DNA from: a virus
Strand: one strand, 5' to 3'
Length of the DNA: 64,000 nt
Virus record (IMG/VR): IMGVR_UViG_3300021964_000023
Coordinates: 1 to 64,000 of that record
Part shown: positions 1 through 64,000 of the stretch, piece after piece
Numbering within the stretch: position 1 is the first letter of the stretch
Layout: each line of letters begins with the position of its first letter
The notes under the pieces: model-generated
What the model was told of the DNA's origin: nothing
What the model saw: the letters and a program-made list of their open reading frames with translations, nothing else
The model's database searches: none
Made by a program: the position numbers and the translations under genes

Positions 1-3000
1 TCTCAAAACAAGGGTCTAATTTCTTCCGTTGATGGTATAAGTTCAAAGTATTTGATTGGATCAAACAGTATCACTAGAAAGGGGTGGTTAAAGGATACTG
101 GTAAATTGAATAGATTCTTCCAAAGAATGCATGATAATGATTATTATCAATATTTCTCATACTCAGTTAGATCTTCCATATCATATGAGAATTGGAATCC
201 TATTGTAAGTAATCTTAACCATACTGCTGGATTTAAAAAGTTTAGTGAGTTGATTATCGACTCTTATGATCCAACTATAACTGGTATTCAAACATCTCAA
301 GACTTGAATAGTGTTATTGCAATTTCTGATCTGACGAATGTTGTTGATGTCAATACCGTTAGAGACTTTGATATTGGAAGAGAAAAAAGTATTGATGTTA
401 GTGGAAAGTTGGTATCTAATGAAATTCTATTTAACTTACCATTCCTTGCACAATATCAGGAGTTTATTGGAAATAGAGTATTAACTATTGATGACTTTAG
501 TGATCAGTTTGATGGAGAAAAAAGAGGATTTGAACTATTTACTGATAATAATCCAATTTTTGAGATTGAGTTCGATGGTAGTGATTCCAATCGCATTTCG
601 GTTGGGGAAGGAACAATTAACATTACAAACCATTACTTTGTAAGTGGTGAGCTTATTGAGTATACCCCACCAGGAAATAATAGAGCAAACGCTATTCAAA
701 TTCAAGAGACTGATTTTGGTGTTGGTATTGGAACTACATCTTTATTGCCATCACAATTCTACATCATAAAACAGGATAATCAGAAGGTTAGAGTTGCTAC
801 TTCTGCAACAAATGCACTTTTGTTTAACCCAATTGGTGTTGGATTAACTGGTGTTGGTATTGGAACAACACATATTTTCAGGGCAATTGAACCAAATAAT
901 AGACTTCTCGTTACTATTAATGGCACTATTCAGTCTCCAATGGTTGGAAGTGCAGTAACATCTGCATTGTCTGCAAATGTTGGCATTGGATCAACTCAGA
1001 TTGATGTTGTTGGTATCACATCAATCTTTAGTGGAGATCTTATTAGAATTAACGATGAGGTCATGCTTGTAGCAGGATCTAATGATATCAACAATACGTT
1101 GACAGTTAGAAGAGCATGGATGGGAACTGATGAAACATCTCACAGTTCTAATGAAGTTATAACCAAACAGGTTGGCAATTATAGTGTTGTTAATAATAGT
1201 CTTCACTTTATTGAAGGTCCATGGGGGAATCTGCCTGTTGGTCTTGGAACTACGGCACAGGATGCTGGTGACGTTGATTACACTGGTTTAACAACTAGCT
1301 CTAGATTTAGTGGTCGTATATTCTTAAGATCTGCACTCAACCAAGCATTTACTACTAGCTTCCTTCCAGCGTATGACAATAACTATGTCTACGATGATAT
1401 TTCAAATCAATTCAATGGAATCAATACATCATTTACACTGAAGTATAGAGGAAATGATATTGATAATGTTTTTGCAAGTAATACTATCATTCTAATTGAT
1501 GATATTTTCCAAGGACCTCAAAGACTGGGTAATGTTCTTACAAATATTGAAGGTGATTATAAGTTAGAAGCAGGTGGCGGACAATTAAATCTCGGATTTA
1601 ATGGCGAAGTTACTGATCCATCGAATCACAATGATATTAATGTGAACAAAGTTCCTAGAGGTGGAGTTATCGTCAGTGTTGCTTCAACTGAAGGATTTGG
1701 ATTCCAACCTCTAGTTTCTGCTGGTGCAACTGCTCTGGTATCTGCAGCAGGAACTATTGCAAATATTTCGATTGGTAATACTGGTTCTGGATATAGATCT
1801 GGATTACAAACAGTATCTGTGGGTATTCAAACTGCAAGCTATGGTCCCGCAAATATTACTCCGATTGGAATTGCAACTGTTGTTGATGGTCACGTTGTTG
1901 GCGTTGCCATTACAAACTCTAAGGTCTTTTATGCCCCCAGAGAAGTTGCTAACATTGGATATAGCTCAGTAACTGGTGTTACTACAGTTACAACAACTAC
2001 TCCACATAACCTCTCTCTTGGAAATGAGGTTCAAATTGTTGGAGCTGCATTTACTTGTGATTACTATCCACCAATTGACGTAACCAATGCACTTTATGAT
2101 ACCACAACTGGTATTATGACAGTTACTACTGGAGTATCTACATTCACCGTAACTGATTTTACATACGATAATACCACTGGTCTTGCAACAGTAACAACAT
2201 TGGAACCAATGAAGATTGTTCCAATGACTGCAATCGGAAGAAGTTTTAGTCTTGCTGGTCTTGCACTTTCTTGTGTTGGATATGGCAATACAGTTGCAGT
2301 TTATGATTTCCAGTATGACAATACAACTGGATTGGCAACAGTATTCACTACTGCAGATCACGGTCTTAACGCATCCGATGACTTTAAGATGAGAGAACTT
2401 ATCTTTAGTTGCAATGTTGGAGGTCCTACAGGTTATGGTCAAACATTTACTATCACGCAGTTCCAGTATGACAATGTTACTGGTCTGTCTACAGTTACTA
2501 CTTCTCAGCCTATTATTGGTGTTATAGGAATTGGAAGTGATATTAGATTAGACAACTTAGAATTCACTTGCCCTGGTGGTTCTGGAATTACCACAACTAT
2601 CTTCCCAGATGGTACTCAAGGAAATACATTTACAGTTACTAATGTAACTGCATCTGATAAATTTGAGTTAAATGTTGGTATATCTACTATTCAGCATACT
2701 TATGTTGAGAATGATGCTGGCCAGGTAACTGCTGGTCTTACAACAACTAAATTCCCAGACGGTTCTCAAGGATACTTCTTTAATGTTAATAGTGTTGGGA
2801 CAACAACCTCCTTCACTGTAAATGTTGGCGTATCTTCTATCTCTCACGCATATGTATCTGGTGGTGTAATCCAAACAGGTATTACAACTAACATCTTCCC
2901 AGGAAATGCTCAAAACTCTCCTCTTGGAGATGTCTTTAGTGTTACCTCCGCACCAGACTGGTATACACTTACATTTAATGTGGGAATTTCTACAATTCCA

Positions 3001-5568
3001 CATACTTATGTAAATGGAGGATCCCTCACCTTTGGACACAAACTCAAAGTCGGCACTGATGTTGCACTTACTGGACTCGCTTTTACTTGTTCATATGATG
3101 GTGGAGTCGGTATTCTTACTCATCCAAGAGTAAGTGATCCAACATATTGTGGAACACAAGTTACTAGAATTAATAGTATTGATGAATTTGAAATTAATGT
3201 TGGTGTAAGTACTGCTGAGTCCTTCTACACTTCTGGTGGAATTGTTGAAGAAATTATTATTGCTCCAAGGCAGATTAATAACTCACCAACAGGTCAAGAT
3301 CCATCTGCAAATGGAACAGAAATTGTCAAGATTATTGATGATTACTCGTTTATTATCAATTCTGGACCTTCTCCTTACACTCATCAATATAAGAGATGTG
3401 GTGAGGTAAGAGTTCCTGTTGATGTTGTTATTGATGCACCACTCTCATACTATAATGTACCACTAATTTATGCAGATGGAAACACTGGATTTGGAACTGG
3501 TGCGACTGTAGATCTTGTCCCAAGTTTAGATACTACAATGTTGAATTTTGAAGTTAATAACTTTGGATATGGATATGGGTCTGGAGAAGTACTAACCGTT
3601 GCTATTGGCGGAACAACGGGCATTCAAACTACTGGCACTGCAAACTATAAACCATTTGAATTGACTATTGATCGTGTCTTCCAGTCTAAGTTCTCTGGAT
3701 GGAACGTCGGTGAATTTATTGTTCTTGATAAAATTGATCCATTCTTTAATGGTGCTAGAAGATTATTCCCACTATCTGTTGATGGTGAGAGTATATCGTT
3801 CTTCGCTAGATCAAACTCTGGTATTAATCTAGAATCCAACTTGCTTGTATTCGTGAATGATATTCTCCAAACACCTGGAGAGGGATATCAATTTACTGGT
3901 GGTAGTACCATCAGATTCACAGAAGCACCAAAGGGAGGTCTTGCTGGATTTACTACAACAGGTGATACAGCAAAAATCTTTATGTACACTGGCACACAAA
4001 CGATTGACGTTCGTACTGTAGATGTTCTTCCTAGCGTTGAGGTTGGCGATGAAGTTCAACTTTATAGTAATCAGGACACTACATTTACGCAAGATCCTAG
4101 ACTTGTAATGGATATTAAGGCAGCAGACAAGATTATCACAAATAACTATGCTGGTCAAGGTGTGACATTAAATGAACTTTTTGAAAGACCTGTTTCTTGG
4201 TCTAAGCAAAAAGTCGATAAAATTATCGATAACGTCTATATTGGTAAGGATAGAGTATATTACGAGCCAGTAATCAACCCAAATACTAATATTATTAGTA
4301 ATGTTGGAGTTGCAGATAGTTATGTATATGTTTATGACATTAGACCACTATTTGATAATCCATTTGAAGGAATTTCGGCAACAGATAGATCTGAAGTTGA
4401 GATTATATCTCAAGAAAGATTGGAACCAGCAACTGCAACTGCAGTCATTGGTGCTGGTGGATCTATTGCAAATCTCCTTCTCACTAATCCAGGATATGGT
4501 TATACTACTTCCCCAGAAGTAACAATTGCAAAACCATACGGCGATGGTACTCAAGCAACTGGTGGTGCTGTCGTGGGTGCAGGTGGTACTTTGATCTCAG
4601 TATCGGTAGGTGCAGGTGGAACCAACTACTTCTATGGTCCACTGTCCTCCATGACAGTGAATCAACAAGGTTCTGGATTCCCACCAATTGACACCTCAAA
4701 TAATGTATTCAGAGGAGCGAAACTTGCAAGTGAAACTGGTATAGGTAGAGGAGCAGTTGCTGATATTGAAATCAGTACATTAAACTTTGAAGTTGCTTCT
4801 GTCAATATTAAAGAAGGTGGAGCAAATTATCAGGTTGGTGATATTTTATTCGTAGATACCTATGATAACGTAGGTTTGGCAACAACATCTAGACAATTTG
4901 CTCTTACTGCACCTATAAAATTTGCTGTTGCTAGTATCGAATCTCCTCCAGTATTGATTGCACCACCGCAAAGGAGACTGGAAGAATTTAGATTTGTTAC
5001 TTATGAGGGAGACTACGGACTAGTTGTTGGTGTTGGAACAACTGTTATTGGTGCGGGTACTAGTATAGGTGCAGTCTTTGATCTATACATTCCCATGGAT
5101 TCTGAGATAAGACGTGGTTTAAATATCACTCTTCCAGGAATTACGACTGGTGACTTATTCAACTTAACTAGAACTAACTTTGTAAGTGCTGGTCAGACAT
5201 CACTCAGTGCTGATGGTTCTGTAATTGGCATCTCCACACTTCATGGTGATATGACTTATGAGTGTATTGATTACTATACAAAACAATCAGTAATTCCTGC
5301 AGGTATAAATGGACTCGGAACAACTGTTGGATTTGGAACAACCGTTACATCCGTTGTTGTTGCTCTCCAAAGTGCGGGTTCAAATAATGTTGTTGGTCTT
5401 GCTACAACTGCACTGTATGGACACTACACATGGGGTAGAGTTGGCCTTCCAGTAAGAATTAAACCTCAAACTTGGACAGCAGAGAACAATGGTTCTCAAT
5501 CTGGTATTGGAACGAACCCAATATTAAGGCGTAAAATACCACTCAAATATCTTGGTTACATTACCTGA
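1..5568 (+). CDS. large baseplate/tail structural protein at the gp7 position (5' end cut off)
   Basis: Open from the first base of the window, so the true start lies upstream; about 1855 residues are visible, ending in TGA. Near the visible N-terminus there is a YYQYFSYSVRSS motif followed by a 'WNPIV...NHTAGFKKF' stretch, a type of segment I know from T4-like baseplate and fibre proteins. The rest is almost all beta-prone, Gly/Thr/Val-rich sequence: four YDNTTGLATVTT-like repeats (about 2095-2500), three 'FPDGTQGNTF...NVGISTIQHTYV' repeats (about 2590-3020) and several GSGYT-type repeats. It directly precedes gp8, where T4 has gp7 (1032 aa), so a baseplate wedge role is inferred from synteny; direct homology to gp7 is not shown. 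It could instead be a fibre-like protein anchored to the baseplate. Confidence 0.7.
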   Translation, partial: SQNKGLISSVDGISSKYLIGSNSITRKGWLKDTGKLNRFFQRMHDNDYYQYFSYSVRSSISYENWNPIVSNLNHTAGFKKFSELIIDSYDPTITGIQTSQDLNSVIAISDLTNVVDVNTVRDFDIGREKSIDVSGKLVSNEILFNLPFLAQYQEFIGNRVLTIDDFSDQFDGEKRGFELFTDNNPIFEIEFDGSDSNRISVGEGTINITNHYFVSGELIEYTPPGNNRANAIQIQETDFGVGIGTTSLLPSQFYIIKQDNQKVRVATSATNALLFNPIGVGLTGVGIGTTHIFRAIEPNNRLLVTINGTIQSPMVGSAVTSALSANVGIGSTQIDVVGITSIFSGDLIRINDEVMLVAGSNDINNTLTVRRAWMGTDETSHSSNEVITKQVGNYSVVNNSLHFIEGPWGNLPVGLGTTAQDAGDVDYTGLTTSSRFSGRIFLRSALNQAFTTSFLPAYDNNYVYDDISNQFNGINTSFTLKYRGNDIDNVFASNTIILIDDIFQGPQRLGNVLTNIEGDYKLEAGGGQLNLGFNGEVTDPSNHNDINVNKVPRGGVIVSVASTEGFGFQPLVSAGATALVSAAGTIANISIGNTGSGYRSGLQTVSVGIQTASYGPANITPIGIATVVDGHVVGVAITNSKVFYAPREVANIGYSSVTGVTTVTTTTPHNLSLGNEVQIVGAAFTCDYYPPIDVTNALYDTTTGIMTVTTGVSTFTVTDFTYDNTTGLATVTTLEPMKIVPMTAIGRSFSLAGLALSCVGYGNTVAVYDFQYDNTTGLATVFTTADHGLNASDDFKMRELIFSCNVGGPTGYGQTFTITQFQYDNVTGLSTVTTSQPIIGVIGIGSDIRLDNLEFTCPGGSGITTTIFPDGTQGNTFTVTNVTASDKFELNVGISTIQHTYVENDAGQVTAGLTTTKFPDGSQGYFFNVNSVGTTTSFTVNVGVSSISHAYVSGGVIQTGITTNIFPGNAQNSPLGDVFSVTSAPDWYTLTFNVGISTIPHTYVNGGSLTFGHKLKVGTDVALTGLAFTCSYDGGVGILTHPRVSDPTYCGTQVTRINSIDEFEINVGVSTAESFYTSGGIVEEIIIAPRQINNSPTGQDPSANGTEIVKIIDDYSFIINSGPSPYTHQYKRCGEVRVPVDVVIDAPLSYYNVPLIYADGNTGFGTGATVDLVPSLDTTMLNFEVNNFGYGYGSGEVLTVAIGGTTGIQTTGTANYKPFELTIDRVFQSKFSGWNVGEFIVLDKIDPFFNGARRLFPLSVDGESISFFARSNSGINLESNLLVFVNDILQTPGEGYQFTGGSTIRFTEAPKGGLAGFTTTGDTAKIFMYTGTQTIDVRTVDVLPSVEVGDEVQLYSNQDTTFTQDPRLVMDIKAADKIITNNYAGQGVTLNELFERPVSWSKQKVDKIIDNVYIGKDRVYYEPVINPNTNIISNVGVADSYVYVYDIRPLFDNPFEGISATDRSEVEIISQERLEPATATAVIGAGGSIANLLLTNPGYGYTTSPEVTIAKPYGDGTQATGGAVVGAGGTLISVSVGAGGTNYFYGPLSSMTVNQQGSGFPPIDTSNNVFRGAKLASETGIGRGAVADIEISTLNFEVASVNIKEGGANYQVGDILFVDTYDNVGLATTSRQFALTAPIKFAVASIESPPVLIAPPQRRLEEFRFVTYEGDYGLVVGVGTTVIGAGTSIGAVFDLYIPMDSEIRRGLNITLPGITTGDLFNLTRTNFVSAGQTSLSADGSVIGISTLHGDMTYECIDYYTKQSVIPAGINGLGTTVGFGTTVTSVVVALQSAGSNNVVGLATTALYGHYTWGRVGLPVRIKPQTWTAENNGSQSGIGTNPILRRKIPLKYLGYIT

Positions 5569-5574
5569 TAAATA
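5567..5574 (+). promoter_or_regulatory. late promoter motif GATAAATA upstream of gp8
   Basis: Matches the T4-type gp55 late promoter core (TATAAATA). It overlaps the TGA stop of the preceding gene and ends 26 bases before the gp8 ATG, which is the expected geometry for a short leader. Confidence 0.55.
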
Positions 5575-5600
5575 GATCATAGAAAAAGTTCTTTCAACAA

Positions 5601-7184
5601 ATGGCAGCAATTATAACTGACTTATTGAGAGTAAATAACGCTAGGAACTTTATTGAGAAAATTAGGGACGCTAATAGATCGTACTATACGTTTATTGGTC
5701 TCCCTAATGCCTCAGAAGTTGCTTCGTCGTGGGATACTTCTCCACCCGCTCCAAGAGATTGCTTCGATGATACCAATACTTATTGGGACACGATGCTTGC
5801 TCTCAAGAAAATTTCTGCTGATGACATTCGACCTGTTGTAAGAAAGATCCAGTGGGCATCTGCAACCATCTATGACATGTATCGTCATGATGTAAATCGC
5901 AATAATTTGTCCAAACCTTCAAATAAGACAAGCTTATATGCATCAAACTATTACGTTGTAAATAGTGAATTTAGAGTTTATATATGCTTGAACAATGGTG
6001 TTGATCCAGAAAACCCAAATGGAAAACCGTCTCTCGATGAACCATTGTTTACAGATTTAGAACCAAGATCTGCTGGTACTAGTGGTGATGGATATATTTG
6101 GAAGTATCTTTATACCATTAGTCCAAGTGATGTTATTAAATTTGACTCCCTGAATTTTATTCCACTTCCAGTTGATTGGGAAACTAACGCAGATTATCAA
6201 ACTGTTAGAAATAACGCAACTACAAGTGGACAATTAAAAACTATTCTTGTTACAAATAGAGGTTTTCTTGTTGGTCCACCAAACTCAACTTACTCTAGAG
6301 TTCCAATTAGAGGGGATGGAGAGGGTGCAGAATGTACTATTGTAATTAATAATGACTCAAAGGTTGAGTCAATCACTGTATCAAATGGTGGCAGTGGATA
6401 TACTTACGGAAGTGTTGATTTGGTGGGTGGAAATGTCCCGACTGGATCAACAACCCCAACTTTTGATGTTATTATTCCACCTCCAGGTGGTCACGGAGCT
6501 GATGTTTATGCAGAACTTGGGTCTACTAATGTTTTAATTTACTCCAGAATTGAAAATGATGAGCAAAATCCAGACTTTGTTACTGGAGCATCTGTTGCAA
6601 GAATTGGTATTGTAGAAAATCCAAAAGGATTTAAGTCTAACACAATTTTAACTGACGATAGGGCAAGTGCCCTATATGGACTTGTTCTAAAAGGTCAAGC
6701 ACCAAATCAAGACGACTTTAAGTCAACCACATTTGAACCAAATACTGTTATTACACAAACAGTAGGAACTGGTGTTACTGCTGTTGGTAGGGTTATTTCA
6801 TACAACGCACAAACTGGAGTATTAAGATACTGGCAAGATAGAGCACTTGTTGGATTTAATACTGATGGTACACAAAGATCAAATCCTGAGTATGGATTAT
6901 CTCAAAATAAATTTACTTCAACTCTCCTTCCTGGAGGATCATTAAAAATTGTTGGTGGAAGTAAAGAACTGTTTATTGACGAAGGATTCGGAACTGATAC
7001 TAATCCAGGTATTAGTACCGTCATAAATAATAGGACATACTACCTGGGACAAACTTATATTAAGGGTGTAGCAGATCCAGAAGCAGAAAAGTATTCTGGA
7101 ACCATACTTTATGTTGATAATAGACCATCTATTACTAGGTCAGTAAACCAAAGAGAAGATATCAAAGTTATTTTGCAATTCTAA
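5601..7184 (+). CDS. gp8: baseplate wedge protein gp8
   Basis: Baseplate wedge subunit that connects the wedge arms. The C-terminus (ILYVDNRPSITRSVNQ... ending DIKVILQF) lines up with the T4 gp8 C-terminus as I recall it (MIYMENRPPI... ending INILFTF). The middle contains the DGYIWKYLYTISP segment, equivalent to T4 'GDGYVWEYLFEIPP'. At 527 aa it is about 190 residues longer than T4 gp8 (334 aa). Part of the excess is an insert near residues 215-320 that carries a GSGYT-type repeat (6367-6432) also found in other virion proteins here. ATG start at 5601 follows a late promoter motif. It lies 6 bases before the next gene, so the two are probably co-transcribed. Confidence 0.88.
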   Translation: MAAIITDLLRVNNARNFIEKIRDANRSYYTFIGLPNASEVASSWDTSPPAPRDCFDDTNTYWDTMLALKKISADDIRPVVRKIQWASATIYDMYRHDVNRNNLSKPSNKTSLYASNYYVVNSEFRVYICLNNGVDPENPNGKPSLDEPLFTDLEPRSAGTSGDGYIWKYLYTISPSDVIKFDSLNFIPLPVDWETNADYQTVRNNATTSGQLKTILVTNRGFLVGPPNSTYSRVPIRGDGEGAECTIVINNDSKVESITVSNGGSGYTYGSVDLVGGNVPTGSTTPTFDVIIPPPGGHGADVYAELGSTNVLIYSRIENDEQNPDFVTGASVARIGIVENPKGFKSNTILTDDRASALYGLVLKGQAPNQDDFKSTTFEPNTVITQTVGTGVTAVGRVISYNAQTGVLRYWQDRALVGFNTDGTQRSNPEYGLSQNKFTSTLLPGGSLKIVGGSKELFIDEGFGTDTNPGISTVINNRTYYLGQTYIKGVADPEAEKYSGTILYVDNRPSITRSVNQREDIKVILQF

Positions 7185-7190
7185 AGGATT

Positions 7191-10100
7191 ATGCCACAAG
7201 AAACTAATCTCAACGTATCTCCTTATTTTGACGACTTTGATCCAGCGAAGAATTACTACCGAGTATTATTCAAACCTGGTCTACCAGTCCAAGCAAGAGA
7301 GTTAACGTCACTCCAAGCAGTTCTCCAAGATCAAGTTGAGCAGATTGGAACCCACTTGTTCAAAGAGGGTTCTATTGTTATACCTGGACAGATCAACTAT
7401 AATAACACTCTTTTTGCTGTAGAAGTTGAACCAGAATACTTAGGTATTCCCATTGAGAATTATGCAGACGATCTTGTAAATGTATACATTAGAGGACAAA
7501 ACTCTAATGTATTAGCAAAGATTGTTTTTTATGAAGGAACAGCAGCATCTGAGCGTGGATATTACACATTCTTTGTAAGTTATGTTGGTGCTGGTAATAA
7601 CGGAAAAGATACTTTTGACGACGATGAGACTCTTCTTTTAGAAGATAATTTATCCACGGCAGTTGTAAACTTCCAGAGTGGTCAAGGATTTGCAAACACA
7701 GCACCAATCAATTCCACTTCTATTGGTTCTGCAGTATTTTTAACTGAAGGTGTTTATTTCCTTCGTGGAACTTTTGTAAAAGTTCCCTCTCAAACTCTTA
7801 TCCTTGATGCACATAAATCCGACCCATCTTATAGAGTTGGACTTGAAATCTTTGAGGAGGTAATCTCTTCTGGTCAAGATAATACTCTTACTGACAATGC
7901 AAAGGGATTTAATAACTATGCTGCTCCTGGTGCAGATAGACTTAGAATAAGTGCCCTTCTTGCAAAGAAACCTTTAGAATCTGATAAGAGTGAAAATTTT
8001 GTTCAGTTGATGCTGATCAGAGATGGTGACTTACAACATATTCAAGATAGAACACAATATAACGAGATAGCAGAAGAGCTTGCTAGAAGAACCTACGATC
8101 AATCTGGCGACTTCTATGTAAAACCATTCTCTATTCATGCCAGAGAATCTCTCGATGATCGTAAAGGTAATAATGGTATCTTTACAAAAGATCAATTAAC
8201 ATACAATAGCAATATTCCTAGTCCAGATTTGGGGACCTATAAAATTTCCCCAGGTAAGGCATTTATTCGTGGTTTTGAAGTAGATTCTGGAACAGTCCAC
8301 TATCTTGATTTTGAAAAGACTCGATCTATTAAAACATTAAAAGAGCAAGCAGTTAACTACTTCACTGGTCCAACTCTAACTCTTAATAGAACATTTGGTG
8401 CTCCTAGAATCGGATTTAGCACATCCTCTACAATCAGTCTTAGAGATTCTAGAATTGGAGTAACAAGCACAACTGCTGCTGGTAAAGAGATTGGTATTGC
8501 TCGTGTATATGATTACGCATTAGAGTCTGGTTCTTACTCTAGTGTAGCGTCTGATATTAATGAGTGGGATATCACTCTATATGATATTCAACCATATACT
8601 GAGATTAGTCTTAATCAAGCAAGTACACTAAATGTACCTACTTATATTGAAGGTAAGTCTAGTGGAGCTACTGCTCATTTAAGATATAATAGCACTACTG
8701 GTATTGTAACTGCTTATGGTACTAAAGGTTCTTTCTTAAAGGGAGAAAAATTAGTATTTAATGGTGTTGATGATGGAAGAATCTCAACAGCAGTTACTGA
8801 ATACAGCATGGCTGATGTAAAGTCGCTGTTTAGTAATGTTGGTGTTGCTCAAACCTTTAATTCTGACGTTAAGCAGTATTCTAAGTTAGAATTTAGTGGT
8901 ATTACTATTTCTCCCAAGTCTGGAACTGCTCCAGGAATTTCCACCGTAACAACTTCCGAACAAGTATTCACAAATCTTGTTAAATCTGGAGACTTAGTAT
9001 CTTTCACAAATAATCTTCTTGGAAGTACTTCGATTAAAACTTATGCAAAAGTTGATAGTGTTACTGACGCTAATAATATTGTTATCTCTGGTATTACTAC
9101 AGTACCACTTATTAATGACGGCGGTTTGCCAACCTCAAGCATTAATCCCACAGACTTTAAGATCCTCGGTTCAAGATTCCAATCTTCAACCGACAATACT
9201 TTATACACTCCTCTGCCAAAAGAGTTCATCTCCTCAGTAGACCTTACAAAATCGACTATTTCTATTAAGAGAGAGTTTAATGTAACTATTACTGCTAATG
9301 CAACCAATACTATTCAAGCGGGAGAGAATGAGACTTTCCTTGCATATGATGAGGAACGTTATGTTCTTATTAATGCTGAAGGTGGATTTGAAGAGTTATC
9401 TGCAGATAAATTCAGATATACTAATGGTGGTAGAGAGTTAAGAATTTTTGGTCTTAGTTCTACTGGATCTGGACGCTTAATTGCAACTCTTAAGAAGACC
9501 AATGTAACTAATAAAGTTAAAAATTCTATTAAGACAAACTCCATTATTGTTAATAAATCCAAACTGTCATCTTCTGGCATTGGATCAACTACTCTCAATG
9601 ATGGACTTGCTTATGGTTCTTATGGTTATGGTCTTAGAGTTCAAGATAAAGATGTTTGTCTTCTTGAGCCAGACGTAATTAAAGTATATGGTGTTTTTGA
9701 ATCCAGTGATACTGGAGCACCAGTTTTACCATCTATCAGTCTGTTTAATTTAAATGGACCAACAGGTAAGACTGATGACTTTGTTCTTGGTGAAGAAATT
9801 GTAGGTCAAACTAGTGGTGCTATTGCACTATATGTTGAAAAACCAAATTCTTCTAGTGCAAATTTAGTATATCTAAATGATTTGCGCTTTGAAATTGGAG
9901 AATCTATTCTTACAGAAACCACAGGGATTACTGGAACAATTAATGACTTTGATCAAGGTGATGAAAATATTCTTAATAGATTTACTTTAGATTCTGGTCA
10001 CAGAGAGACTATTGTTGATTATTCTAGATTAATTAGAAAACCAAACGCTAAAGCACCTAGAAGACAATTAAGAGTCGTATTTGAATCTGCAGAATATAAC

Positions 10101-13100
10101 GATTCTACTGAAGGTGATCTGACAACTGTATCATCCTATGATCAGTTTGATTATTGTGATCTACCACTTCTCAAAGATAATACAAGATTAACTGATGTTA
10201 TTGATATTAGACCTAGAGTAAGGCAGTTTGATTCCAATTCAAGTTCTGTATCTCCTTTTGAGTTCAATTCAAGAACTTTTGAAGATGGAACAAACTCTGC
10301 TAAAAATATTCTTGCATCCGATGAGTCTATTCTAATCACCTATGGACACTACTTGCCTAGAATTGATAAGATTTACTTCAATCCAGATGGAGGATTCCAG
10401 TTACTGAAGGGTGTTGCTAGTGAATCTCCTCTTCCACCTCTTCCTATTGAGAATGCTCTGGAAGTTGCAACAATTAGTCTTCCACCATATATCTGTAACG
10501 CAGAGAATGTAAGCATTTCTCTGAAGTCACATAAGAGATACAGAATGCAAGATATTGCACTTCTGGAAGATAGGATAAAAAATCTTGAGTATTATACTGC
10601 ACTATCTCTGCTTGAAGCAAAGACTGAAGCACTGATCATTCCAGATGAAACTGGTCTTACTAGATTTAAATCTGGTATTTTTGTTGATAATTTTACAACT
10701 ACTCAGAATCAACTCAAAGCTGGTAATATTACCAACTCCATTGATCCAGTTAATACTGAACTGAGACCTTCTCACTTCACAACTGAAGTTGATATGCTGA
10801 TCGGTTCTAGATCTCTGATCGGTATTGGAACTACAGCAAATCCAAATGTAAGTCCTGCATTTGTAACTGACATTGTTGGTTCTAACTACAGAAGAACTGG
10901 TCAAGTAATTACTATTAACTATGTTGATAGTCTTGAAATTCAGAATCCATTTGCAACAAGAGTTGAGAACGTAACTCCATATCTGGTTACAACTTACACT
11001 GGTAATATTGAACTCTTCCCAACCTCGGATATCTGGATTGACCAAGTAAGATTGGCACCACAAAGAATCAATGTAGATGATTATACTCAGACCAGATTAC
11101 AACTTGAGTTTGCTGGTTATGACGCCCAAAGTGGTCTTGGACCTGTGCGTTGGGGTGCTTGGGCAGCAACATGGACTGGATCCAGTTCTACGTCTACAAG
11201 CAGCACAGTTCAAACTGGTAGTAGTTCGGTACAAAGTGGTAGAACAATCACTACCACTAACCAATTAAGAACTACCACGGTAACGACAACAACTAGAACT
11301 GGTACTGAAAATAGATCTGGAGAGAGACTTAGAGTTTCTGAGCAGACTGAAACTATCAATGAAGGTGATAGAGTTGTAAGTTCGGATGTGATCGCATTTA
11401 TGAGATCACGTAACGTTGAATTTACTGGTAGAAAGTTCAAACCAAGAACTAGAGTATATGGATTCTTTGATGGAATTAATGTAAATAACTTCATTGTTCC
11501 AAAACTAATTGAAATCAGAATGATCAGTGGATCGTTCTCTGTTGGAGAGACTGTAACTGGTTCTATGCCAACTAGCTCTACTCCTATTGTTGGTGGAGCA
11601 TCTCCAACAATTTCGTTTAGAGTCGCTCAGTCTAACCATAAGTATGGACCAATTAATGCACCAACAGATACATATACAATTAGTCCATATGATGAGAATT
11701 ATACAATTCCCGAAAACTATTCCAGTTCTTCCATTATTCTTAACGTAGATACTAGAACTCTCTCTGAGAGTAATCAGTCTCGCTATAGTGGTTGGATAAG
11801 ATCTGGTATGCGCCTCAGAGGTGCTACAGGTGAAGCAGAGGTTACAGATGTTAAATTGGTAACGGATAGAATCGGTACTGTTATTGGTACATTCTTCATT
11901 CCAAATCCAAATAACCCAACCAACCCAACTTTTGAAGTAGGTACAAAGGTATTCAGACTTACTAGTAGTTCTGTAAATAGTACTCTTGGTGGTCTTACAG
12001 ATACTAGTGGAGAAGAAGCATACTTCGCATCTGGTACTTTGAATAATGTCCAAGAGACTATCAGATCCACCAGAAAACCAAGATTTGAGAGAGTAGCAGC
12101 ATCCGAAAGTAGACCTGCAACCGATGTACAAGTAACGACAGCAATTACTAATAGCACTTCAACTAGTGTTACGGTTCTACCGCCTCCACCGCCACCTCCA
12201 CCACCACCACCACCGCCACCAAGGCCAAGACCTTCGGCACCTCCTCGCCCTGCGGTAAGACCTAGACCAGCACCTCCGCCACGTCCAGCACCTCCGCCAC
12301 GTCCCCCTAGACCACCAAGACCCCCACGTCCACCTCGTCCTCCACGTCCACCGAGACCACCCAGAAGAGGTAAAGACCCCTTGGCACAATCGTTCTCGAT
12401 TGTTGATGATCCAGGAGCATTTGTAACCGAGGTTGAAGTATTCTTCAGAACGAAGGATCCACTTCTACCTGTCACGGTACAATTGAGACCGATGGTAAAT
12501 GGTTATCCTTCTAACCAAATATATCCATTTGGTGAGGTAATTCTTGAATCTGATCAAGTTGAAGAATCTTTTGATGCAACAATTCCTACAACTGTAGTAT
12601 TCCCAGCACCAGTTTATCTGAATGGTGGAACAGAGCATTGTGTTGTTCTTCTCTCGCAGTCTAATGAATACACCGTCTGGATCTCCAGAATGGGTGAAGT
12701 TGATGTAAGCACACTGCTACAAGCAGAGTCTAGACAAGTTCTCGTATCTGCACAACCACACCTTGGATCTCTGTTTAAATCTCAAAATGGTTCCACTTGG
12801 AATGCATCTCAGTATGAGGATCTTAAGTTTAGTCTTTATACTGCAGGTTTTGATGAATCTGCTACGGTATCTTTCTTCAATCCAGAACTTGCTAAAGGTA
12901 ATCAACAGATTGCAAACCTCACTAAGGACGCCTTAGAGTTTGAATCTAAGCGGGTAATTGTTACTGCTAACGATATTATTGATACATCCAACTTTGTAAT
13001 AGGTAACACTATTGTTCAGAAAGATGCAAATGTAAGTGGTGATTACGTTGGCGCTGGTGGATCTGCAACAGGAGATCTTACCATTATCAATGCTGGTATT

Positions 13101-14858
13101 GGATATACACCATCTGATGGAAATCAATTCACATTTACTAATGTGCCTTTGGTTACATTCAGTGGTAATGGTAGAAATGCTACTGCCGATATTACAATTG
13201 GCGCTGATGGTTCTATAAATGGTGTTGCTATTGCTGCAACTATTAACTCTGGTGGTTCTGGTTATCAAGTTGGTGATGTATTCACTGTCGGCAACTTTGG
13301 TAATGATCAGTTAGGAAGAAATCTCCAACTATCTCTCAGTAACGTAACTGGCATCAATGAACTGATAATTGACAATATTCAAGGTGAATTTGAAATTAAC
13401 GCAGCAAAACCAATTCAGTATGTAAGTCCATCAACAGGAATTACGACAATGGTTGCTGTTGCTGGTGGTGACATTTCGGTTGATGATTTTGAACTTGCAA
13501 GTCTTGCGGAAGATGGTCTTCATATCAAGGTTAATCATAAAAACCATGGTATGCACTCTACTTTAAATACTGTCAGTATTAGTGGTGTCAAGGGAGATCT
13601 TAAACCAACAACTCTTACCGCAGAATATACAAACTCCGACTCTGGTGCAATCAGTATTGCAAATACATCTGGATTTGCAACATTTGAGAATGTGTCTGTT
13701 GCTTCTACTAATCCTGGTTATGTAATCATTGATGAAGAGATTATCTCTTACACTGGTGTTGAAGCTGGACAATTAATCGGAATTACTAGGGGTGTTGACA
13801 ATACAAGAACATACACCTATCCATTAAAGACATCTATTCAAAAGTATGAAAATAATGGTATTTCTTTAAGAAGAATTAATACTGATCATACATTACAAGA
13901 TGCTCTTGTAAATAGACCAATCACGCTTGATTCTTACTACATTAGAGTCAATACTGCTACTAACGGTGTTGATAGAAGTTCTGGATCTGGTCTTAATAAG
14001 CTTTATATCAATACTACCAAGTCTACTGGTGGAGATTTGATATATGCAACACAAAACATTCAGTATGAAGCAGTGAGACCCATTGTTCAAACAATGGCTC
14101 TTCCAGGAACTTCAATCTCTGCAGAACTTAAGGGTATCTCTGCTACAAGTATAGATGGTAATGAAATCTCATTTGTTGAGACCGAAAAAACCAGTATTAA
14201 TCTTGATGAAGATACCTATCTGCCAGAACCCAGAATGATTGCTTCTAGAGTCAATGAACTTGCTCAACTTAGCAATCTCCCTGGCAATAAGTCTATGGAA
14301 ATGACCTTTACATTGTCTACCGCAAATAGCAATGTATCTCCAATGATTGACCTTGATAGAGTTGGTATGGTTCTGATCTCTAATAGAATCAATGCCCCAA
14401 TCACTGATTATAAGAATGACTCTAGAACAGCATCTCTGAATGAGGATCCAACCGCATTCATCTATGCAAACAAACCAGTAGAGCTCGAGAATCCTGCAAC
14501 TTCCATTAAAGTTCTTCTCGCAGGGTATGTAAATACATACAGTGATATCAGAGCATTCTATTCTATCAGCAATACTCCAGAAGTAGAACCACTCTACTAT
14601 CCATTCCCTGGTTACACCAATTTGGATGTAAATGGTAATATCCTGGACTTTGCAGAGAGCAATGGTTTACCCAATAAGAGAGTTCCTAAGACTGATGTAC
14701 TTGCATCAGACAGTACTAATCTAATCTACAAAGATTATGAATTTAGTATTGATAATCTTCCAGAGTTTAAATACTTTAGTGTAAAACTCGTAGGAACTTC
14801 GACGAACCAGGCGTATCCGCCAAGAATGAGAGACCTAAGAGTTATCGCACTTGCATAG
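7191..14858 (+). CDS. giant DUF4815-type virion protein (baseplate/fibre) with a polyproline hinge
   Basis: 2555 aa. The N-terminus (NVSPYFDDFDPAKNYYRVLF, then PVQARELTSLQAVLQ) is the DUF4815 signature of T4-like tail proteins. Residues 1664-1727 form a proline/arginine tract that opens with 14 consecutive prolines. Directly after it comes DPLAQSFSIVDDPG...EVEVFFRTKD, a block I recognise from cyanophage structural proteins. The part before the tract is Ser/Thr-rich (about 11180-11330). The C-terminal half includes GSGYT-like repeats at 13078-13137 and 13228-13296. It occupies the interval that holds gp9-gp12 and wac in T4, so it may provide baseplate or fibre-attachment functions; the exact role is not established. 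ATG at 7191 with an upstream AAAGGA. Confidence 0.78.
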   Translation: MPQETNLNVSPYFDDFDPAKNYYRVLFKPGLPVQARELTSLQAVLQDQVEQIGTHLFKEGSIVIPGQINYNNTLFAVEVEPEYLGIPIENYADDLVNVYIRGQNSNVLAKIVFYEGTAASERGYYTFFVSYVGAGNNGKDTFDDDETLLLEDNLSTAVVNFQSGQGFANTAPINSTSIGSAVFLTEGVYFLRGTFVKVPSQTLILDAHKSDPSYRVGLEIFEEVISSGQDNTLTDNAKGFNNYAAPGADRLRISALLAKKPLESDKSENFVQLMLIRDGDLQHIQDRTQYNEIAEELARRTYDQSGDFYVKPFSIHARESLDDRKGNNGIFTKDQLTYNSNIPSPDLGTYKISPGKAFIRGFEVDSGTVHYLDFEKTRSIKTLKEQAVNYFTGPTLTLNRTFGAPRIGFSTSSTISLRDSRIGVTSTTAAGKEIGIARVYDYALESGSYSSVASDINEWDITLYDIQPYTEISLNQASTLNVPTYIEGKSSGATAHLRYNSTTGIVTAYGTKGSFLKGEKLVFNGVDDGRISTAVTEYSMADVKSLFSNVGVAQTFNSDVKQYSKLEFSGITISPKSGTAPGISTVTTSEQVFTNLVKSGDLVSFTNNLLGSTSIKTYAKVDSVTDANNIVISGITTVPLINDGGLPTSSINPTDFKILGSRFQSSTDNTLYTPLPKEFISSVDLTKSTISIKREFNVTITANATNTIQAGENETFLAYDEERYVLINAEGGFEELSADKFRYTNGGRELRIFGLSSTGSGRLIATLKKTNVTNKVKNSIKTNSIIVNKSKLSSSGIGSTTLNDGLAYGSYGYGLRVQDKDVCLLEPDVIKVYGVFESSDTGAPVLPSISLFNLNGPTGKTDDFVLGEEIVGQTSGAIALYVEKPNSSSANLVYLNDLRFEIGESILTETTGITGTINDFDQGDENILNRFTLDSGHRETIVDYSRLIRKPNAKAPRRQLRVVFESAEYNDSTEGDLTTVSSYDQFDYCDLPLLKDNTRLTDVIDIRPRVRQFDSNSSSVSPFEFNSRTFEDGTNSAKNILASDESILITYGHYLPRIDKIYFNPDGGFQLLKGVASESPLPPLPIENALEVATISLPPYICNAENVSISLKSHKRYRMQDIALLEDRIKNLEYYTALSLLEAKTEALIIPDETGLTRFKSGIFVDNFTTTQNQLKAGNITNSIDPVNTELRPSHFTTEVDMLIGSRSLIGIGTTANPNVSPAFVTDIVGSNYRRTGQVITINYVDSLEIQNPFATRVENVTPYLVTTYTGNIELFPTSDIWIDQVRLAPQRINVDDYTQTRLQLEFAGYDAQSGLGPVRWGAWAATWTGSSSTSTSSTVQTGSSSVQSGRTITTTNQLRTTTVTTTTRTGTENRSGERLRVSEQTETINEGDRVVSSDVIAFMRSRNVEFTGRKFKPRTRVYGFFDGINVNNFIVPKLIEIRMISGSFSVGETVTGSMPTSSTPIVGGASPTISFRVAQSNHKYGPINAPTDTYTISPYDENYTIPENYSSSSIILNVDTRTLSESNQSRYSGWIRSGMRLRGATGEAEVTDVKLVTDRIGTVIGTFFIPNPNNPTNPTFEVGTKVFRLTSSSVNSTLGGLTDTSGEEAYFASGTLNNVQETIRSTRKPRFERVAASESRPATDVQVTTAITNSTSTSVTVLPPPPPPPPPPPPPPRPRPSAPPRPAVRPRPAPPPRPAPPPRPPRPPRPPRPPRPPRPPRPPRRGKDPLAQSFSIVDDPGAFVTEVEVFFRTKDPLLPVTVQLRPMVNGYPSNQIYPFGEVILESDQVEESFDATIPTTVVFPAPVYLNGGTEHCVVLLSQSNEYTVWISRMGEVDVSTLLQAESRQVLVSAQPHLGSLFKSQNGSTWNASQYEDLKFSLYTAGFDESATVSFFNPELAKGNQQIANLTKDALEFESKRVIVTANDIIDTSNFVIGNTIVQKDANVSGDYVGAGGSATGDLTIINAGIGYTPSDGNQFTFTNVPLVTFSGNGRNATADITIGADGSINGVAIAATINSGGSGYQVGDVFTVGNFGNDQLGRNLQLSLSNVTGINELIIDNIQGEFEINAAKPIQYVSPSTGITTMVAVAGGDISVDDFELASLAEDGLHIKVNHKNHGMHSTLNTVSISGVKGDLKPTTLTAEYTNSDSGAISIANTSGFATFENVSVASTNPGYVIIDEEIISYTGVEAGQLIGITRGVDNTRTYTYPLKTSIQKYENNGISLRRINTDHTLQDALVNRPITLDSYYIRVNTATNGVDRSSGSGLNKLYINTTKSTGGDLIYATQNIQYEAVRPIVQTMALPGTSISAELKGISATSIDGNEISFVETEKTSINLDEDTYLPEPRMIASRVNELAQLSNLPGNKSMEMTFTLSTANSNVSPMIDLDRVGMVLISNRINAPITDYKNDSRTASLNEDPTAFIYANKPVELENPATSIKVLLAGYVNTYSDIRAFYSISNTPEVEPLYYPFPGYTNLDVNGNILDFAESNGLPNKRVPKTDVLASDSTNLIYKDYEFSIDNLPEFKYFSVKLVGTSTNQAYPPRMRDLRVIALA

Positions 14859-14859
14859 T

Positions 14860-15072
14860 ATGGAAAATAGGTATTTTAAGGTTGAGGGTCATAGTTTTCT
14901 TGTTAGAGATTCACAAACAAATGCGATTGTGAATCGCGACAAGCGAGGCTATGACTCATATAAAAATCTTAGAAAGGCAAAAGGTAGAGAAAAAGAGAGA
15001 CTTGATAGATTAGAAAATGATGTAAATGAAATTAAAGATCTCTTAATCCAATTAATAAACAAGGACAAGTAA
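14860..15072 (+). CDS. small coiled-coil protein between the giant tail gene and gp13
   Basis: 70 aa starting at ATG 14860, one base after the stop of the preceding gene; a TTG three codons upstream is less likely. The N-terminal part (RYFKVEGHSFLVRDSQTNAI) looks like a short beta unit. The C-terminal half is charged and heptad-like (REKERLDRLENDVNEIKDLL), predicting a coiled coil. It sits tightly between tail and neck genes and ends on the base before gp13, so it is probably a late-expressed virion or assembly factor. I do not recognise a characterised family. Confidence 0.7.
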   Translation: MENRYFKVEGHSFLVRDSQTNAIVNRDKRGYDSYKNLRKAKGREKERLDRLENDVNEIKDLLIQLINKDK

Positions 15073-15912
15073 ATGGCAACTCCAGCAAGCAGACAAGGAC
15101 TGATTGACTACGCAAAGAGGCAACTAGGTGCTCCTGTGCTGGAGATCAACGTTGCTGATGAACAAATTGATGATATTATTGATGATTCTCTACAATTTTT
15201 TTATGAGAGACATTTTGATGGTGTTGTTCAAACATTTTTAAAGTACGAAGTAACTCAAGCAGACATTGATAGAGCAAGAGCAAAAGTAGGTGGTGTAGGC
15301 ATTGCATCAACTCAAGTAACTGGAACTGTAGGAGGAACACCAACTACATTTAACTTTTATGAAACTGAGAATTTTATTCCAGTTCCTCCTCAAATTATTG
15401 GTATTACCAAAGTATTTCACTTTGAGGGATCTAGCAGTCTTTCCAGTGGAATGTTTAACATTAAATATCAGTTGTTCTTGAATGATCTTTATCATTTTAG
15501 TTCCCTTGAACTCTTAACATATTCTATGGTTAAGAGACAATTGTCTGATATTGACTTTTTGTTGACAACACAAAAACAGATAAGATTCAATCAAAGACAA
15601 GATAGACTTTACATGGATATGGACTGGTCATCCCTCGATCCTGGAGATATCTTAGTCATTGACTGTTATAGACTTCTTGATCCAAATGATTCTCCTGGAG
15701 TATGGAGTGATTCTTTCCTCAAGAAGTATGTTACTGCTGCTCTCAAGAAGCAGTGGGGTCAGAACTTAATCAAATTCCAGGGAGTAAAACTTCCTGGTGG
15801 AACAGAATTAAATGGTAGACAAATTTACGACGATGGTGTGAATGAGCTAAATGCTCTGATAGACAAGATGTCTTCTACATACGAACTTCCACCATTAGAT
15901 ATGATCGGTTAA
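15073..15912 (+). CDS. gp13: neck protein gp13
   Basis: 279 aa (T4 gp13 is 309 aa). It forms part of the head-tail neck and completes the portal vertex after DNA packaging. Visible support: an N-terminal helical region (SRQGLIDYAKRQLGAPVLEI) followed by DEQIDDIIDDSLQFFYERHF, the central DPGDILVIDCYRLLDP block and the C-terminal FLKKYVTAALKKQWGQNLIK helix, all as in cyanophage gp13. Position directly before gp14 and gp15 agrees. The ATG overlaps no upstream gene and follows the preceding stop immediately. Confidence 0.85.
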   Translation: MATPASRQGLIDYAKRQLGAPVLEINVADEQIDDIIDDSLQFFYERHFDGVVQTFLKYEVTQADIDRARAKVGGVGIASTQVTGTVGGTPTTFNFYETENFIPVPPQIIGITKVFHFEGSSSLSSGMFNIKYQLFLNDLYHFSSLELLTYSMVKRQLSDIDFLLTTQKQIRFNQRQDRLYMDMDWSSLDPGDILVIDCYRLLDPNDSPGVWSDSFLKKYVTAALKKQWGQNLIKFQGVKLPGGTELNGRQIYDDGVNELNALIDKMSSTYELPPLDMIG

Positions 15913-15916
15913 TCAT

Positions 15917-17317
15917 ATGGCGTTAAATCCATTCTTTCTCCATGGTTCTTCTGGAGAACAAAATTTAGTTCAAGACTTAGTAAACGAACAACTTAAAATG
16001 TTCGGAGTGGAAGTATATTATCTTCCAAGAGTCTTTCAAAATGAAAAAACTGTCATGGAGGAAGTGTCTCGGTCTGAGTTTACCGCAGCGATTCCTCTTG
16101 AAGCATATGTGGATACATATGAAGGATTTAGTGGTGCAGGAACTTTATTGTCTAAGTTTGGTGTACAAGAAGTTGATGATTTAACCATTATTATCTCAAA
16201 AGAGAGATATGAATCTGTTGTTCAACAACAGGCAGCGTTAATTGATAGAACAAAACTCACATCTAGACCAAAAGAAGGAGATCTCATATATTTTCCACTT
16301 GGTGATAGATTATTTGAAATTAAGTATGTTGAGCATGAAAAACCCTTCTGGCAATTACAGAAGAATTATGTTTATGAGCTTAGATTAGAACTCTTTGCAT
16401 ACAATGACGAGGAGATTGATACTGGAGTCTCTGAGATTGATGATAATGTAATTGATGCTGGTTACATTCAAACTTTCAATATGGTTGGTGTTGGATCTAC
16501 AGCAACTGCAATTACAACCTTGAATGATGGTGTTGTAAGAAGAATACTTGTAAACAGAAGAGGGTCTGGATACACTAGCACACCAAGAGTTGCCATAAGT
16601 TCTGCACCGACATCTGGTAGAACTGCTGTTGGTATTGCCTCAATGATTGGTGGCATTATTGATCTTTGTGATGCAAGTCCAGATAATCTCAGAGTACAGA
16701 AAGTTACCCTTGCAGATCCTGGATTTGGATATACATCTGTTCCTAGAGTTACCTTCCATGGTGGAGAGGGATCTGGTGCTTATGCAACTGCTCAAATAGC
16801 AGATGCTGCCATTGGTATTGTAACTATTACTAGTGGTGGTAGTGGGTATATCAGTATTCCAACTGTCACTGTTGTTGCACCTGGAATTGCAAGTACTACA
16901 ATTGACGCCAAGATTACGGCAAGACTCTCTGGTCTAGGAACAATCACAGAACTTGTGATTGAAGATGCGGGCGGATACTATGAAGGAGTACCAGAAATTG
17001 TAATTTCTGGACCACAAAATACTGTTGGATATGGTACATATCTAACTAATGAAGATGTGGTTGGTTCTGCAAGTAGTGCAACTGGACGGGTTAATTCTTG
17101 GAATTCTGTAACTCAAGTTCTTAAGTTAAAAGATATTGTCGGGGAATTCCAGAGTGGAGAATCTATTATAGGTCAAGCAAGTGGTGCTGCTTACGCAAAT
17201 ATTAACCTAAATACATTTAATGTTCCTGAAGATGGTTACGCGCAGAATGTAACCATTGAACAGGAAGCAGATGCGATTCTTGACTTTAGTGAATCTAACC
17301 CATTTGGCAGCCCTTAG
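15917..17317 (+). CDS. gp14: neck protein gp14 with a repeat insert
   Basis: 466 aa, against 256 aa in T4. The first ~200 residues (FFLHGSSGEQNLVQDLVNEQ, then VEVYYLPR, DRTKLTSRPKEGDLIYFPL and ELRLELFAYNDEEIDTG) are the conserved neck protein that interacts with gp13 and the whisker/collar region. From about residue 207 to 365 there are four repeats of the form 'VTLADPGFGYTSVPRVTF' (16537, 16699, 16817, 16945), which account for most of the extra length. The C-terminus ends with SESNPFGSP. It starts 4 bases after gp13 and is followed by a strong Shine-Dalgarno (AGGAG) before gp15. Confidence 0.85.
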   Translation: MALNPFFLHGSSGEQNLVQDLVNEQLKMFGVEVYYLPRVFQNEKTVMEEVSRSEFTAAIPLEAYVDTYEGFSGAGTLLSKFGVQEVDDLTIIISKERYESVVQQQAALIDRTKLTSRPKEGDLIYFPLGDRLFEIKYVEHEKPFWQLQKNYVYELRLELFAYNDEEIDTGVSEIDDNVIDAGYIQTFNMVGVGSTATAITTLNDGVVRRILVNRRGSGYTSTPRVAISSAPTSGRTAVGIASMIGGIIDLCDASPDNLRVQKVTLADPGFGYTSVPRVTFHGGEGSGAYATAQIADAAIGIVTITSGGSGYISIPTVTVVAPGIASTTIDAKITARLSGLGTITELVIEDAGGYYEGVPEIVISGPQNTVGYGTYLTNEDVVGSASSATGRVNSWNSVTQVLKLKDIVGEFQSGESIIGQASGAAYANINLNTFNVPEDGYAQNVTIEQEADAILDFSESNPFGSP

Positions 17318-17327
17318 GAGATAGACC

Positions 17328-18302
17328 ATGTTTGATCATTTTTATCACCAGATTTTTAGGAAGACGGTGATTGCATTTGGAACCCTCTTCAATGGTATTG
17401 AGATTAATAGGGATGGTGATGAGATCATCAAAGTTCCTCTTGCCTATGGACCTACTCAAAAATTCTTGGCAAGGATTGAACAGCAACCTGATCTGAATAA
17501 ACCCATTCAAATTAGTCTCCCAAGAATGTCATTTGAGTTCACTGGAGTATCTTACGATAATAGTCGTAAGTTAGCGACTACACAAGCATATGCTGTAGCA
17601 CCTAGAACAGATAAAACAGATATTAAAAAAATGTTCTTCCCTGTGCCATACAATATGGCATTTGAGTTGAATATTATGACACTTTTAAATGATGATGCTC
17701 TGCAAATTGTAGAGCAAATTTTACCATACTTCCAACCAAACTTCAATCTTACAATTGATTTGATTGAGTCTATTGGTGAAAAGAGAGACATTCCAATCAC
17801 ATTAGAAAGTGTATCCTTCCAAGATAATTATGAGGGAGATTACACATCGAGAAGAGTACTATTATATACGTTAAAATTTACAGCAAAAACTTTCTTGTTT
17901 GGACCAGTACCAGACAGCAGCAAAGATATCATCAACAGAGTTTCCATTGGTTTGGGTGCTGGAGATCCAAGTCCAGAAGCAACAAGATCTATTATATACA
18001 AAACTCCCGTTGCAACAAAAGCATACAATGGAAACGTTATTACTAATCTTGCAGAGGACCTCTCTGATTCCAGTACCTTAGTTAAGATTAATGACGATCA
18101 AAACATTCCAGTAAGATCTTATATCACTATTGATGATGAGACAATGTATGTTAAGAAAAAAGATGGTGGTGAGTTAACTGTTACTCGTGGAATGTATCGA
18201 ACTACTGCATCTGAACACGTTGAAGGTGCTGGTGTTCTCTTAATTACCAGTGCTGATAATGATTCTGTTCAAGCAGGTGATGACTTTGGATTTAGTGGGT
18301 AA
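17328..18302 (+). CDS. gp15: tail sheath stabiliser gp15
   Basis: 324 aa (T4 gp15 272 aa). The hexameric tail terminator caps the sheath and binds the neck. The N-terminus MFDHFYHQIFRKTVIAFGTL with INRDGDEIIKVPLAYGPTQKF and FLARIEQQPDL is typical of gp15 across T4-like phages. The last ~100 residues, with a DETMYVKKKDGGELTVTRG segment, are an extra beta domain similar to ones in the giant tail proteins (compare VIIDEEIISYTG at about 13725). AGGAG lies six bases before the ATG, one of the strongest ribosome sites in the window. It lies between gp14 and gp16. Confidence 0.87.
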   Translation: MFDHFYHQIFRKTVIAFGTLFNGIEINRDGDEIIKVPLAYGPTQKFLARIEQQPDLNKPIQISLPRMSFEFTGVSYDNSRKLATTQAYAVAPRTDKTDIKKMFFPVPYNMAFELNIMTLLNDDALQIVEQILPYFQPNFNLTIDLIESIGEKRDIPITLESVSFQDNYEGDYTSRRVLLYTLKFTAKTFLFGPVPDSSKDIINRVSIGLGAGDPSPEATRSIIYKTPVATKAYNGNVITNLAEDLSDSSTLVKINDDQNIPVRSYITIDDETMYVKKKDGGELTVTRGMYRTTASEHVEGAGVLLITSADNDSVQAGDDFGFSG

Positions 18303-18307
18303 TTGAC

Positions 18308-18730
18308 ATGAATGATAAATTTAAGGATCTTAACGATACATTTGATGTGGAGGCAGAGATTGTAAAACCAGAGAAGGAGAAGAAGGAGATAACAAGACCT
18401 TCAGAATCTGAAGATGTAACTAAGGATTATGAATACACGAGAGGTAACCTCTATTCCATCATTGAGAAGGGACAAGAGGCGTTGGATACTGCGTTGGAAC
18501 TCGCCCAAGACAGTGGACAAGCAAGACAATTTGAAGTCGTCGGACAGTTAATTAAAAATGTTGCAGATGCGACTGACAAATTACTTGATCTTCAGAAGAA
18601 GTTGAAGGACTTAGACGCCGACGAAAAAGGCCCTACAAACGTAACCAACAATGCAATGTTCTTTGGATCTACTGCAGAGTTATCAAAGATGCTTAAGCAG
18701 CAAGCTAAAAATCTAAACGAAGATAAATAG
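18308..18730 (+). CDS. gp16: small terminase subunit gp16
   Basis: 140 aa (T4 gp16 164 aa). It recognises phage DNA and stimulates the gp17 motor. The central region (YEYTRGNLYSIIEKGQEALD through LKDLDADEK) is helical and coiled-coil-like, as in the oligomerising core of T4 gp16; an acidic/basic charged N-tail and a flexible C-tail flank it. It stands in the right order after gp15, but gp17 is displaced about 4.1 kb downstream by an accessory block. The stop codon TAG is embedded in a late promoter motif. Confidence 0.8.
   Translation: MNDKFKDLNDTFDVEAEIVKPEKEKKEITRPSESEDVTKDYEYTRGNLYSIIEKGQEALDTALELAQDSGQARQFEVVGQLIKNVADATDKLLDLQKKLKDLDADEKGPTNVTNNAMFFGSTAELSKMLKQQAKNLNEDK
18722..18729 (+). 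promoter_or_regulatory. late promoter motif GATAAATA before the accessory block
   Basis: T4-type late core overlapping the gp16 stop; it ends 21 bases before the ATG at 18751. It would allow the accessory block to be transcribed with the head genes. Confidence 0.5.
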
Positions 18731-18750
18731 AAAAAAAGTGTTTTCTAGAG

Positions 18751-19806
18751 ATGCCTAGTTTTGAAATCAACCCTAAAGCGAAGAAGGGTTCCGAGAGAGA
18801 TAAGAAACTCCAGAATAGAGCAGACGCTGGCGGTGTTGAAGGAAGAACTGCTGCAAAGATGCTGCAAAAGAAAGGTAAAGGACCTTCCCTCCCTGGACGC
18901 ACCCAAGACATGAAAAAAGTGTCTGAAGAAGAAGTCGTACCTGGTATCAAACTTGTTGATATTATCCTCGGTGAAGAGAAGTGTGGTAAGGGAATGTACT
19001 ACTGCTACACTGATAAGAAGTGCAAGAAGATGCCTGAGGGTTTGAAGATGGCTGCACGTTTTGGTGGTGGTGGTCATGAACCCCAAGAAGTTGGAATTGA
19101 CAAACCTGTAGAGGGTGGAGAAGGCGGTAACGGTGGTAATGGTGGTGGAACTAGTGAATCCCTCTCAATTGAAGATGCTTTTGGTAATAAGTTCATGGAA
19201 GTAGTTGATCTAATCAAACCAGAGGATATTGTTGAGAAGTGTTGGAAGGGTTATACCCAAAAAGGCATGAAAAAGAAAGGTAATAAGGTTGTTCCGAATT
19301 GCGTTCCTGCAGAGGAAGTTCAGGTTGATGAAGCAGTAAGACTTCCTGCAGAATATGGCAACCTCTTAGCAGTTGTTGTCATGTGGAGAGGTAAGTCCCT
19401 TATGATGAAGATGTTCTTTCCTCATGCATCCATGCCTAAGAGAGAAGATGTTCAAAGAGAGATTGAGAAAGTTTATCCTGGTGGCAAAGTAACTCACTTC
19501 CATAGAACTGATCTTCCAAGTGAGTATTCTCCCCATAATGCTCCTATTGTAAGAGTACAAAAGGAAGAGGCATGTCCAAAGTGTGCTGGTAAGTGTGGTG
19601 AAGGTTGTGAATGTGACTGTCACAAGGTTGATGAAGCAGCAGGTGAGAAAGATGCTTGCTATAAAAAAGTAAAATCTCGTTATAGCGTATGGCCAAGTGC
19701 CTATGCATCAGGAGCACTATCTAAGTGTCGCAAAGTTGGTGCTAAAAATTGGGGAAATAAAACTAAAAAAGAACAGTTTGAGGGGGAAGACCGCCTGGGA
19801 AAGTAG
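18751..19806 (+). CDS. lysine/cysteine-rich modular protein (accessory, gp16-gp17 interval)
   Basis: 351 aa built from short modules: a Lys-rich N-terminus; a cysteine hairpin CGKGMYYCYTDKKCKKMP; a Gly/Asn-rich linker (GGEGGNGGNGGG); a CWKGYTQKGMKKK...VPNC module; a domain near residues 205-250 (VVMWRGKSLMMKMFFP, then KREDVQREIEKVYPG) that is also present in the protein at 20845; a dense cysteine cluster CPKCAGKCGEGCECDCH that could bind zinc; and a C-terminal module DACYKKVKSRYSVWPSAYAS with KCRKVGAKNWG. These modules recur in marine T4-like phages and some algal viruses as proteins of unknown function. A late promoter motif precedes it. A structural or DNA-associated head role is an inference from context. 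Confidence 0.75.
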   Translation: MPSFEINPKAKKGSERDKKLQNRADAGGVEGRTAAKMLQKKGKGPSLPGRTQDMKKVSEEEVVPGIKLVDIILGEEKCGKGMYYCYTDKKCKKMPEGLKMAARFGGGGHEPQEVGIDKPVEGGEGGNGGNGGGTSESLSIEDAFGNKFMEVVDLIKPEDIVEKCWKGYTQKGMKKKGNKVVPNCVPAEEVQVDEAVRLPAEYGNLLAVVVMWRGKSLMMKMFFPHASMPKREDVQREIEKVYPGGKVTHFHRTDLPSEYSPHNAPIVRVQKEEACPKCAGKCGEGCECDCHKVDEAAGEKDACYKKVKSRYSVWPSAYASGALSKCRKVGAKNWGNKTKKEQFEGEDRLGK

Positions 19807-19835
19807 AAGAAAAACTGAATATTAAGAAGGCAGAC

Positions 19836-20393
19836 ATGGGAAAAGTCATTGACGACTTCTATGATTCTGATGCTCCTCAATTTAAAGGTAAATCAAAAGA
19901 GAAGCGTCGTCAGATGGCAATTGCTGCCAAGTTGCAGGCAGACGAAGAAAAAGATCATGAAGTGTCTATGGCACAAGCACAACTTGATAAATCTTCAGAG
20001 AATATTAAAAAGTTAAAAAAGAAGTTAGGTAAAAAAGAAAAGAATATTCCTGCTTGGGTTCAAGCAAAGATTACTGACACTGAACACAATACAGATGCAG
20101 CGTCTGGTTATGTAAATAAAGAAGATTGGCAAAAAGTCAATCGTAAGGATAAAACAGATGGTCTGAGTCAGAAGGCAGTTAATGCTTATCGTAAAGAGAA
20201 CCCAGGTTCCAAACTGAAGACTGCTGTTACTAAGAAACCTTCTCAACTTAAGAAGGGATCCAAAGATGCTAAGCGTAGATCTTCATTCTGCTCCAGGATG
20301 AAGGGTATGAAGAAGAGACTGACATCTGCAAAAACTGCAAGAGATCCAGACTCCAGAATCAATAAAGCACTTCGTCGTTGGAATTGCAACTGA
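19836..20393 (+). CDS. highly basic protein with a KRRSSFCSRMKGMKKRLTSA module
   Basis: 185 aa. The N-terminal third is Lys/Glu-rich and helical. The C-terminal ~80 residues contain DGLSQKAVNAYRKENPGSKL, then KKGSKDAKRRSSFCSRMKGM and DPDSRINKALRRWNC, a conserved module (DUF6321-like by memory) of unknown function common in marine phages. Its strong positive charge suggests nucleic-acid binding. It shares the late gene cluster with the flanking cysteine/lysine-rich genes and its TGA overlaps the next ATG (TGATG), suggesting coupled translation. No enzyme motif is visible. Confidence 0.72.
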   Translation: MGKVIDDFYDSDAPQFKGKSKEKRRQMAIAAKLQADEEKDHEVSMAQAQLDKSSENIKKLKKKLGKKEKNIPAWVQAKITDTEHNTDAASGYVNKEDWQKVNRKDKTDGLSQKAVNAYRKENPGSKLKTAVTKKPSQLKKGSKDAKRRSSFCSRMKGMKKRLTSAKTARDPDSRINKALRRWNCN

Positions 20394-20848
20394 TGAAAAC
20401 ATTTAACCAGTTTATCTCAGAAGCAAGTGAGGGTGGTTCTCCATATAGAGAATACAAACCCAAACCTCAACCAAAACCCTCTCAACCTCCAGAGGGATTT
20501 GATGCTTTTAGAAAAAAATACTTGAAGAAAAAAGGTGATGAAAAAATCGAAGAAGGGAACAAAAGTGGTGATTCTTCTTTGCGTGACTGGTTTGGCAAGA
20601 GTCGCTCTTCTGATGGCACCCCTGGTTGGGTTCAATTGGGTGGTAAATACGCAGGAAAACCCTGTGCAAAACAACCAGGACAAAAAACCAAACCAAAGTG
20701 TGGTTCTTCAAAAATGAAGCGCAACCTCTCTAAAAAAGAAGAGGAAAGTGCATTTAGAAGGAAGAATAAAAAAGACAAGAATCCAAATCGTAAAGGTAAA
20801 CCAATTAACGTTGCTACTGAAGTTAAAAAGAAGGGGAAGAAAAAATGA
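20393..20848 (+). CDS. predicted internal head protein with a T4-like capsid-targeting N-terminus
   Basis: 151 aa from ATG 20393, which overlaps the preceding stop; a longer frame from 20378 would remove the coupling. The N-terminus MKTFNQFISEASEGG closely resembles the capsid targeting sequence of T4 internal proteins (MKTYQEFIAEA), including a gp21 prohead-protease site of the (L/I)-x-E type, here I-S-E followed by A. The body is proline/lysine-rich, then DSSLRDWFGKSRSSDG, GWVQLGGKYAGKPCAKQ and PKCGSSK modules, ending in a very basic tail. The family match and charge suggest a protein packaged with DNA and cleaved during head maturation; this is inference. Confidence 0.72.
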   Translation: MKTFNQFISEASEGGSPYREYKPKPQPKPSQPPEGFDAFRKKYLKKKGDEKIEEGNKSGDSSLRDWFGKSRSSDGTPGWVQLGGKYAGKPCAKQPGQKTKPKCGSSKMKRNLSKKEEESAFRRKNKKDKNPNRKGKPINVATEVKKKGKKK

Positions 20849-21273
20849 AATCATTCCAAGAATTTATGGGCGAAGAGTCCAACTTCAAACAACGAGATAA
20901 AGTAATGAAGAAGCATGGTGCTCGTTTGAGGAGTCTTGCTAGACAACTTCATAAAGGAGATACAAAAGGTGATGTTAATGAAAACGTAAACATATCTGGT
21001 AATGTCAATGGTAATATATACGTAAATTCTCAACAAGAACAACCACAAGAAGTTGGTGAGAATTATGTTGCTGACGTAATGTGGAAAGGAAGTCTATATA
21101 GACTTGAGATGGTTACTAAAACAGGTTTACCATCAAAAAGAGAATTGGGTGAGCAACTCCAGCAAGAATATCCAGGAGCTATTGTACATAACATTTATCC
21201 AGTAGAAGAAAAGAATTTTAATATCAAAAATGCAAGGAGATATCACCCATCAAAGTTAGAATGGATTGACTAA
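20845..21273 (+). CDS. small head-associated candidate sharing a domain with the 18751 gene
   Basis: 142 aa; ATGA overlap with the upstream gene. The N-terminus MKSFQEFMGEESNFKQRDK again resembles a capsid-targeting sequence, although the would-be cleavage site (M-G-E followed by E) is a poorer fit. After a basic segment and an Asn-rich stretch (NENVNISGNVNGNIYVN) comes a C-terminal domain (ADVMWKGSLYRLEM, PSKRELGEQLQQEYPG) matching the middle domain of the protein encoded at 18751. Function unknown; the context suggests a late, virion-related role. Confidence 0.7.
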   Translation: MKSFQEFMGEESNFKQRDKVMKKHGARLRSLARQLHKGDTKGDVNENVNISGNVNGNIYVNSQQEQPQEVGENYVADVMWKGSLYRLEMVTKTGLPSKRELGEQLQQEYPGAIVHNIYPVEEKNFNIKNARRYHPSKLEWID

Positions 21274-21275
21274 TT

Positions 21276-22550
21276 ATGGCACAGTGGAATAAGAATACAC
21301 AAGACTTCTTGAATCAAGAGAGAAGTCTCTTTGAGGTTTATAATATCGCAGATCACTGGGGAAACCAAACGGACTGGAGACCTCAGTTTTCTGACAATAA
21401 CAGACTAAAGGTTGCTCCCTTCCAAACAGTTTTCTTCAATACTTTCCAGTATGGTAAGGAGACTGATGTTTGGGATGAGAGTCTAGTTGGTGTTGCAACT
21501 GCTACTCATAATGCCTCTTCCAGTAATGTGATTATGGAAGTTGGTTCCACTGCTGGTAGTAAGGTTGTCAGACAGACTAAACAGGTAATGAGATACATTC
21601 CTGGTAGACCAGCAACTCTTGCATTTGCAGTTCGTCTAGAAACACCACAAGTCGGTATTCGCAGAAGATTCGGATTGTTTAATGAGACTGATGGTGCTTT
21701 CTTTGAGGATGATGGAGGCACATATTCTTATGTAATTCGCAGTAGTGCAACTGGTATCACCACAGAAACAAGAGTAACCAGAGAAAACTGGAATGGTGAA
21801 AAGTTTGATGGTAACGGATACACTGGTGTAACTGCAGATCCAACCAAACAACAGATGATTTCCATTAACTATGAATGGTATGGTGCAGGTAGTGTAACAT
21901 TTAATTGGTTAATGAAAAATGAGACTATTATTAGTCATGAATTTCAAAACTCAAATGTCAATGATTTAGTTTGGTGTAGAAGTCCATTCCTTCCAATTCG
22001 TATGGAGATTGAGAATGTAACTGGTGTTGCTGGAACTCATTATCTTTATCAGGGTTCTAACTCTCTGATCCAAGAAGGTGAACCAGAAAAACTTGGTACT
22101 TTGTTGAGTGTCTCAAATTCCATCACTGGAACAACGATGCCTCTCGCAAACACTTTCTATCCAATCATCAGTTTGCGTCTTAAGTCATCTGCACTTCAGG
22201 CAGTTATGTTACTGAGATCTCTACAGGCAGTAACGAACGATAACACGAATGTGTATTGGAGACTTTACGAGAACTCAACTTTGACTGGTGCGAGTTGGGT
22301 AGATCATCCAGATCCAAACTCCTTTATGCAATATGATACTACAGCAACTGCACTCACTGGAGGAACAACACTCCTCTCAGGATTTACGATTGCTGGTGGT
22401 GCCTCTCTGGTTAATATTGATGATAAAGCAGCACTACAAATTGGAAGATCTGGTATTGGTACAATCAGTGATACTTATACTCTTGCTTGTGCAGCTCCTA
22501 ATGTCAACAAAGCAGCACTTGCTGTTTTAAACTGGATCGAACAAAGGTAA
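21276..22550 (+). CDS. probable virion structural protein (424 aa)
   Basis: Starts MAQWNKNTQDFLNQERSLFE, two bases after the preceding stop. The sequence is beta-rich with a conserved-looking core: PFQTVFFNTFQYGKETDVWD, VVRQTKQVMRYIPGRPATL and GLFNETDGAFFEDDG, then a SWVDHPDPNSFMQYD segment and a C-terminal helix LAVLNWIEQR. Similar proteins are found in marine T4-like phages and are reported as structural; I do not know the exact location in the particle. No catalytic motif is seen. The neighbouring late promoters and terminase genes support expression with the head proteins. Confidence 0.68.
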   Translation: MAQWNKNTQDFLNQERSLFEVYNIADHWGNQTDWRPQFSDNNRLKVAPFQTVFFNTFQYGKETDVWDESLVGVATATHNASSSNVIMEVGSTAGSKVVRQTKQVMRYIPGRPATLAFAVRLETPQVGIRRRFGLFNETDGAFFEDDGGTYSYVIRSSATGITTETRVTRENWNGEKFDGNGYTGVTADPTKQQMISINYEWYGAGSVTFNWLMKNETIISHEFQNSNVNDLVWCRSPFLPIRMEIENVTGVAGTHYLYQGSNSLIQEGEPEKLGTLLSVSNSITGTTMPLANTFYPIISLRLKSSALQAVMLLRSLQAVTNDNTNVYWRLYENSTLTGASWVDHPDPNSFMQYDTTATALTGGTTLLSGFTIAGGASLVNIDDKAALQIGRSGIGTISDTYTLACAAPNVNKAALAVLNWIEQR

Positions 22551-22556
22551 TAAATA
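22549..22556 (+). promoter_or_regulatory. late promoter motif AATAAATA
   Basis: TAAATA core overlapping the stop of the 424-aa gene; it ends 18 bases before the ATG at 22575. Likely drives the small gene and gp17. Confidence 0.5.
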
Positions 22557-22574
22557 GAAAAAAGATTTTGTAAA

Positions 22575-22844
22575 ATGTCCATCAAAATAAAAACTGGTAT
22601 TACTACAGTTGGAACTGCTGGAACTGACTTTGATGGTCAGACAGAAATTACCTTTTTCCAAGTCAGTGCATCTGGATTAACCTCAACTACTGTTATTAGA
22701 ACTGATTCTTTAGGAACTGAAATTGGTAGATATTATATCAATGCAGTATCCGAATCAAAAGAAGTGACTCTTAGAAAAGAACCAACGGATTTATTTAAAA
22801 CTGCATCTGGAACAATCGAAGGTGTAGGTATCGCAATTTATTGA
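22575..22844 (+). CDS. small conserved beta-rich protein upstream of gp17
   Basis: 89 aa, MSIKIKTGITTVGTAGTDFD onward. Composition is Thr/Gly/Val-rich with alternating hydrophobic residues, consistent with a small beta sandwich similar in flavour to the repeat domains of the tail proteins. It has its own late promoter motif and is followed seven bases later by gp17. Possibly a minor virion protein; no recognised family. Confidence 0.62.
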   Translation: MSIKIKTGITTVGTAGTDFDGQTEITFFQVSASGLTSTTVIRTDSLGTEIGRYYINAVSESKEVTLRKEPTDLFKTASGTIEGVGIAIY

Positions 22845-22851
22845 GTAATTC

Positions 22852-24498
22852 ATGGCTGTTGATCATTATCTTGGTAATCCGCTTCTAAAAAAAGCAAATA
22901 CAACTCAAGAATTTACAGAAGAACAAGTTCTTGAGTTTGCAAAGTGTATTGATGATCCAGTCTACTTTGCAATGAACTATATCCAGATTGTTACTCTGGA
23001 CTATGGTTTGCAGAATTTTAGACCATACGAATTCCAAAAGGTTATGTTGGATAGATTCCACCATAACCGATTTAACATATGCAAACTACCGCGACAGTCT
23101 GGTAAGTCAACTATTGTTGTGTCTTACCTTCTGCACTATGCAATCTTCAACGACAACGTAAATATTGCAATCCTTGCTAACAAGGCGTCTACTGCTAAAG
23201 ACCTGTTAGATAGATTGCAAACTGCATATGAAAATTTACCTCGCTGGTTACAGCAGGGTGTTTTGACCTGGAACAAAGCATCTCTTGAATTAGAGAATGG
23301 GTCAAAGATTATTGCTGCGTCTACATCTGCGTCTGCAGTTCGTGGTGGATCTTACAACATCATCTTCCTGGACGAATTTGCGTTCGTTGCAAACCATATT
23401 GCTGATCAGTTCTTCAGTTCAGTATATCCTACAATTTCATCTGGTAAAAATACCAAAGTTATTATCGTGAGCACGCCTCACGGTATGAATCACTTCTATA
23501 AGTTATGGCATGATGCTGAGCGCCAAAAAAATGAATATATTCCAACTGAAGTTCACTGGAGTGATGTACCTGGAAGGGATGATGAATGGAAACGCCAAAC
23601 AATTGCAAACACTTCTGAACAGCAGTTCAAAGTTGAGTTTGAATGCGAATTCCTTGGATCCGTTGATACACTGATTGCTCCAAGCAAACTAAGAACGATG
23701 GTTTATGAACAACCATCAATCACACATCAGGGTTTGGATGTATTCACTGATGTACAACCTAATCATAATTATGTAATTACAGTTGACGTTGCAAGGGGAG
23801 TTGGAGGAGACTATTCCGCTTTTACTGTTATTGATATAACAACATTCCCACACCAATTGGTATGTAAATATAGGAACAATGAAATCAAACCAATGCTGTT
23901 CCCCAGCATCATTAAAGAGGTAGCAGATAATTATAATAAAGCATATGTATTATGTGAAGTCAATGATGTTGGTGATCAGGTTGCTGCAATTCTAAACTTT
24001 GACTTGGAATACGAGAATGTTCTGATGTGTTCTATGAGAGGCAGAGCAGGACAGATTGTTGGTCAAGGATTCTCTGGTAAGAAGACACAACTTGGTGTCA
24101 AGATGTCTAAGACTGTCAAGAAGGTTGGATGCTTGAACCTTAAGACTTTGATTGAAGAAGATAAGTTAATCTTTAAGGACTATGATGTTATTGCAGAACT
24201 TACTACATTCATTCAAAAGCATAATTCATTTGAGGCGGAAGACGGATGTAATGATGACTTGGCAATGTGTCTGGTTATCTATGCCTGGTTAGTTCAACAA
24301 GATTACTTTAAAGAATTAACTGATCAGGATGTTCGTAAACGATTATATGAAGAGCAGAAAAACCAAATAGAGCAAGACATGGCACCATTTGGTTTTATTG
24401 AAGATGGTTTAGATCAAACTTCATTTGTAGATGCCGATGGAGATCGTTGGCATACTGATGAGTATGGTGATATGTCTTACATGTGGGATTATAGATAA
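22852..24498 (+). CDS. gp17: large terminase subunit gp17 (DNA packaging ATPase-nuclease)
   Basis: 548 aa (T4 gp17 610 aa). The motor pumps DNA into the prohead through the portal. ATPase domain: Walker A RQSGKST at residues 81-87 and Walker B IFLDEF at 171-176 with the catalytic Glu at 175; a coupling motif VSTPHG follows. Nuclease (RNase H fold): acidic residues in TVDVARGVGGDYSAF (Asp 312), LCEVNDVGD (Glu 369) and CNDDLAM near 480. The acidic C-terminus is typical. It is separated from gp16 by five accessory genes. The stop overlaps the next ATG (TAATG). Confidence 0.95.
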   Translation: MAVDHYLGNPLLKKANTTQEFTEEQVLEFAKCIDDPVYFAMNYIQIVTLDYGLQNFRPYEFQKVMLDRFHHNRFNICKLPRQSGKSTIVVSYLLHYAIFNDNVNIAILANKASTAKDLLDRLQTAYENLPRWLQQGVLTWNKASLELENGSKIIAASTSASAVRGGSYNIIFLDEFAFVANHIADQFFSSVYPTISSGKNTKVIIVSTPHGMNHFYKLWHDAERQKNEYIPTEVHWSDVPGRDDEWKRQTIANTSEQQFKVEFECEFLGSVDTLIAPSKLRTMVYEQPSITHQGLDVFTDVQPNHNYVITVDVARGVGGDYSAFTVIDITTFPHQLVCKYRNNEIKPMLFPSIIKEVADNYNKAYVLCEVNDVGDQVAAILNFDLEYENVLMCSMRGRAGQIVGQGFSGKKTQLGVKMSKTVKKVGCLNLKTLIEEDKLIFKDYDVIAELTTFIQKHNSFEAEDGCNDDLAMCLVIYAWLVQQDYFKELTDQDVRKRLYEEQKNQIEQDMAPFGFIEDGLDQTSFVDADGDRWHTDEYGDMSYMWDYR

Positions 24499-24728
24499 TG
24501 GATTTAGATGATCAGGTAAAATTTGGTCATCTACTTCTTCATGATAGGAAGTGTAGAACCTGTGGTGAAAGAAAAAATCTTATAGAAGGATTTTATAGAA
24601 CTAGAAAAGATAGAGGAGTAATACCATCATCATTCTCATATGAATGTAAAGACTGTACAAAAAAGAGAGTTGTTATAAGTAAGATGACAAATAGCATATT
24701 TGATCGATGGGAATACCCAGATTGGTAG
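24498..24728 (+). CDS. zinc-ribbon protein after gp17
   Basis: 76 aa with two CxxC pairs, CRTCGERK and CKDCTKK, 29 residues apart, forming a predicted zinc ribbon; between them lies FYRTRKDRG. This resembles the zinc-binding front half of phage HNH-type proteins, but no HNH motif follows, so it is probably a stand-alone binding module. Translationally coupled to gp17 through a TAATG overlap. Function unknown; a nucleic-acid or packaging-associated role is possible. Confidence 0.72.
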   Translation: MDLDDQVKFGHLLLHDRKCRTCGERKNLIEGFYRTRKDRGVIPSSFSYECKDCTKKRVVISKMTNSIFDRWEYPDW

Positions 24729-24762
24729 TTCACGCTGAAATTCCCCGCGTAAATGCCCCTTT

Positions 24763-24771
24763 TCCTAAATA
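24763..24771 (+). promoter_or_regulatory. late promoter motif TCCTAAATA before gp18
   Basis: TAAATA core in the 81-base gap before the sheath gene, 38 bases upstream of its ATG. The gap also holds an excellent Shine-Dalgarno (AAGGAG) about ten bases before the start codon. Confidence 0.5.
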
Positions 24772-24809
24772 TTTCCAGATAAACTGAGACTTACAAGGAG
24801 ACAGAATCC

Positions 24810-27614
24810 ATGGCGACTCCTCAATTATCTCCTGGTGTATTAACTAGAGAGGTTGACTTAACCGTAGGAAGAGCTGAGAACGTTCTTGATAATATTGGAG
24901 CAATCGCAGGACCATTTGAGCGTGGACCTGTCAACGAACCAATTACTGTTGCTACCGAGCAAGAGTTCATCAACAACTTCGGCAAACCAAAGACAGAGGA
25001 CAATCAGTATGAATACTGGATGTCTGCTTCTTCGTATCTGCAATACGGTGGCATCCTCAAAGTAGTTCGTACCGATGGATCACTGATTTCTAACGCTAAC
25101 ATTGGCATTGGAACATCTTCTGTTGCAGGAACCAAAATCAAGAACTTTGATGACTACAATAGCAACTATGCTACTGCAGCGTCTAACTTCTACTACGCAG
25201 CAAAAAATCCAGGATCTTGGTCCAACAATCTTAAGGTTTGTGTCATTGACGACTTAGGTGATCAAATCCTCGGTATTGGGACAACTTCTGGTGCTTCTGT
25301 TGGTGCTCAAGTTGGTTACGGTGTAACTGTTGATATTACTGGACAGGTTATTCCTGGTCTTGGAACAACTGAGGCATTCCAAGGATTCTTGAAGGGAATC
25401 ATTACTCAAGTTGTTGATACTCCAGAAATTGGTTTAACTGCTGTTACAGTCAAAATTCACTCCAGAGTTTCTACTGGTGGTACACAACCAGGAAGACATT
25501 ATAGAGTTAATTACGCTGAAGGTAGTGCATACTCTTCTTTCCTTAAAGGTCAAAGAATTAGCTTCATTGACAATGGTGGCATAGTTGCCTCTCCAGTTGA
25601 CTCTATCTCTAGTGTAGGAATCACTACATCCACGCCAATTAATGGAGAGCAAGGTTCATCTTATACTGGCGTAGCAGGAACTTCATCTGGTTCTGGTAGC
25701 CAAGCAACATTTACTATTACTAGAAATAATACTGATGGAAATGTTGATGCCTCTGGTATCGTAATTACCAATCCTGGTTTAGGATACACTGTCGGTGAGA
25801 CTGTATCTATTGGCGGTTCTTCTGTTGGTGGTTTTGATCTTTCTCAGGGTGCAGTCAAGACTATTGGTCTTACAACTTCTAGTACTGTTCCAGCAGCATC
25901 TAACGGTGTATATCTGAGTGTTGCAGGCGTAAGTACAGTTGGTTCTGGAATCTCCTTCAATGTTTATAGAGATGGATCTGGCGGCATTGGTACTGTAACA
26001 GCAACAAATGCTGGTCTTGCATATCCAAACGGAGGTACAGTTACTATTCCAGGTAACGTTATTGGTGGTGTCACTCCAGGTGATGATGCTACTATGACGA
26101 TTTCTGCTCTTAGAGATGACAAGATTATTCTTGAAATTACTGAGGCAGACTCTAGAGTTGAGATTGTTGGTGTTGATGACTGGTACAATTCTCAAACATT
26201 AGGTTTAGATAATGCTCAAGTTTACTGGAGCACACTTGCACCAAAACCAGGAACCTCTGCATATTCCGCTGAGCGTAATGCTGAGAATGATGAGATGCAC
26301 CTTGTTGTAGTTGACGATGATGGTTCTGTCACTGGTGTTAGAGGTAATGTTCTTGAGAAGCATGTTGGTCTGTCTAAGGCAAAAGATGCAGTATCTCAAG
26401 TCAATTCTCCTCAAAAAATCTGGTATAAGAACTATCTGGCAAACTTCTCACAGTATCTTTATGCTGGAGGAAATCAAGGTAGTCAAAACGACACCTTCCA
26501 CAATACCTTCCCAACAGTTACTACCTTTGTCGAGTCTGGTGTAGTAAGCATCTATCCTGGATCTGATCCAGAGACAAACTATGGTGTTGCATCTGCTATT
26601 GCAGATCAAAATTGGGATCAAAATGCACAAGGAAGAAAGTTCAGTTCTATTGGTGCAGTAGCTTACACTCTTGAAGGTGGTACTAACTACACTTCTCAAG
26701 GAAATCTTAAAGCATCTCTTGGAGATATTGTTACTGCATACGAATTGTTCAATAATAAAGAAGATGTTGCGGTTGACTATTTAATCATGGGTCCTGGTTG
26801 TGATTCTCTGAACGATTCACAAGCAAAGGCAAATAGACTTATCTCTATCGCAGATGGAAGAAAAGATTGTGTTGCAGTGATCTCTCCCCATAGAGCATCT
26901 ATTGTAGATCTTACAAACACTGCGGTACAGACCAATAATCTTCTTGAGTTCTTCGGACCACTTGCTTCCTCTTCTTATGCAGTCTTTGATAGTGGTTATA
27001 AGTACACTTATGATAGATTTAACAATCTCTTCCGTTACATCCCATGTAACGCAGATATTGCTGGTCTGATGTGTCGTACAAACATCATTGCATACCCCTG
27101 GTTCTCCCCAGCGGGTCAACAAAGAGGTGTTATCAAGAATGCAATTAAACTTGCATACAATCCCGATAAGGGACAAAGAGATGCACTATACTCTGCAAGA
27201 ATTAACTCTGTAGTTAATCAGTCTGGTGCAGGAGTACTTCTCTTTGGTGATAAAACCGCTCTCGCATATGCGTCTGCGTTCGATAGAATCAATGTTCGCC
27301 GTCTGTTCCTCACAGTTGAGCAATCTCTGCAGAGAGCAGCGGAAGCACAACTCTTTGAGTTCAACGATCAAATTACAAGATCTAACTTTGTAAATATTGT
27401 TGAACCATATCTCCGCGATGTCCAAGCGAAGCGCGGAATCTATGATTATCTCGTTATTTGTGATGAGACCAATAACACACCCGATGTTATTGATAACAAT
27501 GAATTCAGAGCAGACATCTTCCTGAAGCCTGCTAAGTCGATTAACTACGTCACACTGACGTTTGTTGCTACCAGAACTGGCGTCTCCTTTGAAGAAGTCG
27601 CTGGTAGAGTCTGA
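24810..27614 (+). CDS. gp18: tail sheath protein gp18
   Basis: 934 aa (T4 gp18 659 aa). Contractile sheath subunit. Conserved ends are clear: N-terminal MATPQLSPGVLTREVDLT and GAIAGPFERGPVNEP, and a C-terminal half with GRKDCVAVISPHR, MCRTNIIAYPWFSPAG, INRVRR-like DRINVRRLFLTVEQSLQRA and EFRADIFLKPAKSINYVTL. The extra length lies mostly between residues about 100 and 460, a Gly/Thr/Ser-rich surface insert with GSGYT-type repeats (25756-25820, 25990-26055). The strong ribosome site fits its high copy number. It lies directly before the tube gene. Confidence 0.95.
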   Translation: MATPQLSPGVLTREVDLTVGRAENVLDNIGAIAGPFERGPVNEPITVATEQEFINNFGKPKTEDNQYEYWMSASSYLQYGGILKVVRTDGSLISNANIGIGTSSVAGTKIKNFDDYNSNYATAASNFYYAAKNPGSWSNNLKVCVIDDLGDQILGIGTTSGASVGAQVGYGVTVDITGQVIPGLGTTEAFQGFLKGIITQVVDTPEIGLTAVTVKIHSRVSTGGTQPGRHYRVNYAEGSAYSSFLKGQRISFIDNGGIVASPVDSISSVGITTSTPINGEQGSSYTGVAGTSSGSGSQATFTITRNNTDGNVDASGIVITNPGLGYTVGETVSIGGSSVGGFDLSQGAVKTIGLTTSSTVPAASNGVYLSVAGVSTVGSGISFNVYRDGSGGIGTVTATNAGLAYPNGGTVTIPGNVIGGVTPGDDATMTISALRDDKIILEITEADSRVEIVGVDDWYNSQTLGLDNAQVYWSTLAPKPGTSAYSAERNAENDEMHLVVVDDDGSVTGVRGNVLEKHVGLSKAKDAVSQVNSPQKIWYKNYLANFSQYLYAGGNQGSQNDTFHNTFPTVTTFVESGVVSIYPGSDPETNYGVASAIADQNWDQNAQGRKFSSIGAVAYTLEGGTNYTSQGNLKASLGDIVTAYELFNNKEDVAVDYLIMGPGCDSLNDSQAKANRLISIADGRKDCVAVISPHRASIVDLTNTAVQTNNLLEFFGPLASSSYAVFDSGYKYTYDRFNNLFRYIPCNADIAGLMCRTNIIAYPWFSPAGQQRGVIKNAIKLAYNPDKGQRDALYSARINSVVNQSGAGVLLFGDKTALAYASAFDRINVRRLFLTVEQSLQRAAEAQLFEFNDQITRSNFVNIVEPYLRDVQAKRGIYDYLVICDETNNTPDVIDNNEFRADIFLKPAKSINYVTLTFVATRTGVSFEEVAGRV

Positions 27615-27651
27615 TCTATTTGATAATATAAACAACGGAGGAACCTAACAA

Positions 27652-28272
27652 ATGGCACGAGACATCAGAACTATCAGCGCCTTTAAATCCAAATTAGCAG
27701 GTGGCGCTGCTAGACCCAACCTATTTGAGGTTGAGATTCCAAGCTTCCCCGCCTTCGTGGCGGGAAGTTGGGATAATGAAACTAGAGAGAAGTTTAGCTT
27801 CATGGCAAAAGCAGCAGCATTACCTGCTTCTAATGTTGCTCAAATCGAAATCCCATTTAGAGGAAGAGTTCTGAAGGTTGCGGGAGACCGCACTTTCGAT
27901 GTGTGGACTGTAACAATCATCAATGATGAGGACTTCAGAATCCGTACAGCAATGGAACTTTGGATGAACATGCTGAGCAAGTTAGATAACGCAACTGGCG
28001 CTACTAACCCTAGCTCTTACATGGTTGATGCATTTGTTCATCAACTTGGTAGAGGTATTAGCAAAGAATCCACTGGTCATGGTGGGGAGGCAACTCAATA
28101 TGAGGCTCCTCTGAGATCCTACAAGTTCTATGATATCTTCCCAACTAATGTTGGTCAAATTGATCTGTCCTATGAATCGACTGATACTCCAGAAGAGTTT
28201 ACGGTTGATTTCCAAGTACAATACTGGACAGCGGGCGAGACTGGAGATCAAACGTCAACAGTAATCTCCTGA
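27652..28272 (+). CDS. gp19: tail tube protein gp19
   Basis: 206 aa (T4 163 aa). It polymerises into the inner tail tube. Visible family features: N-terminal SAFKSKLAGGAARPNLFEVE, the central IEIPFRGRVLKVAGDRTFDV with TVTIINDEDFRIRTAMELWM, and the C-terminal DIFPTNVGQIDLSYES...FTVDFQVQYW. A near-perfect Shine-Dalgarno (CGGAGG) lies ten bases before the ATG. Neighbours gp18 and gp20 are in T4 order. Confidence 0.95.
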   Translation: MARDIRTISAFKSKLAGGAARPNLFEVEIPSFPAFVAGSWDNETREKFSFMAKAAALPASNVAQIEIPFRGRVLKVAGDRTFDVWTVTIINDEDFRIRTAMELWMNMLSKLDNATGATNPSSYMVDAFVHQLGRGISKESTGHGGEATQYEAPLRSYKFYDIFPTNVGQIDLSYESTDTPEEFTVDFQVQYWTAGETGDQTSTVIS

Positions 28273-28297
28273 TATAAGTTAGTGCTATTTGTTGTAT

Positions 28298-28305
28298 AAT
28301 AAATA
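28298..28305 (+). promoter_or_regulatory. late promoter motif AATAAATA before gp20
   Basis: Sits within TATAATAAATAG in the 61-base gap between gp19 and gp20 and ends 28 bases before the portal ATG. The overlapping TATAAT could also act as a host -10 element. Confidence 0.55.
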
Positions 28306-28333
28306 GTACTAACAGTTTTACGCCCAAGTTATA

Positions 28334-29995
28334 ATGGCGAAGTTATTTGGTTTTTCCATCGAAGATGGTGATAATAAGCCGAAAGGTGCAGTCTCCCCCG
28401 TTCCTCAAAATAATGAGGACGGGGTAGATCATTATCTGACGAGTGGATTTTTTGGTTCTTATGTTGACATTGAGGGCGTCTATAGATCTGAATATGATTT
28501 AATTAAACGTTATAGAGAGATGGCACTGCATCCAGAGGTGGATGGTGCAATTGAAGATATTGTTAACGAAGCAATTGTAAGCGATACTAATGATAGTCCT
28601 GTTCAGATTGAATTATCTAATTTGAACGCAAGCGATGGTCTTAAGAAAAAAATCAGAGAAGAATTCAAATATCTCCTTGAATTGCTTGACTTTGATAAAA
28701 AAGCACATGAGATCTACAGAAACTGGTATGTAGATGGTAGACTTTATTATCATAAAGTAATTGACCTCAAAAATCCTAGTGATGGTATCCAGGAACTAAG
28801 ATATATTGACGCATTAAAAATGCGTTTTATTCGTCAAGCAGGTAAACAAAAGAAAGAAGATATTAGATATCAACCAAACGCTGAGAAAGATCCTAAAGAT
28901 GCAGGATTCCCAGACATTCAAGAATACTTTATTTACAACCAATCTACTAGTCAGATTGGTTCTATTGCAAATAGAGGATCTAATCAAGCATCTCAGGGGA
29001 TCAAGTTTGCAAAAGATTCTATCACATACTGCACTTCTGGTCTTGTAGATCGTAATAAAAATCTTACTCTGTCATATCTCCATAAGGCAATTAAAGGTCT
29101 TAATCAACTTCGTATGATTGAAGATTCTTTAGTTATCTATCGTCTGAGTAGAGCACCCGAGCGTCGTATCTTCTATATTGATGTTGGCAATCTACCTAAG
29201 ATGAAGGCAGAACAATACCTTCGTGATGTGATGATGAGATATCGTAACAAACTTGTATACGATGCTCAAACTGGGGAGATTCGAGATGACAAAAAGTATA
29301 TGTCTATGTTGGAAGACTTCTGGCTTCCTAGACGTGAAGGTGGTCGTGGGACCGAAATCTCAACTCTTCCTGGAGGTCAAAACCTTGGAGAATTGTCTGA
29401 TATCAAGTACTTCCAAGAAAAACTCTATCGTTCATTGAATGTCCCAACATCCAGAATTGGGGGTCAAGAAGGATTCAACCTTGGTCGTTCGTCAGAAATT
29501 CTTAGAGATGAATTGAAGTTCACTAAGTTTGTTGGGCGACTGAGAAAGAGATTCTCTGCCATGTTTAATGATCTCCTCAAAACTCAGTTGATTCTCAAAA
29601 ATATTGTATCTCCAGAAGATTGGAATACAATGTCTGAGCACATTCAATATGATTTCCTTTATGATAATCACTTCTCTGAACTCAAAGATGCAGAGTTGAT
29701 GACCGAGAGACTTAATATCGCTGCAACTGCAGAACCTTATATTGGTAAGTATTACTCTCAAGATTATGTTCGTCGTAAGATTCTTCGTCAGACTGATGAG
29801 GAAATTATCGAACAAGATAAATTAATCAAACAAGAAATTGCCGCAGGAATTATTCCTGATCCTAATGCACCAGTCGATCCTGCAACTGGAGAACCAATTC
29901 CTGCTGGTGGTGAGGATTTAGGAGAACCAATTCAAGAACCGAATCTTGATGGGGCAAAAGATGGAGGAAGTACGGAAGCACCTGAAATAGTCTGA
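28334..29995 (+). CDS. gp20: portal vertex protein gp20
   Basis: 553 aa (T4 524 aa). The dodecameric portal sets up head assembly and is the DNA channel. Recognisable blocks: YREMALHPEVDGAIEDIVNE, RNWYVDGRLYYHKVID, ELRYIDALKMRFIRQ, GLNQLRMIEDSLVIYRLSRA, APERRIFYIDVGNLPKMKAE, MLEDFWLPRREGGRGTEIST and LPGGQNLGELSDIKYFQ, with PTSRIGG after it. The C-terminus is acidic, Pro/Gly-rich and probably flexible. It has a late promoter upstream and is followed two bases later by an oxygenase-like gene. Confidence 0.95.
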   Translation: MAKLFGFSIEDGDNKPKGAVSPVPQNNEDGVDHYLTSGFFGSYVDIEGVYRSEYDLIKRYREMALHPEVDGAIEDIVNEAIVSDTNDSPVQIELSNLNASDGLKKKIREEFKYLLELLDFDKKAHEIYRNWYVDGRLYYHKVIDLKNPSDGIQELRYIDALKMRFIRQAGKQKKEDIRYQPNAEKDPKDAGFPDIQEYFIYNQSTSQIGSIANRGSNQASQGIKFAKDSITYCTSGLVDRNKNLTLSYLHKAIKGLNQLRMIEDSLVIYRLSRAPERRIFYIDVGNLPKMKAEQYLRDVMMRYRNKLVYDAQTGEIRDDKKYMSMLEDFWLPRREGGRGTEISTLPGGQNLGELSDIKYFQEKLYRSLNVPTSRIGGQEGFNLGRSSEILRDELKFTKFVGRLRKRFSAMFNDLLKTQLILKNIVSPEDWNTMSEHIQYDFLYDNHFSELKDAELMTERLNIAATAEPYIGKYYSQDYVRRKILRQTDEEIIEQDKLIKQEIAAGIIPDPNAPVDPATGEPIPAGGEDLGEPIQEPNLDGAKDGGSTEAPEIV

Positions 29996-29997
29996 TT

Positions 29998-30660
29998 ATG
30001 AATTTATATCATAGATTTTTGGATATTGGGGAGTATGTCCCCAATATTGATGTGTCAAAATATCGCACGGAAGGAATACGTTGGCCAGAGTTCCATAAGC
30101 AATTAGAGTTTAAAGATCTCGGTAACGATAAGATAAAACCCTGGTTAGAGAGTATGGGATTTACCTCTACATGGATTGAATTTTTCTACACACCTCCACA
30201 TGATGATGGTGTAATTCACTCTGATAATGTTTATTATGCTGACTGGGCAAAGTTAATCTTTCAATTCGGTGGTGAAGGTAGCACCATGAGATGGTGGAAA
30301 TCTGATATGGTGATGAGAGTTAGTACCAGTGCAGAACAAGTTTGCTCAACTCAAATTCCAGAGAGGAGTGAATATAATGTAGGTGATAGAACTAATGATC
30401 ACTATCATGGACAAGTTCTTGTAACAAGAGAACAGTATTCGACTTTAGAATATGAAGCAGATGTATCTACTCCAAGTTTAGTGAATGTAGGTCCTCTTCA
30501 TAGCTCACATAATCCAACAGATAATAAAAGATTTACTGTTACTATTGCTCTTATGGACAAAAACACTCCATATGAGAGAAGAATTTTGTGGGATGAAGCA
30601 ATTGAAGCATTCAAACCTTACACAGTTGATTCTTTAGCAAACCTTTACGCCTCAAAATAA
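29998..30660 (+). CDS. 2OG-Fe(II) oxygenase-like / cupin-fold protein
   Basis: 220 aa. A likely double-stranded beta-helix: HSDN (His 74, Asp 76) followed by WAKLIFQFGGEGSTMRWW, and later VGPLHSSHNP (His 168/171) and KRFTVTIAL (Arg 178), which together match the H-x-D...H...R metal and 2-oxoglutarate pattern. Substrate unknown. It lies outside the usual T4 core, appended to gp20, and its last 50 bases overlap the tail of the convergent radical SAM gene on the other strand. The oxygenase call rests on the motif pattern only; a non-catalytic cupin is possible. Confidence 0.6.
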   Translation: MNLYHRFLDIGEYVPNIDVSKYRTEGIRWPEFHKQLEFKDLGNDKIKPWLESMGFTSTWIEFFYTPPHDDGVIHSDNVYYADWAKLIFQFGGEGSTMRWWKSDMVMRVSTSAEQVCSTQIPERSEYNVGDRTNDHYHGQVLVTREQYSTLEYEADVSTPSLVNVGPLHSSHNPTDNKRFTVTIALMDKNTPYERRILWDEAIEAFKPYTVDSLANLYASK

Positions 30661-32362
30661 ACACAGTGTGGGGATCATTCCTGTCAAATTCTTTAAACTC
30701 AGTATCTACAGTATACTTTTCAGTTCCACAATTTAACTGATACGGATACTCAGTATCCTCATCAAAAATAAAAGCTTTTTGAAGTTTTAGAATATCTTTA
30801 TCAACCAAATTAAGGTCGGATAAGATATTAAATATACTTTGCTTATTTCTGAACATAAAGGCAAAACTTGCAGCATGAAGAGTGTGTCCGTGCTTTCCTT
30901 GATCCAGAATCTTACCAGTCTTCATATAGTGAGATACTGATCTTTCAATCTCTCTATAATGATTTCCAATAATGCCAATATCATTCCTTATATACTCAAA
31001 TAGGGTATCATAGAAAGTTCTATATCCTACTCCTAGACTATTGAGATGCTTAGCTACAAGTTGAGTGTAACCAGCAATATGAAATTGAATGACTAACCAA
31101 CCATAAAGATATGCTTCAATTAGTTCATCATTAGTCATTGTGTTGGTTTCCGAGATCAACTCGATGACTTCTTTGATGCCATGGTCATCTTTACTGAAGG
31201 ACATATAGTCTTCTGCTTTGATAGTCTTAATACCATGAACCTCTCTTGACAAAGCACTATTCAAATCAGTATCACCAAACATTTGACAGAACCAAACATC
31301 AATAGATTCATGTTGTCCACACTCAAGTATCTGAGCAAATCCATCCTTCCAAGAATCTAAAGTCTCTTCTGGTAATCCAAGTATCAACTCAGTGTATGTT
31401 TTTACACCATACTTTTTACTCTTTTCAATTTGCTCGGAGATTTTATTGATACTCATGTTCTTTCTCTTAATCGATTTAAGAGTTGGTTCATTCATACTTT
31501 GAACACTAAGTGTTACTCCTCTACTAATATCACCGAGGATCTTAGCAATTTCAAATATAACTTCAGTTGAGTTCTTTGAATATTGAACATTAATCGCTTC
31601 TATTTTACCACGATTTGCTGCATCTCGGAAGAGTTTAGCAATCTCAAGATCTCTTTCTTTGAACATTCCAAAGTTTGCATCTGCATTAAATATGAATCCG
31701 ACATTATGCCTTGCTGCCCAATCAATATCTTGTTCGATTCTTTCCAATCCAAAGTGCTTAACTTTCTGGTATGTCATTCCACCCCAGTCACAATAAGTGC
31801 ATCTATGGGGACAACCCCTATTGGTCTCTATTGTCATGGACCAGAGAACATCAGGATTATCTGCAATTATTTTATTAAACACTCCCAATTGATATGGACT
31901 TTGGAAGTCTAAATCTTCTATCCTTTCTTTTTTATAGATTCTCTCATAAGGTTCATTCATGATTATCTTCCTAAGAAGATCTAAAAATGATTGTTCACCT
32001 TCAGACACAATAATACAATCAATGAAGTCATATTTTGCAAGTTTCTCGGTTGCTTGAGGTCCACCAAATTCTATAACGCAATGTGGATACTTCTCTTTTA
32101 TTAACTTAGCAACATGCAGATTGTATTGTTCATTCCAAATGTATGTGCTAAATGCACAAACTACTGGATCTTCCAATCTCGCAACAAGTTCTTCTGGATT
32201 CTCTCTTTTAAAAATAAAATCCTTCAAGTGATAACCACTAGCAACATCACCATACTGAAGACAATATGCCCAAAGACACCCAACACTATACGGTAACCAA
32301 TACGTATCCTCTTTTCTAACTTCTACCGCATATTGCGGTTGAAACATGTATAGATTTCTCAT
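30611..32362 (-). CDS. B12-binding-type radical SAM enzyme, copy 2
   Basis: 583 aa. An N-terminal cobalamin-binding-like domain (residues ~5-140, with CAFSTYIWNEQYNLHVAKL and IEFGGPQ) is followed by a radical SAM core with the CxxxCxxC cluster motif CPHRCTYC (Cys 184/188/191), then DWGG, and strand motifs FIFNADANFGMF, TLSVQSMNEPTLKSIKRK and YTELILGLPEETLDSWKDG. The C-terminal ~200 residues form a helical accessory domain. Such enzymes do methyl transfer or other radical chemistry on unreactive carbons; the substrate is unknown. Its start overlaps the stop of copy 1 by four bases (ATGA), so it is the third gene of a minus-strand operon. Confidence 0.82.
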   Translation of the reverse strand: MRNLYMFQPQYAVEVRKEDTYWLPYSVGCLWAYCLQYGDVASGYHLKDFIFKRENPEELVARLEDPVVCAFSTYIWNEQYNLHVAKLIKEKYPHCVIEFGGPQATEKLAKYDFIDCIIVSEGEQSFLDLLRKIIMNEPYERIYKKERIEDLDFQSPYQLGVFNKIIADNPDVLWSMTIETNRGCPHRCTYCDWGGMTYQKVKHFGLERIEQDIDWAARHNVGFIFNADANFGMFKERDLEIAKLFRDAANRGKIEAINVQYSKNSTEVIFEIAKILGDISRGVTLSVQSMNEPTLKSIKRKNMSINKISEQIEKSKKYGVKTYTELILGLPEETLDSWKDGFAQILECGQHESIDVWFCQMFGDTDLNSALSREVHGIKTIKAEDYMSFSKDDHGIKEVIELISETNTMTNDELIEAYLYGWLVIQFHIAGYTQLVAKHLNSLGVGYRTFYDTLFEYIRNDIGIIGNHYREIERSVSHYMKTGKILDQGKHGHTLHAASFAFMFRNKQSIFNILSDLNLVDKDILKLQKAFIFDEDTEYPYQLNCGTEKYTVDTEFKEFDRNDPHTVFILRRKGLLKNQLCKV

Positions 32363-34164
32363 AATTTTACTAAAGTGTTCTTTGTCAAATCCTTACGTTT
32401 AATCACAAACAAATTATATCTTTCTTCTTCTGTTCTTTCATTTTCTATAGAATATCTGGTATCTTTTTTATCCCATGTGTCCAAATCAAAAGGTAAAGTA
32501 GATACACAAGGATAGTCTACATCAGGATCATACATAAATTTCTTTTGAATAGTAAACACATCATCATCAATATTTAATACTTCGTCTGCAAATTTTTTAA
32601 CAAAGTCTAAAATTCTTTCTTTGTTTTCAAATTTTGATAATGTGTCATTAGGCATACCAACACCAAGTCCATGACCACTTGAATGATTCTTAGGAACCTT
32701 TCCAGTTGCAAAATACTCTCGAATTGCTTTTAGATATTCTCTAAACTCAACACCTAAAAATCCAGAGTCATTTATAGTATAGTCATATAGAAGCTCATAA
32801 AACTTTCTGTAACTCATTCCCAAAACATGCCTACAATATTTTGACAGTATTTGAGTATACCCAACATAATGAAATTTAATTGTTATCCATGAGAACATGT
32901 GAGCATCAAAAAATTCATCTTCTGTCATTGTATCTGTTGCACGAATGAGTTCAATATATTCTTTGGTATCATCAAACTCATCATTACAAAATGAAATGTA
33001 GTCTTCTGCTTTAACAGTTTTTATACCATAAGTCTTTCTACTAAACTCACTTCCAAGTTCTGCGTTCTCAAATACTTGACAAAACCAAGAATCGACAGAA
33101 AAATGTTGTCCATTCTCCATCAATAAATCTATACCATCCTTCCAGGAATCCACAGTTTCTTCAGGCATTCCAAGAATTAAGTCTGTATATAATTTTACAT
33201 TATACTTGTTAGCAAGATCAACATGACCAGCAATATCTTTCACATGAAGATTCTTTCTTTTAATCGCTTTTAGAGTTGGCATGTTCATACTTTGAACACT
33301 CAAAGTAACTCCTCTACGAGAATATTCTCCCATAATTTGTGCTATTTCAAAAGCAGCTTCATTTGAGTTTTTGGAATATTGAAGATCAATATTGTCAAGC
33401 ATTAAACTATTCTCTGCTGCTTTGCGTAGCATTTTTGCTATTTCAATATCGCGTTCTTTAAAAATTCCAAAATTAGCATCTGAGCATAAGACATATGCAA
33501 CTCTATTTGTTCTAATCCACTCAATATCTTCAGCGACTCTCTCTAATCCAAACTTATTGATTTTACTCATTGTTGTTCCTCCCCAATCACAAAATGTGCA
33601 TCTGTGAGGACACCCTCTATTTGTTTCTAAAATTGCAGCCCATATGACATCTGGATTTTTTTCAGACAACCAATCAAAAACACCAGACTGATATGGACTT
33701 TTAAATTCTAGATCATTTAATCTTTGACGTTCATGAACTTTATCAATTTTATTTCCAGCATTAATGTCACGAAGTAATTTTAAAAATGCCTCTTCACCTT
33801 CACCCAGTATAACACAGTCAATGAATGGATTTTCATCCATCATTTTTGTAGTAACTTGCGGACCACCAAATTCAATAATACAATTTGGATATTTCTCTTT
33901 GATTAGTTTGGCAACATGCAGATTATATTGCTCATTCCACAAATAGCAGCTAAATGCACATATTACTGGATTTTCTAATCTATCTAAAAGATGTTCTGGT
34001 TTTTCTCTTTTAAAAACAATATCTTTTAGATCATAAGATTTTTTTATATCATCAAATTCTTTACAATAACTCCATAAGCAAGCAACACTATATGGCATCC
34101 AATAATTTTTAGTGTCTCTTACATTGACACTATATTGTGGCTGAATGAAGTATACGTTTTTCAT
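32359..34164 (-). CDS. B12-binding-type radical SAM enzyme, copy 1
   Basis: 601 aa and clearly a paralog of the next gene: in an ungapped hand alignment 69 of the first 103 residues are identical. Same architecture: cobalamin-domain-like CAFSCYLWNEQYNLHVAKL and IEFGGPQ, radical SAM cluster CPHRCTFC (Cys 185/189/192) with DWGG, YVLCSDANFGIFKERD, VTLSVQSMNMPTLKAIKRK and YTDLILGMPEETVDSWKDG, then a helical C-domain. The canonical B12 DxHxxG motif is not seen, as in many class B radical SAM proteins, so cobalamin use is likely but unproven. ATGA overlaps on both sides indicate a coupled operon with the glycosyltransferase-like gene. Confidence 0.82.
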   Translation of the reverse strand: MKNVYFIQPQYSVNVRDTKNYWMPYSVACLWSYCKEFDDIKKSYDLKDIVFKREKPEHLLDRLENPVICAFSCYLWNEQYNLHVAKLIKEKYPNCIIEFGGPQVTTKMMDENPFIDCVILGEGEEAFLKLLRDINAGNKIDKVHERQRLNDLEFKSPYQSGVFDWLSEKNPDVIWAAILETNRGCPHRCTFCDWGGTTMSKINKFGLERVAEDIEWIRTNRVAYVLCSDANFGIFKERDIEIAKMLRKAAENSLMLDNIDLQYSKNSNEAAFEIAQIMGEYSRRGVTLSVQSMNMPTLKAIKRKNLHVKDIAGHVDLANKYNVKLYTDLILGMPEETVDSWKDGIDLLMENGQHFSVDSWFCQVFENAELGSEFSRKTYGIKTVKAEDYISFCNDEFDDTKEYIELIRATDTMTEDEFFDAHMFSWITIKFHYVGYTQILSKYCRHVLGMSYRKFYELLYDYTINDSGFLGVEFREYLKAIREYFATGKVPKNHSSGHGLGVGMPNDTLSKFENKERILDFVKKFADEVLNIDDDVFTIQKKFMYDPDVDYPCVSTLPFDLDTWDKKDTRYSIENERTEEERYNLFVIKRKDLTKNTLVKL

Positions 34165-35033
34165 ATAAAATTTTGATGTAGAGTTTTATACTTATCCTCA
34201 AAATATTTAGAGTCCCACCTACTGATGTCTCTTTCCATCAATATATCATTATTCTTTCCATATGAAAAAAATTCATCTAGGGTAAACTTATCTCTATCAT
34301 GTGTCCACCATTCATAATATGCTTCATAGCAAAAGATAAACGTCATCATTGGATACCAACTTCCTTTATGGGATGCACCTTCAAGAAGAGGATTGCATGG
34401 AATCAAAGGTAATGAATAAGTTTTTCCACATTGGCATATGAAATAGTCAGGAGTTCCTGCAAGATCTATAAAGTGTCCGTTATCATTTATCCCAGAATCT
34501 CTATTTAAATAGTATGCATTTGCAACAGTGCCTTTAAAATTATACCCAGTACCATCAAAGAATAGTGATATTAATTTCTCAACATAACTTCTTTTCAATA
34601 AAGAAGGACCAGTTGAGTAATTAGGTTCAATTGGATGAAGATAAAATCTAACCTTATCTTCACACTCAAATCCCATTTGAAGGCAATCCCAATCATACGG
34701 GAGTCGATCAATCAAGTCCTTCCAAGTGAAGTGCCATAGATCAACAAAACTAAGGTCATAATCATCTTCCATTAAAATTACATATTCGTCTTTAGATTCA
34801 AAGTACCATTTTTTTAGAGTATCTATCAAATAACAATTGTATGCTAAACATCTAGTTGATGCTTTTTCAGAATGCCCTGGACTTAATTTATACAAAATAT
34901 CATCGTCTCTCATTACAACCATAGAATATCTCATGTTGTAATAATTGAACTGATTTTCCATGTATACATGTCTGTCTACCTTATCTGGTAGCGTAAAGCA
35001 GTATACATGCGGAATCCCATTCAAGGCAACCAT
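34161..35033 (-). CDS. GT25-like glycosyltransferase
   Basis: 290 aa. The N-terminus GIPHVYCFTLPDKVDRHVYM resembles the 'INLDRRxDR' opening of glycosyltransferase family 25; residues 85-97 (YVILMEDDYDLSF) give the acidic EDD metal/nucleotide-sugar motif, followed by YDWDCLQMGFE, also typical. It probably transfers a sugar to a glycan or protein; donor and acceptor are unknown. It is the first gene of the minus-strand operon, 18 bases downstream of a minus-strand late promoter motif. The intact reading frame and coupling to the radical SAM genes suggest one pathway. Confidence 0.68.
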   Translation of the reverse strand: MVALNGIPHVYCFTLPDKVDRHVYMENQFNYYNMRYSMVVMRDDDILYKLSPGHSEKASTRCLAYNCYLIDTLKKWYFESKDEYVILMEDDYDLSFVDLWHFTWKDLIDRLPYDWDCLQMGFECEDKVRFYLHPIEPNYSTGPSLLKRSYVEKLISLFFDGTGYNFKGTVANAYYLNRDSGINDNGHFIDLAGTPDYFICQCGKTYSLPLIPCNPLLEGASHKGSWYPMMTFIFCYEAYYEWWTHDRDKFTLDEFFSYGKNNDILMERDISRWDSKYFEDKYKTLHQNFI

Positions 35034-35051
35034 TATAAAAATTGTTTTTTA

Positions 35052-35059
35052 TATTTATC
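35052..35059 (-). promoter_or_regulatory. minus-strand late promoter motif GATAAATA
   Basis: The plus-strand TATTTATC reads GATAAATA on the minus strand and points toward the glycosyltransferase/radical SAM operon, whose first ATG is 18 bases downstream. It shares its last base with the plus-strand promoter motif. Confidence 0.5.
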
Positions 35060-35066
35060 CTAAATA
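35059..35066 (+). promoter_or_regulatory. late promoter motif CCTAAATA before the capsid cluster
   Basis: TAAATA core 23 bases before the ATG of the small prohead-core candidate. Back to back with a minus-strand motif at 35052-35059, forming TATTTATCCTAAATA. Confidence 0.55.
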
Positions 35067-35089
35067 ACTGAGTAATCCACATTTTAACA

Positions 35090-35251
35090 ATGGACGACAT
35101 TTTAGATATGATTATCGGTGACGAATCTCCATCGAACGTCTCTGATAAGATCAAAGATATGCTCTATGCAAAGACTTCGGAAAAGGTAGAAGCACTGAGA
35201 CCTGAGGTGTCAAACAGTATGTTTGATGATGCTGGTGAGGTTGAAGACTGA
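35090..35251 (+). CDS. small prohead core candidate (gp67 position)
   Basis: 53 aa, MDDILDMIIGDESPSNVSDK onward, with IKDMLYAKTSEKVEALRP and an acidic end (FDDAGEVED). The ATG at 35090 follows a late promoter motif and the gene ends 40 bases before gp21. T4 has the small acidic core protein gp67 (80 aa) and gp68 in this slot; short proteins with a 'DIxDMLYAKxxEK' helix precede the prohead protease in many marine T4-like phages. The prohead core role is inferred from position and acidity, not from clear homology. Confidence 0.68.
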   Translation: MDDILDMIIGDESPSNVSDKIKDMLYAKTSEKVEALRPEVSNSMFDDAGEVED

Positions 35252-35256
35252 ACGCG

Positions 35257-35272
35257 GATAAATAACTAAATA
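35257..35272 (+). promoter_or_regulatory. tandem late promoter motifs before gp21
   Basis: GATAAATA (35257-35264) directly followed by ACTAAATA (35265-35272), 19 bases upstream of the gp21 ATG. Two abutting cores could give two start sites or one stronger promoter. Confidence 0.5.
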
Positions 35273-35291
35273 ATCGATTGCGTGTTCAGAG

Positions 35292-35945
35292 ATGAAGCTG
35301 ATTAGGGAAGAGATTGAGAAGGTTGAAGTTCTCACTGAGACCGTTAATGGTAAGAAGAACATGTTCATTAAGGGTGTGTTCCTCCAAAGTGAGATGGTCA
35401 ACCGTAACGGTAGAATGTACCCCTTTCCAATCATGGAAAGAGAAGTGAAGAGATATTCTAAGGATTATGTTGCTAAGGGCAGAGCACTTGGCGAACTGGG
35501 TCATCCTGATGGTCCAACCGTAAACCTCGATAGAGTATCCCATAAAATTACCGAACTCAAGCAGGACGGTAATAACTTTATCGGTAAAGCACAAATTCTG
35601 CATACCCCTATGGGTAAGATTGCGGAAGCACTTCTCAAAGATGGCGTAACACTCGGCGTGTCTTCTCGTGGAATTGGTTCCCTGAGAGATAACGTCAAGT
35701 CGGGTTATAAAGAAGTTGGTGAAGACTTCATGTTGGCAACTGCTGCTGACATTGTTGCTGATCCATCTGCTCCTGATGCTTTTGTTCAAGGCATCATGGA
35801 GGGTAAAGAATGGGTTTGGGATGGAGGTATCCTCCGCGAAAAACTCGCTCAACAAACACAAATGAGAATTGAAGCAGCATCTAGACAAAGGGTATTAGAA
35901 GAGAAGAAATTGGACTTGTTCAATGACTTCCTGAATAATCTTTAA
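35292..35945 (+). CDS. gp21: prohead protease gp21
   Basis: 217 aa (T4 212 aa). This serine protease cleaves scaffold, capsid and internal proteins after (L/I)-x-E during head maturation. Conserved core: GVFLQSEMVNRNGRMYP, the catalytic-His region LGELGHPDGP (His 71) and the Ser region LGVSSRGIGSL (Ser 124/125), then ADIVADPSAPDAFVQGIMEG. It lies between the core-protein candidate and scaffold, as in T4, under tandem late promoter motifs. Confidence 0.94.
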   Translation: MKLIREEIEKVEVLTETVNGKKNMFIKGVFLQSEMVNRNGRMYPFPIMEREVKRYSKDYVAKGRALGELGHPDGPTVNLDRVSHKITELKQDGNNFIGKAQILHTPMGKIAEALLKDGVTLGVSSRGIGSLRDNVKSGYKEVGEDFMLATAADIVADPSAPDAFVQGIMEGKEWVWDGGILREKLAQQTQMRIEAASRQRVLEEKKLDLFNDFLNNL

Positions 35946-35977
35946 GACGCTATATATACAGTTCAACTTTTAAAAAT

Positions 35978-35989
35978 AATAAATAAATA
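35978..35989 (+). promoter_or_regulatory. late promoter motif(s) AATAAATAAATA before gp22
   Basis: Two overlapping TAAATA cores in the 80-base gap upstream of the scaffold gene, about 36 bases before its ATG. A GGAGA ribosome site follows. The preceding bases are A/T-rich (TATATATA). Confidence 0.5.
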
Positions 35990-36025
35990 TAGATTAAATT
36001 ACAAAGGTTAATCGGAGAGTCTCAA

Positions 36026-37216
36026 ATGTCTAGTGACAACAACTTACAGGAAATGGAAGCAGGCACAACTCAATCCAAGACCGCTGTCAATGCTGGTGCA
36101 AAGGCAGGCGATCCCATGCAGAAGCTTGCTCCTGGCGCAGTAGCAGGTCAAACGGGTTCGTATGAAGATCTTGGTGGTCCTACTCCAGACAACTATAAGT
36201 CCGACGACGAATCAGCTAAGCTGAAGACCCCTGGCGCAACCCTCAAGCAGGTACGCGACGTTGTAAACAAAGGCGCTAAGTCTGCGGATGCAATGAAGGG
36301 TATGAAGGAAGAGGAAGAACTCGATTCTGAAGAGGTAATCGAAGAAGACGAGGAAGTAACCGCAGAAGCAGAAGAAGTCGTATCCGAAGAAGAGGAAACC
36401 GAAGAAGAGGTTGTCTCCGAAGAGGAAGAGTCTGAAGAGGAAGTTGTCGCTGAGGCAGAAGAGATCGAAGAAGAGGAGTTTGATGTCTCTGAAGATGTCA
36501 GCGCCCTTCTTGAAGGTGAAGAGCTCTCGGAAGAATTCCAAGAAAAAGCTCGCACCATCTTTGAGGCAGCACTCCGCTCCAAGGTCGAAGAGATCAAGGA
36601 AGGAATGATTGCCGCTTATGACGAAGCATACGAGGAGCGCCTCGTAGAAGAAGTAACCGAGATTAAGTCTGCTCTGACAGAAAGAGTAGATTCTTATCTT
36701 GAGTACGTAGCTGAGGAATGGGTTACCGAAAACAGACTCGCCATTGAGAGCGGTCTGAGGGCAGAAATGTCTGAATCCTTCCTTTCTGGCATGAAGAGTC
36801 TTTTTGAAGAACATTATGTATCCATCCCTGAAGAGAAATATGATGTACTTGAGAGCATGGTAGAAAAACTTGATGAAATGGAGACAAAACTCAACGAGCA
36901 GATCGAAAAGAATATCACACTCAACTCCCGCCTCTCTGAGTCGGTTGCTGATGGTATCTTTGATGAAGTAGCTGAAGGTCTTGCCCTCAGTCAAAAAGAG
37001 AAGCTCGCCTCACTTGCCGAAAGTGTAGAGTTTGAAAGTGGCGACAAGTATCGTGAGAAACTGGAGATGCTGAAGGAGTCCTACTTCTCAGCAAAGAAAG
37101 CTCCTAAAGCGCAGACCGAGAATCTGTCTGAGGAAGTAGATATTGATGCAACAGGTCATGCACCTGATTACATGAATAGCTACCTCAGAACACTTGGTGC
37201 TGTTAGCAAGAAGTGA
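36026..37216 (+). CDS. gp22: prohead scaffold protein gp22
   Basis: 396 aa (T4 gp22 269 aa). It forms the prohead core and is destroyed by gp21 before packaging. The N-terminal third holds an extreme acidic tract (about 36300-36490) with repeated EEVVSEEEE-type units. The rest is helical and coiled-coil-like (SALTERVDSYLEYVAEEWVT, SMVEKLDEMETKLNEQIEKN), matching the conserved scaffold core of T4-like phages. Multiple (L/I)-x-E sites are present. The C-terminus NSYLRTLGAVSKK is the likely capsid-contacting tail. It is probably co-transcribed with gp23, because no late motif is seen in the 41-base gap. Confidence 0.92.
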   Translation: MSSDNNLQEMEAGTTQSKTAVNAGAKAGDPMQKLAPGAVAGQTGSYEDLGGPTPDNYKSDDESAKLKTPGATLKQVRDVVNKGAKSADAMKGMKEEEELDSEEVIEEDEEVTAEAEEVVSEEEETEEEVVSEEEESEEEVVAEAEEIEEEEFDVSEDVSALLEGEELSEEFQEKARTIFEAALRSKVEEIKEGMIAAYDEAYEERLVEEVTEIKSALTERVDSYLEYVAEEWVTENRLAIESGLRAEMSESFLSGMKSLFEEHYVSIPEEKYDVLESMVEKLDEMETKLNEQIEKNITLNSRLSESVADGIFDEVAEGLALSQKEKLASLAESVEFESGDKYREKLEMLKESYFSAKKAPKAQTENLSEEVDIDATGHAPDYMNSYLRTLGAVSKK

Positions 37217-37257
37217 TTTTTTAATTATCAATCAAACGTAAACTAAGGTAAAAGCAA

Positions 37258-38661
37258 ATGTTCCAATCCGAGCATCTGCAGGAAAAGTGGGCACCACTTC
37301 TCGACTATGATGGTATTGATCCTATCAAGGATAACCACAGAAGAGCAGTAACCGCTGTCCTGTTAGAAAACCAAGAAAAGTTCCTCCGCGAACAACAAGC
37401 ATTCCAAGGCGGAATTCTGAACGAAACCCCAACCAACGCAGCAAACGCTGCTGGTGCTAGTGGTGGATTCGGTGGAGACGCAGCTGCAGGTGGTCCTGTT
37501 GCTGGTTTCGATCCCGTTCTGATCTCCTTGATTAGACGTGCAATGCCTAACCTGGTCGCTTATGACCTCGCAGGCGTTCAACCAATGAGCGGTCCTACTG
37601 GACTGATCTTCGCAATGCGTTCCCGCTACACCAATCAGAGCGGAACCGAAGCACTGTTCAACGAAGCAGATACTGCATTCTCTGGTCAGCCAGATGGTCT
37701 TGATCAGGCTGCAGGATTCTCTGATGGCGTTGCAGGTATGGGTACTACTGCACAAGCAGGCAGCAACCCTGGTCTTCTGAACCCTGTTGGTACTGCATCC
37801 TCCACTGGCTACAACGTTGGTCAGGGTATGGTAACTGGTGATGCTGAGAACCTGGGCAATGGCGACGGTAATCAGTTCAACGAGATGGCATTCTCCATCG
37901 AGAAGGTTCTCGTTGAAGCCAAGTCCAGAGCACTGAAGGCAGAATACAGCCTTGAGCTTGCACAGGACCTGAAGGCAATCCACGGTCTGAACGCTGAAGC
38001 GGAACTCGCAAACATTCTCTCCACTGAGATTCTTGCTGAGATCAACCGCGAAGTCATCAGAACCATCTACAAGGTTGCTGAGCAAGGTGCTGCTGCAAAC
38101 ACCGCTACCGCTGGTGTATTCGACCTCGACATCGACTCCAACGGTCGCTGGAGTGTTGAGAAGTTCAAGGGTCTGCTGTTCCAAATCGAGCGCGATGCTA
38201 ACGCAATCGCACAAAGAACTCGTAGAGGAAAGGGCAATGTAATCATGTGCTCCGCTGACGTTGCATCCGCACTGTCCATGGCTGGCGTACTCGACTACAC
38301 CCCTGCACTCAACGCTAACCTGAACGTTGATGACACTGGTAACACCTTCGCTGGTGTTCTGCTTGGTAAGTACAGAGTCTACATCGATCCTTATGCTGCA
38401 AACGTTGCTGCTCAGCAGTACTACGTTGTTGGTTATAAGGGATCCTCTCCTTACGACGCAGGTCTCTTCTACTGCCCATATGTACCCCTCCAGATGGTAC
38501 GTGCAGTTGGCGAGAACACCTTCCAGCCCAAGATCGGATTCAAGACCCGTTATGGTCTTGTTGCAAACCCCTTCGCAGAAGGAACCGAGCAAGGTCTGGG
38601 TCGCCTCAAGGTCAACCAGAACCGTTACTACAGAAGAGTTCAGATCAAGAACCTCATGTGA
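37258..38661 (+). CDS. gp23: major capsid protein gp23
   Basis: 467 aa (T4 521 aa). HK97-fold shell protein. Diagnostic blocks: KWAPLLDYDGIDPIKD at the N-terminus, LIRRAMPNLVAYDLAGVQPM, SGPTGLIFAMRSRY, FSIEKVLVEAKSRALKAEYS with LELAQDLKAIHGLNAE, and the C-terminal YDAGLFYCPYVPLQMVRAV and FKTRYGLVANPFA. Cleavage by gp21 is predicted after Glu 56 (I-L-N-E). Codon use is markedly C-ending and GC-richer than in most neighbours, as expected for the most abundant protein. A strong terminator follows. Confidence 0.97.
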   Translation: MFQSEHLQEKWAPLLDYDGIDPIKDNHRRAVTAVLLENQEKFLREQQAFQGGILNETPTNAANAAGASGGFGGDAAAGGPVAGFDPVLISLIRRAMPNLVAYDLAGVQPMSGPTGLIFAMRSRYTNQSGTEALFNEADTAFSGQPDGLDQAAGFSDGVAGMGTTAQAGSNPGLLNPVGTASSTGYNVGQGMVTGDAENLGNGDGNQFNEMAFSIEKVLVEAKSRALKAEYSLELAQDLKAIHGLNAEAELANILSTEILAEINREVIRTIYKVAEQGAAANTATAGVFDLDIDSNGRWSVEKFKGLLFQIERDANAIAQRTRRGKGNVIMCSADVASALSMAGVLDYTPALNANLNVDDTGNTFAGVLLGKYRVYIDPYAANVAAQQYYVVGYKGSSPYDAGLFYCPYVPLQMVRAVGENTFQPKIGFKTRYGLVANPFAEGTEQGLGRLKVNQNRYYRRVQIKNLM

Positions 38662-38685
38662 TCCATCGGATTCACAATCTGTTCC

Positions 38686-38711
38686 AGAGACCCGCAAGGG
38701 TCTCTTTTTTT
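38686..38711 (+). terminator. intrinsic terminator after gp23
   Basis: Perfect 8-bp stem AGAGACCC / GGGTCTCT closed by a GCAA tetraloop, followed by a run of T. It lies 25 bases after the gp23 stop and ends the capsid transcript. Confidence 0.92.
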
Positions 38712-38712
38712 G

Positions 38713-38720
38713 TCTAAATA
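38713..38720 (+). promoter_or_regulatory. late promoter motif TCTAAATA after the gp23 terminator
   Basis: TAAATA core directly behind the terminator T-run, 22 bases before the ATG at 38743. It restarts late transcription for the SGNH/gp3/uvsY genes. Confidence 0.5.
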
Positions 38721-38742
38721 AAATTATCTTGGAATGTTTAAG

Positions 38743-39543
38743 ATGAAGGATGTTCTGATAACTTTTGGATGTAGTTGGACCTTTGGTCAAGGTTCTGCAT
38801 ACAAAGAAGGGATGACAGAAGATGAATACGATAAAATTTATCTTGACAAAGATTTATGTTGGGAGAATGGTTGGAGAAGACATGTTGTAGAACATTTTGA
38901 TTTTGACCATATAAACTTTGGTCTTGGTGGTAGTAGTAATGATAAGCAGTTTAGATTAGCACAAAAATTCTTTGTATCTAAAAGATTCAAAGAGATATAT
39001 CAACAAAATAGAAAGATATATGTTTTATGGGGTACAACTTCTGTTAATAGATATGATTTTTGGATCAAACAAAACTATCAGTATGAGCATATCTTTTTAA
39101 AGCATACTGATGGTCAGGATGTTCATCCAGATCTATTTGGAAGAAATTCAGAACCTATAGACCATATTGCTGCTTGTTTGACTAAATATTCTTACTATGA
39201 ACCTGCTAGAGTAAAAGAATTAGAACTTCAATTTTTACATTGGAATCAGTATTTTAAACTACTGGGTATTAAAAATTTTTGGTATGATACATTCTCTTCA
39301 TTTAATTATTCAGTAGATCTTCCAAACTTTTTTGACTTGAAGAAAAGAAGAAGAGATCTTTTATCTGTTCTCGTCAATAAGCATAGAGAAAAAGTCAAAT
39401 CAAAAATACCTATATGGCATATTGATGATTTTGTATATGCCCGTGATAATAATTTGCTGAATCCATATACATATCATCCCAAAACTGATGGATATAAGCA
39501 ACTAGGTGATCATATGATCAAAAAACTTCAGGAGCATATCTAA
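38743..39543 (+). CDS. SGNH/GDSL-type hydrolase
   Basis: 266 aa from ATG 38743; an in-frame ATG nine bases upstream is possible but too close to the GGA ribosome site. SGNH blocks: block I DVLITFGCSWTFGQG with the nucleophile Ser 11, block II NFGLGGSSNDK (Gly), block III LWGTTSVNR and block V YHPKTDGYKQLGDHM with the catalytic His. Such enzymes hydrolyse esters, for example acetyl groups on polysaccharides or lipids. Similar proteins are common accessory genes in marine phages. A role in modifying cell-surface or virion glycans is inferred. TAATG overlap with the next gene. Confidence 0.75.
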   Translation: MKDVLITFGCSWTFGQGSAYKEGMTEDEYDKIYLDKDLCWENGWRRHVVEHFDFDHINFGLGGSSNDKQFRLAQKFFVSKRFKEIYQQNRKIYVLWGTTSVNRYDFWIKQNYQYEHIFLKHTDGQDVHPDLFGRNSEPIDHIAACLTKYSYYEPARVKELELQFLHWNQYFKLLGIKNFWYDTFSSFNYSVDLPNFFDLKKRRRDLLSVLVNKHREKVKSKIPIWHIDDFVYARDNNLLNPYTYHPKTDGYKQLGDHMIKKLQEHI

Positions 39544-40115
39544 TGGCATTCCCAAACGTAGGAAACGCCTACACCAATCAGATACAAAATAGAAACTTCT
39601 TATCCTCAATTGGATTCAGATTTACTCTGAGTAGAGCAAGGAAGGTATCGTTCTTTTCTAACAAAGCAAATATTCCTGGAATTACTTTAGGTATTGCTGA
39701 ACAACCAACATATCTTAAGAACATTGATCTTCCTGGAGACAAATTACAATACTCTGATTTTACTCTAAGTTTTATTGTTGATGAGAACTTAGAGAATTAC
39801 ATGCAAATCCATAAATGGATTAGAGGACTTGGATTCCCAGAATCTCAAAATGAGATATTTGAATTACAAAGAGATGATCCAACTCAAGTTAGATATGATG
39901 GACAGGGAATGAATATCTATTCTGATGGCACTCTTGCTGTTTTGAATAGTAATCAAAGAACTGTATTTAATGTTGAGTTCACTGACATGTTCCCATATAA
40001 CTTGTCAGATCTATCTTTTGATGCTACCAATACAGACACTGAATACTTTACGGCAGAGGTCGATTTCAAGTATACTATCTACAATATAACAGATCCTGAA
40101 GGCAATAGACTATGA
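39543..40115 (+). CDS. gp3: tail tube-like protein, probably tail completion protein gp3
   Basis: 190 aa, MAFPNVGNAYTNQIQNRNFL, then SSIGFRFTLSRARKVSFFSN, NKANIPGITLGIAEQPTYLK and LSFIVDENLENYMQIHKWIR. The fold signature is that of T4-like tube-family proteins (gp19/gp54-like). In related cyanophages the gene between gp23 and uvsY is assigned as gp3, which caps the tube and stabilises the sheath (T4 176 aa). The choice of gp3 rests on synteny; gp54 is the main alternative. ATGA overlap with uvsY. Confidence 0.65.
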   Translation: MAFPNVGNAYTNQIQNRNFLSSIGFRFTLSRARKVSFFSNKANIPGITLGIAEQPTYLKNIDLPGDKLQYSDFTLSFIVDENLENYMQIHKWIRGLGFPESQNEIFELQRDDPTQVRYDGQGMNIYSDGTLAVLNSNQRTVFNVEFTDMFPYNLSDLSFDATNTDTEYFTAEVDFKYTIYNITDPEGNRL

Positions 40116-40546
40116 TCGATCTTGAATCTATCCAAGAGATGTGGAAGAAGGACTCTCACATCAACATGGATAACTTACATGATGAGTCAATTAAGGTCCC
40201 CGCGTTACATGCTAAATATTTCGAGATTTACAATACTGTAATTCTTCTTAAGAAAAAAGCGGAACAAACCCGCAAGAATGTCAGGCACGAACGTTACGAA
40301 TACTTCACAGGTAAAGCAGATCCTGAAGTGTACGTGGAATCACCATTCCCCAAAAAAGTAAGAGACAAAGACACTCTACAAAAATATCTTGACGCAGACG
40401 ACAAATTATCACAAATAAGTTTGAAGGTTGAATATTACGATGTCACTTTAAACTATTTGGAAAGCATTCTGAAGGTAATTCAGAACAGAACTTACCAGAT
40501 AAAGAATGCTATTGACTTCCTAAAATTCCAGGCAGGATATGGCTAA
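40112..40546 (+). CDS. uvsY: recombination mediator UvsY
   Basis: 144 aa (T4 137 aa). It loads UvsX onto single-stranded DNA coated by gp32. Typical features: N-terminal LESIQEMWKKDSHINMDNLH, then HAKYFEIYNTVILLKKKAEQ, a basic loop (RKNVRHERYEYFTGKADPEV) and a C-terminal helix LNYLESILKVIQNRTYQIKN. Starts in an ATGA overlap with the gp3-like gene and overlaps uvsW by eight bases, so all three are coupled. Confidence 0.9.
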   Translation: MIDLESIQEMWKKDSHINMDNLHDESIKVPALHAKYFEIYNTVILLKKKAEQTRKNVRHERYEYFTGKADPEVYVESPFPKKVRDKDTLQKYLDADDKLSQISLKVEYYDVTLNYLESILKVIQNRTYQIKNAIDFLKFQAGYG

Positions 40547-42011
40547 TACTCATGATCTCCTTATTCAAAAATCAAATGAAGTCTTTGTAAAGATTAAGTG
40601 CGAACCTCATATTGAGTATGAGTTAAGAGACCACTTTAAATTTGAAGTTCCTAATGCTAAGTTTATGCCCCAGTATAGGGGTAGAAATTGGAATGGTGAG
40701 ATTCATTTGTTCGATATGAGAACAAAACAATTATATGTTGGGTTATTAGATAAACTTATATCTTTTTGTGAGACTTATAAGTATTCTTACAAATTTGAAG
40801 ATAATAAATTCTATGGTATGCCATTTGAGATAAATGATGGCATATCAAAAGAAGGTGTTAAAGATTATATGAATTCAATTACCTCAATTCGTCCCAGAGA
40901 CTATCAAATTGAGGGAGTATACGATGCTCTAAGACATAACAGAAAATTACTGATATCACCGACTGCCTCAGGTAAATCATTGATGATTTATTCAGTAGTT
41001 CGGTATTACTCAGATAAAGGGAAAAAAATCCTCTTAGTTGTTCCAACGACATCGCTAGTAGAGCAGATGTATAAGGACTTTGAGGATTATGGTTGGGATG
41101 CTCAGACATATTGCCACAAGATTTATTCTGGACGTGAAAAAGTTACGGATGCTCCTGTGACAATTACTACATGGCAGTCAATTTATAAATTAGATCGATC
41201 ATTTTTTGAGGATTATGAGGTGGTCATTGGTGATGAGGCGCACCTTTTTAAAAGTAAGTCTTTAATATCTATAATGACAAAGCTTCACCATGCCAAATAT
41301 AGGTTTGGATTTACAGGAACTTTGGATGGTACACAGACTCATAAGTGGGTTTTGGAAGGATTGTTTGGACCATCTTATAAAATTATTAGAACCGCAGAAT
41401 TGATGGCACAAGGTCATCTATCTAAACTTGATATTACATGCTTGGTATTAAAGCATAATCCTCAAATATTTGCAACCTATGAAGACGAAGTTCAGTTTAT
41501 AATTACTCATGAGAAGAGGAACAACTTTATTAAGAATTTAGCACTAGATCTTAAAGGAAACACTTTAATTCTATTCTCAAGAGTAGAAGCTCATGGCAAA
41601 CCTCTATATGAGATGATTGATGCTGCAAAAAAAGGAGATAGAAGAGTCTTCTTCGTTCATGGTGGTGTAGATACTGAAGAAAGAGAACTTGTTAGAGAAA
41701 TCACTGAAAGAGAAGAGAATGCAATTATTGTTGCTTCATATGGTGTATTTTCTACAGGAATAAATATAAGAAACCTACACAACGTGGTTTTTGCTTCACC
41801 CAGTAAATCCAGAATTCGTAACTTACAATCTATCGGAAGAGTCTTGAGAAAAGGCAAGAACAAGACCAAAGCAATGTTATATGACATCTCCGATGATTGT
41901 ACACACAAGTCAAGAAGAAACTATACGTTGAATCACCTGATTGAAAGAATCAAAGTTTACAATGAAGAGAAATTTAATTATGACATTATAAACGTCAATT
42001 TAAAGGTATAA
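40539..42011 (+). CDS. uvsW: recombination helicase UvsW
   Basis: 490 aa (T4 503 aa). Superfamily 2 helicase that unwinds R-loops and branched recombination intermediates and helps turn off origin-dependent replication. An N-terminal UvsW-type DNA-binding domain (residues 1-115, including FMPQYRGRNWNGEIHLFDMR) precedes Walker A PTASGKSL (141-148), DEAH (232-235), FGFTGTLDG and the motif VI SIGRVLRKGKNK. The N-domain and the DEAH box distinguish it from Dda. Confidence 0.94.
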   Translation: MANTHDLLIQKSNEVFVKIKCEPHIEYELRDHFKFEVPNAKFMPQYRGRNWNGEIHLFDMRTKQLYVGLLDKLISFCETYKYSYKFEDNKFYGMPFEINDGISKEGVKDYMNSITSIRPRDYQIEGVYDALRHNRKLLISPTASGKSLMIYSVVRYYSDKGKKILLVVPTTSLVEQMYKDFEDYGWDAQTYCHKIYSGREKVTDAPVTITTWQSIYKLDRSFFEDYEVVIGDEAHLFKSKSLISIMTKLHHAKYRFGFTGTLDGTQTHKWVLEGLFGPSYKIIRTAELMAQGHLSKLDITCLVLKHNPQIFATYEDEVQFIITHEKRNNFIKNLALDLKGNTLILFSRVEAHGKPLYEMIDAAKKGDRRVFFVHGGVDTEERELVREITEREENAIIVASYGVFSTGINIRNLHNVVFASPSKSRIRNLQSIGRVLRKGKNKTKAMLYDISDDCTHKSRRNYTLNHLIERIKVYNEEKFNYDIINVNLKV

Positions 42012-42014
42012 CAT

Positions 42015-42422
42015 ATGGAAGATGATTTTTACGCAACTATCAAATTAAGATCTGGAGAAGAGATATTCTCAAAAGTCTCACCCTGTACAGAAGAAGAAAA
42101 AACATTCTTACTTGTCTCAAATCCAATTACATTCTCTGAAGTTAAGACTAAAAGAGGTGTATCTGGTTACAAGATGGAATCTTGGTTAAAAACTTCTCGT
42201 GATGACATGTTCATTATAGATATGGGTGATGTCATGACCATGAGTGAGTCTAAGGACATTGAAATGATCATGATGTACCAAGCATGGATTAGAGAGTCTA
42301 AAGACTTTACTGATTCTGAGGATCCCACTGGATACAGACAAAGAATCGATAGAAAGATGGGTAGGATCGGTAACGTCAACGATACCAAAGAGATCCTAGA
42401 AAGATTATTTAAAGAAAGCTAA
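42015..42422 (+). CDS. small conserved 'SGE-domain' protein A
   Basis: 135 aa. The N-terminal half (ATIKLRSGEEIFSKVSPC ... YKMESWLKTSRDDMFIID ... IEMIMMYQAW) matches, by eye, a pattern also present at 52993, 57195 and 57544: [ST]GEx(I/V)xxxV, a central W, and a closing hydrophobic strand before a Tyr. This could be a small barrel. The C-terminal tail has a basic DPTGYRQRIDRKMGRI segment and a short helix. Lies directly after uvsW and before the late/early boundary. Function unknown. Confidence 0.75.
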   Translation: MEDDFYATIKLRSGEEIFSKVSPCTEEEKTFLLVSNPITFSEVKTKRGVSGYKMESWLKTSRDDMFIIDMGDVMTMSESKDIEMIMMYQAWIRESKDFTDSEDPTGYRQRIDRKMGRIGNVNDTKEILERLFKES

Positions 42423-42481
42423 TATTGTTTCTGAACCTCCACAAAGGTTATTGTACACAGATTCAGGGGTCTTGTCAAGCC

Positions 42482-42510
42482 TTGTGTTTATTCGTTCATC
42501 TTGATATAAT
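42482..42510 (+). promoter_or_regulatory. sigma70-type promoter before gp55
   Basis: TTGTGT (42482-42487), 17-base spacer, TATAAT (42505-42510). It lies in a 120-base gap after the late genes and 48 bases upstream of the preferred gp55 ATG, so host polymerase could start the early/middle module here. The rest of the gap has only weak inverted repeats. Confidence 0.65.
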
Positions 42511-42557
42511 AATGATATCACTGTGAACATAGATATACTATTATGGTTATCGGACCC

Positions 42558-43037
42558 ATGACTAAAAGAAAAAGATCAGTACACTATGTTAACAACAAAG
42601 AATTTCTTGCAGCATTAATTGCGTATAGGGAATCGGTACAGTTAGCAGCAACTAGAGGAGATCCAAAACCACAGATTACAAATTATCTGGGAGAATGTTT
42701 CTTAAAGATTGCAACACACTTGTCATTCAAGCCAAACTTTGTAAACTATATCTTTAAAGATGATATGATCTCTGATGGCATTGAGAACTGTGTTCAATAT
42801 ATCCATAACTTTGACCCTGAAAAGTCTCAAAACCCGTTTGCTTATTTCACTCAAATTATTCACTACGCGTTTCTACGTCGTATACAGAAGGAAAAGAAAC
42901 AGCTTGAGATTAAAAATAAGATCTTGGAGAAGACGGGTTTTGATGAAGTCTTCTACGATGATAACACGATTGACGGAGCAAACTACTCCGACTATAATCA
43001 AATAAAGGATAGTATTCATTCCAAGTCTAGGTATTGA
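42558..43037 (+). CDS. gp55: late sigma factor gp55
   Basis: 159 aa from ATG 42558 (MTKRKRSVHYVNNKEFLAAL), which aligns with T4 gp55 (...KYNYVNNKELLQAI); an ATG at 42543 would add five residues. It recognises TAAATA late promoters and recruits host RNA polymerase. Conserved: DGIENCVQYIHNFDPEKSQN, then PFAYFTQIIHYAFLRRIQKE, the sigma region-2-like core. Shorter than T4 (185 aa) at the C-terminus, but ending with DYNQIKDSIHSKSRY, which may hold the clamp-binding tail. Its stop overlaps the gp47 ATG. Confidence 0.9.
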   Translation: MTKRKRSVHYVNNKEFLAALIAYRESVQLAATRGDPKPQITNYLGECFLKIATHLSFKPNFVNYIFKDDMISDGIENCVQYIHNFDPEKSQNPFAYFTQIIHYAFLRRIQKEKKQLEIKNKILEKTGFDEVFYDDNTIDGANYSDYNQIKDSIHSKSRY

Positions 43038-44080
43038 TGAAGGTTGCTATTATTACTGATCAGCACTTTGGTGCTCGTAAAAACTCTAAGCAATTTCACG
43101 ATTACTTCCTGAAGTTTTATAATGATGTGTTCTTCCCTACATTAGAGAAGCACAAAATTAAAACTGTTGTTGACATGGGTGATACCTTTGATAGTCGTAA
43201 AGGTATTGACTTTGCTGCTCTTGCTTGGGCAAAAGACAATTACTACGATCGACTTCAAGAGATGGGAGTCACTGTCCATACAATTGTAGGTAATCATACT
43301 GCATACTACAAAAATACAAATGAGTTGAATGCAGTTGATCTCTTGCTTAGAGAATATAAGAATGTCAAAGTATATTCTGAACCAACTGAAGCAAAGTTGG
43401 GTAAATTAAACGTATTGTTCATTCCTTGGATTAATGATGAAAATTTTGAAACTACCCATCAATCTATTAAAAGTAGCAGTAGCAAGTGCGCGATGGGGCA
43501 CCTTGAACTACGAGGATTTCCAGCTTATCGTGGACACACCATGGAGGAAGGTCTTGATGGCAAGTTATTTGCGTCGTTCACCCATGTCTTCAGTGGTCAC
43601 TATCACACTAGATCAACAGACGGAAGAATAAGTTATTTGGGTAATCCATACGAGATTTACTCAAATGATATTGGTGATGATAGAGGATTCCACATTCTCG
43701 ATACTACTACGATGGAATTGGAATCAATCAATAACCCATACACAATGTATGAAGTAATTGATTATGAGGATACTCCATATCAAACCTTTGATACCAGAAA
43801 GTATGAAGGCAAGATTGTCAAGTTGATTGTTCGTAAAAAGAGTGATCCTAAAAAGTATGAGAAGTTCGTTGATAAACTTCTTGGATCAGATATCAATGAG
43901 ATGAAAATTGTTGAAACCTTTGTCGATGTTGAGACAAACTTTGACGACTATGATCCAGAGTCCGAAGATACTATTTCTATTTTAAGTAAATATATTGATG
44001 ATTCTGATCTATCTCTAAATAAAGCAGAAGTCAAACATTTGATACATCAGGTTTACAAACAAGCATGTGAATTGATATAA
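43037..44080 (+). CDS. gp47: recombination nuclease subunit gp47 (Mre11-like)
   Basis: 347 aa (T4 339 aa). Catalytic half of the gp46/47 nuclease that resects double-strand ends for recombination-dependent replication and host DNA breakdown. Metallophosphoesterase motifs: IITDQHFGAR, DMGDTFDSRKG, IVGNHTAYYKN and FSGHYHTRS. The ATG at 43037 overlaps the gp55 stop (TTGATG). gp46 follows after one small gene. Confidence 0.94.
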   Translation: MKVAIITDQHFGARKNSKQFHDYFLKFYNDVFFPTLEKHKIKTVVDMGDTFDSRKGIDFAALAWAKDNYYDRLQEMGVTVHTIVGNHTAYYKNTNELNAVDLLLREYKNVKVYSEPTEAKLGKLNVLFIPWINDENFETTHQSIKSSSSKCAMGHLELRGFPAYRGHTMEEGLDGKLFASFTHVFSGHYHTRSTDGRISYLGNPYEIYSNDIGDDRGFHILDTTTMELESINNPYTMYEVIDYEDTPYQTFDTRKYEGKIVKLIVRKKSDPKKYEKFVDKLLGSDINEMKIVETFVDVETNFDDYDPESEDTISILSKYIDDSDLSLNKAEVKHLIHQVYKQACELI

Positions 44081-44081
44081 T

Positions 44082-44342
44082 ATGTTTATTCTCACTCTAT
44101 CTGGAAAAAATAAAGAAGGAGCATACTCTGTCACGAATAGTAAAGGAAATCAAATCCTTTATATTTTTGAGCAAGAAGATGATGCTCTTCGTTTTTCTAT
44201 GATGCTTGAGGATAAGGATTATCCAGAATTGGATGTTGTTGAAGTAGATGATGATCTCATGATTCAAACATGTGAGATGCATGAGTATAACTATGCCATC
44301 ATTACTGCCAATGATCTTGTAATACCGCCAGATGAAGATTAA
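44082..44342 (+). CDS. DUF3110-like small protein between gp47 and gp46
   Basis: 86 aa. Pattern matches the cyanobacterial DUF3110 family: ILYIFEQEDDALRFSMMLED, YPELDVVEVDDD and a C-terminal AIITANDLVIPPDED. DUF3110 proteins are found in cyanobacteria and plastids, so this suggests transfer between host and phage and supports a cyanobacterial host. Function unknown. Its stop overlaps the gp46 ATG (TTAATG), so expression follows the nuclease operon. Confidence 0.75.
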   Translation: MFILTLSGKNKEGAYSVTNSKGNQILYIFEQEDDALRFSMMLEDKDYPELDVVEVDDDLMIQTCEMHEYNYAIITANDLVIPPDED

Positions 44343-46054
44343 TGATTTGTTTTGAGAAGATTCGTTACAAGAACTTTCTTAGTACTGGAAATCAATTTAC
44401 TGAATTAGATTTTACAAAAGCATCAACTACTCTTGTTGTTGGCAACAATGGTGCTGGTAAAAGCACAATGCTTGATGCATTGACTTTCTCTCTATTCGGT
44501 AAATCATATCGCGGTGTTAATAAACCTCTCTTGATTAACTCTGTTAACGAGAAGGATTGTCTTGTTGAGATTGAATTTAAAATTGGGAATACTGCTTGGA
44601 AGGTTGTGCGTGGCATTAAACCTACAGTATTCCAAATTTATAAAGATGGGGAACTATTAAACTCTGATGCAGCTTCCAAAGACCAGCAGACCTGGTTGGA
44701 GAGAGTAGTTCTAAAGATGAATTATAAGTCATTTACTCAGATCGTGATTCTGGGTAGTAGTAACTTCATTCCCTTTATGCAACTCCCTGCAGCATCTAGG
44801 AGAGAAGTTATTGAAGATTTGTTGGATATTAAAATCTTCTCCTCTATGAATACTGTTGTAAAGGAGAATATTAAATCAATTAAAGATGAAATTCGTACTC
44901 TAGACTATAAGACCGATAATCTTGAAGAGAAGGTCAAGATGCAAAAAGACTTCATTGTAGAAGTTGAGAGACTTGCTACAGAAGATATTGGTGCCAAGAA
45001 AAATCAAATCAAAACTCTAACAGATACTCAAGATAAACTTTTAAAAGACTCTTTGGATGTTGAGAATTCTTTGATTGAAAAGCAAAAAGAACTTGAAAAG
45101 TATTCTGGTGCAACTGCTAAGTTGAGGAAGTTGGGTAATTTAAAGGGTAAGATCTCACAGAAGGTATCTGTCATTACTGAAGAACATAAGTTTTTTAGTG
45201 ATAATACGGTTTGCCCCACTTGTACCCAGTCTATTGAAGAGACCTTTAGAATAAATAGAATTAGCGACGCTCAAAATAAAGCAAAAGAGTTGCGTTCTGG
45301 TTTTATACAACTAGAAGAGGCAATTAAAGAGGAAGAAGATCGAGAGCGTCACTTCTCTACAGTTTCTAAAGAGGTTACTAACCTTACACATGAGATTTCT
45401 CAAATCAATACTAAGATCTCTGGATATCAAAGACAAGTCCGAGATCTTGAACAGGAAATTCAAACTGTTGCCACTAGACTTGCAGAAAGAAATTCTGAAC
45501 ATGAGAAGCTAGAGAGTTTACAAGAACAATTTAGGACCGCTTCCGAAGAGACGGAATCTAAAAAAGATCAACTGACTAACTTTAACTTTGTGTATGATCT
45601 TTTAAAAGATGGAGGCGTCAAAACACAAATCATTAAAAAGTATCTGCCACTTATTAACAGTCAAGTTAATAAGTATTTGCAGATGATGGAGTTTTTCATT
45701 AACTTCTGCCTGGACGAGGAGTTTAATGAATCAATCCAATCTCCCATCCAAGAGGATTTTTCTTACTCTTCATTCAGTGAAGGTGAGAAGATGCGTATCG
45801 ATCTTGCTCTCTTGTTTACGTGGAGAGAGATTGCTAAGATTAAGAACTCTTTAAATTGTAACCTCATCATCTTTGACGAAACTTTTGACTCGTCTCTTGA
45901 TGGGTTTGGAACCGATGAATTCATGAAGATTATTCGGTTTGTTATTAAGGACGCTAATACGTTTGTCATCTCTCATAAAGAGGGAATGCGTGATAAGTTC
46001 TTAAACGTGTTAAAATTTGAGAAGCAAAAGGGATTCAGTAGGTTAGTTGTATGA
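44342..46054 (+). CDS. gp46: recombination nuclease subunit gp46 (Rad50-like ATPase)
   Basis: 570 aa (T4 560 aa). Walker A GNNGAGKST at residues 34-42, long coiled-coil arms, the zinc hook CPTC at 291-294, the ABC signature FSEGEKMRIDLALLF and Walker B NLIIFDETFDSSLDG. Works with gp47 on DNA ends. Last codons overlap the ATG of the epimerase gene (GTATGAATT), so that accessory gene is inserted seamlessly into the operon. Confidence 0.95.
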   Translation: MICFEKIRYKNFLSTGNQFTELDFTKASTTLVVGNNGAGKSTMLDALTFSLFGKSYRGVNKPLLINSVNEKDCLVEIEFKIGNTAWKVVRGIKPTVFQIYKDGELLNSDAASKDQQTWLERVVLKMNYKSFTQIVILGSSNFIPFMQLPAASRREVIEDLLDIKIFSSMNTVVKENIKSIKDEIRTLDYKTDNLEEKVKMQKDFIVEVERLATEDIGAKKNQIKTLTDTQDKLLKDSLDVENSLIEKQKELEKYSGATAKLRKLGNLKGKISQKVSVITEEHKFFSDNTVCPTCTQSIEETFRINRISDAQNKAKELRSGFIQLEEAIKEEEDRERHFSTVSKEVTNLTHEISQINTKISGYQRQVRDLEQEIQTVATRLAERNSEHEKLESLQEQFRTASEETESKKDQLTNFNFVYDLLKDGGVKTQIIKKYLPLINSQVNKYLQMMEFFINFCLDEEFNESIQSPIQEDFSYSSFSEGEKMRIDLALLFTWREIAKIKNSLNCNLIIFDETFDSSLDGFGTDEFMKIIRFVIKDANTFVISHKEGMRDKFLNVLKFEKQKGFSRLVV

Positions 46055-46968
46055 ATTGCTTAGTAACAGGTGGTAGTGGATTTATTGGTTCTAATTTGGT
46101 AGATGCTCTAGTAGGTGCTGGACATACGGTAACAGTAATTGATAATGAGTATTCGGATGCTCATGACCAGTTTTATTACAATGAGAAGGCACATTATGTA
46201 AAGCAAGATATTTGTAATTACGAACTCACTAGAATTTTTTATTGTGGGGTTGATTGGGTCTTTCATCTTGCAGCAGAAGCAAGGATTCAACCAGCAATTA
46301 AAAATCCACTTAACGCTGTTAAAATTAATACTCTTGGTACAGCAACCGTTCTTCAATGTGCTAGAGAAGCAAATGTTAGCAGGGTGATTTACTCATCTAC
46401 TTCCTCTGCATATGGATTTAATTCTCCACCAAACACTGAGACTCAAGGAGATGACTGTCTGAATCCTTATTCAGTATCTAAGGTTGCTGGTGAGAAGTTG
46501 TGTGCGATGTATACTGATCTGTTTAATCTCAATACGATTATCTTCAGATACTTTAATGTTTATGGTGAGCGTCAACCACTTAAAGGTCAATATGCTCCTG
46601 TGATTGGAATTTTCCTTCGTCAACTTGCTAATGGTGAAGAGTTGACTGTAGTTGGTGATGGTGAGCAACGTAGAGACTTTACTCATGTCTCTGATGTTGT
46701 CCAGGCAAATATTCTTGCCGCAACTAAAGATCTACCTGAAGACGCTTTTGGTAAAGTTTATAATGTGGGTAATGGGGAGAACTACTCTGTCAATGAGATT
46801 GCAGCGATGATCTCTTCCAGGAAGCGATTCATTGATGCTCGTCCAGGAGAGGCAAGAATCACTCTTGCAGACAACTCTAGACTTAAAGAGACCCTTGGTT
46901 GGGAACCTACAGTAGACCTTAGGGAGTGGGTTGCCAAAGCAGTGGACAGTGTAAAAACTGGTTCCTGA
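46051..46968 (+). CDS. NAD-dependent nucleotide-sugar epimerase/dehydratase
   Basis: 305 aa, extended short-chain dehydrogenase. Rossmann motif GGSGFIGSNL at the N-terminus, FHLAAEARI, active-site SSTSSAYG and the YxxxK pair in PYSVSKVAGEK, FRYFNVYGERQ, then sugar-nucleotide-binding GDGEQRRDFTHVSDVV. Closest to UDP-glucose/UDP-glucuronate 4-epimerases; the substrate cannot be fixed by eye. It lies between gp46 and the VWA gene. With the glycosyltransferase, SGNH and sulfotransferase genes it suggests glycan remodelling. Confidence 0.85.
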   Translation: MNCLVTGGSGFIGSNLVDALVGAGHTVTVIDNEYSDAHDQFYYNEKAHYVKQDICNYELTRIFYCGVDWVFHLAAEARIQPAIKNPLNAVKINTLGTATVLQCAREANVSRVIYSSTSSAYGFNSPPNTETQGDDCLNPYSVSKVAGEKLCAMYTDLFNLNTIIFRYFNVYGERQPLKGQYAPVIGIFLRQLANGEELTVVGDGEQRRDFTHVSDVVQANILAATKDLPEDAFGKVYNVGNGENYSVNEIAAMISSRKRFIDARPGEARITLADNSRLKETLGWEPTVDLREWVAKAVDSVKTGS

Positions 46969-46993
46969 CCGTCCATATGGGGATTCCTCTTTG

Positions 46994-47022
46994 TATACTG
47001 TGTTCAGTTCAAACGAATCCCG
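46994..47022 (+). promoter_or_regulatory. -10 element and leader repeat, copy 1
   Basis: TATACT, 3 bases, TTCAGTTCAAAC, one base, AATCC, directly before the ATG at 47023. The same arrangement occurs before cobS at 49212-49239. TATACT resembles a host -10 element; no good -35 is visible. Confidence 0.55.
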
Positions 47023-49170
47023 ATGACTATCAACCACGAAGTCAAAGGACAACTTGCAAAACTGCTTGCCACTGAAGACCTGGTGGTTGAGCATCGTGCT
47101 GTAGATACTGCTCAGTTTAATGTCCATACCCGAGTGCTGACGCTCCCTCAGTGGAACAAGGCATCTAATAATGTGTATGACCTTCTGGTGGGTCATGAAG
47201 TTGGTCACGCCCTATATACACCAGATGAAGATTGGATTAAGGATCGTAAGATCCCACCACAGATTGTCAATGTTGTCGAAGACGCTCGTATCGAGAAGAT
47301 GATGAAGCGTCGGTATGCTGGTCTTTCCAAGACCTTCTACCGAGGATACGAGGAGTTGGCAGCAGAAGACTTCTTTAGTATTGATGATGAAGATGTGTCA
47401 ACCTTCAATCTTGCAGACAAAATCAACCTGTACTGTAAGATTGGTAATTACGTAGACATTCCATTCACTAATGAAGAAGAGTCTCTTCTATCTGCAGTTT
47501 GCGATTGTGAGACTTTTGCACAAGTGCTGGATGTATCAGAAGCAATTTATAACTATTGCAAGGATGAACAGAAATCAGAGTCCCCTGCAGACGTTCAATT
47601 ACAGCCGAATAATGGTGGGTCTTCCACCATCCCACAGGGATCAGATAGTCAGGAGGGAGAATCAGAATCCCCGTCCAGCGAATTATCCCAAGGAACCAAC
47701 GATTCTAACGATGATGATATTCAGGGATCTCCCACAGATGTAGCAGATCAACCCACTATGGGTGGAGATAATGGTGGAGACTTCAATGTTGATACGATGA
47801 AATCATTTGAGGATGCCATTAAGGATCTGACTAGTGATCAATCTTATGAGAATCAATATCTTGAGGTTCCTAAGGTTAATCTTGACGCCATTATTATTCC
47901 AAACGAGGAAGTCTATCGGGATGTTCCTGAACGTTGGAATGATATTGATCCAAAATACTTTTATGAAGTTGATAAGAGATACTCTGAGTTCAAGAAGTCG
48001 GCTCAAAAAGAAGTCAACTATTTGGTAAAGGAGTTTGAATGTCGCAAGTCTGCCAGCGCATATGCTCGCGCTACCACTGCTCGTACTGGTGTCCTAGACT
48101 GCACTAAGCTTCACACCTATAAGTACAATGAAGATTTGTTCAAGAAGGTCAGTGTTGTTCCTGATGGTAAGAATCATGGATTGATTTTTATCCTTGATTG
48201 GTCTGGATCGATGGCAGATGTTCTTACAGATACTGTCAAACAACTGTTCAACTTGATCTGGTTCTGCAAAAAGGTCAGTATTCCCTTCGAGGTATATGCC
48301 TTTACTAGTGACTTCCCTAAGTATGGATTTAGTGTCGATGAGGACGGAGAGCGCATCTATAAATGTCCTCCAGATACATATAAGAAGCGGGATGGTGTTT
48401 TGCAAGTCTATGAACAGTTCTCTTTGATGAACATGTTTTCTAGTAAGACAAAGATCAAAGAACTGGACAATCAGATGAAGACTATCTTCCGCATTGCAGA
48501 AGGGTTTAATCGCAATCACTATACTTATTATCCCATTCCTGGCAAACTATCTCTGTCAGGCACTCCCCTGAATGATACTCTTATTGCTTTGCATGAGATT
48601 ATTCCTCAATTCAAGGAGAAGAATAATATTGAGAAGGTTCAGTGTGTGATTCTTACTGATGGTGAAGCACCTCCTTTGAAGTTCCATAAGACTGTTCAGC
48701 GTCACTGGGAGAATGAACCTTATCTTGGTGTTCGTCAGGTTTGTAACAACAACTGTATTCTTCGTGACCGTAAACTTGGAACTACTTATTCTCTAAATGG
48801 TAACTGGTATGAGGTTACCGATGTTCTTTTGACTCATCTCAAGGATAAGTTCAAGGATACTAACTTTATTGGTATTCGTGTTCTTGAAGGTCGTGATGCC
48901 CATAGTTTTATTGCTCGTTACTATGGTCGATGGAATGATGATCATGATCGCATTCATGCCATCTGGAGGAGGGAGCGTGCATTTACGATCACCAACTCTG
49001 GATATCATTCTTACTTTGCTATGTCTGCAACTTCTTTGGCACAGGACAACACCTTTGATGTCAAAGAGGATGCAACCAAATCCCAGATCAAGAGTGCATT
49101 TGTTAAGAGTCTTCGTACTAAGAAAATGAACAAGCGAGTCTTGAACGAGTTCATCGATCTGGTCGCTTGA
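47023..49170 (+). CDS. CobT-like VWA protein with a HEXXH motif
   Basis: 715 aa. N-terminal metallopeptidase-like motif HEVGHALYTPDEDW (His 58, Glu 59, His 62) followed by VNVVEDARIEKMMKRRYAG; a low-complexity acidic/Ser linker (about 47570-47800); then a C-terminal von Willebrand A domain with MIDAS motif DWSGSM (392-397) and LTDGEAPP. The domain order resembles CobT-type cobaltochelatase partners and other VWA partners of MoxR/CobS ATPases. It is followed by cobS and shares its leader. It probably acts with CobS in a chelatase- or chaperone-like remodelling complex; whether it cleaves protein is unknown. Confidence 0.8.
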   Translation: MTINHEVKGQLAKLLATEDLVVEHRAVDTAQFNVHTRVLTLPQWNKASNNVYDLLVGHEVGHALYTPDEDWIKDRKIPPQIVNVVEDARIEKMMKRRYAGLSKTFYRGYEELAAEDFFSIDDEDVSTFNLADKINLYCKIGNYVDIPFTNEEESLLSAVCDCETFAQVLDVSEAIYNYCKDEQKSESPADVQLQPNNGGSSTIPQGSDSQEGESESPSSELSQGTNDSNDDDIQGSPTDVADQPTMGGDNGGDFNVDTMKSFEDAIKDLTSDQSYENQYLEVPKVNLDAIIIPNEEVYRDVPERWNDIDPKYFYEVDKRYSEFKKSAQKEVNYLVKEFECRKSASAYARATTARTGVLDCTKLHTYKYNEDLFKKVSVVPDGKNHGLIFILDWSGSMADVLTDTVKQLFNLIWFCKKVSIPFEVYAFTSDFPKYGFSVDEDGERIYKCPPDTYKKRDGVLQVYEQFSLMNMFSSKTKIKELDNQMKTIFRIAEGFNRNHYTYYPIPGKLSLSGTPLNDTLIALHEIIPQFKEKNNIEKVQCVILTDGEAPPLKFHKTVQRHWENEPYLGVRQVCNNNCILRDRKLGTTYSLNGNWYEVTDVLLTHLKDKFKDTNFIGIRVLEGRDAHSFIARYYGRWNDDHDRIHAIWRRERAFTITNSGYHSYFAMSATSLAQDNTFDVKEDATKSQIKSAFVKSLRTKKMNKRVLNEFIDLVA

Positions 49171-49211
49171 TAAACTGTCCACGGGGGATCTTAGTTCCCC
49201 CACCTCTCCAC

Positions 49212-49239
49212 TATACTAACTTCAGTTCAAACAAATCCA
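49212..49239 (+). promoter_or_regulatory. -10 element and leader repeat, copy 2 (cobS)
   Basis: TATACT, 3 bases, TTCAGTTCAAAC, one base, AATCC, ending next to the cobS ATG; near-identical to 46994-47022. A 6-bp GC hairpin (GGGGGA/TCCCCC, 49183-49201) lies just upstream. Confidence 0.55.
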
Positions 49240-50337
49240 ATGGGTCTCTCCAAAGAAGGCATCGTCAACTCTCTGCAAGATCTCTACGGAGATTCTGTGA
49301 CTGCAGCAGACATTCGTGCTTGGTGTGCGATGAACGATGCCAACTATCAGACCGTTACCAATAAAATTGCTGATTGTAAAGTTGGTCGTGGTAAGTGGAA
49401 TCTTACTGTTCGGGAACAGATGGAGCAAAACTACCAGGCACCTGCTGCATCCCCTGCAATTATTCCCTCTCAGGAACAAAACCTTATCCCTGAAAAAGAT
49501 GATTCCTTCGTCAAGTTTGGTAACTTCGCTGATATTAAAAAAATTATTCAGTCCCATCTATTCTATCCAACGTTCATTACTGGACTCTCTGGCAATGGTA
49601 AAACGCTCTCAGTTGAGCAAGCGTGTGCAGCTTTGGGTCGGGAACTCATCCGCGTAAATATCACTATTGAAACTGATGAAGACGATCTTATTGGTGGCTT
49701 CCGTCTTATCGATGGGGCAACTGTTTGGCATAATGGACCTGTCGTTGAAGCACTCGAACGAGGAGCAATCCTGCTACTCGATGAAATTGACCTTGCTTCC
49801 AACAAAATTCTATGCCTCCAGTCCATCCTTGAAGGTAAGGGTGTGTTCTTGAAGAAGATTGGTAAGTTTGTTCAACCTACCGCTGGGTTCAACGTCATTG
49901 CAACTGCCAACACTAAGGGTAAGGGTAGTGATGATGGACGATTCATTGGAACCAATGTTCTCAATGAAGCATTCCTTGAGCGATTCCCAGTGACGTTTGA
50001 GCAGTCTTATCCTACGGTCTCTGTTGAGAAGAACATTCTCTCCAAGATTTGTGGTGATGATGACTTCTGCCAACGTCTTGTAGATTGGGCAGACATTATC
50101 CGTAAGACCTTCTATGATGGTGGTATTGAAGAGATCATCAGCACCCGTCGTCTGGTTCACATTGTTAAGGCATATGAGATCTTTGGCAATAAAGAGAAGG
50201 CAATGCAAGTTTGTATCAATCGATTTGATGAAGATACCAAGCAAGCATTTCTGGAACTCTACGACAAAGTTGATGCTGACTTTGACCTGACTGCTACTGG
50301 TGAGAAGGTATACATTGACCAAGAGATTGGATCCTGA
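49240..50337 (+). CDS. cobS: CobS-like AAA+ ATPase
   Basis: 365 aa. MoxR/CobS-clade AAA+ ATPase: Walker A GLSGNGKT (115-122), Walker B AILLLDEIDLAS (Asp 181, Glu 182), sensor FNVIATANTKGKG and FLERFPVTFEQSYP. The N-terminal ~60 residues hold a small helical domain (SVTAADIRAWCAMNDANY). CobS is a widespread cyanophage gene assigned to cobalt insertion in cobalamin synthesis; the neighbouring VWA protein fits a CobS-CobT-like pair. No CobN is seen here. A promoter for the next operon is embedded in its last codons. Confidence 0.9.
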   Translation: MGLSKEGIVNSLQDLYGDSVTAADIRAWCAMNDANYQTVTNKIADCKVGRGKWNLTVREQMEQNYQAPAASPAIIPSQEQNLIPEKDDSFVKFGNFADIKKIIQSHLFYPTFITGLSGNGKTLSVEQACAALGRELIRVNITIETDEDDLIGGFRLIDGATVWHNGPVVEALERGAILLLDEIDLASNKILCLQSILEGKGVFLKKIGKFVQPTAGFNVIATANTKGKGSDDGRFIGTNVLNEAFLERFPVTFEQSYPTVSVEKNILSKICGDDDFCQRLVDWADIIRKTFYDGGIEEIISTRRLVHIVKAYEIFGNKEKAMQVCINRFDEDTKQAFLELYDKVDADFDLTATGEKVYIDQEIGS

Positions 50338-50343
50338 TATAAT
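50315..50343 (+). promoter_or_regulatory. near-consensus sigma70 promoter (TTGACC-N17-TATAAT)
   Basis: TTGACC (50315-50320), 17-base spacer, extended -10 TGATATAAT (TATAAT at 50338-50343). It overlaps the end of cobS and lies 15 bases before the ATG at 50358. Best early-type promoter in the window; it would drive the DUF3310-like gene, gp45 and gp44. Confidence 0.75.
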
Positions 50344-50357
50344 GATAACTGATAACT

Positions 50358-50900
50358 ATGCCTCATGACCCCCGCTACTTTGTAATGGATCAAGTAAAGC
50401 ATTCCGATTATTATTACGACTATGATCGTAATGGCAGTGACAGACCCAATCCTTTCAGCACATCTAATCAAGACTTCTGGGAGGAAGATGGGTTCAGTTT
50501 GACTGGTAATCCTGGTGCTATGGCACCAGACACTATTTCATTCAACCTTACTATGGAACCTGAAGACAAAATTGATTTGAACCTTGATCAACTTACGACC
50601 AATGGTTTTTGGAAGTACGAAGAAGATAAGACTATGAAAGAGATTCGTGAGTATCTCTCTTCAACATATAAATCTCACTACACCTCTCAAGAATCTAAAA
50701 CCCAGACTCTTGACTTGATTGAGAGCATTGGTGATTCAGAACCCTTCTGTCGATCTAATGCAATCAAATACCTGTCTCGATTTGGTAAGAAGAACGGTAA
50801 GTCAAAGCAAGACATTCTAAAAGCAATTCACTATTGCATTCTTCTCTACCACTTCTCTGGACTGCATAATGAAATTAAGGGAACCTATGAAACTTTCTGA
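50358..50900 (+). CDS. DUF3310-like protein upstream of the clamp gene
   Basis: 180 aa. The N-terminal half is a polar, Asp/Tyr-rich region. The C-terminal ~70 residues (LDLIESIGDSEPFCRSNAIK, YLSRFGKKNGKSKQDILKAI, HYCILLYHF) match the DUF3310 pattern of phage nucleotide-metabolism-associated proteins. Expressed from the strong promoter at 50315-50343 and overlapping gp45 by 14 bases. Function unproven. Confidence 0.72.
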   Translation: MPHDPRYFVMDQVKHSDYYYDYDRNGSDRPNPFSTSNQDFWEEDGFSLTGNPGAMAPDTISFNLTMEPEDKIDLNLDQLTTNGFWKYEEDKTMKEIREYLSSTYKSHYTSQESKTQTLDLIESIGDSEPFCRSNAIKYLSRFGKKNGKSKQDILKAIHYCILLYHFSGLHNEIKGTYETF

Positions 50901-51549
50901 TAAGACAATCAACCTTCTGAAGAACTTCTCGGACATCAATCAGTCCATCTTGTTCAAAAAAGGCAACAAGCTCCGCACTATCTCTGTGATGAAGAACATC
51001 ATGGCAGAAGCAGAGGTTCAAGAAGAGTTCCCTAAAGACTTTGCAATCTATGATTTGACTCAGTTCCTTCGGGGTATGTACCTGCACAACCAACCAGAAC
51101 TTGATTTTGGTAATGATGGGCACGTTGTCATTCGTGAAGGCAAGACTCGCTCTAAGTACTTCTTCGCTGACCCCAGTGTAATCGTAGTACCCCCTGAGAA
51201 GTCTCTAACTCTTCCCACAATGGATGTTGAGTTTGAATTGGCTGCAGAGCAACTTGAGAAGATTCGTAAGGCAGTTTTGGCATTCCAGCTTCCTGATCTC
51301 TCCGTTGTCGGTGAGGCAGGAGTTGTTAAACTTGTTGTTCATGACAAGAAGAATGATACTTCCAATGACTTTCAAGTTATTGTTGGTGAGACTAATGAAG
51401 AGTTCTGCTTCCATTTTAAAGTTGAGAACATCAAGGTTATTCCTGGTGATTACAACGTCAGCATCTCCAGTAAACTTTTGTCAAAGTTTGTCAACACTGA
51501 CTATGATCTGACCTATTATATTGCTCTGGAACCTGATTCTAACTTCTAA
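50887..51549 (+). CDS. gp45: DNA polymerase sliding clamp gp45
   Basis: 220 aa from ATG 50887: MKLSDKTINLLKNFSDINQS aligns with T4 gp45 MKLSKDTTALLKNFATINSG, so the longer frame from 50869 is not used. Trimeric clamp for gp43 and, with gp55, activator of late transcription. Other conserved parts: DFAIYDLTQFLRGM, FFADPSVIVVPPEKS, and the C-terminal YYIALEPDSNF, like T4 YVVALEADSTHDF. Its TAATG stop couples to a tiny membrane protein. Confidence 0.94.
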   Translation: MKLSDKTINLLKNFSDINQSILFKKGNKLRTISVMKNIMAEAEVQEEFPKDFAIYDLTQFLRGMYLHNQPELDFGNDGHVVIREGKTRSKYFFADPSVIVVPPEKSLTLPTMDVEFELAAEQLEKIRKAVLAFQLPDLSVVGEAGVVKLVVHDKKNDTSNDFQVIVGETNEEFCFHFKVENIKVIPGDYNVSISSKLLSKFVNTDYDLTYYIALEPDSNF

Positions 51550-51761
51550 TGCGTACTCTTACGTTGATGAGGATTGTGGGCAGCATTGGTGTCATTGCTG
51601 CCTATTTCATTATCCTCCATGTCAATGTTCTTACGGGTGTGATCATCAACTTCATTGCTGATCTGATCTCTATTCCGTATTTTGCAAAAACAAAAGCCTG
51701 GGATGTAGTGATCATGCTATCATTCCTACTGGCAATTTCAATGTCAAAACTGGTACAATGA
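51549..51761 (+). CDS. small membrane protein after gp45
   Basis: 70 aa with two predicted membrane segments (about residues 8-37: IVGSIGVIAAYFIILHVNVL and on; about 50-66: DVVIMLSFLLAISMSKL). Overlaps the gp45 stop (TAATG). No family recognised; its position inside the clamp/clamp-loader operon is conserved in related cyanophages as far as I recall. Could anchor replication factors at the membrane or act on the host membrane; both are guesses. Confidence 0.6.
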   Translation: MRTLTLMRIVGSIGVIAAYFIILHVNVLTGVIINFIADLISIPYFAKTKAWDVVIMLSFLLAISMSKLVQ

Positions 51762-51880
51762 ACATAACCCAAGCGATGACCCTCCTACTTCTATCTAAGT
51801 GTTTGGTTCATCCACATCTGGGTTTATGCTTTATTCTCTTTATTACTGATCCAAAAAACAAGATTGGATATGACTCGTGA
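51758..51880 (+). CDS. possible 40-aa hydrophobic peptide
   Basis: ATG at 51758 inside the preceding stop (ATGA), 40 residues: MNITQAMTLLLLSKCLVHPH, then a hydrophobic stretch LGLCFILFITDP. It overlaps the gp44 start by 11 bases. It fills an otherwise unexplained 108-base gap in a gapless operon and is coupled on both sides, which favours a real gene; there is no independent family support. Confidence 0.42.
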   Translation: MNITQAMTLLLLSKCLVHPHLGLCFILFITDPKNKIGYDS

Positions 51881-52817
51881 CGAATTCCTTTGGGTTGAGA
51901 AGTATCGACCCAAAACAATTGAAGATTGTATTCTCCCCAATGAAATCAAGAAGACCTTTGTGGAATTCTTGTCAAAGGGCGAAGTTCCCAATCTTCTTCT
52001 TGCTGGACCTGCTGGGTGTGGTAAGACAACGATTGCTAAAGCACTTTGTAATGAACTAGGAGTAGACGTTTATGTCATCAACGGATCCGACGAAGGTCGA
52101 TTCCTCGATACTGTCAGAAACAATGCGAAAAACTTCGCTTCGACCGTATCGCTTACGTCAACTGCTAAACATAAAGTCATCATCATTGATGAGGCAGATA
52201 ACACAACCCATGACGTACAACTCCTCCTACGGGCGTTTACTGAGGAGTTTGCTGGCAACTGTAGGTTCATCTTTACCTGTAACTACAAAAACAAAATCAT
52301 TGAACCCCTCCACTCCCGATGTGCAGTGGTTGAGTTCTCAATACCAGCAAGCAAGCGTCCAGAGATGGCATCCAAGTTCTTTGGCCGCCTCCAAAAAATC
52401 CTGGATGCAGAGAGTATTGAATATGATAACAAGGTCCTGGTAGAACTTATTAATAAACACTTCCCTGATTGGAGGAGAGTTTTAAATGAATGTCAACGTT
52501 ACTCGGCGGGTGGAAAAATCGACTCCGCGATTCTGGCGTCTTTTGCAGATGTCAAGACGAATGACCTTGTTAAAAAACTTAAGGAGAAGAACTTCCCTGA
52601 AGTACGTAAATGGGTCGTCAATAATCTGGACAATGATTCTAGTGTACTTCTGCGTCGTATTTACGATGCTTGTTACGAATCCTTGGTCCCTTCTACCATT
52701 CCTGCTGCTGTGCTCATTATTGCTAAGTATCAGTATCAGGTTGCCTTCGTTGCCGATCAAGAGATTAATCTTTTGGCGGCGTTGACTGAAATTATGTGTG
52801 AATGTGAATTCAAATGA
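51870..52817 (+). CDS. gp44: clamp loader large subunit gp44
   Basis: 315 aa from ATG 51870 (MTRDEFLWVEKYRPKTIEDC); a TTG two codons upstream is disfavoured. T4 319 aa. AAA+ ATPase that loads gp45 with gp62. Walker A GPAGCGKT (46-53), Walker B IIIDEAD (ending at 110), sensor and SRC region FTCNYKNKIIEPLHSRC. gp62 is not adjacent but 2.7 kb downstream, with an accessory block between them. ATGA overlap with the next small gene. Confidence 0.95.
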   Translation: MTRDEFLWVEKYRPKTIEDCILPNEIKKTFVEFLSKGEVPNLLLAGPAGCGKTTIAKALCNELGVDVYVINGSDEGRFLDTVRNNAKNFASTVSLTSTAKHKVIIIDEADNTTHDVQLLLRAFTEEFAGNCRFIFTCNYKNKIIEPLHSRCAVVEFSIPASKRPEMASKFFGRLQKILDAESIEYDNKVLVELINKHFPDWRRVLNECQRYSAGGKIDSAILASFADVKTNDLVKKLKEKNFPEVRKWVVNNLDNDSSVLLRRIYDACYESLVPSTIPAAVLIIAKYQYQVAFVADQEINLLAALTEIMCECEFK

Positions 52818-52996
52818 AAAAACCTAGACAGACAAAATCCAGAATGTACTATTACTTCTGGTCTATTATGACTGCTTGCGTCCTCATTGGACAGATCTAT
52901 GTTGGTACTGGATACCGTGTAATGGCAGCAAGCACCCTACAACTTACTGAGTTTTTTAATACTCTTTTGTCCACTGATCTTAAAGACTACAAATGA
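52814..52996 (+). CDS. small single-pass membrane protein
   Basis: 60 aa: basic N-terminus MKKPRQTKSRM, one hydrophobic segment (YYYFWSIMTACVLIGQIYVG) and a polar C-terminus. It overlaps the gp44 stop (ATGA) and the next ATG (ATGA). Orientation is probably N-in by the positive-inside rule. Unknown function; third tiny hydrophobic protein around the clamp genes. Confidence 0.6.
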   Translation: MKKPRQTKSRMYYYFWSIMTACVLIGQIYVGTGYRVMAASTLQLTEFFNTLLSTDLKDYK

Positions 52997-53280
52997 ACGT
53001 TAAACTTGTCCGTACCACCTCTGGTGAAGATGTCATCTGTGAGGTTCTAAGTGAGACCGATGATTCGGTTACTTTCTCTAATGCAATTGTTGCAGTTCCT
53101 GCTGGCAATGGTCAGATTGGTTTTGCTCCCTGGTCTCCACTTCTTAGTAAAGAGGTAAAGGAGTTGACAATCGACAAAAAGTTTGTAATGTACATTGCAG
53201 AAGCACAGGACCAGATCGTGACTGAATATCAGTCTATGTTCAGTCCCATCATTGCTCCTAACAAAAAACTCGCTCTCTGA
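52993..53280 (+). CDS. small conserved 'SGE-domain' protein B
   Basis: 95 aa. MNVKLVRTTSGEDVICEVLS, then a hydrophobic turn region, FAPWSPLLSK and FVMYIAEAQDQIVTEYQSMF. Follows the same pattern as the genes at 42015, 57195 and 57544 ([ST]GExx...V, central W, final strand and helix). May be a small Sm-like barrel; this is a by-eye inference. No catalytic residues. Coupled to the upstream membrane protein by an ATGA overlap. Confidence 0.72.
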   Translation: MNVKLVRTTSGEDVICEVLSETDDSVTFSNAIVAVPAGNGQIGFAPWSPLLSKEVKELTIDKKFVMYIAEAQDQIVTEYQSMFSPIIAPNKKLAL

Positions 53281-53295
53281 GTCTTTTATTTTATT

Positions 53296-53817
53296 ATGAT
53301 TAACATTGATCGCATCAATCTTGAAGAGTTCTTTGGTTGTGTGAACGCTACCAATACCAAAGAGATGAAGTCCAATGCATTTAAAACTATCCGTACCTGG
53401 TTGCAGGAGAAGTCCTTTGCCAAGTGGAGTGATGGTCAGCTTGAGTATGTTGGAGACTTCAAAGATGGAGTTGATTTTGTCTCTGAAGACAACATTAACT
53501 ATGAGATGAAGGGTAAACTCAAGATGTTCAACAAGAATGGGTCTACCTCATCCATCGTTCTTAAGAACTTCCAAGGCGACAACAAAGTGATTGAGAAAAC
53601 GTTTGACTACATGCTTCTGGTAGACACTGGATCCATGGCAATTGGCATTACTGATTGGGACACAGTAGAAAAGCGTATTTACTACACCCCCAAATCTCCT
53701 ACTGCCAAGGTCAAGTTTCTCCCAGGAGACTTCACTATCCTTGCCAAGGACATTAAACCTGCAAAGAAGAGTATTACTTCTGCAGAGATCCTCGATAACC
53801 TGCAAGAGATTCTTTAA
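53296..53817 (+). CDS. restriction-endonuclease-like protein (possible PD-(D/E)XK)
   Basis: 173 aa. A candidate nuclease core: DGVDF (Asp 60), then nine residues, YEMKGK (Glu 70, Lys 72), resembling D...ExK of PD-(D/E)XK enzymes; later KTFDYMLLVDTGSMAIGITD fits the following core strand. An N-terminal helical region (TKEMKSNAFKTIRTWLQEKS) could contact DNA. Its stop overlaps the ATG of the Dam methylase (TAATG), which suggests a modification-linked function. Without a structure prediction the nuclease call stays tentative; a DNA-binding accessory protein is the alternative. Confidence 0.5.
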   Translation: MINIDRINLEEFFGCVNATNTKEMKSNAFKTIRTWLQEKSFAKWSDGQLEYVGDFKDGVDFVSEDNINYEMKGKLKMFNKNGSTSSIVLKNFQGDNKVIEKTFDYMLLVDTGSMAIGITDWDTVEKRIYYTPKSPTAKVKFLPGDFTILAKDIKPAKKSITSAEILDNLQEIL

Positions 53818-54728
53818 TGAAAAGTTTTAAGACTCCTCTCCGCTACCCTGGAGGCAAGTCCAGGGCATGTAAAAAGATGGATCCTTACTTCCCTGATCTC
53901 AGGGATTATAAGGAGTACCATGAGCCATTTATTGGTGGTGGCAGTGTTGCCCTACACATCACTAAGAAGTATCCTCATCTGAAGATCTGGGTAAATGATC
54001 TTCATCCACCTTTAGCAACCTTCTGGCAGCAACTCCAAACTAATGGACGCCAGATGCAAGAGAAACTTAATGAACTCAAGTCTCGTTATCCTGATAGGGG
54101 TTCTGCAAAGGGAATTTTCCTAGCATCTAAAGAGTATCTTGCCACCGATCTGTCCGAACCTTTGTGGACAGCAATCTCTTTCTATATTGTTAATAAGTGT
54201 TCTTTTTCTGGTTTGAGTGAATCATCATCGTTCTCTCCACAAGCATCTGATAATAATTTCTCTATGAAGGGTATCCTTAAATTGACTGGATATCAACAAC
54301 TTATACATAATTGGAAGATCACCAATTATTCATATGATCAGATTCTAGATGAATCTTCTGATCGATCTGGTGTGTTTGTTTATCTTGATCCTCCATATGA
54401 TATTAAAGATAATTTGTATGGTAAAAAGGGTGGGATGCACAAAGGATTTGATCATGATAAATTTGCAGAAGACTGTAGTAACTCTTCTACAGACATGATG
54501 ATCAGTTATAATTCTGATCAACTTGTTAAAGATCGTTTTATCGATTCTAAATGGAGAACTGGAGAGTTTGATCTCACATATACTATGAGATCTGTTGGTG
54601 ATTACATGAGTGATCAAAAAGAACGTAAAGAACTACTTTTAATGAACTATGAAAATAGAAGTCTCACTCTACAAGGCGGGCAAACTCTGGAAGGAGGAGT
54701 GTCAAGCAGCAGACTTCCAGGATGCTAG
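53817..54728 (+). CDS. dam: Dam-type adenine-N6 DNA methyltransferase
   Basis: 303 aa, D12 class. SAM-binding motif X PLRYPGGKSRA at residues 7-17, motif I HEPFIGGGSVAL, catalytic motif IV YLDPPYD (Asp 191-Tyr 194), and FSGLSESSSFSPQ between. Probable target GATC, as in T4 Dam and other Dam enzymes; not provable by eye. The last 27 residues run out of frame over the next gene by 80 bases, an unusually long overlap here, which suggests a C-terminal extension after loss of an earlier stop. It contains 12 GATC sites in 299 bases. Confidence 0.9.
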   Translation: MKSFKTPLRYPGGKSRACKKMDPYFPDLRDYKEYHEPFIGGGSVALHITKKYPHLKIWVNDLHPPLATFWQQLQTNGRQMQEKLNELKSRYPDRGSAKGIFLASKEYLATDLSEPLWTAISFYIVNKCSFSGLSESSSFSPQASDNNFSMKGILKLTGYQQLIHNWKITNYSYDQILDESSDRSGVFVYLDPPYDIKDNLYGKKGGMHKGFDHDKFAEDCSNSSTDMMISYNSDQLVKDRFIDSKWRTGEFDLTYTMRSVGDYMSDQKERKELLLMNYENRSLTLQGGQTLEGGVSSSRLPGC

Positions 54729-54831
54729 AGTGATTGCTCTAGAGAAAAATCCTGGCGCAACAATTGTTGGTGTCAGTGCCAATTTGTGTGCTGATCAAAT
54801 TGGAGACATCCCCGATTACTTTAAAAAATAA
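54649..54831 (+). CDS. small conserved protein overlapping dam
   Basis: 60 aa: MKIEVSLYKAGKLWKEECQA, then ADFQDARVIALEKNPGATIV and a polar tail. A beta-alpha-beta pattern with a helix ('FQDARVIALEKNP') that I associate with short conserved cyanophage proteins of unknown function. Overlaps the end of dam by 80 bases in another frame. The sequence looks like a real protein, so the overlap is more likely an extension of dam than an error here. Confidence 0.68.
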   Translation: MKIEVSLYKAGKLWKEECQAADFQDARVIALEKNPGATIVGVSANLCADQIGDIPDYFKK

Positions 54832-54833
54832 TC

Positions 54834-55547
54834 ATGACCTATAGGTATGAGTTCTCACCTCGTATTAATCCTGGAATACTTAAGTGGAAATTAAATAAAG
54901 ATCATATGGATCTTCTATGGGCATATCTTAAAAAACCTACTACTAAAGGTGCCTGGAAGTTTGACGATAATAATAAGATTATTGAAAGAACTCCATATCA
55001 AGAATGGGCACTCGATGACTATACTAAAAGATTTAGATCTGAAGTATTAGCACCAGCAATTAAGGAGTATGTAGACTATTGGGGATACCCAATGGCACTT
55101 AAGACTAGTCATTATCCGATTCCTAAAATGAATCGATGGTGGGTTAGAGTCTCTGGCAAAGGTGAATATCAACCACTTCATGATCATCAATCAATTTGGA
55201 CATTCATTATTTGGATGAATATTCCTTTTGAATATGAGGATGAGCAATCTGGTGATGCCATAGAACTATATCCAGAAGCAGGCAATGTTACTATTCATTA
55301 TCTTGATTCTATTGGAAGACTTCAAGTGTATCCATTTAGATTGGGTAAAAAAGATGAAGGAACTATGCTTTTATTTCCAGGAGATCTAAATCATACAGTT
55401 TATCCTCATTATACTACCGATGAATACAGAATTAGTATTGCGGGTGATATTGTAATTGATAGTTTAAACTGTGATCAATTAGTTCCAGTTTATCGAAAAA
55501 ATGATCATGAGTTTTCTAACTTTCGCGAAGAGGACTATGGAACTTAA
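54834..55547 (+). CDS. 2OG-Fe(II) oxygenase-like protein (PF13759-like)
   Basis: 237 aa. Jelly-roll pattern: PLHDHQSIWTFIIWM (His 116, His 118), a Y/Asp-rich middle, and LFPGDLNHTVYPHYTTDEYR (His 187, Arg 199) ending in SIAGDI. This fits the cyanophage 2OG-Fe(II) oxygenase-like family (PF13759-type HxH...H...R). Substrate unknown. Starts two bases after the preceding stop and overlaps gp62 by 11 bases. Confidence 0.72.
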   Translation: MTYRYEFSPRINPGILKWKLNKDHMDLLWAYLKKPTTKGAWKFDDNNKIIERTPYQEWALDDYTKRFRSEVLAPAIKEYVDYWGYPMALKTSHYPIPKMNRWWVRVSGKGEYQPLHDHQSIWTFIIWMNIPFEYEDEQSGDAIELYPEAGNVTIHYLDSIGRLQVYPFRLGKKDEGTMLLFPGDLNHTVYPHYTTDEYRISIAGDIVIDSLNCDQLVPVYRKNDHEFSNFREEDYGT

Positions 55548-55902
55548 AGATTGGTTGAATTCTATCAATCAAACAAAAGAAGATTTGTCTGAGGACATCA
55601 AGTCATATCCACCATTCATTGTTAATCGTTGCTTGTCTGGTCATTTAGATTGTGTTTTGTTTGCCAATGAGATGAATAAGAATGGTCACCTTGATAAAGA
55701 CATGCAATATTCTTTTTATCTAAATAGTTTGAGGAAGCGTAAAAGGTTTTCTCCTTGGCTCCGAAAGGATAAGATTACTGATCTTGATATTGTCAAGCAA
55801 TACTATGGTTATAGTAATGAGAAGGCAATGCAGGCATTGAAGATCTTGTCAAAAGATCAAATAGATTTTATTAAGAAACGACTTGACATTGGTGGAACAT
55901 GA
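55537..55902 (+). CDS. gp62: clamp loader small subunit gp62
   Basis: 121 aa from ATG 55537 (MELKDWLNSINQTKEDLSED); the longer frame from 55501 would lie deep in the upstream gene. T4 gp62 is 187 aa, so this is shorter. Conserved: YPPFIVNRCLSGHLDCVLFA, NEMNKNGHLDKDMQYSFYLN and RKRFSPWLRK, typical of gp62. Works with gp44 to open the clamp. ATGA overlap with regA, as in T4 order (44-62-regA). Confidence 0.88.
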   Translation: MELKDWLNSINQTKEDLSEDIKSYPPFIVNRCLSGHLDCVLFANEMNKNGHLDKDMQYSFYLNSLRKRKRFSPWLRKDKITDLDIVKQYYGYSNEKAMQALKILSKDQIDFIKKRLDIGGT

Positions 55903-56336
55903 CAAACAGTATTGAACCTCAGGTAAACTGGAAACCTGAGATGATGGTTGAAGTTATGTTGAATGAACCTGATGACTTTTTGAAGGTTCGTGAGACTCTT
56001 ACTCGTATCGGTGTTGCTTCACGCAAAGAAAAGAAACTTTATCAGTCTTGCCACATTCTTCACAAGCAAGGTAGGTATTACATCACTCACTTCAAGGAAC
56101 TGTTTGCTCTTGATGGCAAACATGCAAACCTTACTGTAAATGATGTTCAGAGACGGAACAGGATTGCGAGACTCCTCTCTGATTGGGGTTTAATTAGCGT
56201 AGTAGATGGCGAATCCATTATGGATATCGCACCTTTAAACCAAATTAAGGTTTTATCCTATAAAGATAAGAACGACTGGATCCTGGAACAGAAGTATAAC
56301 ATTGGGTCGAAGAAAAAAGTAGAAGCGACCGAGTAA
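55899..56336 (+). CDS. regA: translational repressor RegA
   Basis: 145 aa (T4 122 aa). It binds ribosome-binding sites of early mRNAs, including its own and those of clamp loader genes. Conserved RegA features: VMLNEPDDFLKVRETLTRIG, CHILHKQGRYYITHFKELFA and DVQRRNRIARLLSDWGLI. The extra C-terminal ~25 residues are basic. Coupled to gp62. Confidence 0.92.
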   Translation: MTNSIEPQVNWKPEMMVEVMLNEPDDFLKVRETLTRIGVASRKEKKLYQSCHILHKQGRYYITHFKELFALDGKHANLTVNDVQRRNRIARLLSDWGLISVVDGESIMDIAPLNQIKVLSYKDKNDWILEQKYNIGSKKKVEATE

Positions 56337-56340
56337 TCAA

Positions 56341-56535
56341 ATGGAAGAAGAGTCATACGAATATCAACTATTTTTATCAATAGATGATGTTCGTATGCTT
56401 TATAACCATACTTGTTATTCAATTGAGAAATGGCCAGGAGCACCTGCTAGACCATATGAAGAACAAGAGTTCTTGTGGCATATGAAGTCTCAACTTTTTG
56501 CTATGCTTGCTGACCACACATTCAATAACGGTTAA
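56341..56535 (+). CDS. small protein after regA
   Basis: 64 aa: MEEESYEYQLFLSIDDVRML, then YNHTCYSIEKWPGAPARPYE and a helical C-terminus (EFLWHMKSQLFAMLADHTF). Helical, probably a small bundle. Four bases after regA and followed by a terminator, so the last gene of the transcription unit. Function unknown. Confidence 0.65.
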   Translation: MEEESYEYQLFLSIDDVRMLYNHTCYSIEKWPGAPARPYEEQEFLWHMKSQLFAMLADHTFNNG

Positions 56536-56574
56536 CCCCATAACCATATTCGGTTATTACGGTTACTCTTTTTT
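56533..56574 (+). terminator. imperfect terminator ending the regA unit
   Basis: Outer stem TAACC/GGTTA and inner stem ATAACC/GGTTAT with a 6-base loop, followed by CTCTTTTTTG. The two stems are separated by a small internal loop. Confidence 0.5.
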
Positions 56575-56584
56575 GTAGTTTATG

Positions 56585-56592
56585 GTTAAATA
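56585..56592 (+). promoter_or_regulatory. possible late promoter motif GTTAAATA before hsp20
   Basis: TAAATA core in the gap after the terminator, 59 bases upstream of the hsp20 ATG, which also has a strong AAAGGAG ribosome site. Confidence 0.4.
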
Positions 56593-56651
56593 GTAGTGGA
56601 TGCCGAAGGGGTCCACACAACATAAACTCGCTTAGTAAAGGAGCTAAAACC

Positions 56652-57083
56652 ATGGGTAACCTCATGAGATACGGTGCTGCAGATATTTCGCAGCTTCTGG
56701 ATAGAATCAATCGTAATAGTATTGGAATGGACGAGTACTTTGATCGTCTTTTCAACATCCATGAATCATCTACCAACTATCCTCCCTATAATTTGATCCA
56801 GGTTAGCAATGTAGAGTCGCGTTTAGAAATCGCGCTTGCTGGATTCAAAAAGGAGGAGGTAAATGTCTACACCGAGTACGGAAAACTTTTTGTCGAAGGA
56901 CAAAAAGAATCCAAAGGAGATACGAACTACGTCCATAGAGGAATGGCTCAACGATCTTTCACCAGAGCATGGACGCTCAGTGATGATACGGAAATTAGAT
57001 CAGTTACTTTTGAGGATGGGTTACTAAGTATTGAACTTGGTAAAGTAGTTCCAGAACATCATGCTCGCAAAGACTACCTATAA
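56652..57083 (+). CDS. hsp20: small heat-shock protein Hsp20
   Basis: 143 aa. Alpha-crystallin domain: YPPYNLIQVSNVESRLEIAL, AGFKKEEVNVYTEYGKLFVE, MAQRSFTRAWTLSDDTEIRS and the G-x-L region GLLSIELGKVVPEH. Holds unfolded proteins for refolding, probably assisting assembly during infection. Hsp20 is a signature gene of T4-like cyanophages. It lies between two terminators with its own promoter motif and Shine-Dalgarno, an insulated single-gene unit. Confidence 0.94.
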   Translation: MGNLMRYGAADISQLLDRINRNSIGMDEYFDRLFNIHESSTNYPPYNLIQVSNVESRLEIALAGFKKEEVNVYTEYGKLFVEGQKESKGDTNYVHRGMAQRSFTRAWTLSDDTEIRSVTFEDGLLSIELGKVVPEHHARKDYL

Positions 57084-57086
57084 ATA
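57079..57086 (+). promoter_or_regulatory. perfect late promoter core TATAAATA
   Basis: Exact T4 late consensus, overlapping the hsp20 stop (TAA at 57081-57083). A terminator follows about 34 bases later, so any transcript would be only ~60 bases unless it reads through. Confidence 0.5.
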
Positions 57087-57119
57087 ACTGCGGGGCATAC
57101 CCAAATATCGTCGCCGCAC

Positions 57120-57160
57120 GGGCAGGGTTGGTCAGAATCAACCCTTGCCCACTTTTCTTT
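57120..57160 (+). terminator. intrinsic terminator after hsp20
   Basis: GGGCAGGGTTG pairs with CAACCC-TTGCCC (11 bp, one bulged T at 57145), 8-base loop, then ACTTTTCTTTTT. GC-rich and convincing. Confidence 0.88.
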
Positions 57161-57173
57161 TTCGTGCTAATAT
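57145..57173 (+). promoter_or_regulatory. possible sigma70 promoter inside the terminator
   Basis: TTGCCC (57145-57150, in the 3' arm of the terminator stem), 17-base spacer, TAATAT (57168-57173), 21 bases before the ATG at 57195. It could start transcription of the polymerase operon. Confidence 0.42.
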
Positions 57174-57194
57174 CACATTAAACTTCGTTTAGTC

Positions 57195-57542
57195 ATGGCA
57201 ATTAAATTAGCTGTCGTAAAGACAGGAGAACAAATCATTACTGATGTTGAAGAGATGCTTCTCGAAGACAAAGTAGTTGGATATTTCTTTAACAAACCCT
57301 GTATAGTAAAAACAGGTGATCCAGAGGTTAGTGAAGAGGGTGGTGCATCCTTTGAGATTAAATTGAGTCCTTGGATTGCTCTGGGTAAAGGTTATAGATT
57401 CCCAGTTCCTCTTGATTGGATCGTAACGTTCGTTGATCCTGTCAATGAACTTCATCGTATGTATTTGGTTGACATCCTCAAAGAAGAGGAAGAGGATCAA
57501 AGTCAATCCATGGTAGTAACTGATAGTTGTGAGGACTGTTGA
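57195..57542 (+). CDS. small conserved 'SGE-domain' protein C
   Basis: 115 aa: MAIKLAVVKTGEQIITDVEE, then FFNKPCIVKTGDP, LSPWIALGKG and PLDWIVTFVDPVNELHRMYL with an acidic, Cys-ended tail. Shares with the genes at 42015, 52993 and 57544 the [ST]GExx...V start, a central W and the closing 'hydrophobic-V-x-P...Y' block. Function unknown. First gene of the polymerase operon; its TGA is one base from the next ATG. Confidence 0.75.
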   Translation: MAIKLAVVKTGEQIITDVEEMLLEDKVVGYFFNKPCIVKTGDPEVSEEGGASFEIKLSPWIALGKGYRFPVPLDWIVTFVDPVNELHRMYLVDILKEEEEDQSQSMVVTDSCEDC

Positions 57543-57543
57543 T

Positions 57544-57798
57544 ATGGACCCTAAAGTTATTATTTTTCAAACTGGTGGAACTCTGATTTCTCGATTAGAG
57601 GAAGCACCATCTGCTGATATTGGTGAACCAGATTGTATTCTGGTACAACCATTTAATATTATGCCTGACGGAACTCTTAAAAGTTGGTTGGGTGATATTA
57701 CGGGAGATCAAAAGTTCAAGATTCATTCCGATAAGATCTTGACCATTGCCGAACCAACTGATAGAATCAAGGAACTGTACGGCAACTTGACTAAGTGA
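57544..57798 (+). CDS. small conserved 'SGE-domain' protein D
   Basis: 84 aa from ATG 57544 (MDPKVIIFQTGGTLISRLEE); a GTG at 57529 is less likely. Continues CILVQPFNIMPDG, LKSWLGDITGDQKF and ILTIAEPTDRIKELYGNL. Fourth member of the small-domain family, adjacent to member C. Its stop overlaps the GTG start of DNA polymerase (GTGA), so polymerase synthesis is probably coupled to it. Confidence 0.75.
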   Translation: MDPKVIIFQTGGTLISRLEEAPSADIGEPDCILVQPFNIMPDGTLKSWLGDITGDQKFKIHSDKILTIAEPTDRIKELYGNLTK

Positions 57799-60290
57799 GA
57801 TTTTATACGAACGTCCAGATGGTCGGGAACCAATTCCTCGTTAGGGGTTATGAAGACGGTAAACGCTTCACAACTCGCGAGAAGTGGAACCCGACCCTTT
57901 TTGTGCCCTCACAAAAGAAGACGTTCTATAAGACTCTTAGTGGAGAACAGGTTGAAGCAATCAAACCTGGGACCGTACATGAGTGCCGTGAGTTCATCAA
58001 AAAATATGATGGTGTAGAGGGATTTAAAATCTACGGTAATGAGCGGTTTATTTACCAATACATCTCTGAGAAGTATTCTGAGCAAGAGATCAAGTTTGAC
58101 ATTGGTAAGATCATGCTATCTACCATTGACATTGAGGTCGCTTCTGAGAATGGATTCCCAGATGTAGAGTCTGCTGCCGAGGAAGTTCTCCTTATCACCC
58201 TTCAGGATTATGCGACCAAGGAAATCATCACTTGGGGTCAGGGTCCATTCAAATTGAAGCAAGGGAATCATTATTACAAGCAGTTCAACAATGAAGAAGA
58301 TCTTCTTCATGACTTCATCAGTTGGTGGATTGACAACACCCCCGAAGTTGTCACTGGATGGAATAGTAAACTGTATGATATTCCATATCTAGTTCGCCGC
58401 ATTGATCGAATCCTTGGAGAGAAGTTGATGAAGAGACTCTCTCCATGGGGTCTTGTGACTGAGCAAGAAGTCTACATTCAAGGTAGGAAGCAAATGTCTT
58501 ATGACATTGGTGGAGTCTCTCAGTTAGATTATCTAGATCTCTATAAGAAGTTTACTTATACTAACCAAGAGTCTTATCGACTGGATCATATTGCAAATGT
58601 AGAGTTGGGTCAGCAGAAGCTAGACCACTCAGAATTTGATACCTTCAAGGATTTCTACACCAACGGTTGGCAGAAGTTTGTAGAATACAACATCATTGAC
58701 GTGGAACTTGTTGACCGATTGGAAGACAAGATGAAGTTGATTGAACTTGCGTTGACTATGGCATATGATGCTAAGGTCAATTATGAAGATGTGTTCTATC
58801 AAGTGAGGATGTGGGACACAATCATTTATAACTATTTGAAGGGAATGGGGATTGTCATTCCTCCCAAGGAAAAATCCGATAAAAACGAAAAGTACGCAGG
58901 TGCTTATGTCAAGGAACCGATTCCAGGAAAGTATGATTGGGTTGTGTCTTTTGACCTTAATAGTCTGTACCCTCACCTTATTATGCAGTACAACATCTCG
59001 CCAGAGACGCTTCAGGATACCAGGCATCCATCAGCAACAGTTGATCGAATTCTTAATGAAGAGATAGACTTTGAGGATTGCAAAGATAGTGCGGTCTGTG
59101 CTAACGGATCCATGTACCGCAAGAATACCCGTGGGTTCTTGCCAGAACTCATGGATAAGATGTATAGCGAGCGAGTGATCTTCAAGAAGAAGATGCTCAA
59201 AGCGAAGCAAGCATATGAGAAGACACCTACTAAAGAATTGGAGAAGGAAATTGCACGTTGTAACAATATTCAGATGGCTAAGAAGATCGCCCTTAACTCT
59301 GCCTATGGTGCTATTGGCAATCAATATTTTCGTTACTATAAACTTGCTAACGCCGAAGCAATCACCCTATCTGGACAAGTCTCCATCCGTTGGATTGAGA
59401 ACAGAATGAATGCCTATCTAAATAGGATTCTAAAGACAGAAGGCAAGGACTATGTTATTGCTTCTGATACTGACTCTATCTACCTACATCTTGGTCCACT
59501 TGTTGATCGCGTATTTCCTGAAGGAACTGACGATAAAGCAAAAGTAGTTGAGTTCCTTGACAAAGCATGTCAAGATCAGATCGAACCATTTATTGATAAG
59601 AGTTACAAAGATTTGGCAGAATATGTCAACGCTTATGATCAGAAGATGTTCATGAAGCGTGAGAACATTGCTGACCGTGGTATTTGGACAGCTAAGAAGC
59701 GATATATCTTGAATGTCTGGAACAGCGAGGGTGTTGCTTATGCTGAACCTAAACTGAAGATCATGGGTATTGAGGCAGTTAAGTCATCAACTCCTGCACC
59801 TTGTCGGGCAATGATTAAGGGTGCTCTAAAACTTATGATGACTGGTACTGAGGAGGACGTGATTGAATTTATTGATAAGAGTAGGCAAGAGTTCAAGCAA
59901 CTCCCTCCCGAACAGATCTCATTCCCAAGATCCGTATCGAATGTCAAGAAGTATGAGTGTAGAACTTCTATCTATACAAAGGGAACACCTATCCATGTCA
60001 GGGGTGCTCTTCTATTCAATCATCATGTAAAGGACAAAAAACTGACTAATAAATACTCACTCATCAATAACGGAGAGAAGATTAAGTTCTGCTATTTGAA
60101 GGAACCAAACCCACTGAGAGAGAATGTTATCTCATTCATTCAAGAATTTCCTAAGGAACTTAACCTTGACAAATATATTGACTACAACCTACAATTTGAC
60201 AAGAGTTTTGTTGAACCCGTAAAAACTATTCTCGACGCCATCGGATGGAATGTTGAGAAGACTGTAAACCTTGAACTATTTTTTGGATAA
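57795..60290 (+). CDS. gp43: DNA polymerase gp43 (family B)
   Basis: 831 aa (T4 898 aa). Start is GTG at 57795 (MRFYTNVQMVGNQFLVRGYE), as no suitable ATG precedes the conserved N-terminus. 3'-5' exonuclease: TIDIE (Asp 112, Glu 114), TGWNSKLYDIPYL, NIIDVELVDRLE. Polymerase: motif A DLNSLYPHL (Asp 387), motif B KKIALNSAYGAIGN, motif C SDTDSIY (Asp 558, Asp 560). C-terminal clamp-binding tail ELFFG. TAATG couples it to the next small gene. Confidence 0.96.
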   Translation: MRFYTNVQMVGNQFLVRGYEDGKRFTTREKWNPTLFVPSQKKTFYKTLSGEQVEAIKPGTVHECREFIKKYDGVEGFKIYGNERFIYQYISEKYSEQEIKFDIGKIMLSTIDIEVASENGFPDVESAAEEVLLITLQDYATKEIITWGQGPFKLKQGNHYYKQFNNEEDLLHDFISWWIDNTPEVVTGWNSKLYDIPYLVRRIDRILGEKLMKRLSPWGLVTEQEVYIQGRKQMSYDIGGVSQLDYLDLYKKFTYTNQESYRLDHIANVELGQQKLDHSEFDTFKDFYTNGWQKFVEYNIIDVELVDRLEDKMKLIELALTMAYDAKVNYEDVFYQVRMWDTIIYNYLKGMGIVIPPKEKSDKNEKYAGAYVKEPIPGKYDWVVSFDLNSLYPHLIMQYNISPETLQDTRHPSATVDRILNEEIDFEDCKDSAVCANGSMYRKNTRGFLPELMDKMYSERVIFKKKMLKAKQAYEKTPTKELEKEIARCNNIQMAKKIALNSAYGAIGNQYFRYYKLANAEAITLSGQVSIRWIENRMNAYLNRILKTEGKDYVIASDTDSIYLHLGPLVDRVFPEGTDDKAKVVEFLDKACQDQIEPFIDKSYKDLAEYVNAYDQKMFMKRENIADRGIWTAKKRYILNVWNSEGVAYAEPKLKIMGIEAVKSSTPAPCRAMIKGALKLMMTGTEEDVIEFIDKSRQEFKQLPPEQISFPRSVSNVKKYECRTSIYTKGTPIHVRGALLFNHHVKDKKLTNKYSLINNGEKIKFCYLKEPNPLRENVISFIQEFPKELNLDKYIDYNLQFDKSFVEPVKTILDAIGWNVEKTVNLELFFG

Positions 60291-60460
60291 TGGAACTTCC
60301 TATTAATGATGCAGAGCTCGCTACTATCGTAGGTGCGCTTCGTTTGGGTGGAGATACCTCTCTCTATCAAAAGTTGAAGATCATCAAGGAGATTCGTGAG
60401 GAGAACCCTGGCGGACCTTATAAAAGAATTGCTCGTGAAAAGTTTGGATTTGTGATCTAA
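60290..60460 (+). CDS. small conserved protein between gp43 and uvsX
   Basis: 56 aa, TAATG overlaps on both sides: MELPINDAELATIVGALRLG, then DTSLYQKLKIIKEIREENPG and a basic tail (YKRIAREKFGFVI). A helical protein probably co-translated with polymerase and UvsX; it may bind one of them. No characterised family recognised. Confidence 0.68.
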   Translation: MELPINDAELATIVGALRLGGDTSLYQKLKIIKEIREENPGGPYKRIAREKFGFVI

Positions 60461-61476
60461 TGGATTTTTTAAAAGATATTGTAAAAGAGATTGGCGATGA
60501 CTACACTCAGCTCGCTGCAGATATTGACGAGACTGAGCAGTATGTTGACACAGGTTCGCACATTTTTAACGCACTCGTATCAGGTAGTGTATTTGGTGGT
60601 GTATCTGGGAACAAGATTACTGCTATTGCTGGAGAGTCTTCTACTGGAAAGACTTTCTTTTCTCTCGCTGTGGTTAAGAATTTTCTGGATTCTAACCCCG
60701 ATGGTTATTGTCTCTACTTTGATACTGAGGCTGCTGTTAACAAGGGACTACTCGCTAGTCGCGGAGTTGATCTAAACCGAGTTGTTGTGGTCAACGTTGT
60801 AACTATCGAAGAGTTCCGAAGTAAAGCACTCCGTGCAGTAGATATGTACCTCAAAGCGCCTGTAGAGGATCGCAAACCCTGCATGTTTGTGCTAGACTCT
60901 CTTGGAATGCTATCCACCGAGAAGGAGATTACAGACGCTCTCAATGATAAGCAAGTTCGGGATATGACCAAATCCCAACTTGTCAAAGGTGCGTTCCGTA
61001 TGCTCACTCTTAAGTTGGGTCAGGCAAACATCCCCATGATTGTTACTAATCACACCTATGATGTTATCGGTGCTTATGTCCCCACAAAGGAAATGGGTGG
61101 CGGTTCTGGTCTTAAGTATGCTGCTTCCACTATCATCTATCTCAGCAAAAAGAAGGAGAAGGATGGAACAGAAGTGGTAGGTAATATCATCAAGGCAAAG
61201 ACTGCTAAGTCTCGTTTAAGTAAGGAGAACAAAGATGTGGAAATTCGCCTTTATTATGATGAGCGTGGTCTTGATCGATATTATGGTCTTCTTGAACTCG
61301 GTGAGATTGGCGGGATGTGGAAGAACGTTGCTGGTCGATATGAGATGACCATAGATGGTGAGACTAAGAAAGTCTATGCCAAAGCAATCTACAAAGAACC
61401 TGAGAAGTATTTTACTTCTGAAGTTCTAGAGCAACTTGACGTTATTGCTAAGTCCGAATTTAGTTATGGTGAGTAA
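60460..61476 (+). CDS. uvsX: RecA-like recombinase UvsX
   Basis: 338 aa (T4 391 aa). Strand-exchange protein for recombination-dependent replication and repair. Walker A GESSTGKT (58-65), Walker B FVLDSLGM (Asp 146), the VTNHTYDVIGAY loop and GGGSGLKYAASTIIYLSKKK, typical of UvsX/RecA. The N-terminal domain is short. TAATG overlaps join it to the flanking genes. Confidence 0.95.
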   Translation: MDFLKDIVKEIGDDYTQLAADIDETEQYVDTGSHIFNALVSGSVFGGVSGNKITAIAGESSTGKTFFSLAVVKNFLDSNPDGYCLYFDTEAAVNKGLLASRGVDLNRVVVVNVVTIEEFRSKALRAVDMYLKAPVEDRKPCMFVLDSLGMLSTEKEITDALNDKQVRDMTKSQLVKGAFRMLTLKLGQANIPMIVTNHTYDVIGAYVPTKEMGGGSGLKYAASTIIYLSKKKEKDGTEVVGNIIKAKTAKSRLSKENKDVEIRLYYDERGLDRYYGLLELGEIGGMWKNVAGRYEMTIDGETKKVYAKAIYKEPEKYFTSEVLEQLDVIAKSEFSYGE

Positions 61477-62861
61477 TGGAGTCTATTGAGCACACGATTC
61501 TAAAGAATCTTTTATATAATGAAGAATACTCCCGCAAGGTAATCCCCTTTATCAAACCTGAATACTTCCAAGAGGTGTCTCAGAAAATTACGTTTGAGGA
61601 GATTGTTACCTTCATCACAACGTACAATACTCAGGTTACAGTTGAAGCACTCCTCATTGAGATTTCTAATAGGAAGGATATCAATGAAGGTATGCTCAAA
61701 GAGTTGCAGATTCTTATTACTAATTTGGAAGATAGTCCTGCAGATCTTCAGTGGTTGTTTGATACTACTGAGAAGTGGTGCCGTGATAGGGCAATCTATC
61801 TTGCTTTGATGGACTCTATTAACATTGCTGATGGCAATGATGAGAAGAAGAATCGAGATGCTATCCCATCTATTCTTAGTGAAGCATTGGCAGTCTCTTT
61901 TGACAATAATATTGGTCACGATTACTTTGCAAATGCTGATGAGCGATTCGACTTCTATCACCAGAAGCAGGAAAAAATCCCCTTCGACTTGGAATACTTT
62001 AACAAGATTACCAAGGGAGGTCTTGTTAATAAGAGTCTTAATGTCGCTCTTGCTGGGACAGGCGTCGGTAAGTCTTTGTTCATGTGCCATATGGCTAGCG
62101 CCTGTCTGCTTAACGGACATAGCGTCTTATACATTACAATGGAGATGGCAGAGGAGAAAATTGCTGAACGTATTGATGCAAACCTCCTCAATGTTCCCAT
62201 ACAGGAGATTGCTGATCTTCCTAAAGTGATGTTTGACAGCAAAGTCACAAAGTTGTCACAAAAAACACAGGGTTCTCTTATAATTAAAGAGTATCCAACT
62301 GCGGGCGCACATAGTGGACACTTTAAGGCACTTCTTAATGAGCTTGCACTTAAGAAGTCATTTAGACCTGATATTATTTTCATTGATTACCTTAATATAT
62401 GTGCTTCCTCTCGGTATCGCCAGAGCGGCACTGTCAATTCATATTCTTATATTAAGTCAATTGCAGAAGAGCTTAGAGGATTGGCTGTTGAAGCAAACGT
62501 CCCTATCGTTTCTGCCACGCAGACCACTCGTTCTGGTTATGGTAGCAGTGATGTTGACCTTACTGACACTTCTGAATCCTTTGGTCTCCCTGCTACTGCT
62601 GATCTTATGTTTGCCCTTATTAGCACAGATGAATTGGAAGAACTCGGGCAGATTATGGTGAAGCAGTTAAAGAATCGATACAATGATATTTCTATTAATA
62701 AGAGATTTGTTGTTGGTATTGATCGTGCTAAAATGAGACTGTATGATTGTGAGCAGTCTGCACAGAATGATGTCCTTGACAGTGGTCAAGACGAAGAGTA
62801 TGAGTTTGATGAGAAGAAGTCTTCTCGCAAAGAAAAGTTTGGATCCTTCAAGTTTGATTGA
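61476..62861 (+). CDS. gp41: replicative DNA helicase gp41
   Basis: 461 aa (T4 475 aa). DnaB-type hexameric helicase that moves ahead of gp43 and partners with the gp61 primase, which lies outside this window. N-terminal helical domain; then Walker A GTGVGKSL (194-201), LYITMEMAEEKIAERID, Walker B IIFIDYLNICASSRY and the VSATQTTRSGY arginine-finger region. C-terminal acidic/basic tail. The start overlaps the uvsX stop (TAATGG). Confidence 0.95.
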   Translation: MESIEHTILKNLLYNEEYSRKVIPFIKPEYFQEVSQKITFEEIVTFITTYNTQVTVEALLIEISNRKDINEGMLKELQILITNLEDSPADLQWLFDTTEKWCRDRAIYLALMDSINIADGNDEKKNRDAIPSILSEALAVSFDNNIGHDYFANADERFDFYHQKQEKIPFDLEYFNKITKGGLVNKSLNVALAGTGVGKSLFMCHMASACLLNGHSVLYITMEMAEEKIAERIDANLLNVPIQEIADLPKVMFDSKVTKLSQKTQGSLIIKEYPTAGAHSGHFKALLNELALKKSFRPDIIFIDYLNICASSRYRQSGTVNSYSYIKSIAEELRGLAVEANVPIVSATQTTRSGYGSSDVDLTDTSESFGLPATADLMFALISTDELEELGQIMVKQLKNRYNDISINKRFVVGIDRAKMRLYDCEQSAQNDVLDSGQDEEYEFDEKKSSRKEKFGSFKFD

Positions 62862-62863
62862 TT

Positions 62864-63412
62864 ATGAAGAGCATTAACCCAGAACTAATCGGTGATTTTA
62901 AATCCATTGATTACCCTGCACGCAGACAGTTCCCTAGCGATGAGATTGTAGAGCGTTGGAAAAATCTTGGTCATCTGTATGTCAATTATACTGGACTTCT
63001 TCGTGAAGAGTATCGCGGGGTTCCTGAATGGAGTCATGAGATCGTAAAGGTTCTTAGGAAGAAATATATTCCAGTTGGTGATAAGTGGTACTTTATGGAT
63101 AAGACTTCTTTGTCACTCTATAACATGCCCCCAGGCACAATTATGCCAGAGCATGAGGATACTTATCCAAGGTTCCGAGAGATCTATGGAGAACCAGACA
63201 TCAATAAAATTTGTAGAGTTCTAATTTTTCTTGAAGACTGGAAGACGGGACACTATTTTGAACTGGATCGTCAACCATATACCAAATGGAAGAAGGGTGA
63301 TTATCTTTATTGGACTGGAGATACTACTCACCTTGCAGCAAACCTTGGTAAAGAGAATAGATATACTATGCAAATCACGGCGACTTTAAAATGCGGAAGC
63401 GAAGAGCAGTAG
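62864..63412 (+). CDS. 2OG-Fe(II) oxygenase / Asp-Asn hydroxylase-like protein
   Basis: 182 aa from ATG 62864; a TTG two codons upstream overlaps the gp41 stop. Jelly-roll motif: MPPGTIMPEHEDTYPRFREI (His 97, Asp 99), WTGDTTHLAANLG (His 156) and RYTMQITATL (Arg 167), the H-x-D...H...R pattern of 2OG oxygenases; the 'PPGTIMPEHED' region resembles aspartyl/asparaginyl hydroxylases. Substrate unknown. Lies immediately after gp41, and overlaps the next gene by 22 bases. Confidence 0.7.
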   Translation: MKSINPELIGDFKSIDYPARRQFPSDEIVERWKNLGHLYVNYTGLLREEYRGVPEWSHEIVKVLRKKYIPVGDKWYFMDKTSLSLYNMPPGTIMPEHEDTYPRFREIYGEPDINKICRVLIFLEDWKTGHYFELDRQPYTKWKKGDYLYWTGDTTHLAANLGKENRYTMQITATLKCGSEEQ

Positions 63413-64000
63413 TAGATGATCTTGTAGAGCAGTATGGTAACTACTGCTCTACTTTTACTTTTAAGTTAAGATCTGGATTAGAAGGACAAATCCATAAAGA
63501 AGGATTTATTAATTGCTTCTGGCATAAAACTAGTAAATTAGTTTATATGCATATTGATAAGTGTGGAAGTACATCAGTGTCCTCTGCACTAAAGTTACAT
63601 TGTCCTAACTTTTTGTCTCTTGATTTATTAAAGACCGACAAAGATCCAGATTACCTTGCAAAATATTTTGTTGAGAGTGGTCACACATTTTTTGCTGTTA
63701 CTAGAGATCCAGTCCAACGGTGGATCTCTGGATTAAATGAATTTATGTGTAGATATAAACCACCAATTGATTGGGTCATAAAACAAATTGAGAATGGTAA
63801 ATATATTTTTGATGAACACACTGGACCTCAAACAGCATTTTTGAGATTGTGTTTGGAGAATGAAGGAAAGTTGAAACTTATTAAATTGGATGGTGATTTA
63901 TCTACAAAAGTAAATTTATTTGTAAAAAATCATACGTCAGATTATAAACCATTTGAAGTGCCTCACCTTAGAGATTCAAAATATTTCACCCCCAATTTCA
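63391..64000 (+). CDS. sulfotransferase-like protein (3' end cut off)
   Basis: About 203 residues visible, open to the window end. Starts MRKRRAVVDDLVEQYGNYCS at 63391, inside the end of the previous gene. Sulfotransferase signatures: KLVYMHIDKCGSTSVSSALK (PAPS 5'-phosphosulfate loop) and FFAVTRDPVQRWISGLNEFM (3'-phosphate loop). Such enzymes sulfate sugars, lipids or proteins. An alternative start is the Met of MHIDKCGS, but the upstream frame is intact. The rest lies outside the window. Confidence 0.72.
   Translation, partial: MRKRRAVVDDLVEQYGNYCSTFTFKLRSGLEGQIHKEGFINCFWHKTSKLVYMHIDKCGSTSVSSALKLHCPNFLSLDLLKTDKDPDYLAKYFVESGHTFFAVTRDPVQRWISGLNEFMCRYKPPIDWVIKQIENGKYIFDEHTGPQTAFLRLCLENEGKLKLIKLDGDLSTKVNLFVKNHTSDYKPFEVPHLRDSKYFTPNF

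Follow-up and report, generated by a model that had tools for sequence, protein, structure and literature searches.

Results

An antisense cassette between gp20 and gp21

Between the portal gene gp20 and the prohead protease gene gp21 of a T4-type virus, three intact minus-strand genes encode a glycosyltransferase (GT) and two radical SAM proteins (rSAM1 and rSAM2). We consider it probable that this cassette is a late, exchangeable tailoring module that adds a sugar and C-methyl groups to a glycan of the phage's own making, with a virion protein as the probable carrier. The window analyzed here is the whole 64,000-nucleotide stretch, and a 107-kb record of the same virus (G000) extends beyond it. 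Gene identity, operon structure, promoter motif, conservation, allele swapping and the relation of GT to a second glycosyltransferase locus are read from the sequence; the main features of the region are as follows.

28334..29995, plus strand: gp20 portal protein (Portal_T4, PF07230, E 1e-193)
29998..30660, plus strand: 2OG-Fe(II)-oxygenase-like protein, 220 aa, between gp20 and the cassette, convergent with rSAM2
30611-32362, minus strand: rSAM2, cassette gene 3, B12-binding/radical SAM protein, 583 aa, TokK/CysS-like, the constant member, adjoining gp20
32359-34164, minus strand: rSAM1, cassette gene 2, B12-binding/radical SAM protein, 601 aa, TokK/CysS-like, the variable member
34161-35033, minus strand: GT, cassette gene 1, GT25-like glycosyltransferase, 290 aa, assigned as ortholog of slot 4 in the phage GT25 array
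35052..35059, minus strand: T4-type late promoter motif NATAAATA (cassette copy GATAAATA), 18 nt upstream of the GT start codon
35090..35251, plus strand: small ORF, 53 aa, in the gp20-gp21 interval, read from sequence and conserved in relatives
35292..35945, plus strand: gp21 prohead protease (Peptidase_S77, PF03420, E 8e-38)

A preliminary description had placed an antisense GT and two radical SAM genes in this interval, joined by ATGA overlaps. Coordinates, strands, and start and stop codons bear this out, and two such overlaps couple GT to rSAM1 and rSAM1 to rSAM2. GC skew is -0.18 to -0.26 across the cassette and mostly positive elsewhere. The late expression that had also been proposed gains support from the cassette's own copy of NATAAATA, the late promoter of cyanophages (PMC2984593). 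This copy is the sole minus-strand match within the 64-kb window, and its position just upstream of GT marks the cassette as a putative T4-type late transcription unit. In 36 of 45 relatives, ATAAATA occurs in the 60 nt that precede the first gene of the cassette. No Rfam elements were detected between 28 and 40 kb of the window.

The oxygenase-like gene and the 3′ end of rSAM2 share 50 bp, an overlap kept in close relatives, and the gene often, although not always, accompanies the cassette. Residues H74-x-D76...H168...R178 are invariant in its product. The predicted structure resembled 2OG/cupin proteins only weakly (E 3e-3, TM mostly <0.4), and no match was found in Pfam, PHROG, PDB sequences or the phage collection INPHARED. 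The 53-aa ORF may, from its position, be prohead-core-like.

rSAM1 and rSAM2 resemble cobalamin-dependent C-methylases

The radical SAM domain (PF04055) scored above cut-off in both proteins (E 6e-14 in rSAM1, 1e-16 in rSAM2). The B12-binding domain (PF02310) just passed the Pfam cut-off of 32.1 bits in rSAM1 (32.3 bits, E 1e-7) and fell below it in rSAM2 (21.1 bits, E 3e-4); over its length rSAM2 shares 50% identity with rSAM1, and the domain was taken to be present in both. The best solved relatives of the pair are the cobalamin-dependent C-methylases TokK (E 3e-73 with rSAM1, 2e-85 by profile) and CysS (E 1e-34). Trp76, invariant in alignments A1 and A4, aligns with TokK Trp76, the residue that occupies the lower cobalt face and corresponds to CysS W75 (PMC12846815, PMC13331322). 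With the KedN5 model (NF033712), rSAM1 and rSAM2 scored 173 and 178 bits (E 2e-52 for the latter) against a cut-off of 700. This makes them relatives and not members, so that kinship to this family does not reveal their substrate class.

The preliminary description had listed broken frames in related genomes and loss of the 4Fe-4S cysteines in most relatives as evidence that would speak against it. Neither was seen: reading frames are intact in relatives, and the CxxxCxxC motif (C185/C189/C192) does not vary among 14 phage proteins or in alignment A4. rSAM2 forms its own clade (support 99/96), and the idea that it is a decayed copy was set aside in view of its dN/dS and retained cysteines, which indicate an intact gene.

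The cassette GT and slot 4 of the GT25 array

GT matched PHROG 2835 (glucosyltransferase, E 2e-25) and had no Pfam match at E 1; many of its cyanophage relatives carry a GT25 annotation. The best Foldseek matches of its predicted structure (pLDDT 83) were Mimivirus R655 (1e-8) and the collagen hydroxylysine galactosyltransferase COLGALT1 of family GT25 (2e-7), folds that are alike at 13-14% sequence identity. The acidic motif E89-D90-D91 is invariant in the GT alignment A5. The earlier identification of a GT25-like protein and two B12-type radical SAM proteins is supported.

Related phages carry an array of six GT25-like transferases between gp41 and mazG, in the order DegT-1-2-3-4-5-6-amidinotransferase. 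In G000 the array has five, and slot 4 is absent. Cassette GTs group within the slot-4 clade (support 99/99), and two long phage records, G001 and G002, show the reciprocal arrangement, with slot 4 present in the array and cassettes without GT. At the level of samples, those lacking slot 4 had GT-bearing cassettes 12:1 and those with slot 4 had GT-less cassettes 8:2 (Fisher p 7e-4). The association consists of three same-contig cases plus this sample-level table, in which contigs are non-independent and cassette classes were assigned by hand. L148 and L154, phages whose arrays are of a different type, also lack slot 4, and the 162-kb record of L154 yielded no TokK-like gene. Judged from the tree and from gene content, the cassette GT is the sixth transferase that is lacking from the GT25 array of the phage itself.

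A glycan cluster begins at the end of the window and extends beyond it to ~71.8 kb of G000. It comprises a sulfotransferase, a DegT aminotransferase, a 2OG oxygenase, the five GT25-like genes, an amidinotransferase nearest to StrB1 (E 2e-53) and UGD. Two further genes in the window might serve the pathway, the epimerase possibly in precursor supply and the cobS-like ATPase possibly through a link to the corrinoid cofactor.

46051..46968, plus strand: nucleotide-sugar epimerase (PF01370, 3e-57; PHROG 540, 6e-94)
49240..50337, plus strand: cobS-like ATPase (TIGR01650, 2e-20, below cut-off; PHROG 249, 3e-138)
63391..64000, continuing to 64104, plus strand: sulfotransferase gene, start of the glycan cluster (PF03567, 4e-6)

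Sugar-related genes also surround TokK-like genes elsewhere. L040 carries an rSAM2-type gene in the gp41-mazG interval, where G000 keeps its glycan cluster, and in three other viruses (L081, L084 and L088) epimerase, DegT or amidinotransferase-like genes adjoin TokK-like genes. In Clostridia these genes lie within polysaccharide clusters, with a GT2-like gene in 44 of 73 loci, and in Azospirillum one stands beside nucleotide-sugar genes. Together with the slot-4 relation, this context strengthens the earlier suggestion that the cassette serves an unusual glycan.

Distribution, selection and allele swapping

Whether other gp20-gp21 intervals hold the cassette had been left to be checked; it occupies the same slot in 73 of 79 related IMG/VR loci. 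It was not found among 50,697 phage records, and tblastn of rSAM1 against INPHARED gave two fecal phage contigs only, at 25% identity, leaving no isolate to rely on. The carriers are uncultured cyanophage-like T4-type viruses, and no cultured phage is known to have the cassette. psbA is absent from the 107-kb fragment G000; the cassette-bearing records G001 and G002 have two Photo_RC genes each, which makes a cyanobacterial host likely for G000.

Among relatives, dN/dS of the cassette genes is 0.03-0.18, indicating purifying selection. Near-identical phages differ in one segment:

32548..35026: swapped segment, 66-67% identity to the near-identical phage of L026, with flanks at 95.9% and 99.0% (blastn)

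GT and most of rSAM1 are thus exchanged as a unit, and rSAM2 stays.

Discussion

In the glycan-tailoring mechanism that we favor, a T4-type late promoter belonging to the cassette would drive its transcription in the direction opposite to the head genes. GT, as the fourth of six GT25-like transferases, would add one sugar of the chain. rSAM1 and rSAM2 would act as cobalamin-dependent radical SAM C-methyltransferases of the TokK/ThnK/CysS type, in which one SAM serves to methylate cob(I)alamin and another yields a 5′-deoxyadenosyl radical that opens a C-H bond for the methyl group. Their targets may be sugar carbons, either in the glycan itself or in the nucleotide sugar from which it is made, with rSAM2 providing a step common to the lineage and GT plus rSAM1 a variable step swapped between phages. 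The finished glycan, bearing amino/guanidino and perhaps sulfated sugars, would most likely be placed on a virion protein in the cytoplasm, a destination suggested by late timing, location, GT25 fold kinship and the lack of membrane genes. More tentatively, and with rather less conviction, we suggest that a StrB1-like amidinotransferase, a DegT aminotransferase, six GT25 enzymes and B12-dependent radical methylases could form a phage "serotype" system. Here a guanidinylated, C-methylated and perhaps sulfated virion glycan would be made in the cytoplasm and diversified by GT+rSAM1 allele swaps, the rest of the genome staying unchanged.

The same glycan could instead be placed on host LPS or envelope late in infection, blocking superinfection or re-adsorption of progeny. 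The surface-polysaccharide clusters around bacterial TokK-like relatives would accord with this, as would allele swapping, which fits serotype-conversion-like competition; phage glycosyltransferases are often so read, as in pelagimyophages (PMC7029224). We nonetheless regard it as unlikely, as late timing leaves little time for exclusion and no flippase, polymerase or Gtr-type ligase was seen. In a simple hydropathy scan of the 107-kb fragment no protein had at least two predicted membrane spans; membrane genes may lie elsewhere, but the result fits a cytoplasmic acceptor. Methylation and glycosylation of a phage DNA base against nucleases is improbable. FolE/QueD/QueE-like genes do adjoin a TokK-like gene in some related viral loci, and T4 glycosyltransferases act on DNA. 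Yet the absence from the 107-kb record of the thymidylate-synthase/hydroxymethylase family (PF00303) counts against hydroxymethylated-base chemistry, and the GT model resembles GT25 enzymes with glycan or protein acceptors. To our knowledge, a six-transferase chain with an aminotransferase and an amidinotransferase also exceeds known DNA modifications.

Equally hard to credit is a pathway to a ribosomal peptide or secondary metabolite that would be methylated by rSAM1 and rSAM2 and decorated by GT. It draws on distant matches to RiPP C-methylase models (e.g. TIGR03975, 3e-13), on a Streptomyces relative beside adenylation-domain genes, and on a conserved ORF of 47-66 aa (YPGPF...SDNDD) that precedes rSAM1 in eight GT-less cassettes. 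Neither the window nor the GT-bearing cassettes were found to contain this ORF, which was set aside as a general precursor peptide; no RiPP precursor was recognized in the window. A weakly similar ORF in L110 adjoins the GT25 array in a locus without a TokK-like gene, and the slot-4 relation ties GT to that array. Finally, the interval might be a permissive slot for neutral or host-metabolic auxiliary genes unconnected with a phage glycan: other phages put other genes there, such as the large ORF of G001 and G002. Purifying selection, conserved order and slot, the conserved late motif, and GT complementarity between cassette and array make this extremely improbable.

TokK/CysS-type cobalamin-dependent radical SAM methylases are known from antibiotic pathways, where they transfer methyl groups to sp3 carbons, often iteratively. 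rSAM1 and rSAM2 share the B12 domain, CxxxCxxC and the Trp below cobalt with the class 1 enzymes TokK and ThnK (carbapenam C6 methylases) and CysS (cystobactamid), and a Streptomyces cattleyicolor homolog, presumably ThnK, is 32% identical over 79%. They differ in being ~30% identical to these enzymes, in forming their own viral clade and in occurring as a tandem pair of constant and variable members. Their context is glycan synthesis, in contrast to the beta-lactam or NRPS context of the known relatives, whose substrates are carbapenams and cystobactamids.

The preliminary description knew of no phage system of this kind. That holds only in part, since two systems, as far as the available parts of their reports go, are partial precedents. 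A search of the phage collection with rSAM1 at E 1e-5 hit no protein from a Campylobacter phage. Campylobacter phages CP220 and CPt10 have interchangeable clusters of five radical SAM genes plus an amidinotransferase (PMC2853527). These too are large lytic phages in which a whole cluster is exchanged between close relatives, whereas their amidinotransferase is just 24% identical, no GT is named in that part, and the cluster is not in gp20-gp21. Pelagimyophages, also marine and T4-like, have radical SAM cassettes as the variable part of their host-recognition region, with glycosyltransferases nearby, in another part of the genome (PMC7029224). Synechococcus phage S-SCSM2R (PQ898602) has a glycan-like cluster that shares with G000 GT25-like genes, DegT (61% identical), the amidinotransferase (66%), radical SAM and 2OG oxygenases. 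The radical SAM protein there belongs to a different kind, 39% identical to the third one in G000, and a search for TokK-like genes in this phage found none.

The TokK/CysS-type enzymes described here make up a viral clade of considerable size that is under strong selection and that gene relocation ties to a phage-built glycan, and the exchangeability of the module suggests selection on its product. If the proposed function is correct, phage glycan chemistry would reach well beyond known virion or DNA glucosylation. If the serotype reading holds, cobS, long a puzzle in cyanophages, could have a use in this lineage through the demand for B12. The cobS question thereby becomes testable in a lineage with B12-dependent enzymes of its own, and a set of >100 viral enzymes is now available to assay.

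Results

The three overlapping antisense genes of the preliminary description, with intact reading frames, were confirmed on the sequence of the gp20-gp21 interval.

Features of the cassette locus (positions in the window)
28334-29995, gp20 flank
29998-30660, plus strand, 2OG-oxygenase-like protein of 220 aa, directly after gp20
30611-32362, minus strand, rSAM2, B12-type radical SAM protein
32359-34164, minus strand, rSAM1, B12-type radical SAM protein
34161-35033, minus strand, GT, GT25-like glycosyltransferase
35052-35059, minus strand, NATAAATA, immediately upstream of the GT start codon
35292-35945, gp21 flank

GC skew is inverted across the cassette. Just two small genes occupy the interval in S-SM2 and SynMITS9220M01, cultured relatives that share 76-77% gp20 identity with the window. 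The 220-aa gene shares 50 bp with the rSAM2 3′ end and is missing from several relatives; its H74-x-D76...H168...R178 residues show no variation in 17 aligned rows, and its fold match is weak. Two contigs (L047:3732-5657, L033:4101-5657) hold a large structural-like ORF and a 106-aa ORF in the interval, on the gp20 strand, so the slot accepts other cargo too. Between gp23 and gp3, a 269-aa gene (38734-39543) has an SGNH hydrolase-like N-terminus (ITFGCSWTFGQG) and no match in a Pfam search; homologs in cassette relatives show 35-72% identity, and up to 100%.

A search of 50,697 phage records with rSAM1 found two distant places only, while IMG/VR yielded 79 loci (41-97% identity). The genes lie antisense beside gp20 and/or gp21 in 73 of the 79, the exceptions being L040, L081, L084, L085, L088 and L089. 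Layouts differ: the window has GT+rSAM1+rSAM2, L054 has GT+rSAM2, and L020-L023, some of them cut, have three radical SAM genes. L028 and the long phage records G001 and G002 carry two radical SAM genes but no GT, and L083 carries a single one. The genes next to gp20 fall into a clade of their own (99/96), as do those upstream (100/99); in the same tree, which carries long-branch warnings, all sampled viral-contig proteins are separate from sampled bacterial proteins. The cassette is under purifying selection (dN/dS 0.03-0.18).

Both rSAM1 and rSAM2 have a radical SAM core and a B12-binding domain, that of rSAM2 falling under the Pfam cut-off. As the preliminary assignment implied, the CxxxCxxC cysteines are kept, the motif being invariant among aligned relatives. 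Among proteins of solved structure, TokK (E 3e-73) and CysS (E 1e-34) come closest; a homolog in the thienamycin producer S. cattleyicolor, taken to be ThnK, shows 32% identity. With the KedN5 model the two proteins score 173 and 178 bits, far under its cut-off of 700, which places both, on sequence, as relatives of the KedN5 family outside its curated membership. Trp76 aligns gap-free with TokK Trp76, and in TokK and CysS this Trp occupies the lower face of cobalt (PMC12846815, PMC13331322).

G000, the 107,281-bp fragment that includes the window, carries a glycan cluster lying for the most part beyond it and followed by MazG-like and tryptophan halogenase genes.

Glycan genes of G000
63.4-71.8 kb, sulfotransferase (PF03567, 4e-6)
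63.4-71.8 kb, short DegT aminotransferase
63.4-71.8 kb, 2OG oxygenase
63.4-71.8 kb, five GT25-like transferases
63.4-71.8 kb, amidinotransferase, closest to StrB1 inosamine-phosphate amidinotransferase (E 2e-53)
63.4-71.8 kb, UDP-glucose/GDP-mannose dehydrogenase
97-100 kb, GDP-mannose dehydratase, epimerase (GDP-fucose-synthase type by eye), GT11 transferase
104.8 kb, further GT25-like gene

A third radical SAM protein of G000 (94742-95569, L013:1471-2298; 275 aa, 39% identical to the S-SCSM2R 'maturase') lies between a 2OG-FeII oxygenase (PF13640) and a further protein, of 227 aa. Stereotyped GT25 arrays of six or five members with DegT and amidinotransferase occur in dozens of viral contigs (L107-L147); among isolates, the amidinotransferase is found at >60% identity in S-SCSM2R only.

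A link between the cassette and the phage glycan pathway is well supported. Two stereotyped gene orders predominate among the cluster's relatives in IMG/VR, DegT-1-2-3-4-5-6-AMT and DegT-1-2-3-5-6-AMT (numerals, GT25-like slots; AMT, amidinotransferase), the latter being that of G000. In the GT tree, the slot-4 clade (99/99) includes the cassette GTs. G001 (246 kb) and G002 (149 kb) have slot 4 within the array and a cassette without GT; two Photo_RC genes are present in each. Tallied by metagenome, 12 cases combine a no-slot-4 array with a GT cassette and 8 a slot-4 array with a GT-less one; the exceptions are 2 slot-4 arrays with a GT cassette and 1 no-slot-4 array with a GT-less one (Fisher p 7e-4; a sample-level table of non-independent contigs, with cassette classes assigned by hand). 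In L040 an rSAM2-type gene occupies the gp41-mazG interval, the exact site of the G000 glycan cluster, and in other viruses (L081, L084, L088) TokK-like genes adjoin epimerase, DegT or amidinotransferase-like genes. Bacterial TokK-like relatives lie in polysaccharide or nucleotide-sugar clusters, with up to six copies per locus.

In rumen Clostridia MAGs (L164, L167, L169 and other loci), one polysaccharide-cluster locus can contain as many as six TokK-like radical SAM genes, an expansion that may be undescribed; these clusters also hold a GHMP kinase and a nucleotidyltransferase-HAD fusion. L166, a contig from a Candidatus Puniceispirillum bin, appears by eye to derive from a phage; its TokK-like gene is accompanied by SPASM-like radical SAM, amidinotransferase-like and TauD-like genes.

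Compared with the relative L026, the window is 95.9% identical over 28000-32547, 99.0% from 35027 on and 66-67% between, the divergent segment being GT and rSAM1 except its last 190 bp. In one set of IMG/VR loci compared with the window, eleven share 96% or more gp20 identity with it. The upstream part, visible in 10 of the 11, has a different rSAM1 allele in all 10, and GT, visible in nine, is 47-56% identical to the window GT, against 93-100% for rSAM2. L001 has kept the window's allele (gp20 99%, GT 91%, rSAM1 97%).

The 64-kb window contains 12 plus-strand matches to NATAAATA, the cyanomyovirus late promoter (PMC2984593), and one minus-strand match, that preceding GT. In 36 of 45 (non-independent) relatives, ATAAATA precedes the cassette's first gene by at most 60 nt, and in 7 of the other 9 a small ORF stands before that gene. 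From this motif, cassette expression looks late. The whole 107 kb of G000 has four minus-strand ATAAATA; one besides that of the cassette stands just ahead of the minus-strand gene 96229-96867 (L248:230-868, minus strand); this gene (212 aa, 2OG-oxygenase-like by eye) adjoins the GDP-mannose dehydratase, epimerase and GT11 genes. An ORF of 47-66 aa with the motif YPGPFxTxSDNDDxIAH is conserved upstream of rSAM1 in GT-less cassettes (L035, L043, L049, L050, L052, L074, L077, L086), and a weakly similar ORF stands beside a GT25 array in L110.

Discussion

Judged by their family, the cassette radical SAM proteins would carry out cobalamin-dependent radical C-methylation; from context, the methylated substrate would be a sugar of the phage glycan. 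The glycan is probably destined for a virion protein. The main rival is that the glycan is placed on the host surface instead. A virion protein is preferred because expression looks late, a simple hydropathy scan of 107 kb of G000 saw no multi-span membrane protein, and the GT is modelled with a fold like that of protein-glycan transferases. A DNA-modifying role is less likely, as a PF00303 protein was looked for in the G000 record and not found. The record does include a cobS-like gene, and cobS is present in all complete cyanomyovirus genomes with unknown consequence (PMC2984593). Because cyanophages without the cassette have cobS too, the gene's presence in general cannot be explained by the cassette.

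The preliminary description knew of no phage system like this one, a view that requires narrowing. Campylobacter phages CP220/CPt10 carry interchangeable clusters of five radical SAM genes plus an amidinotransferase (PMC2853527), and pelagimyophages have radical SAM cassettes within the host-recognition region (PMC7029224); B12-type twins with a GT are not described in the passages of these two papers that were consulted. We regard the cassette as a variation on a known kind of phage module, with predicted C-methylation chemistry. With GT and rSAM1 variable and rSAM2 constant, the sequences suggest that its product would differ between near-identical phages.
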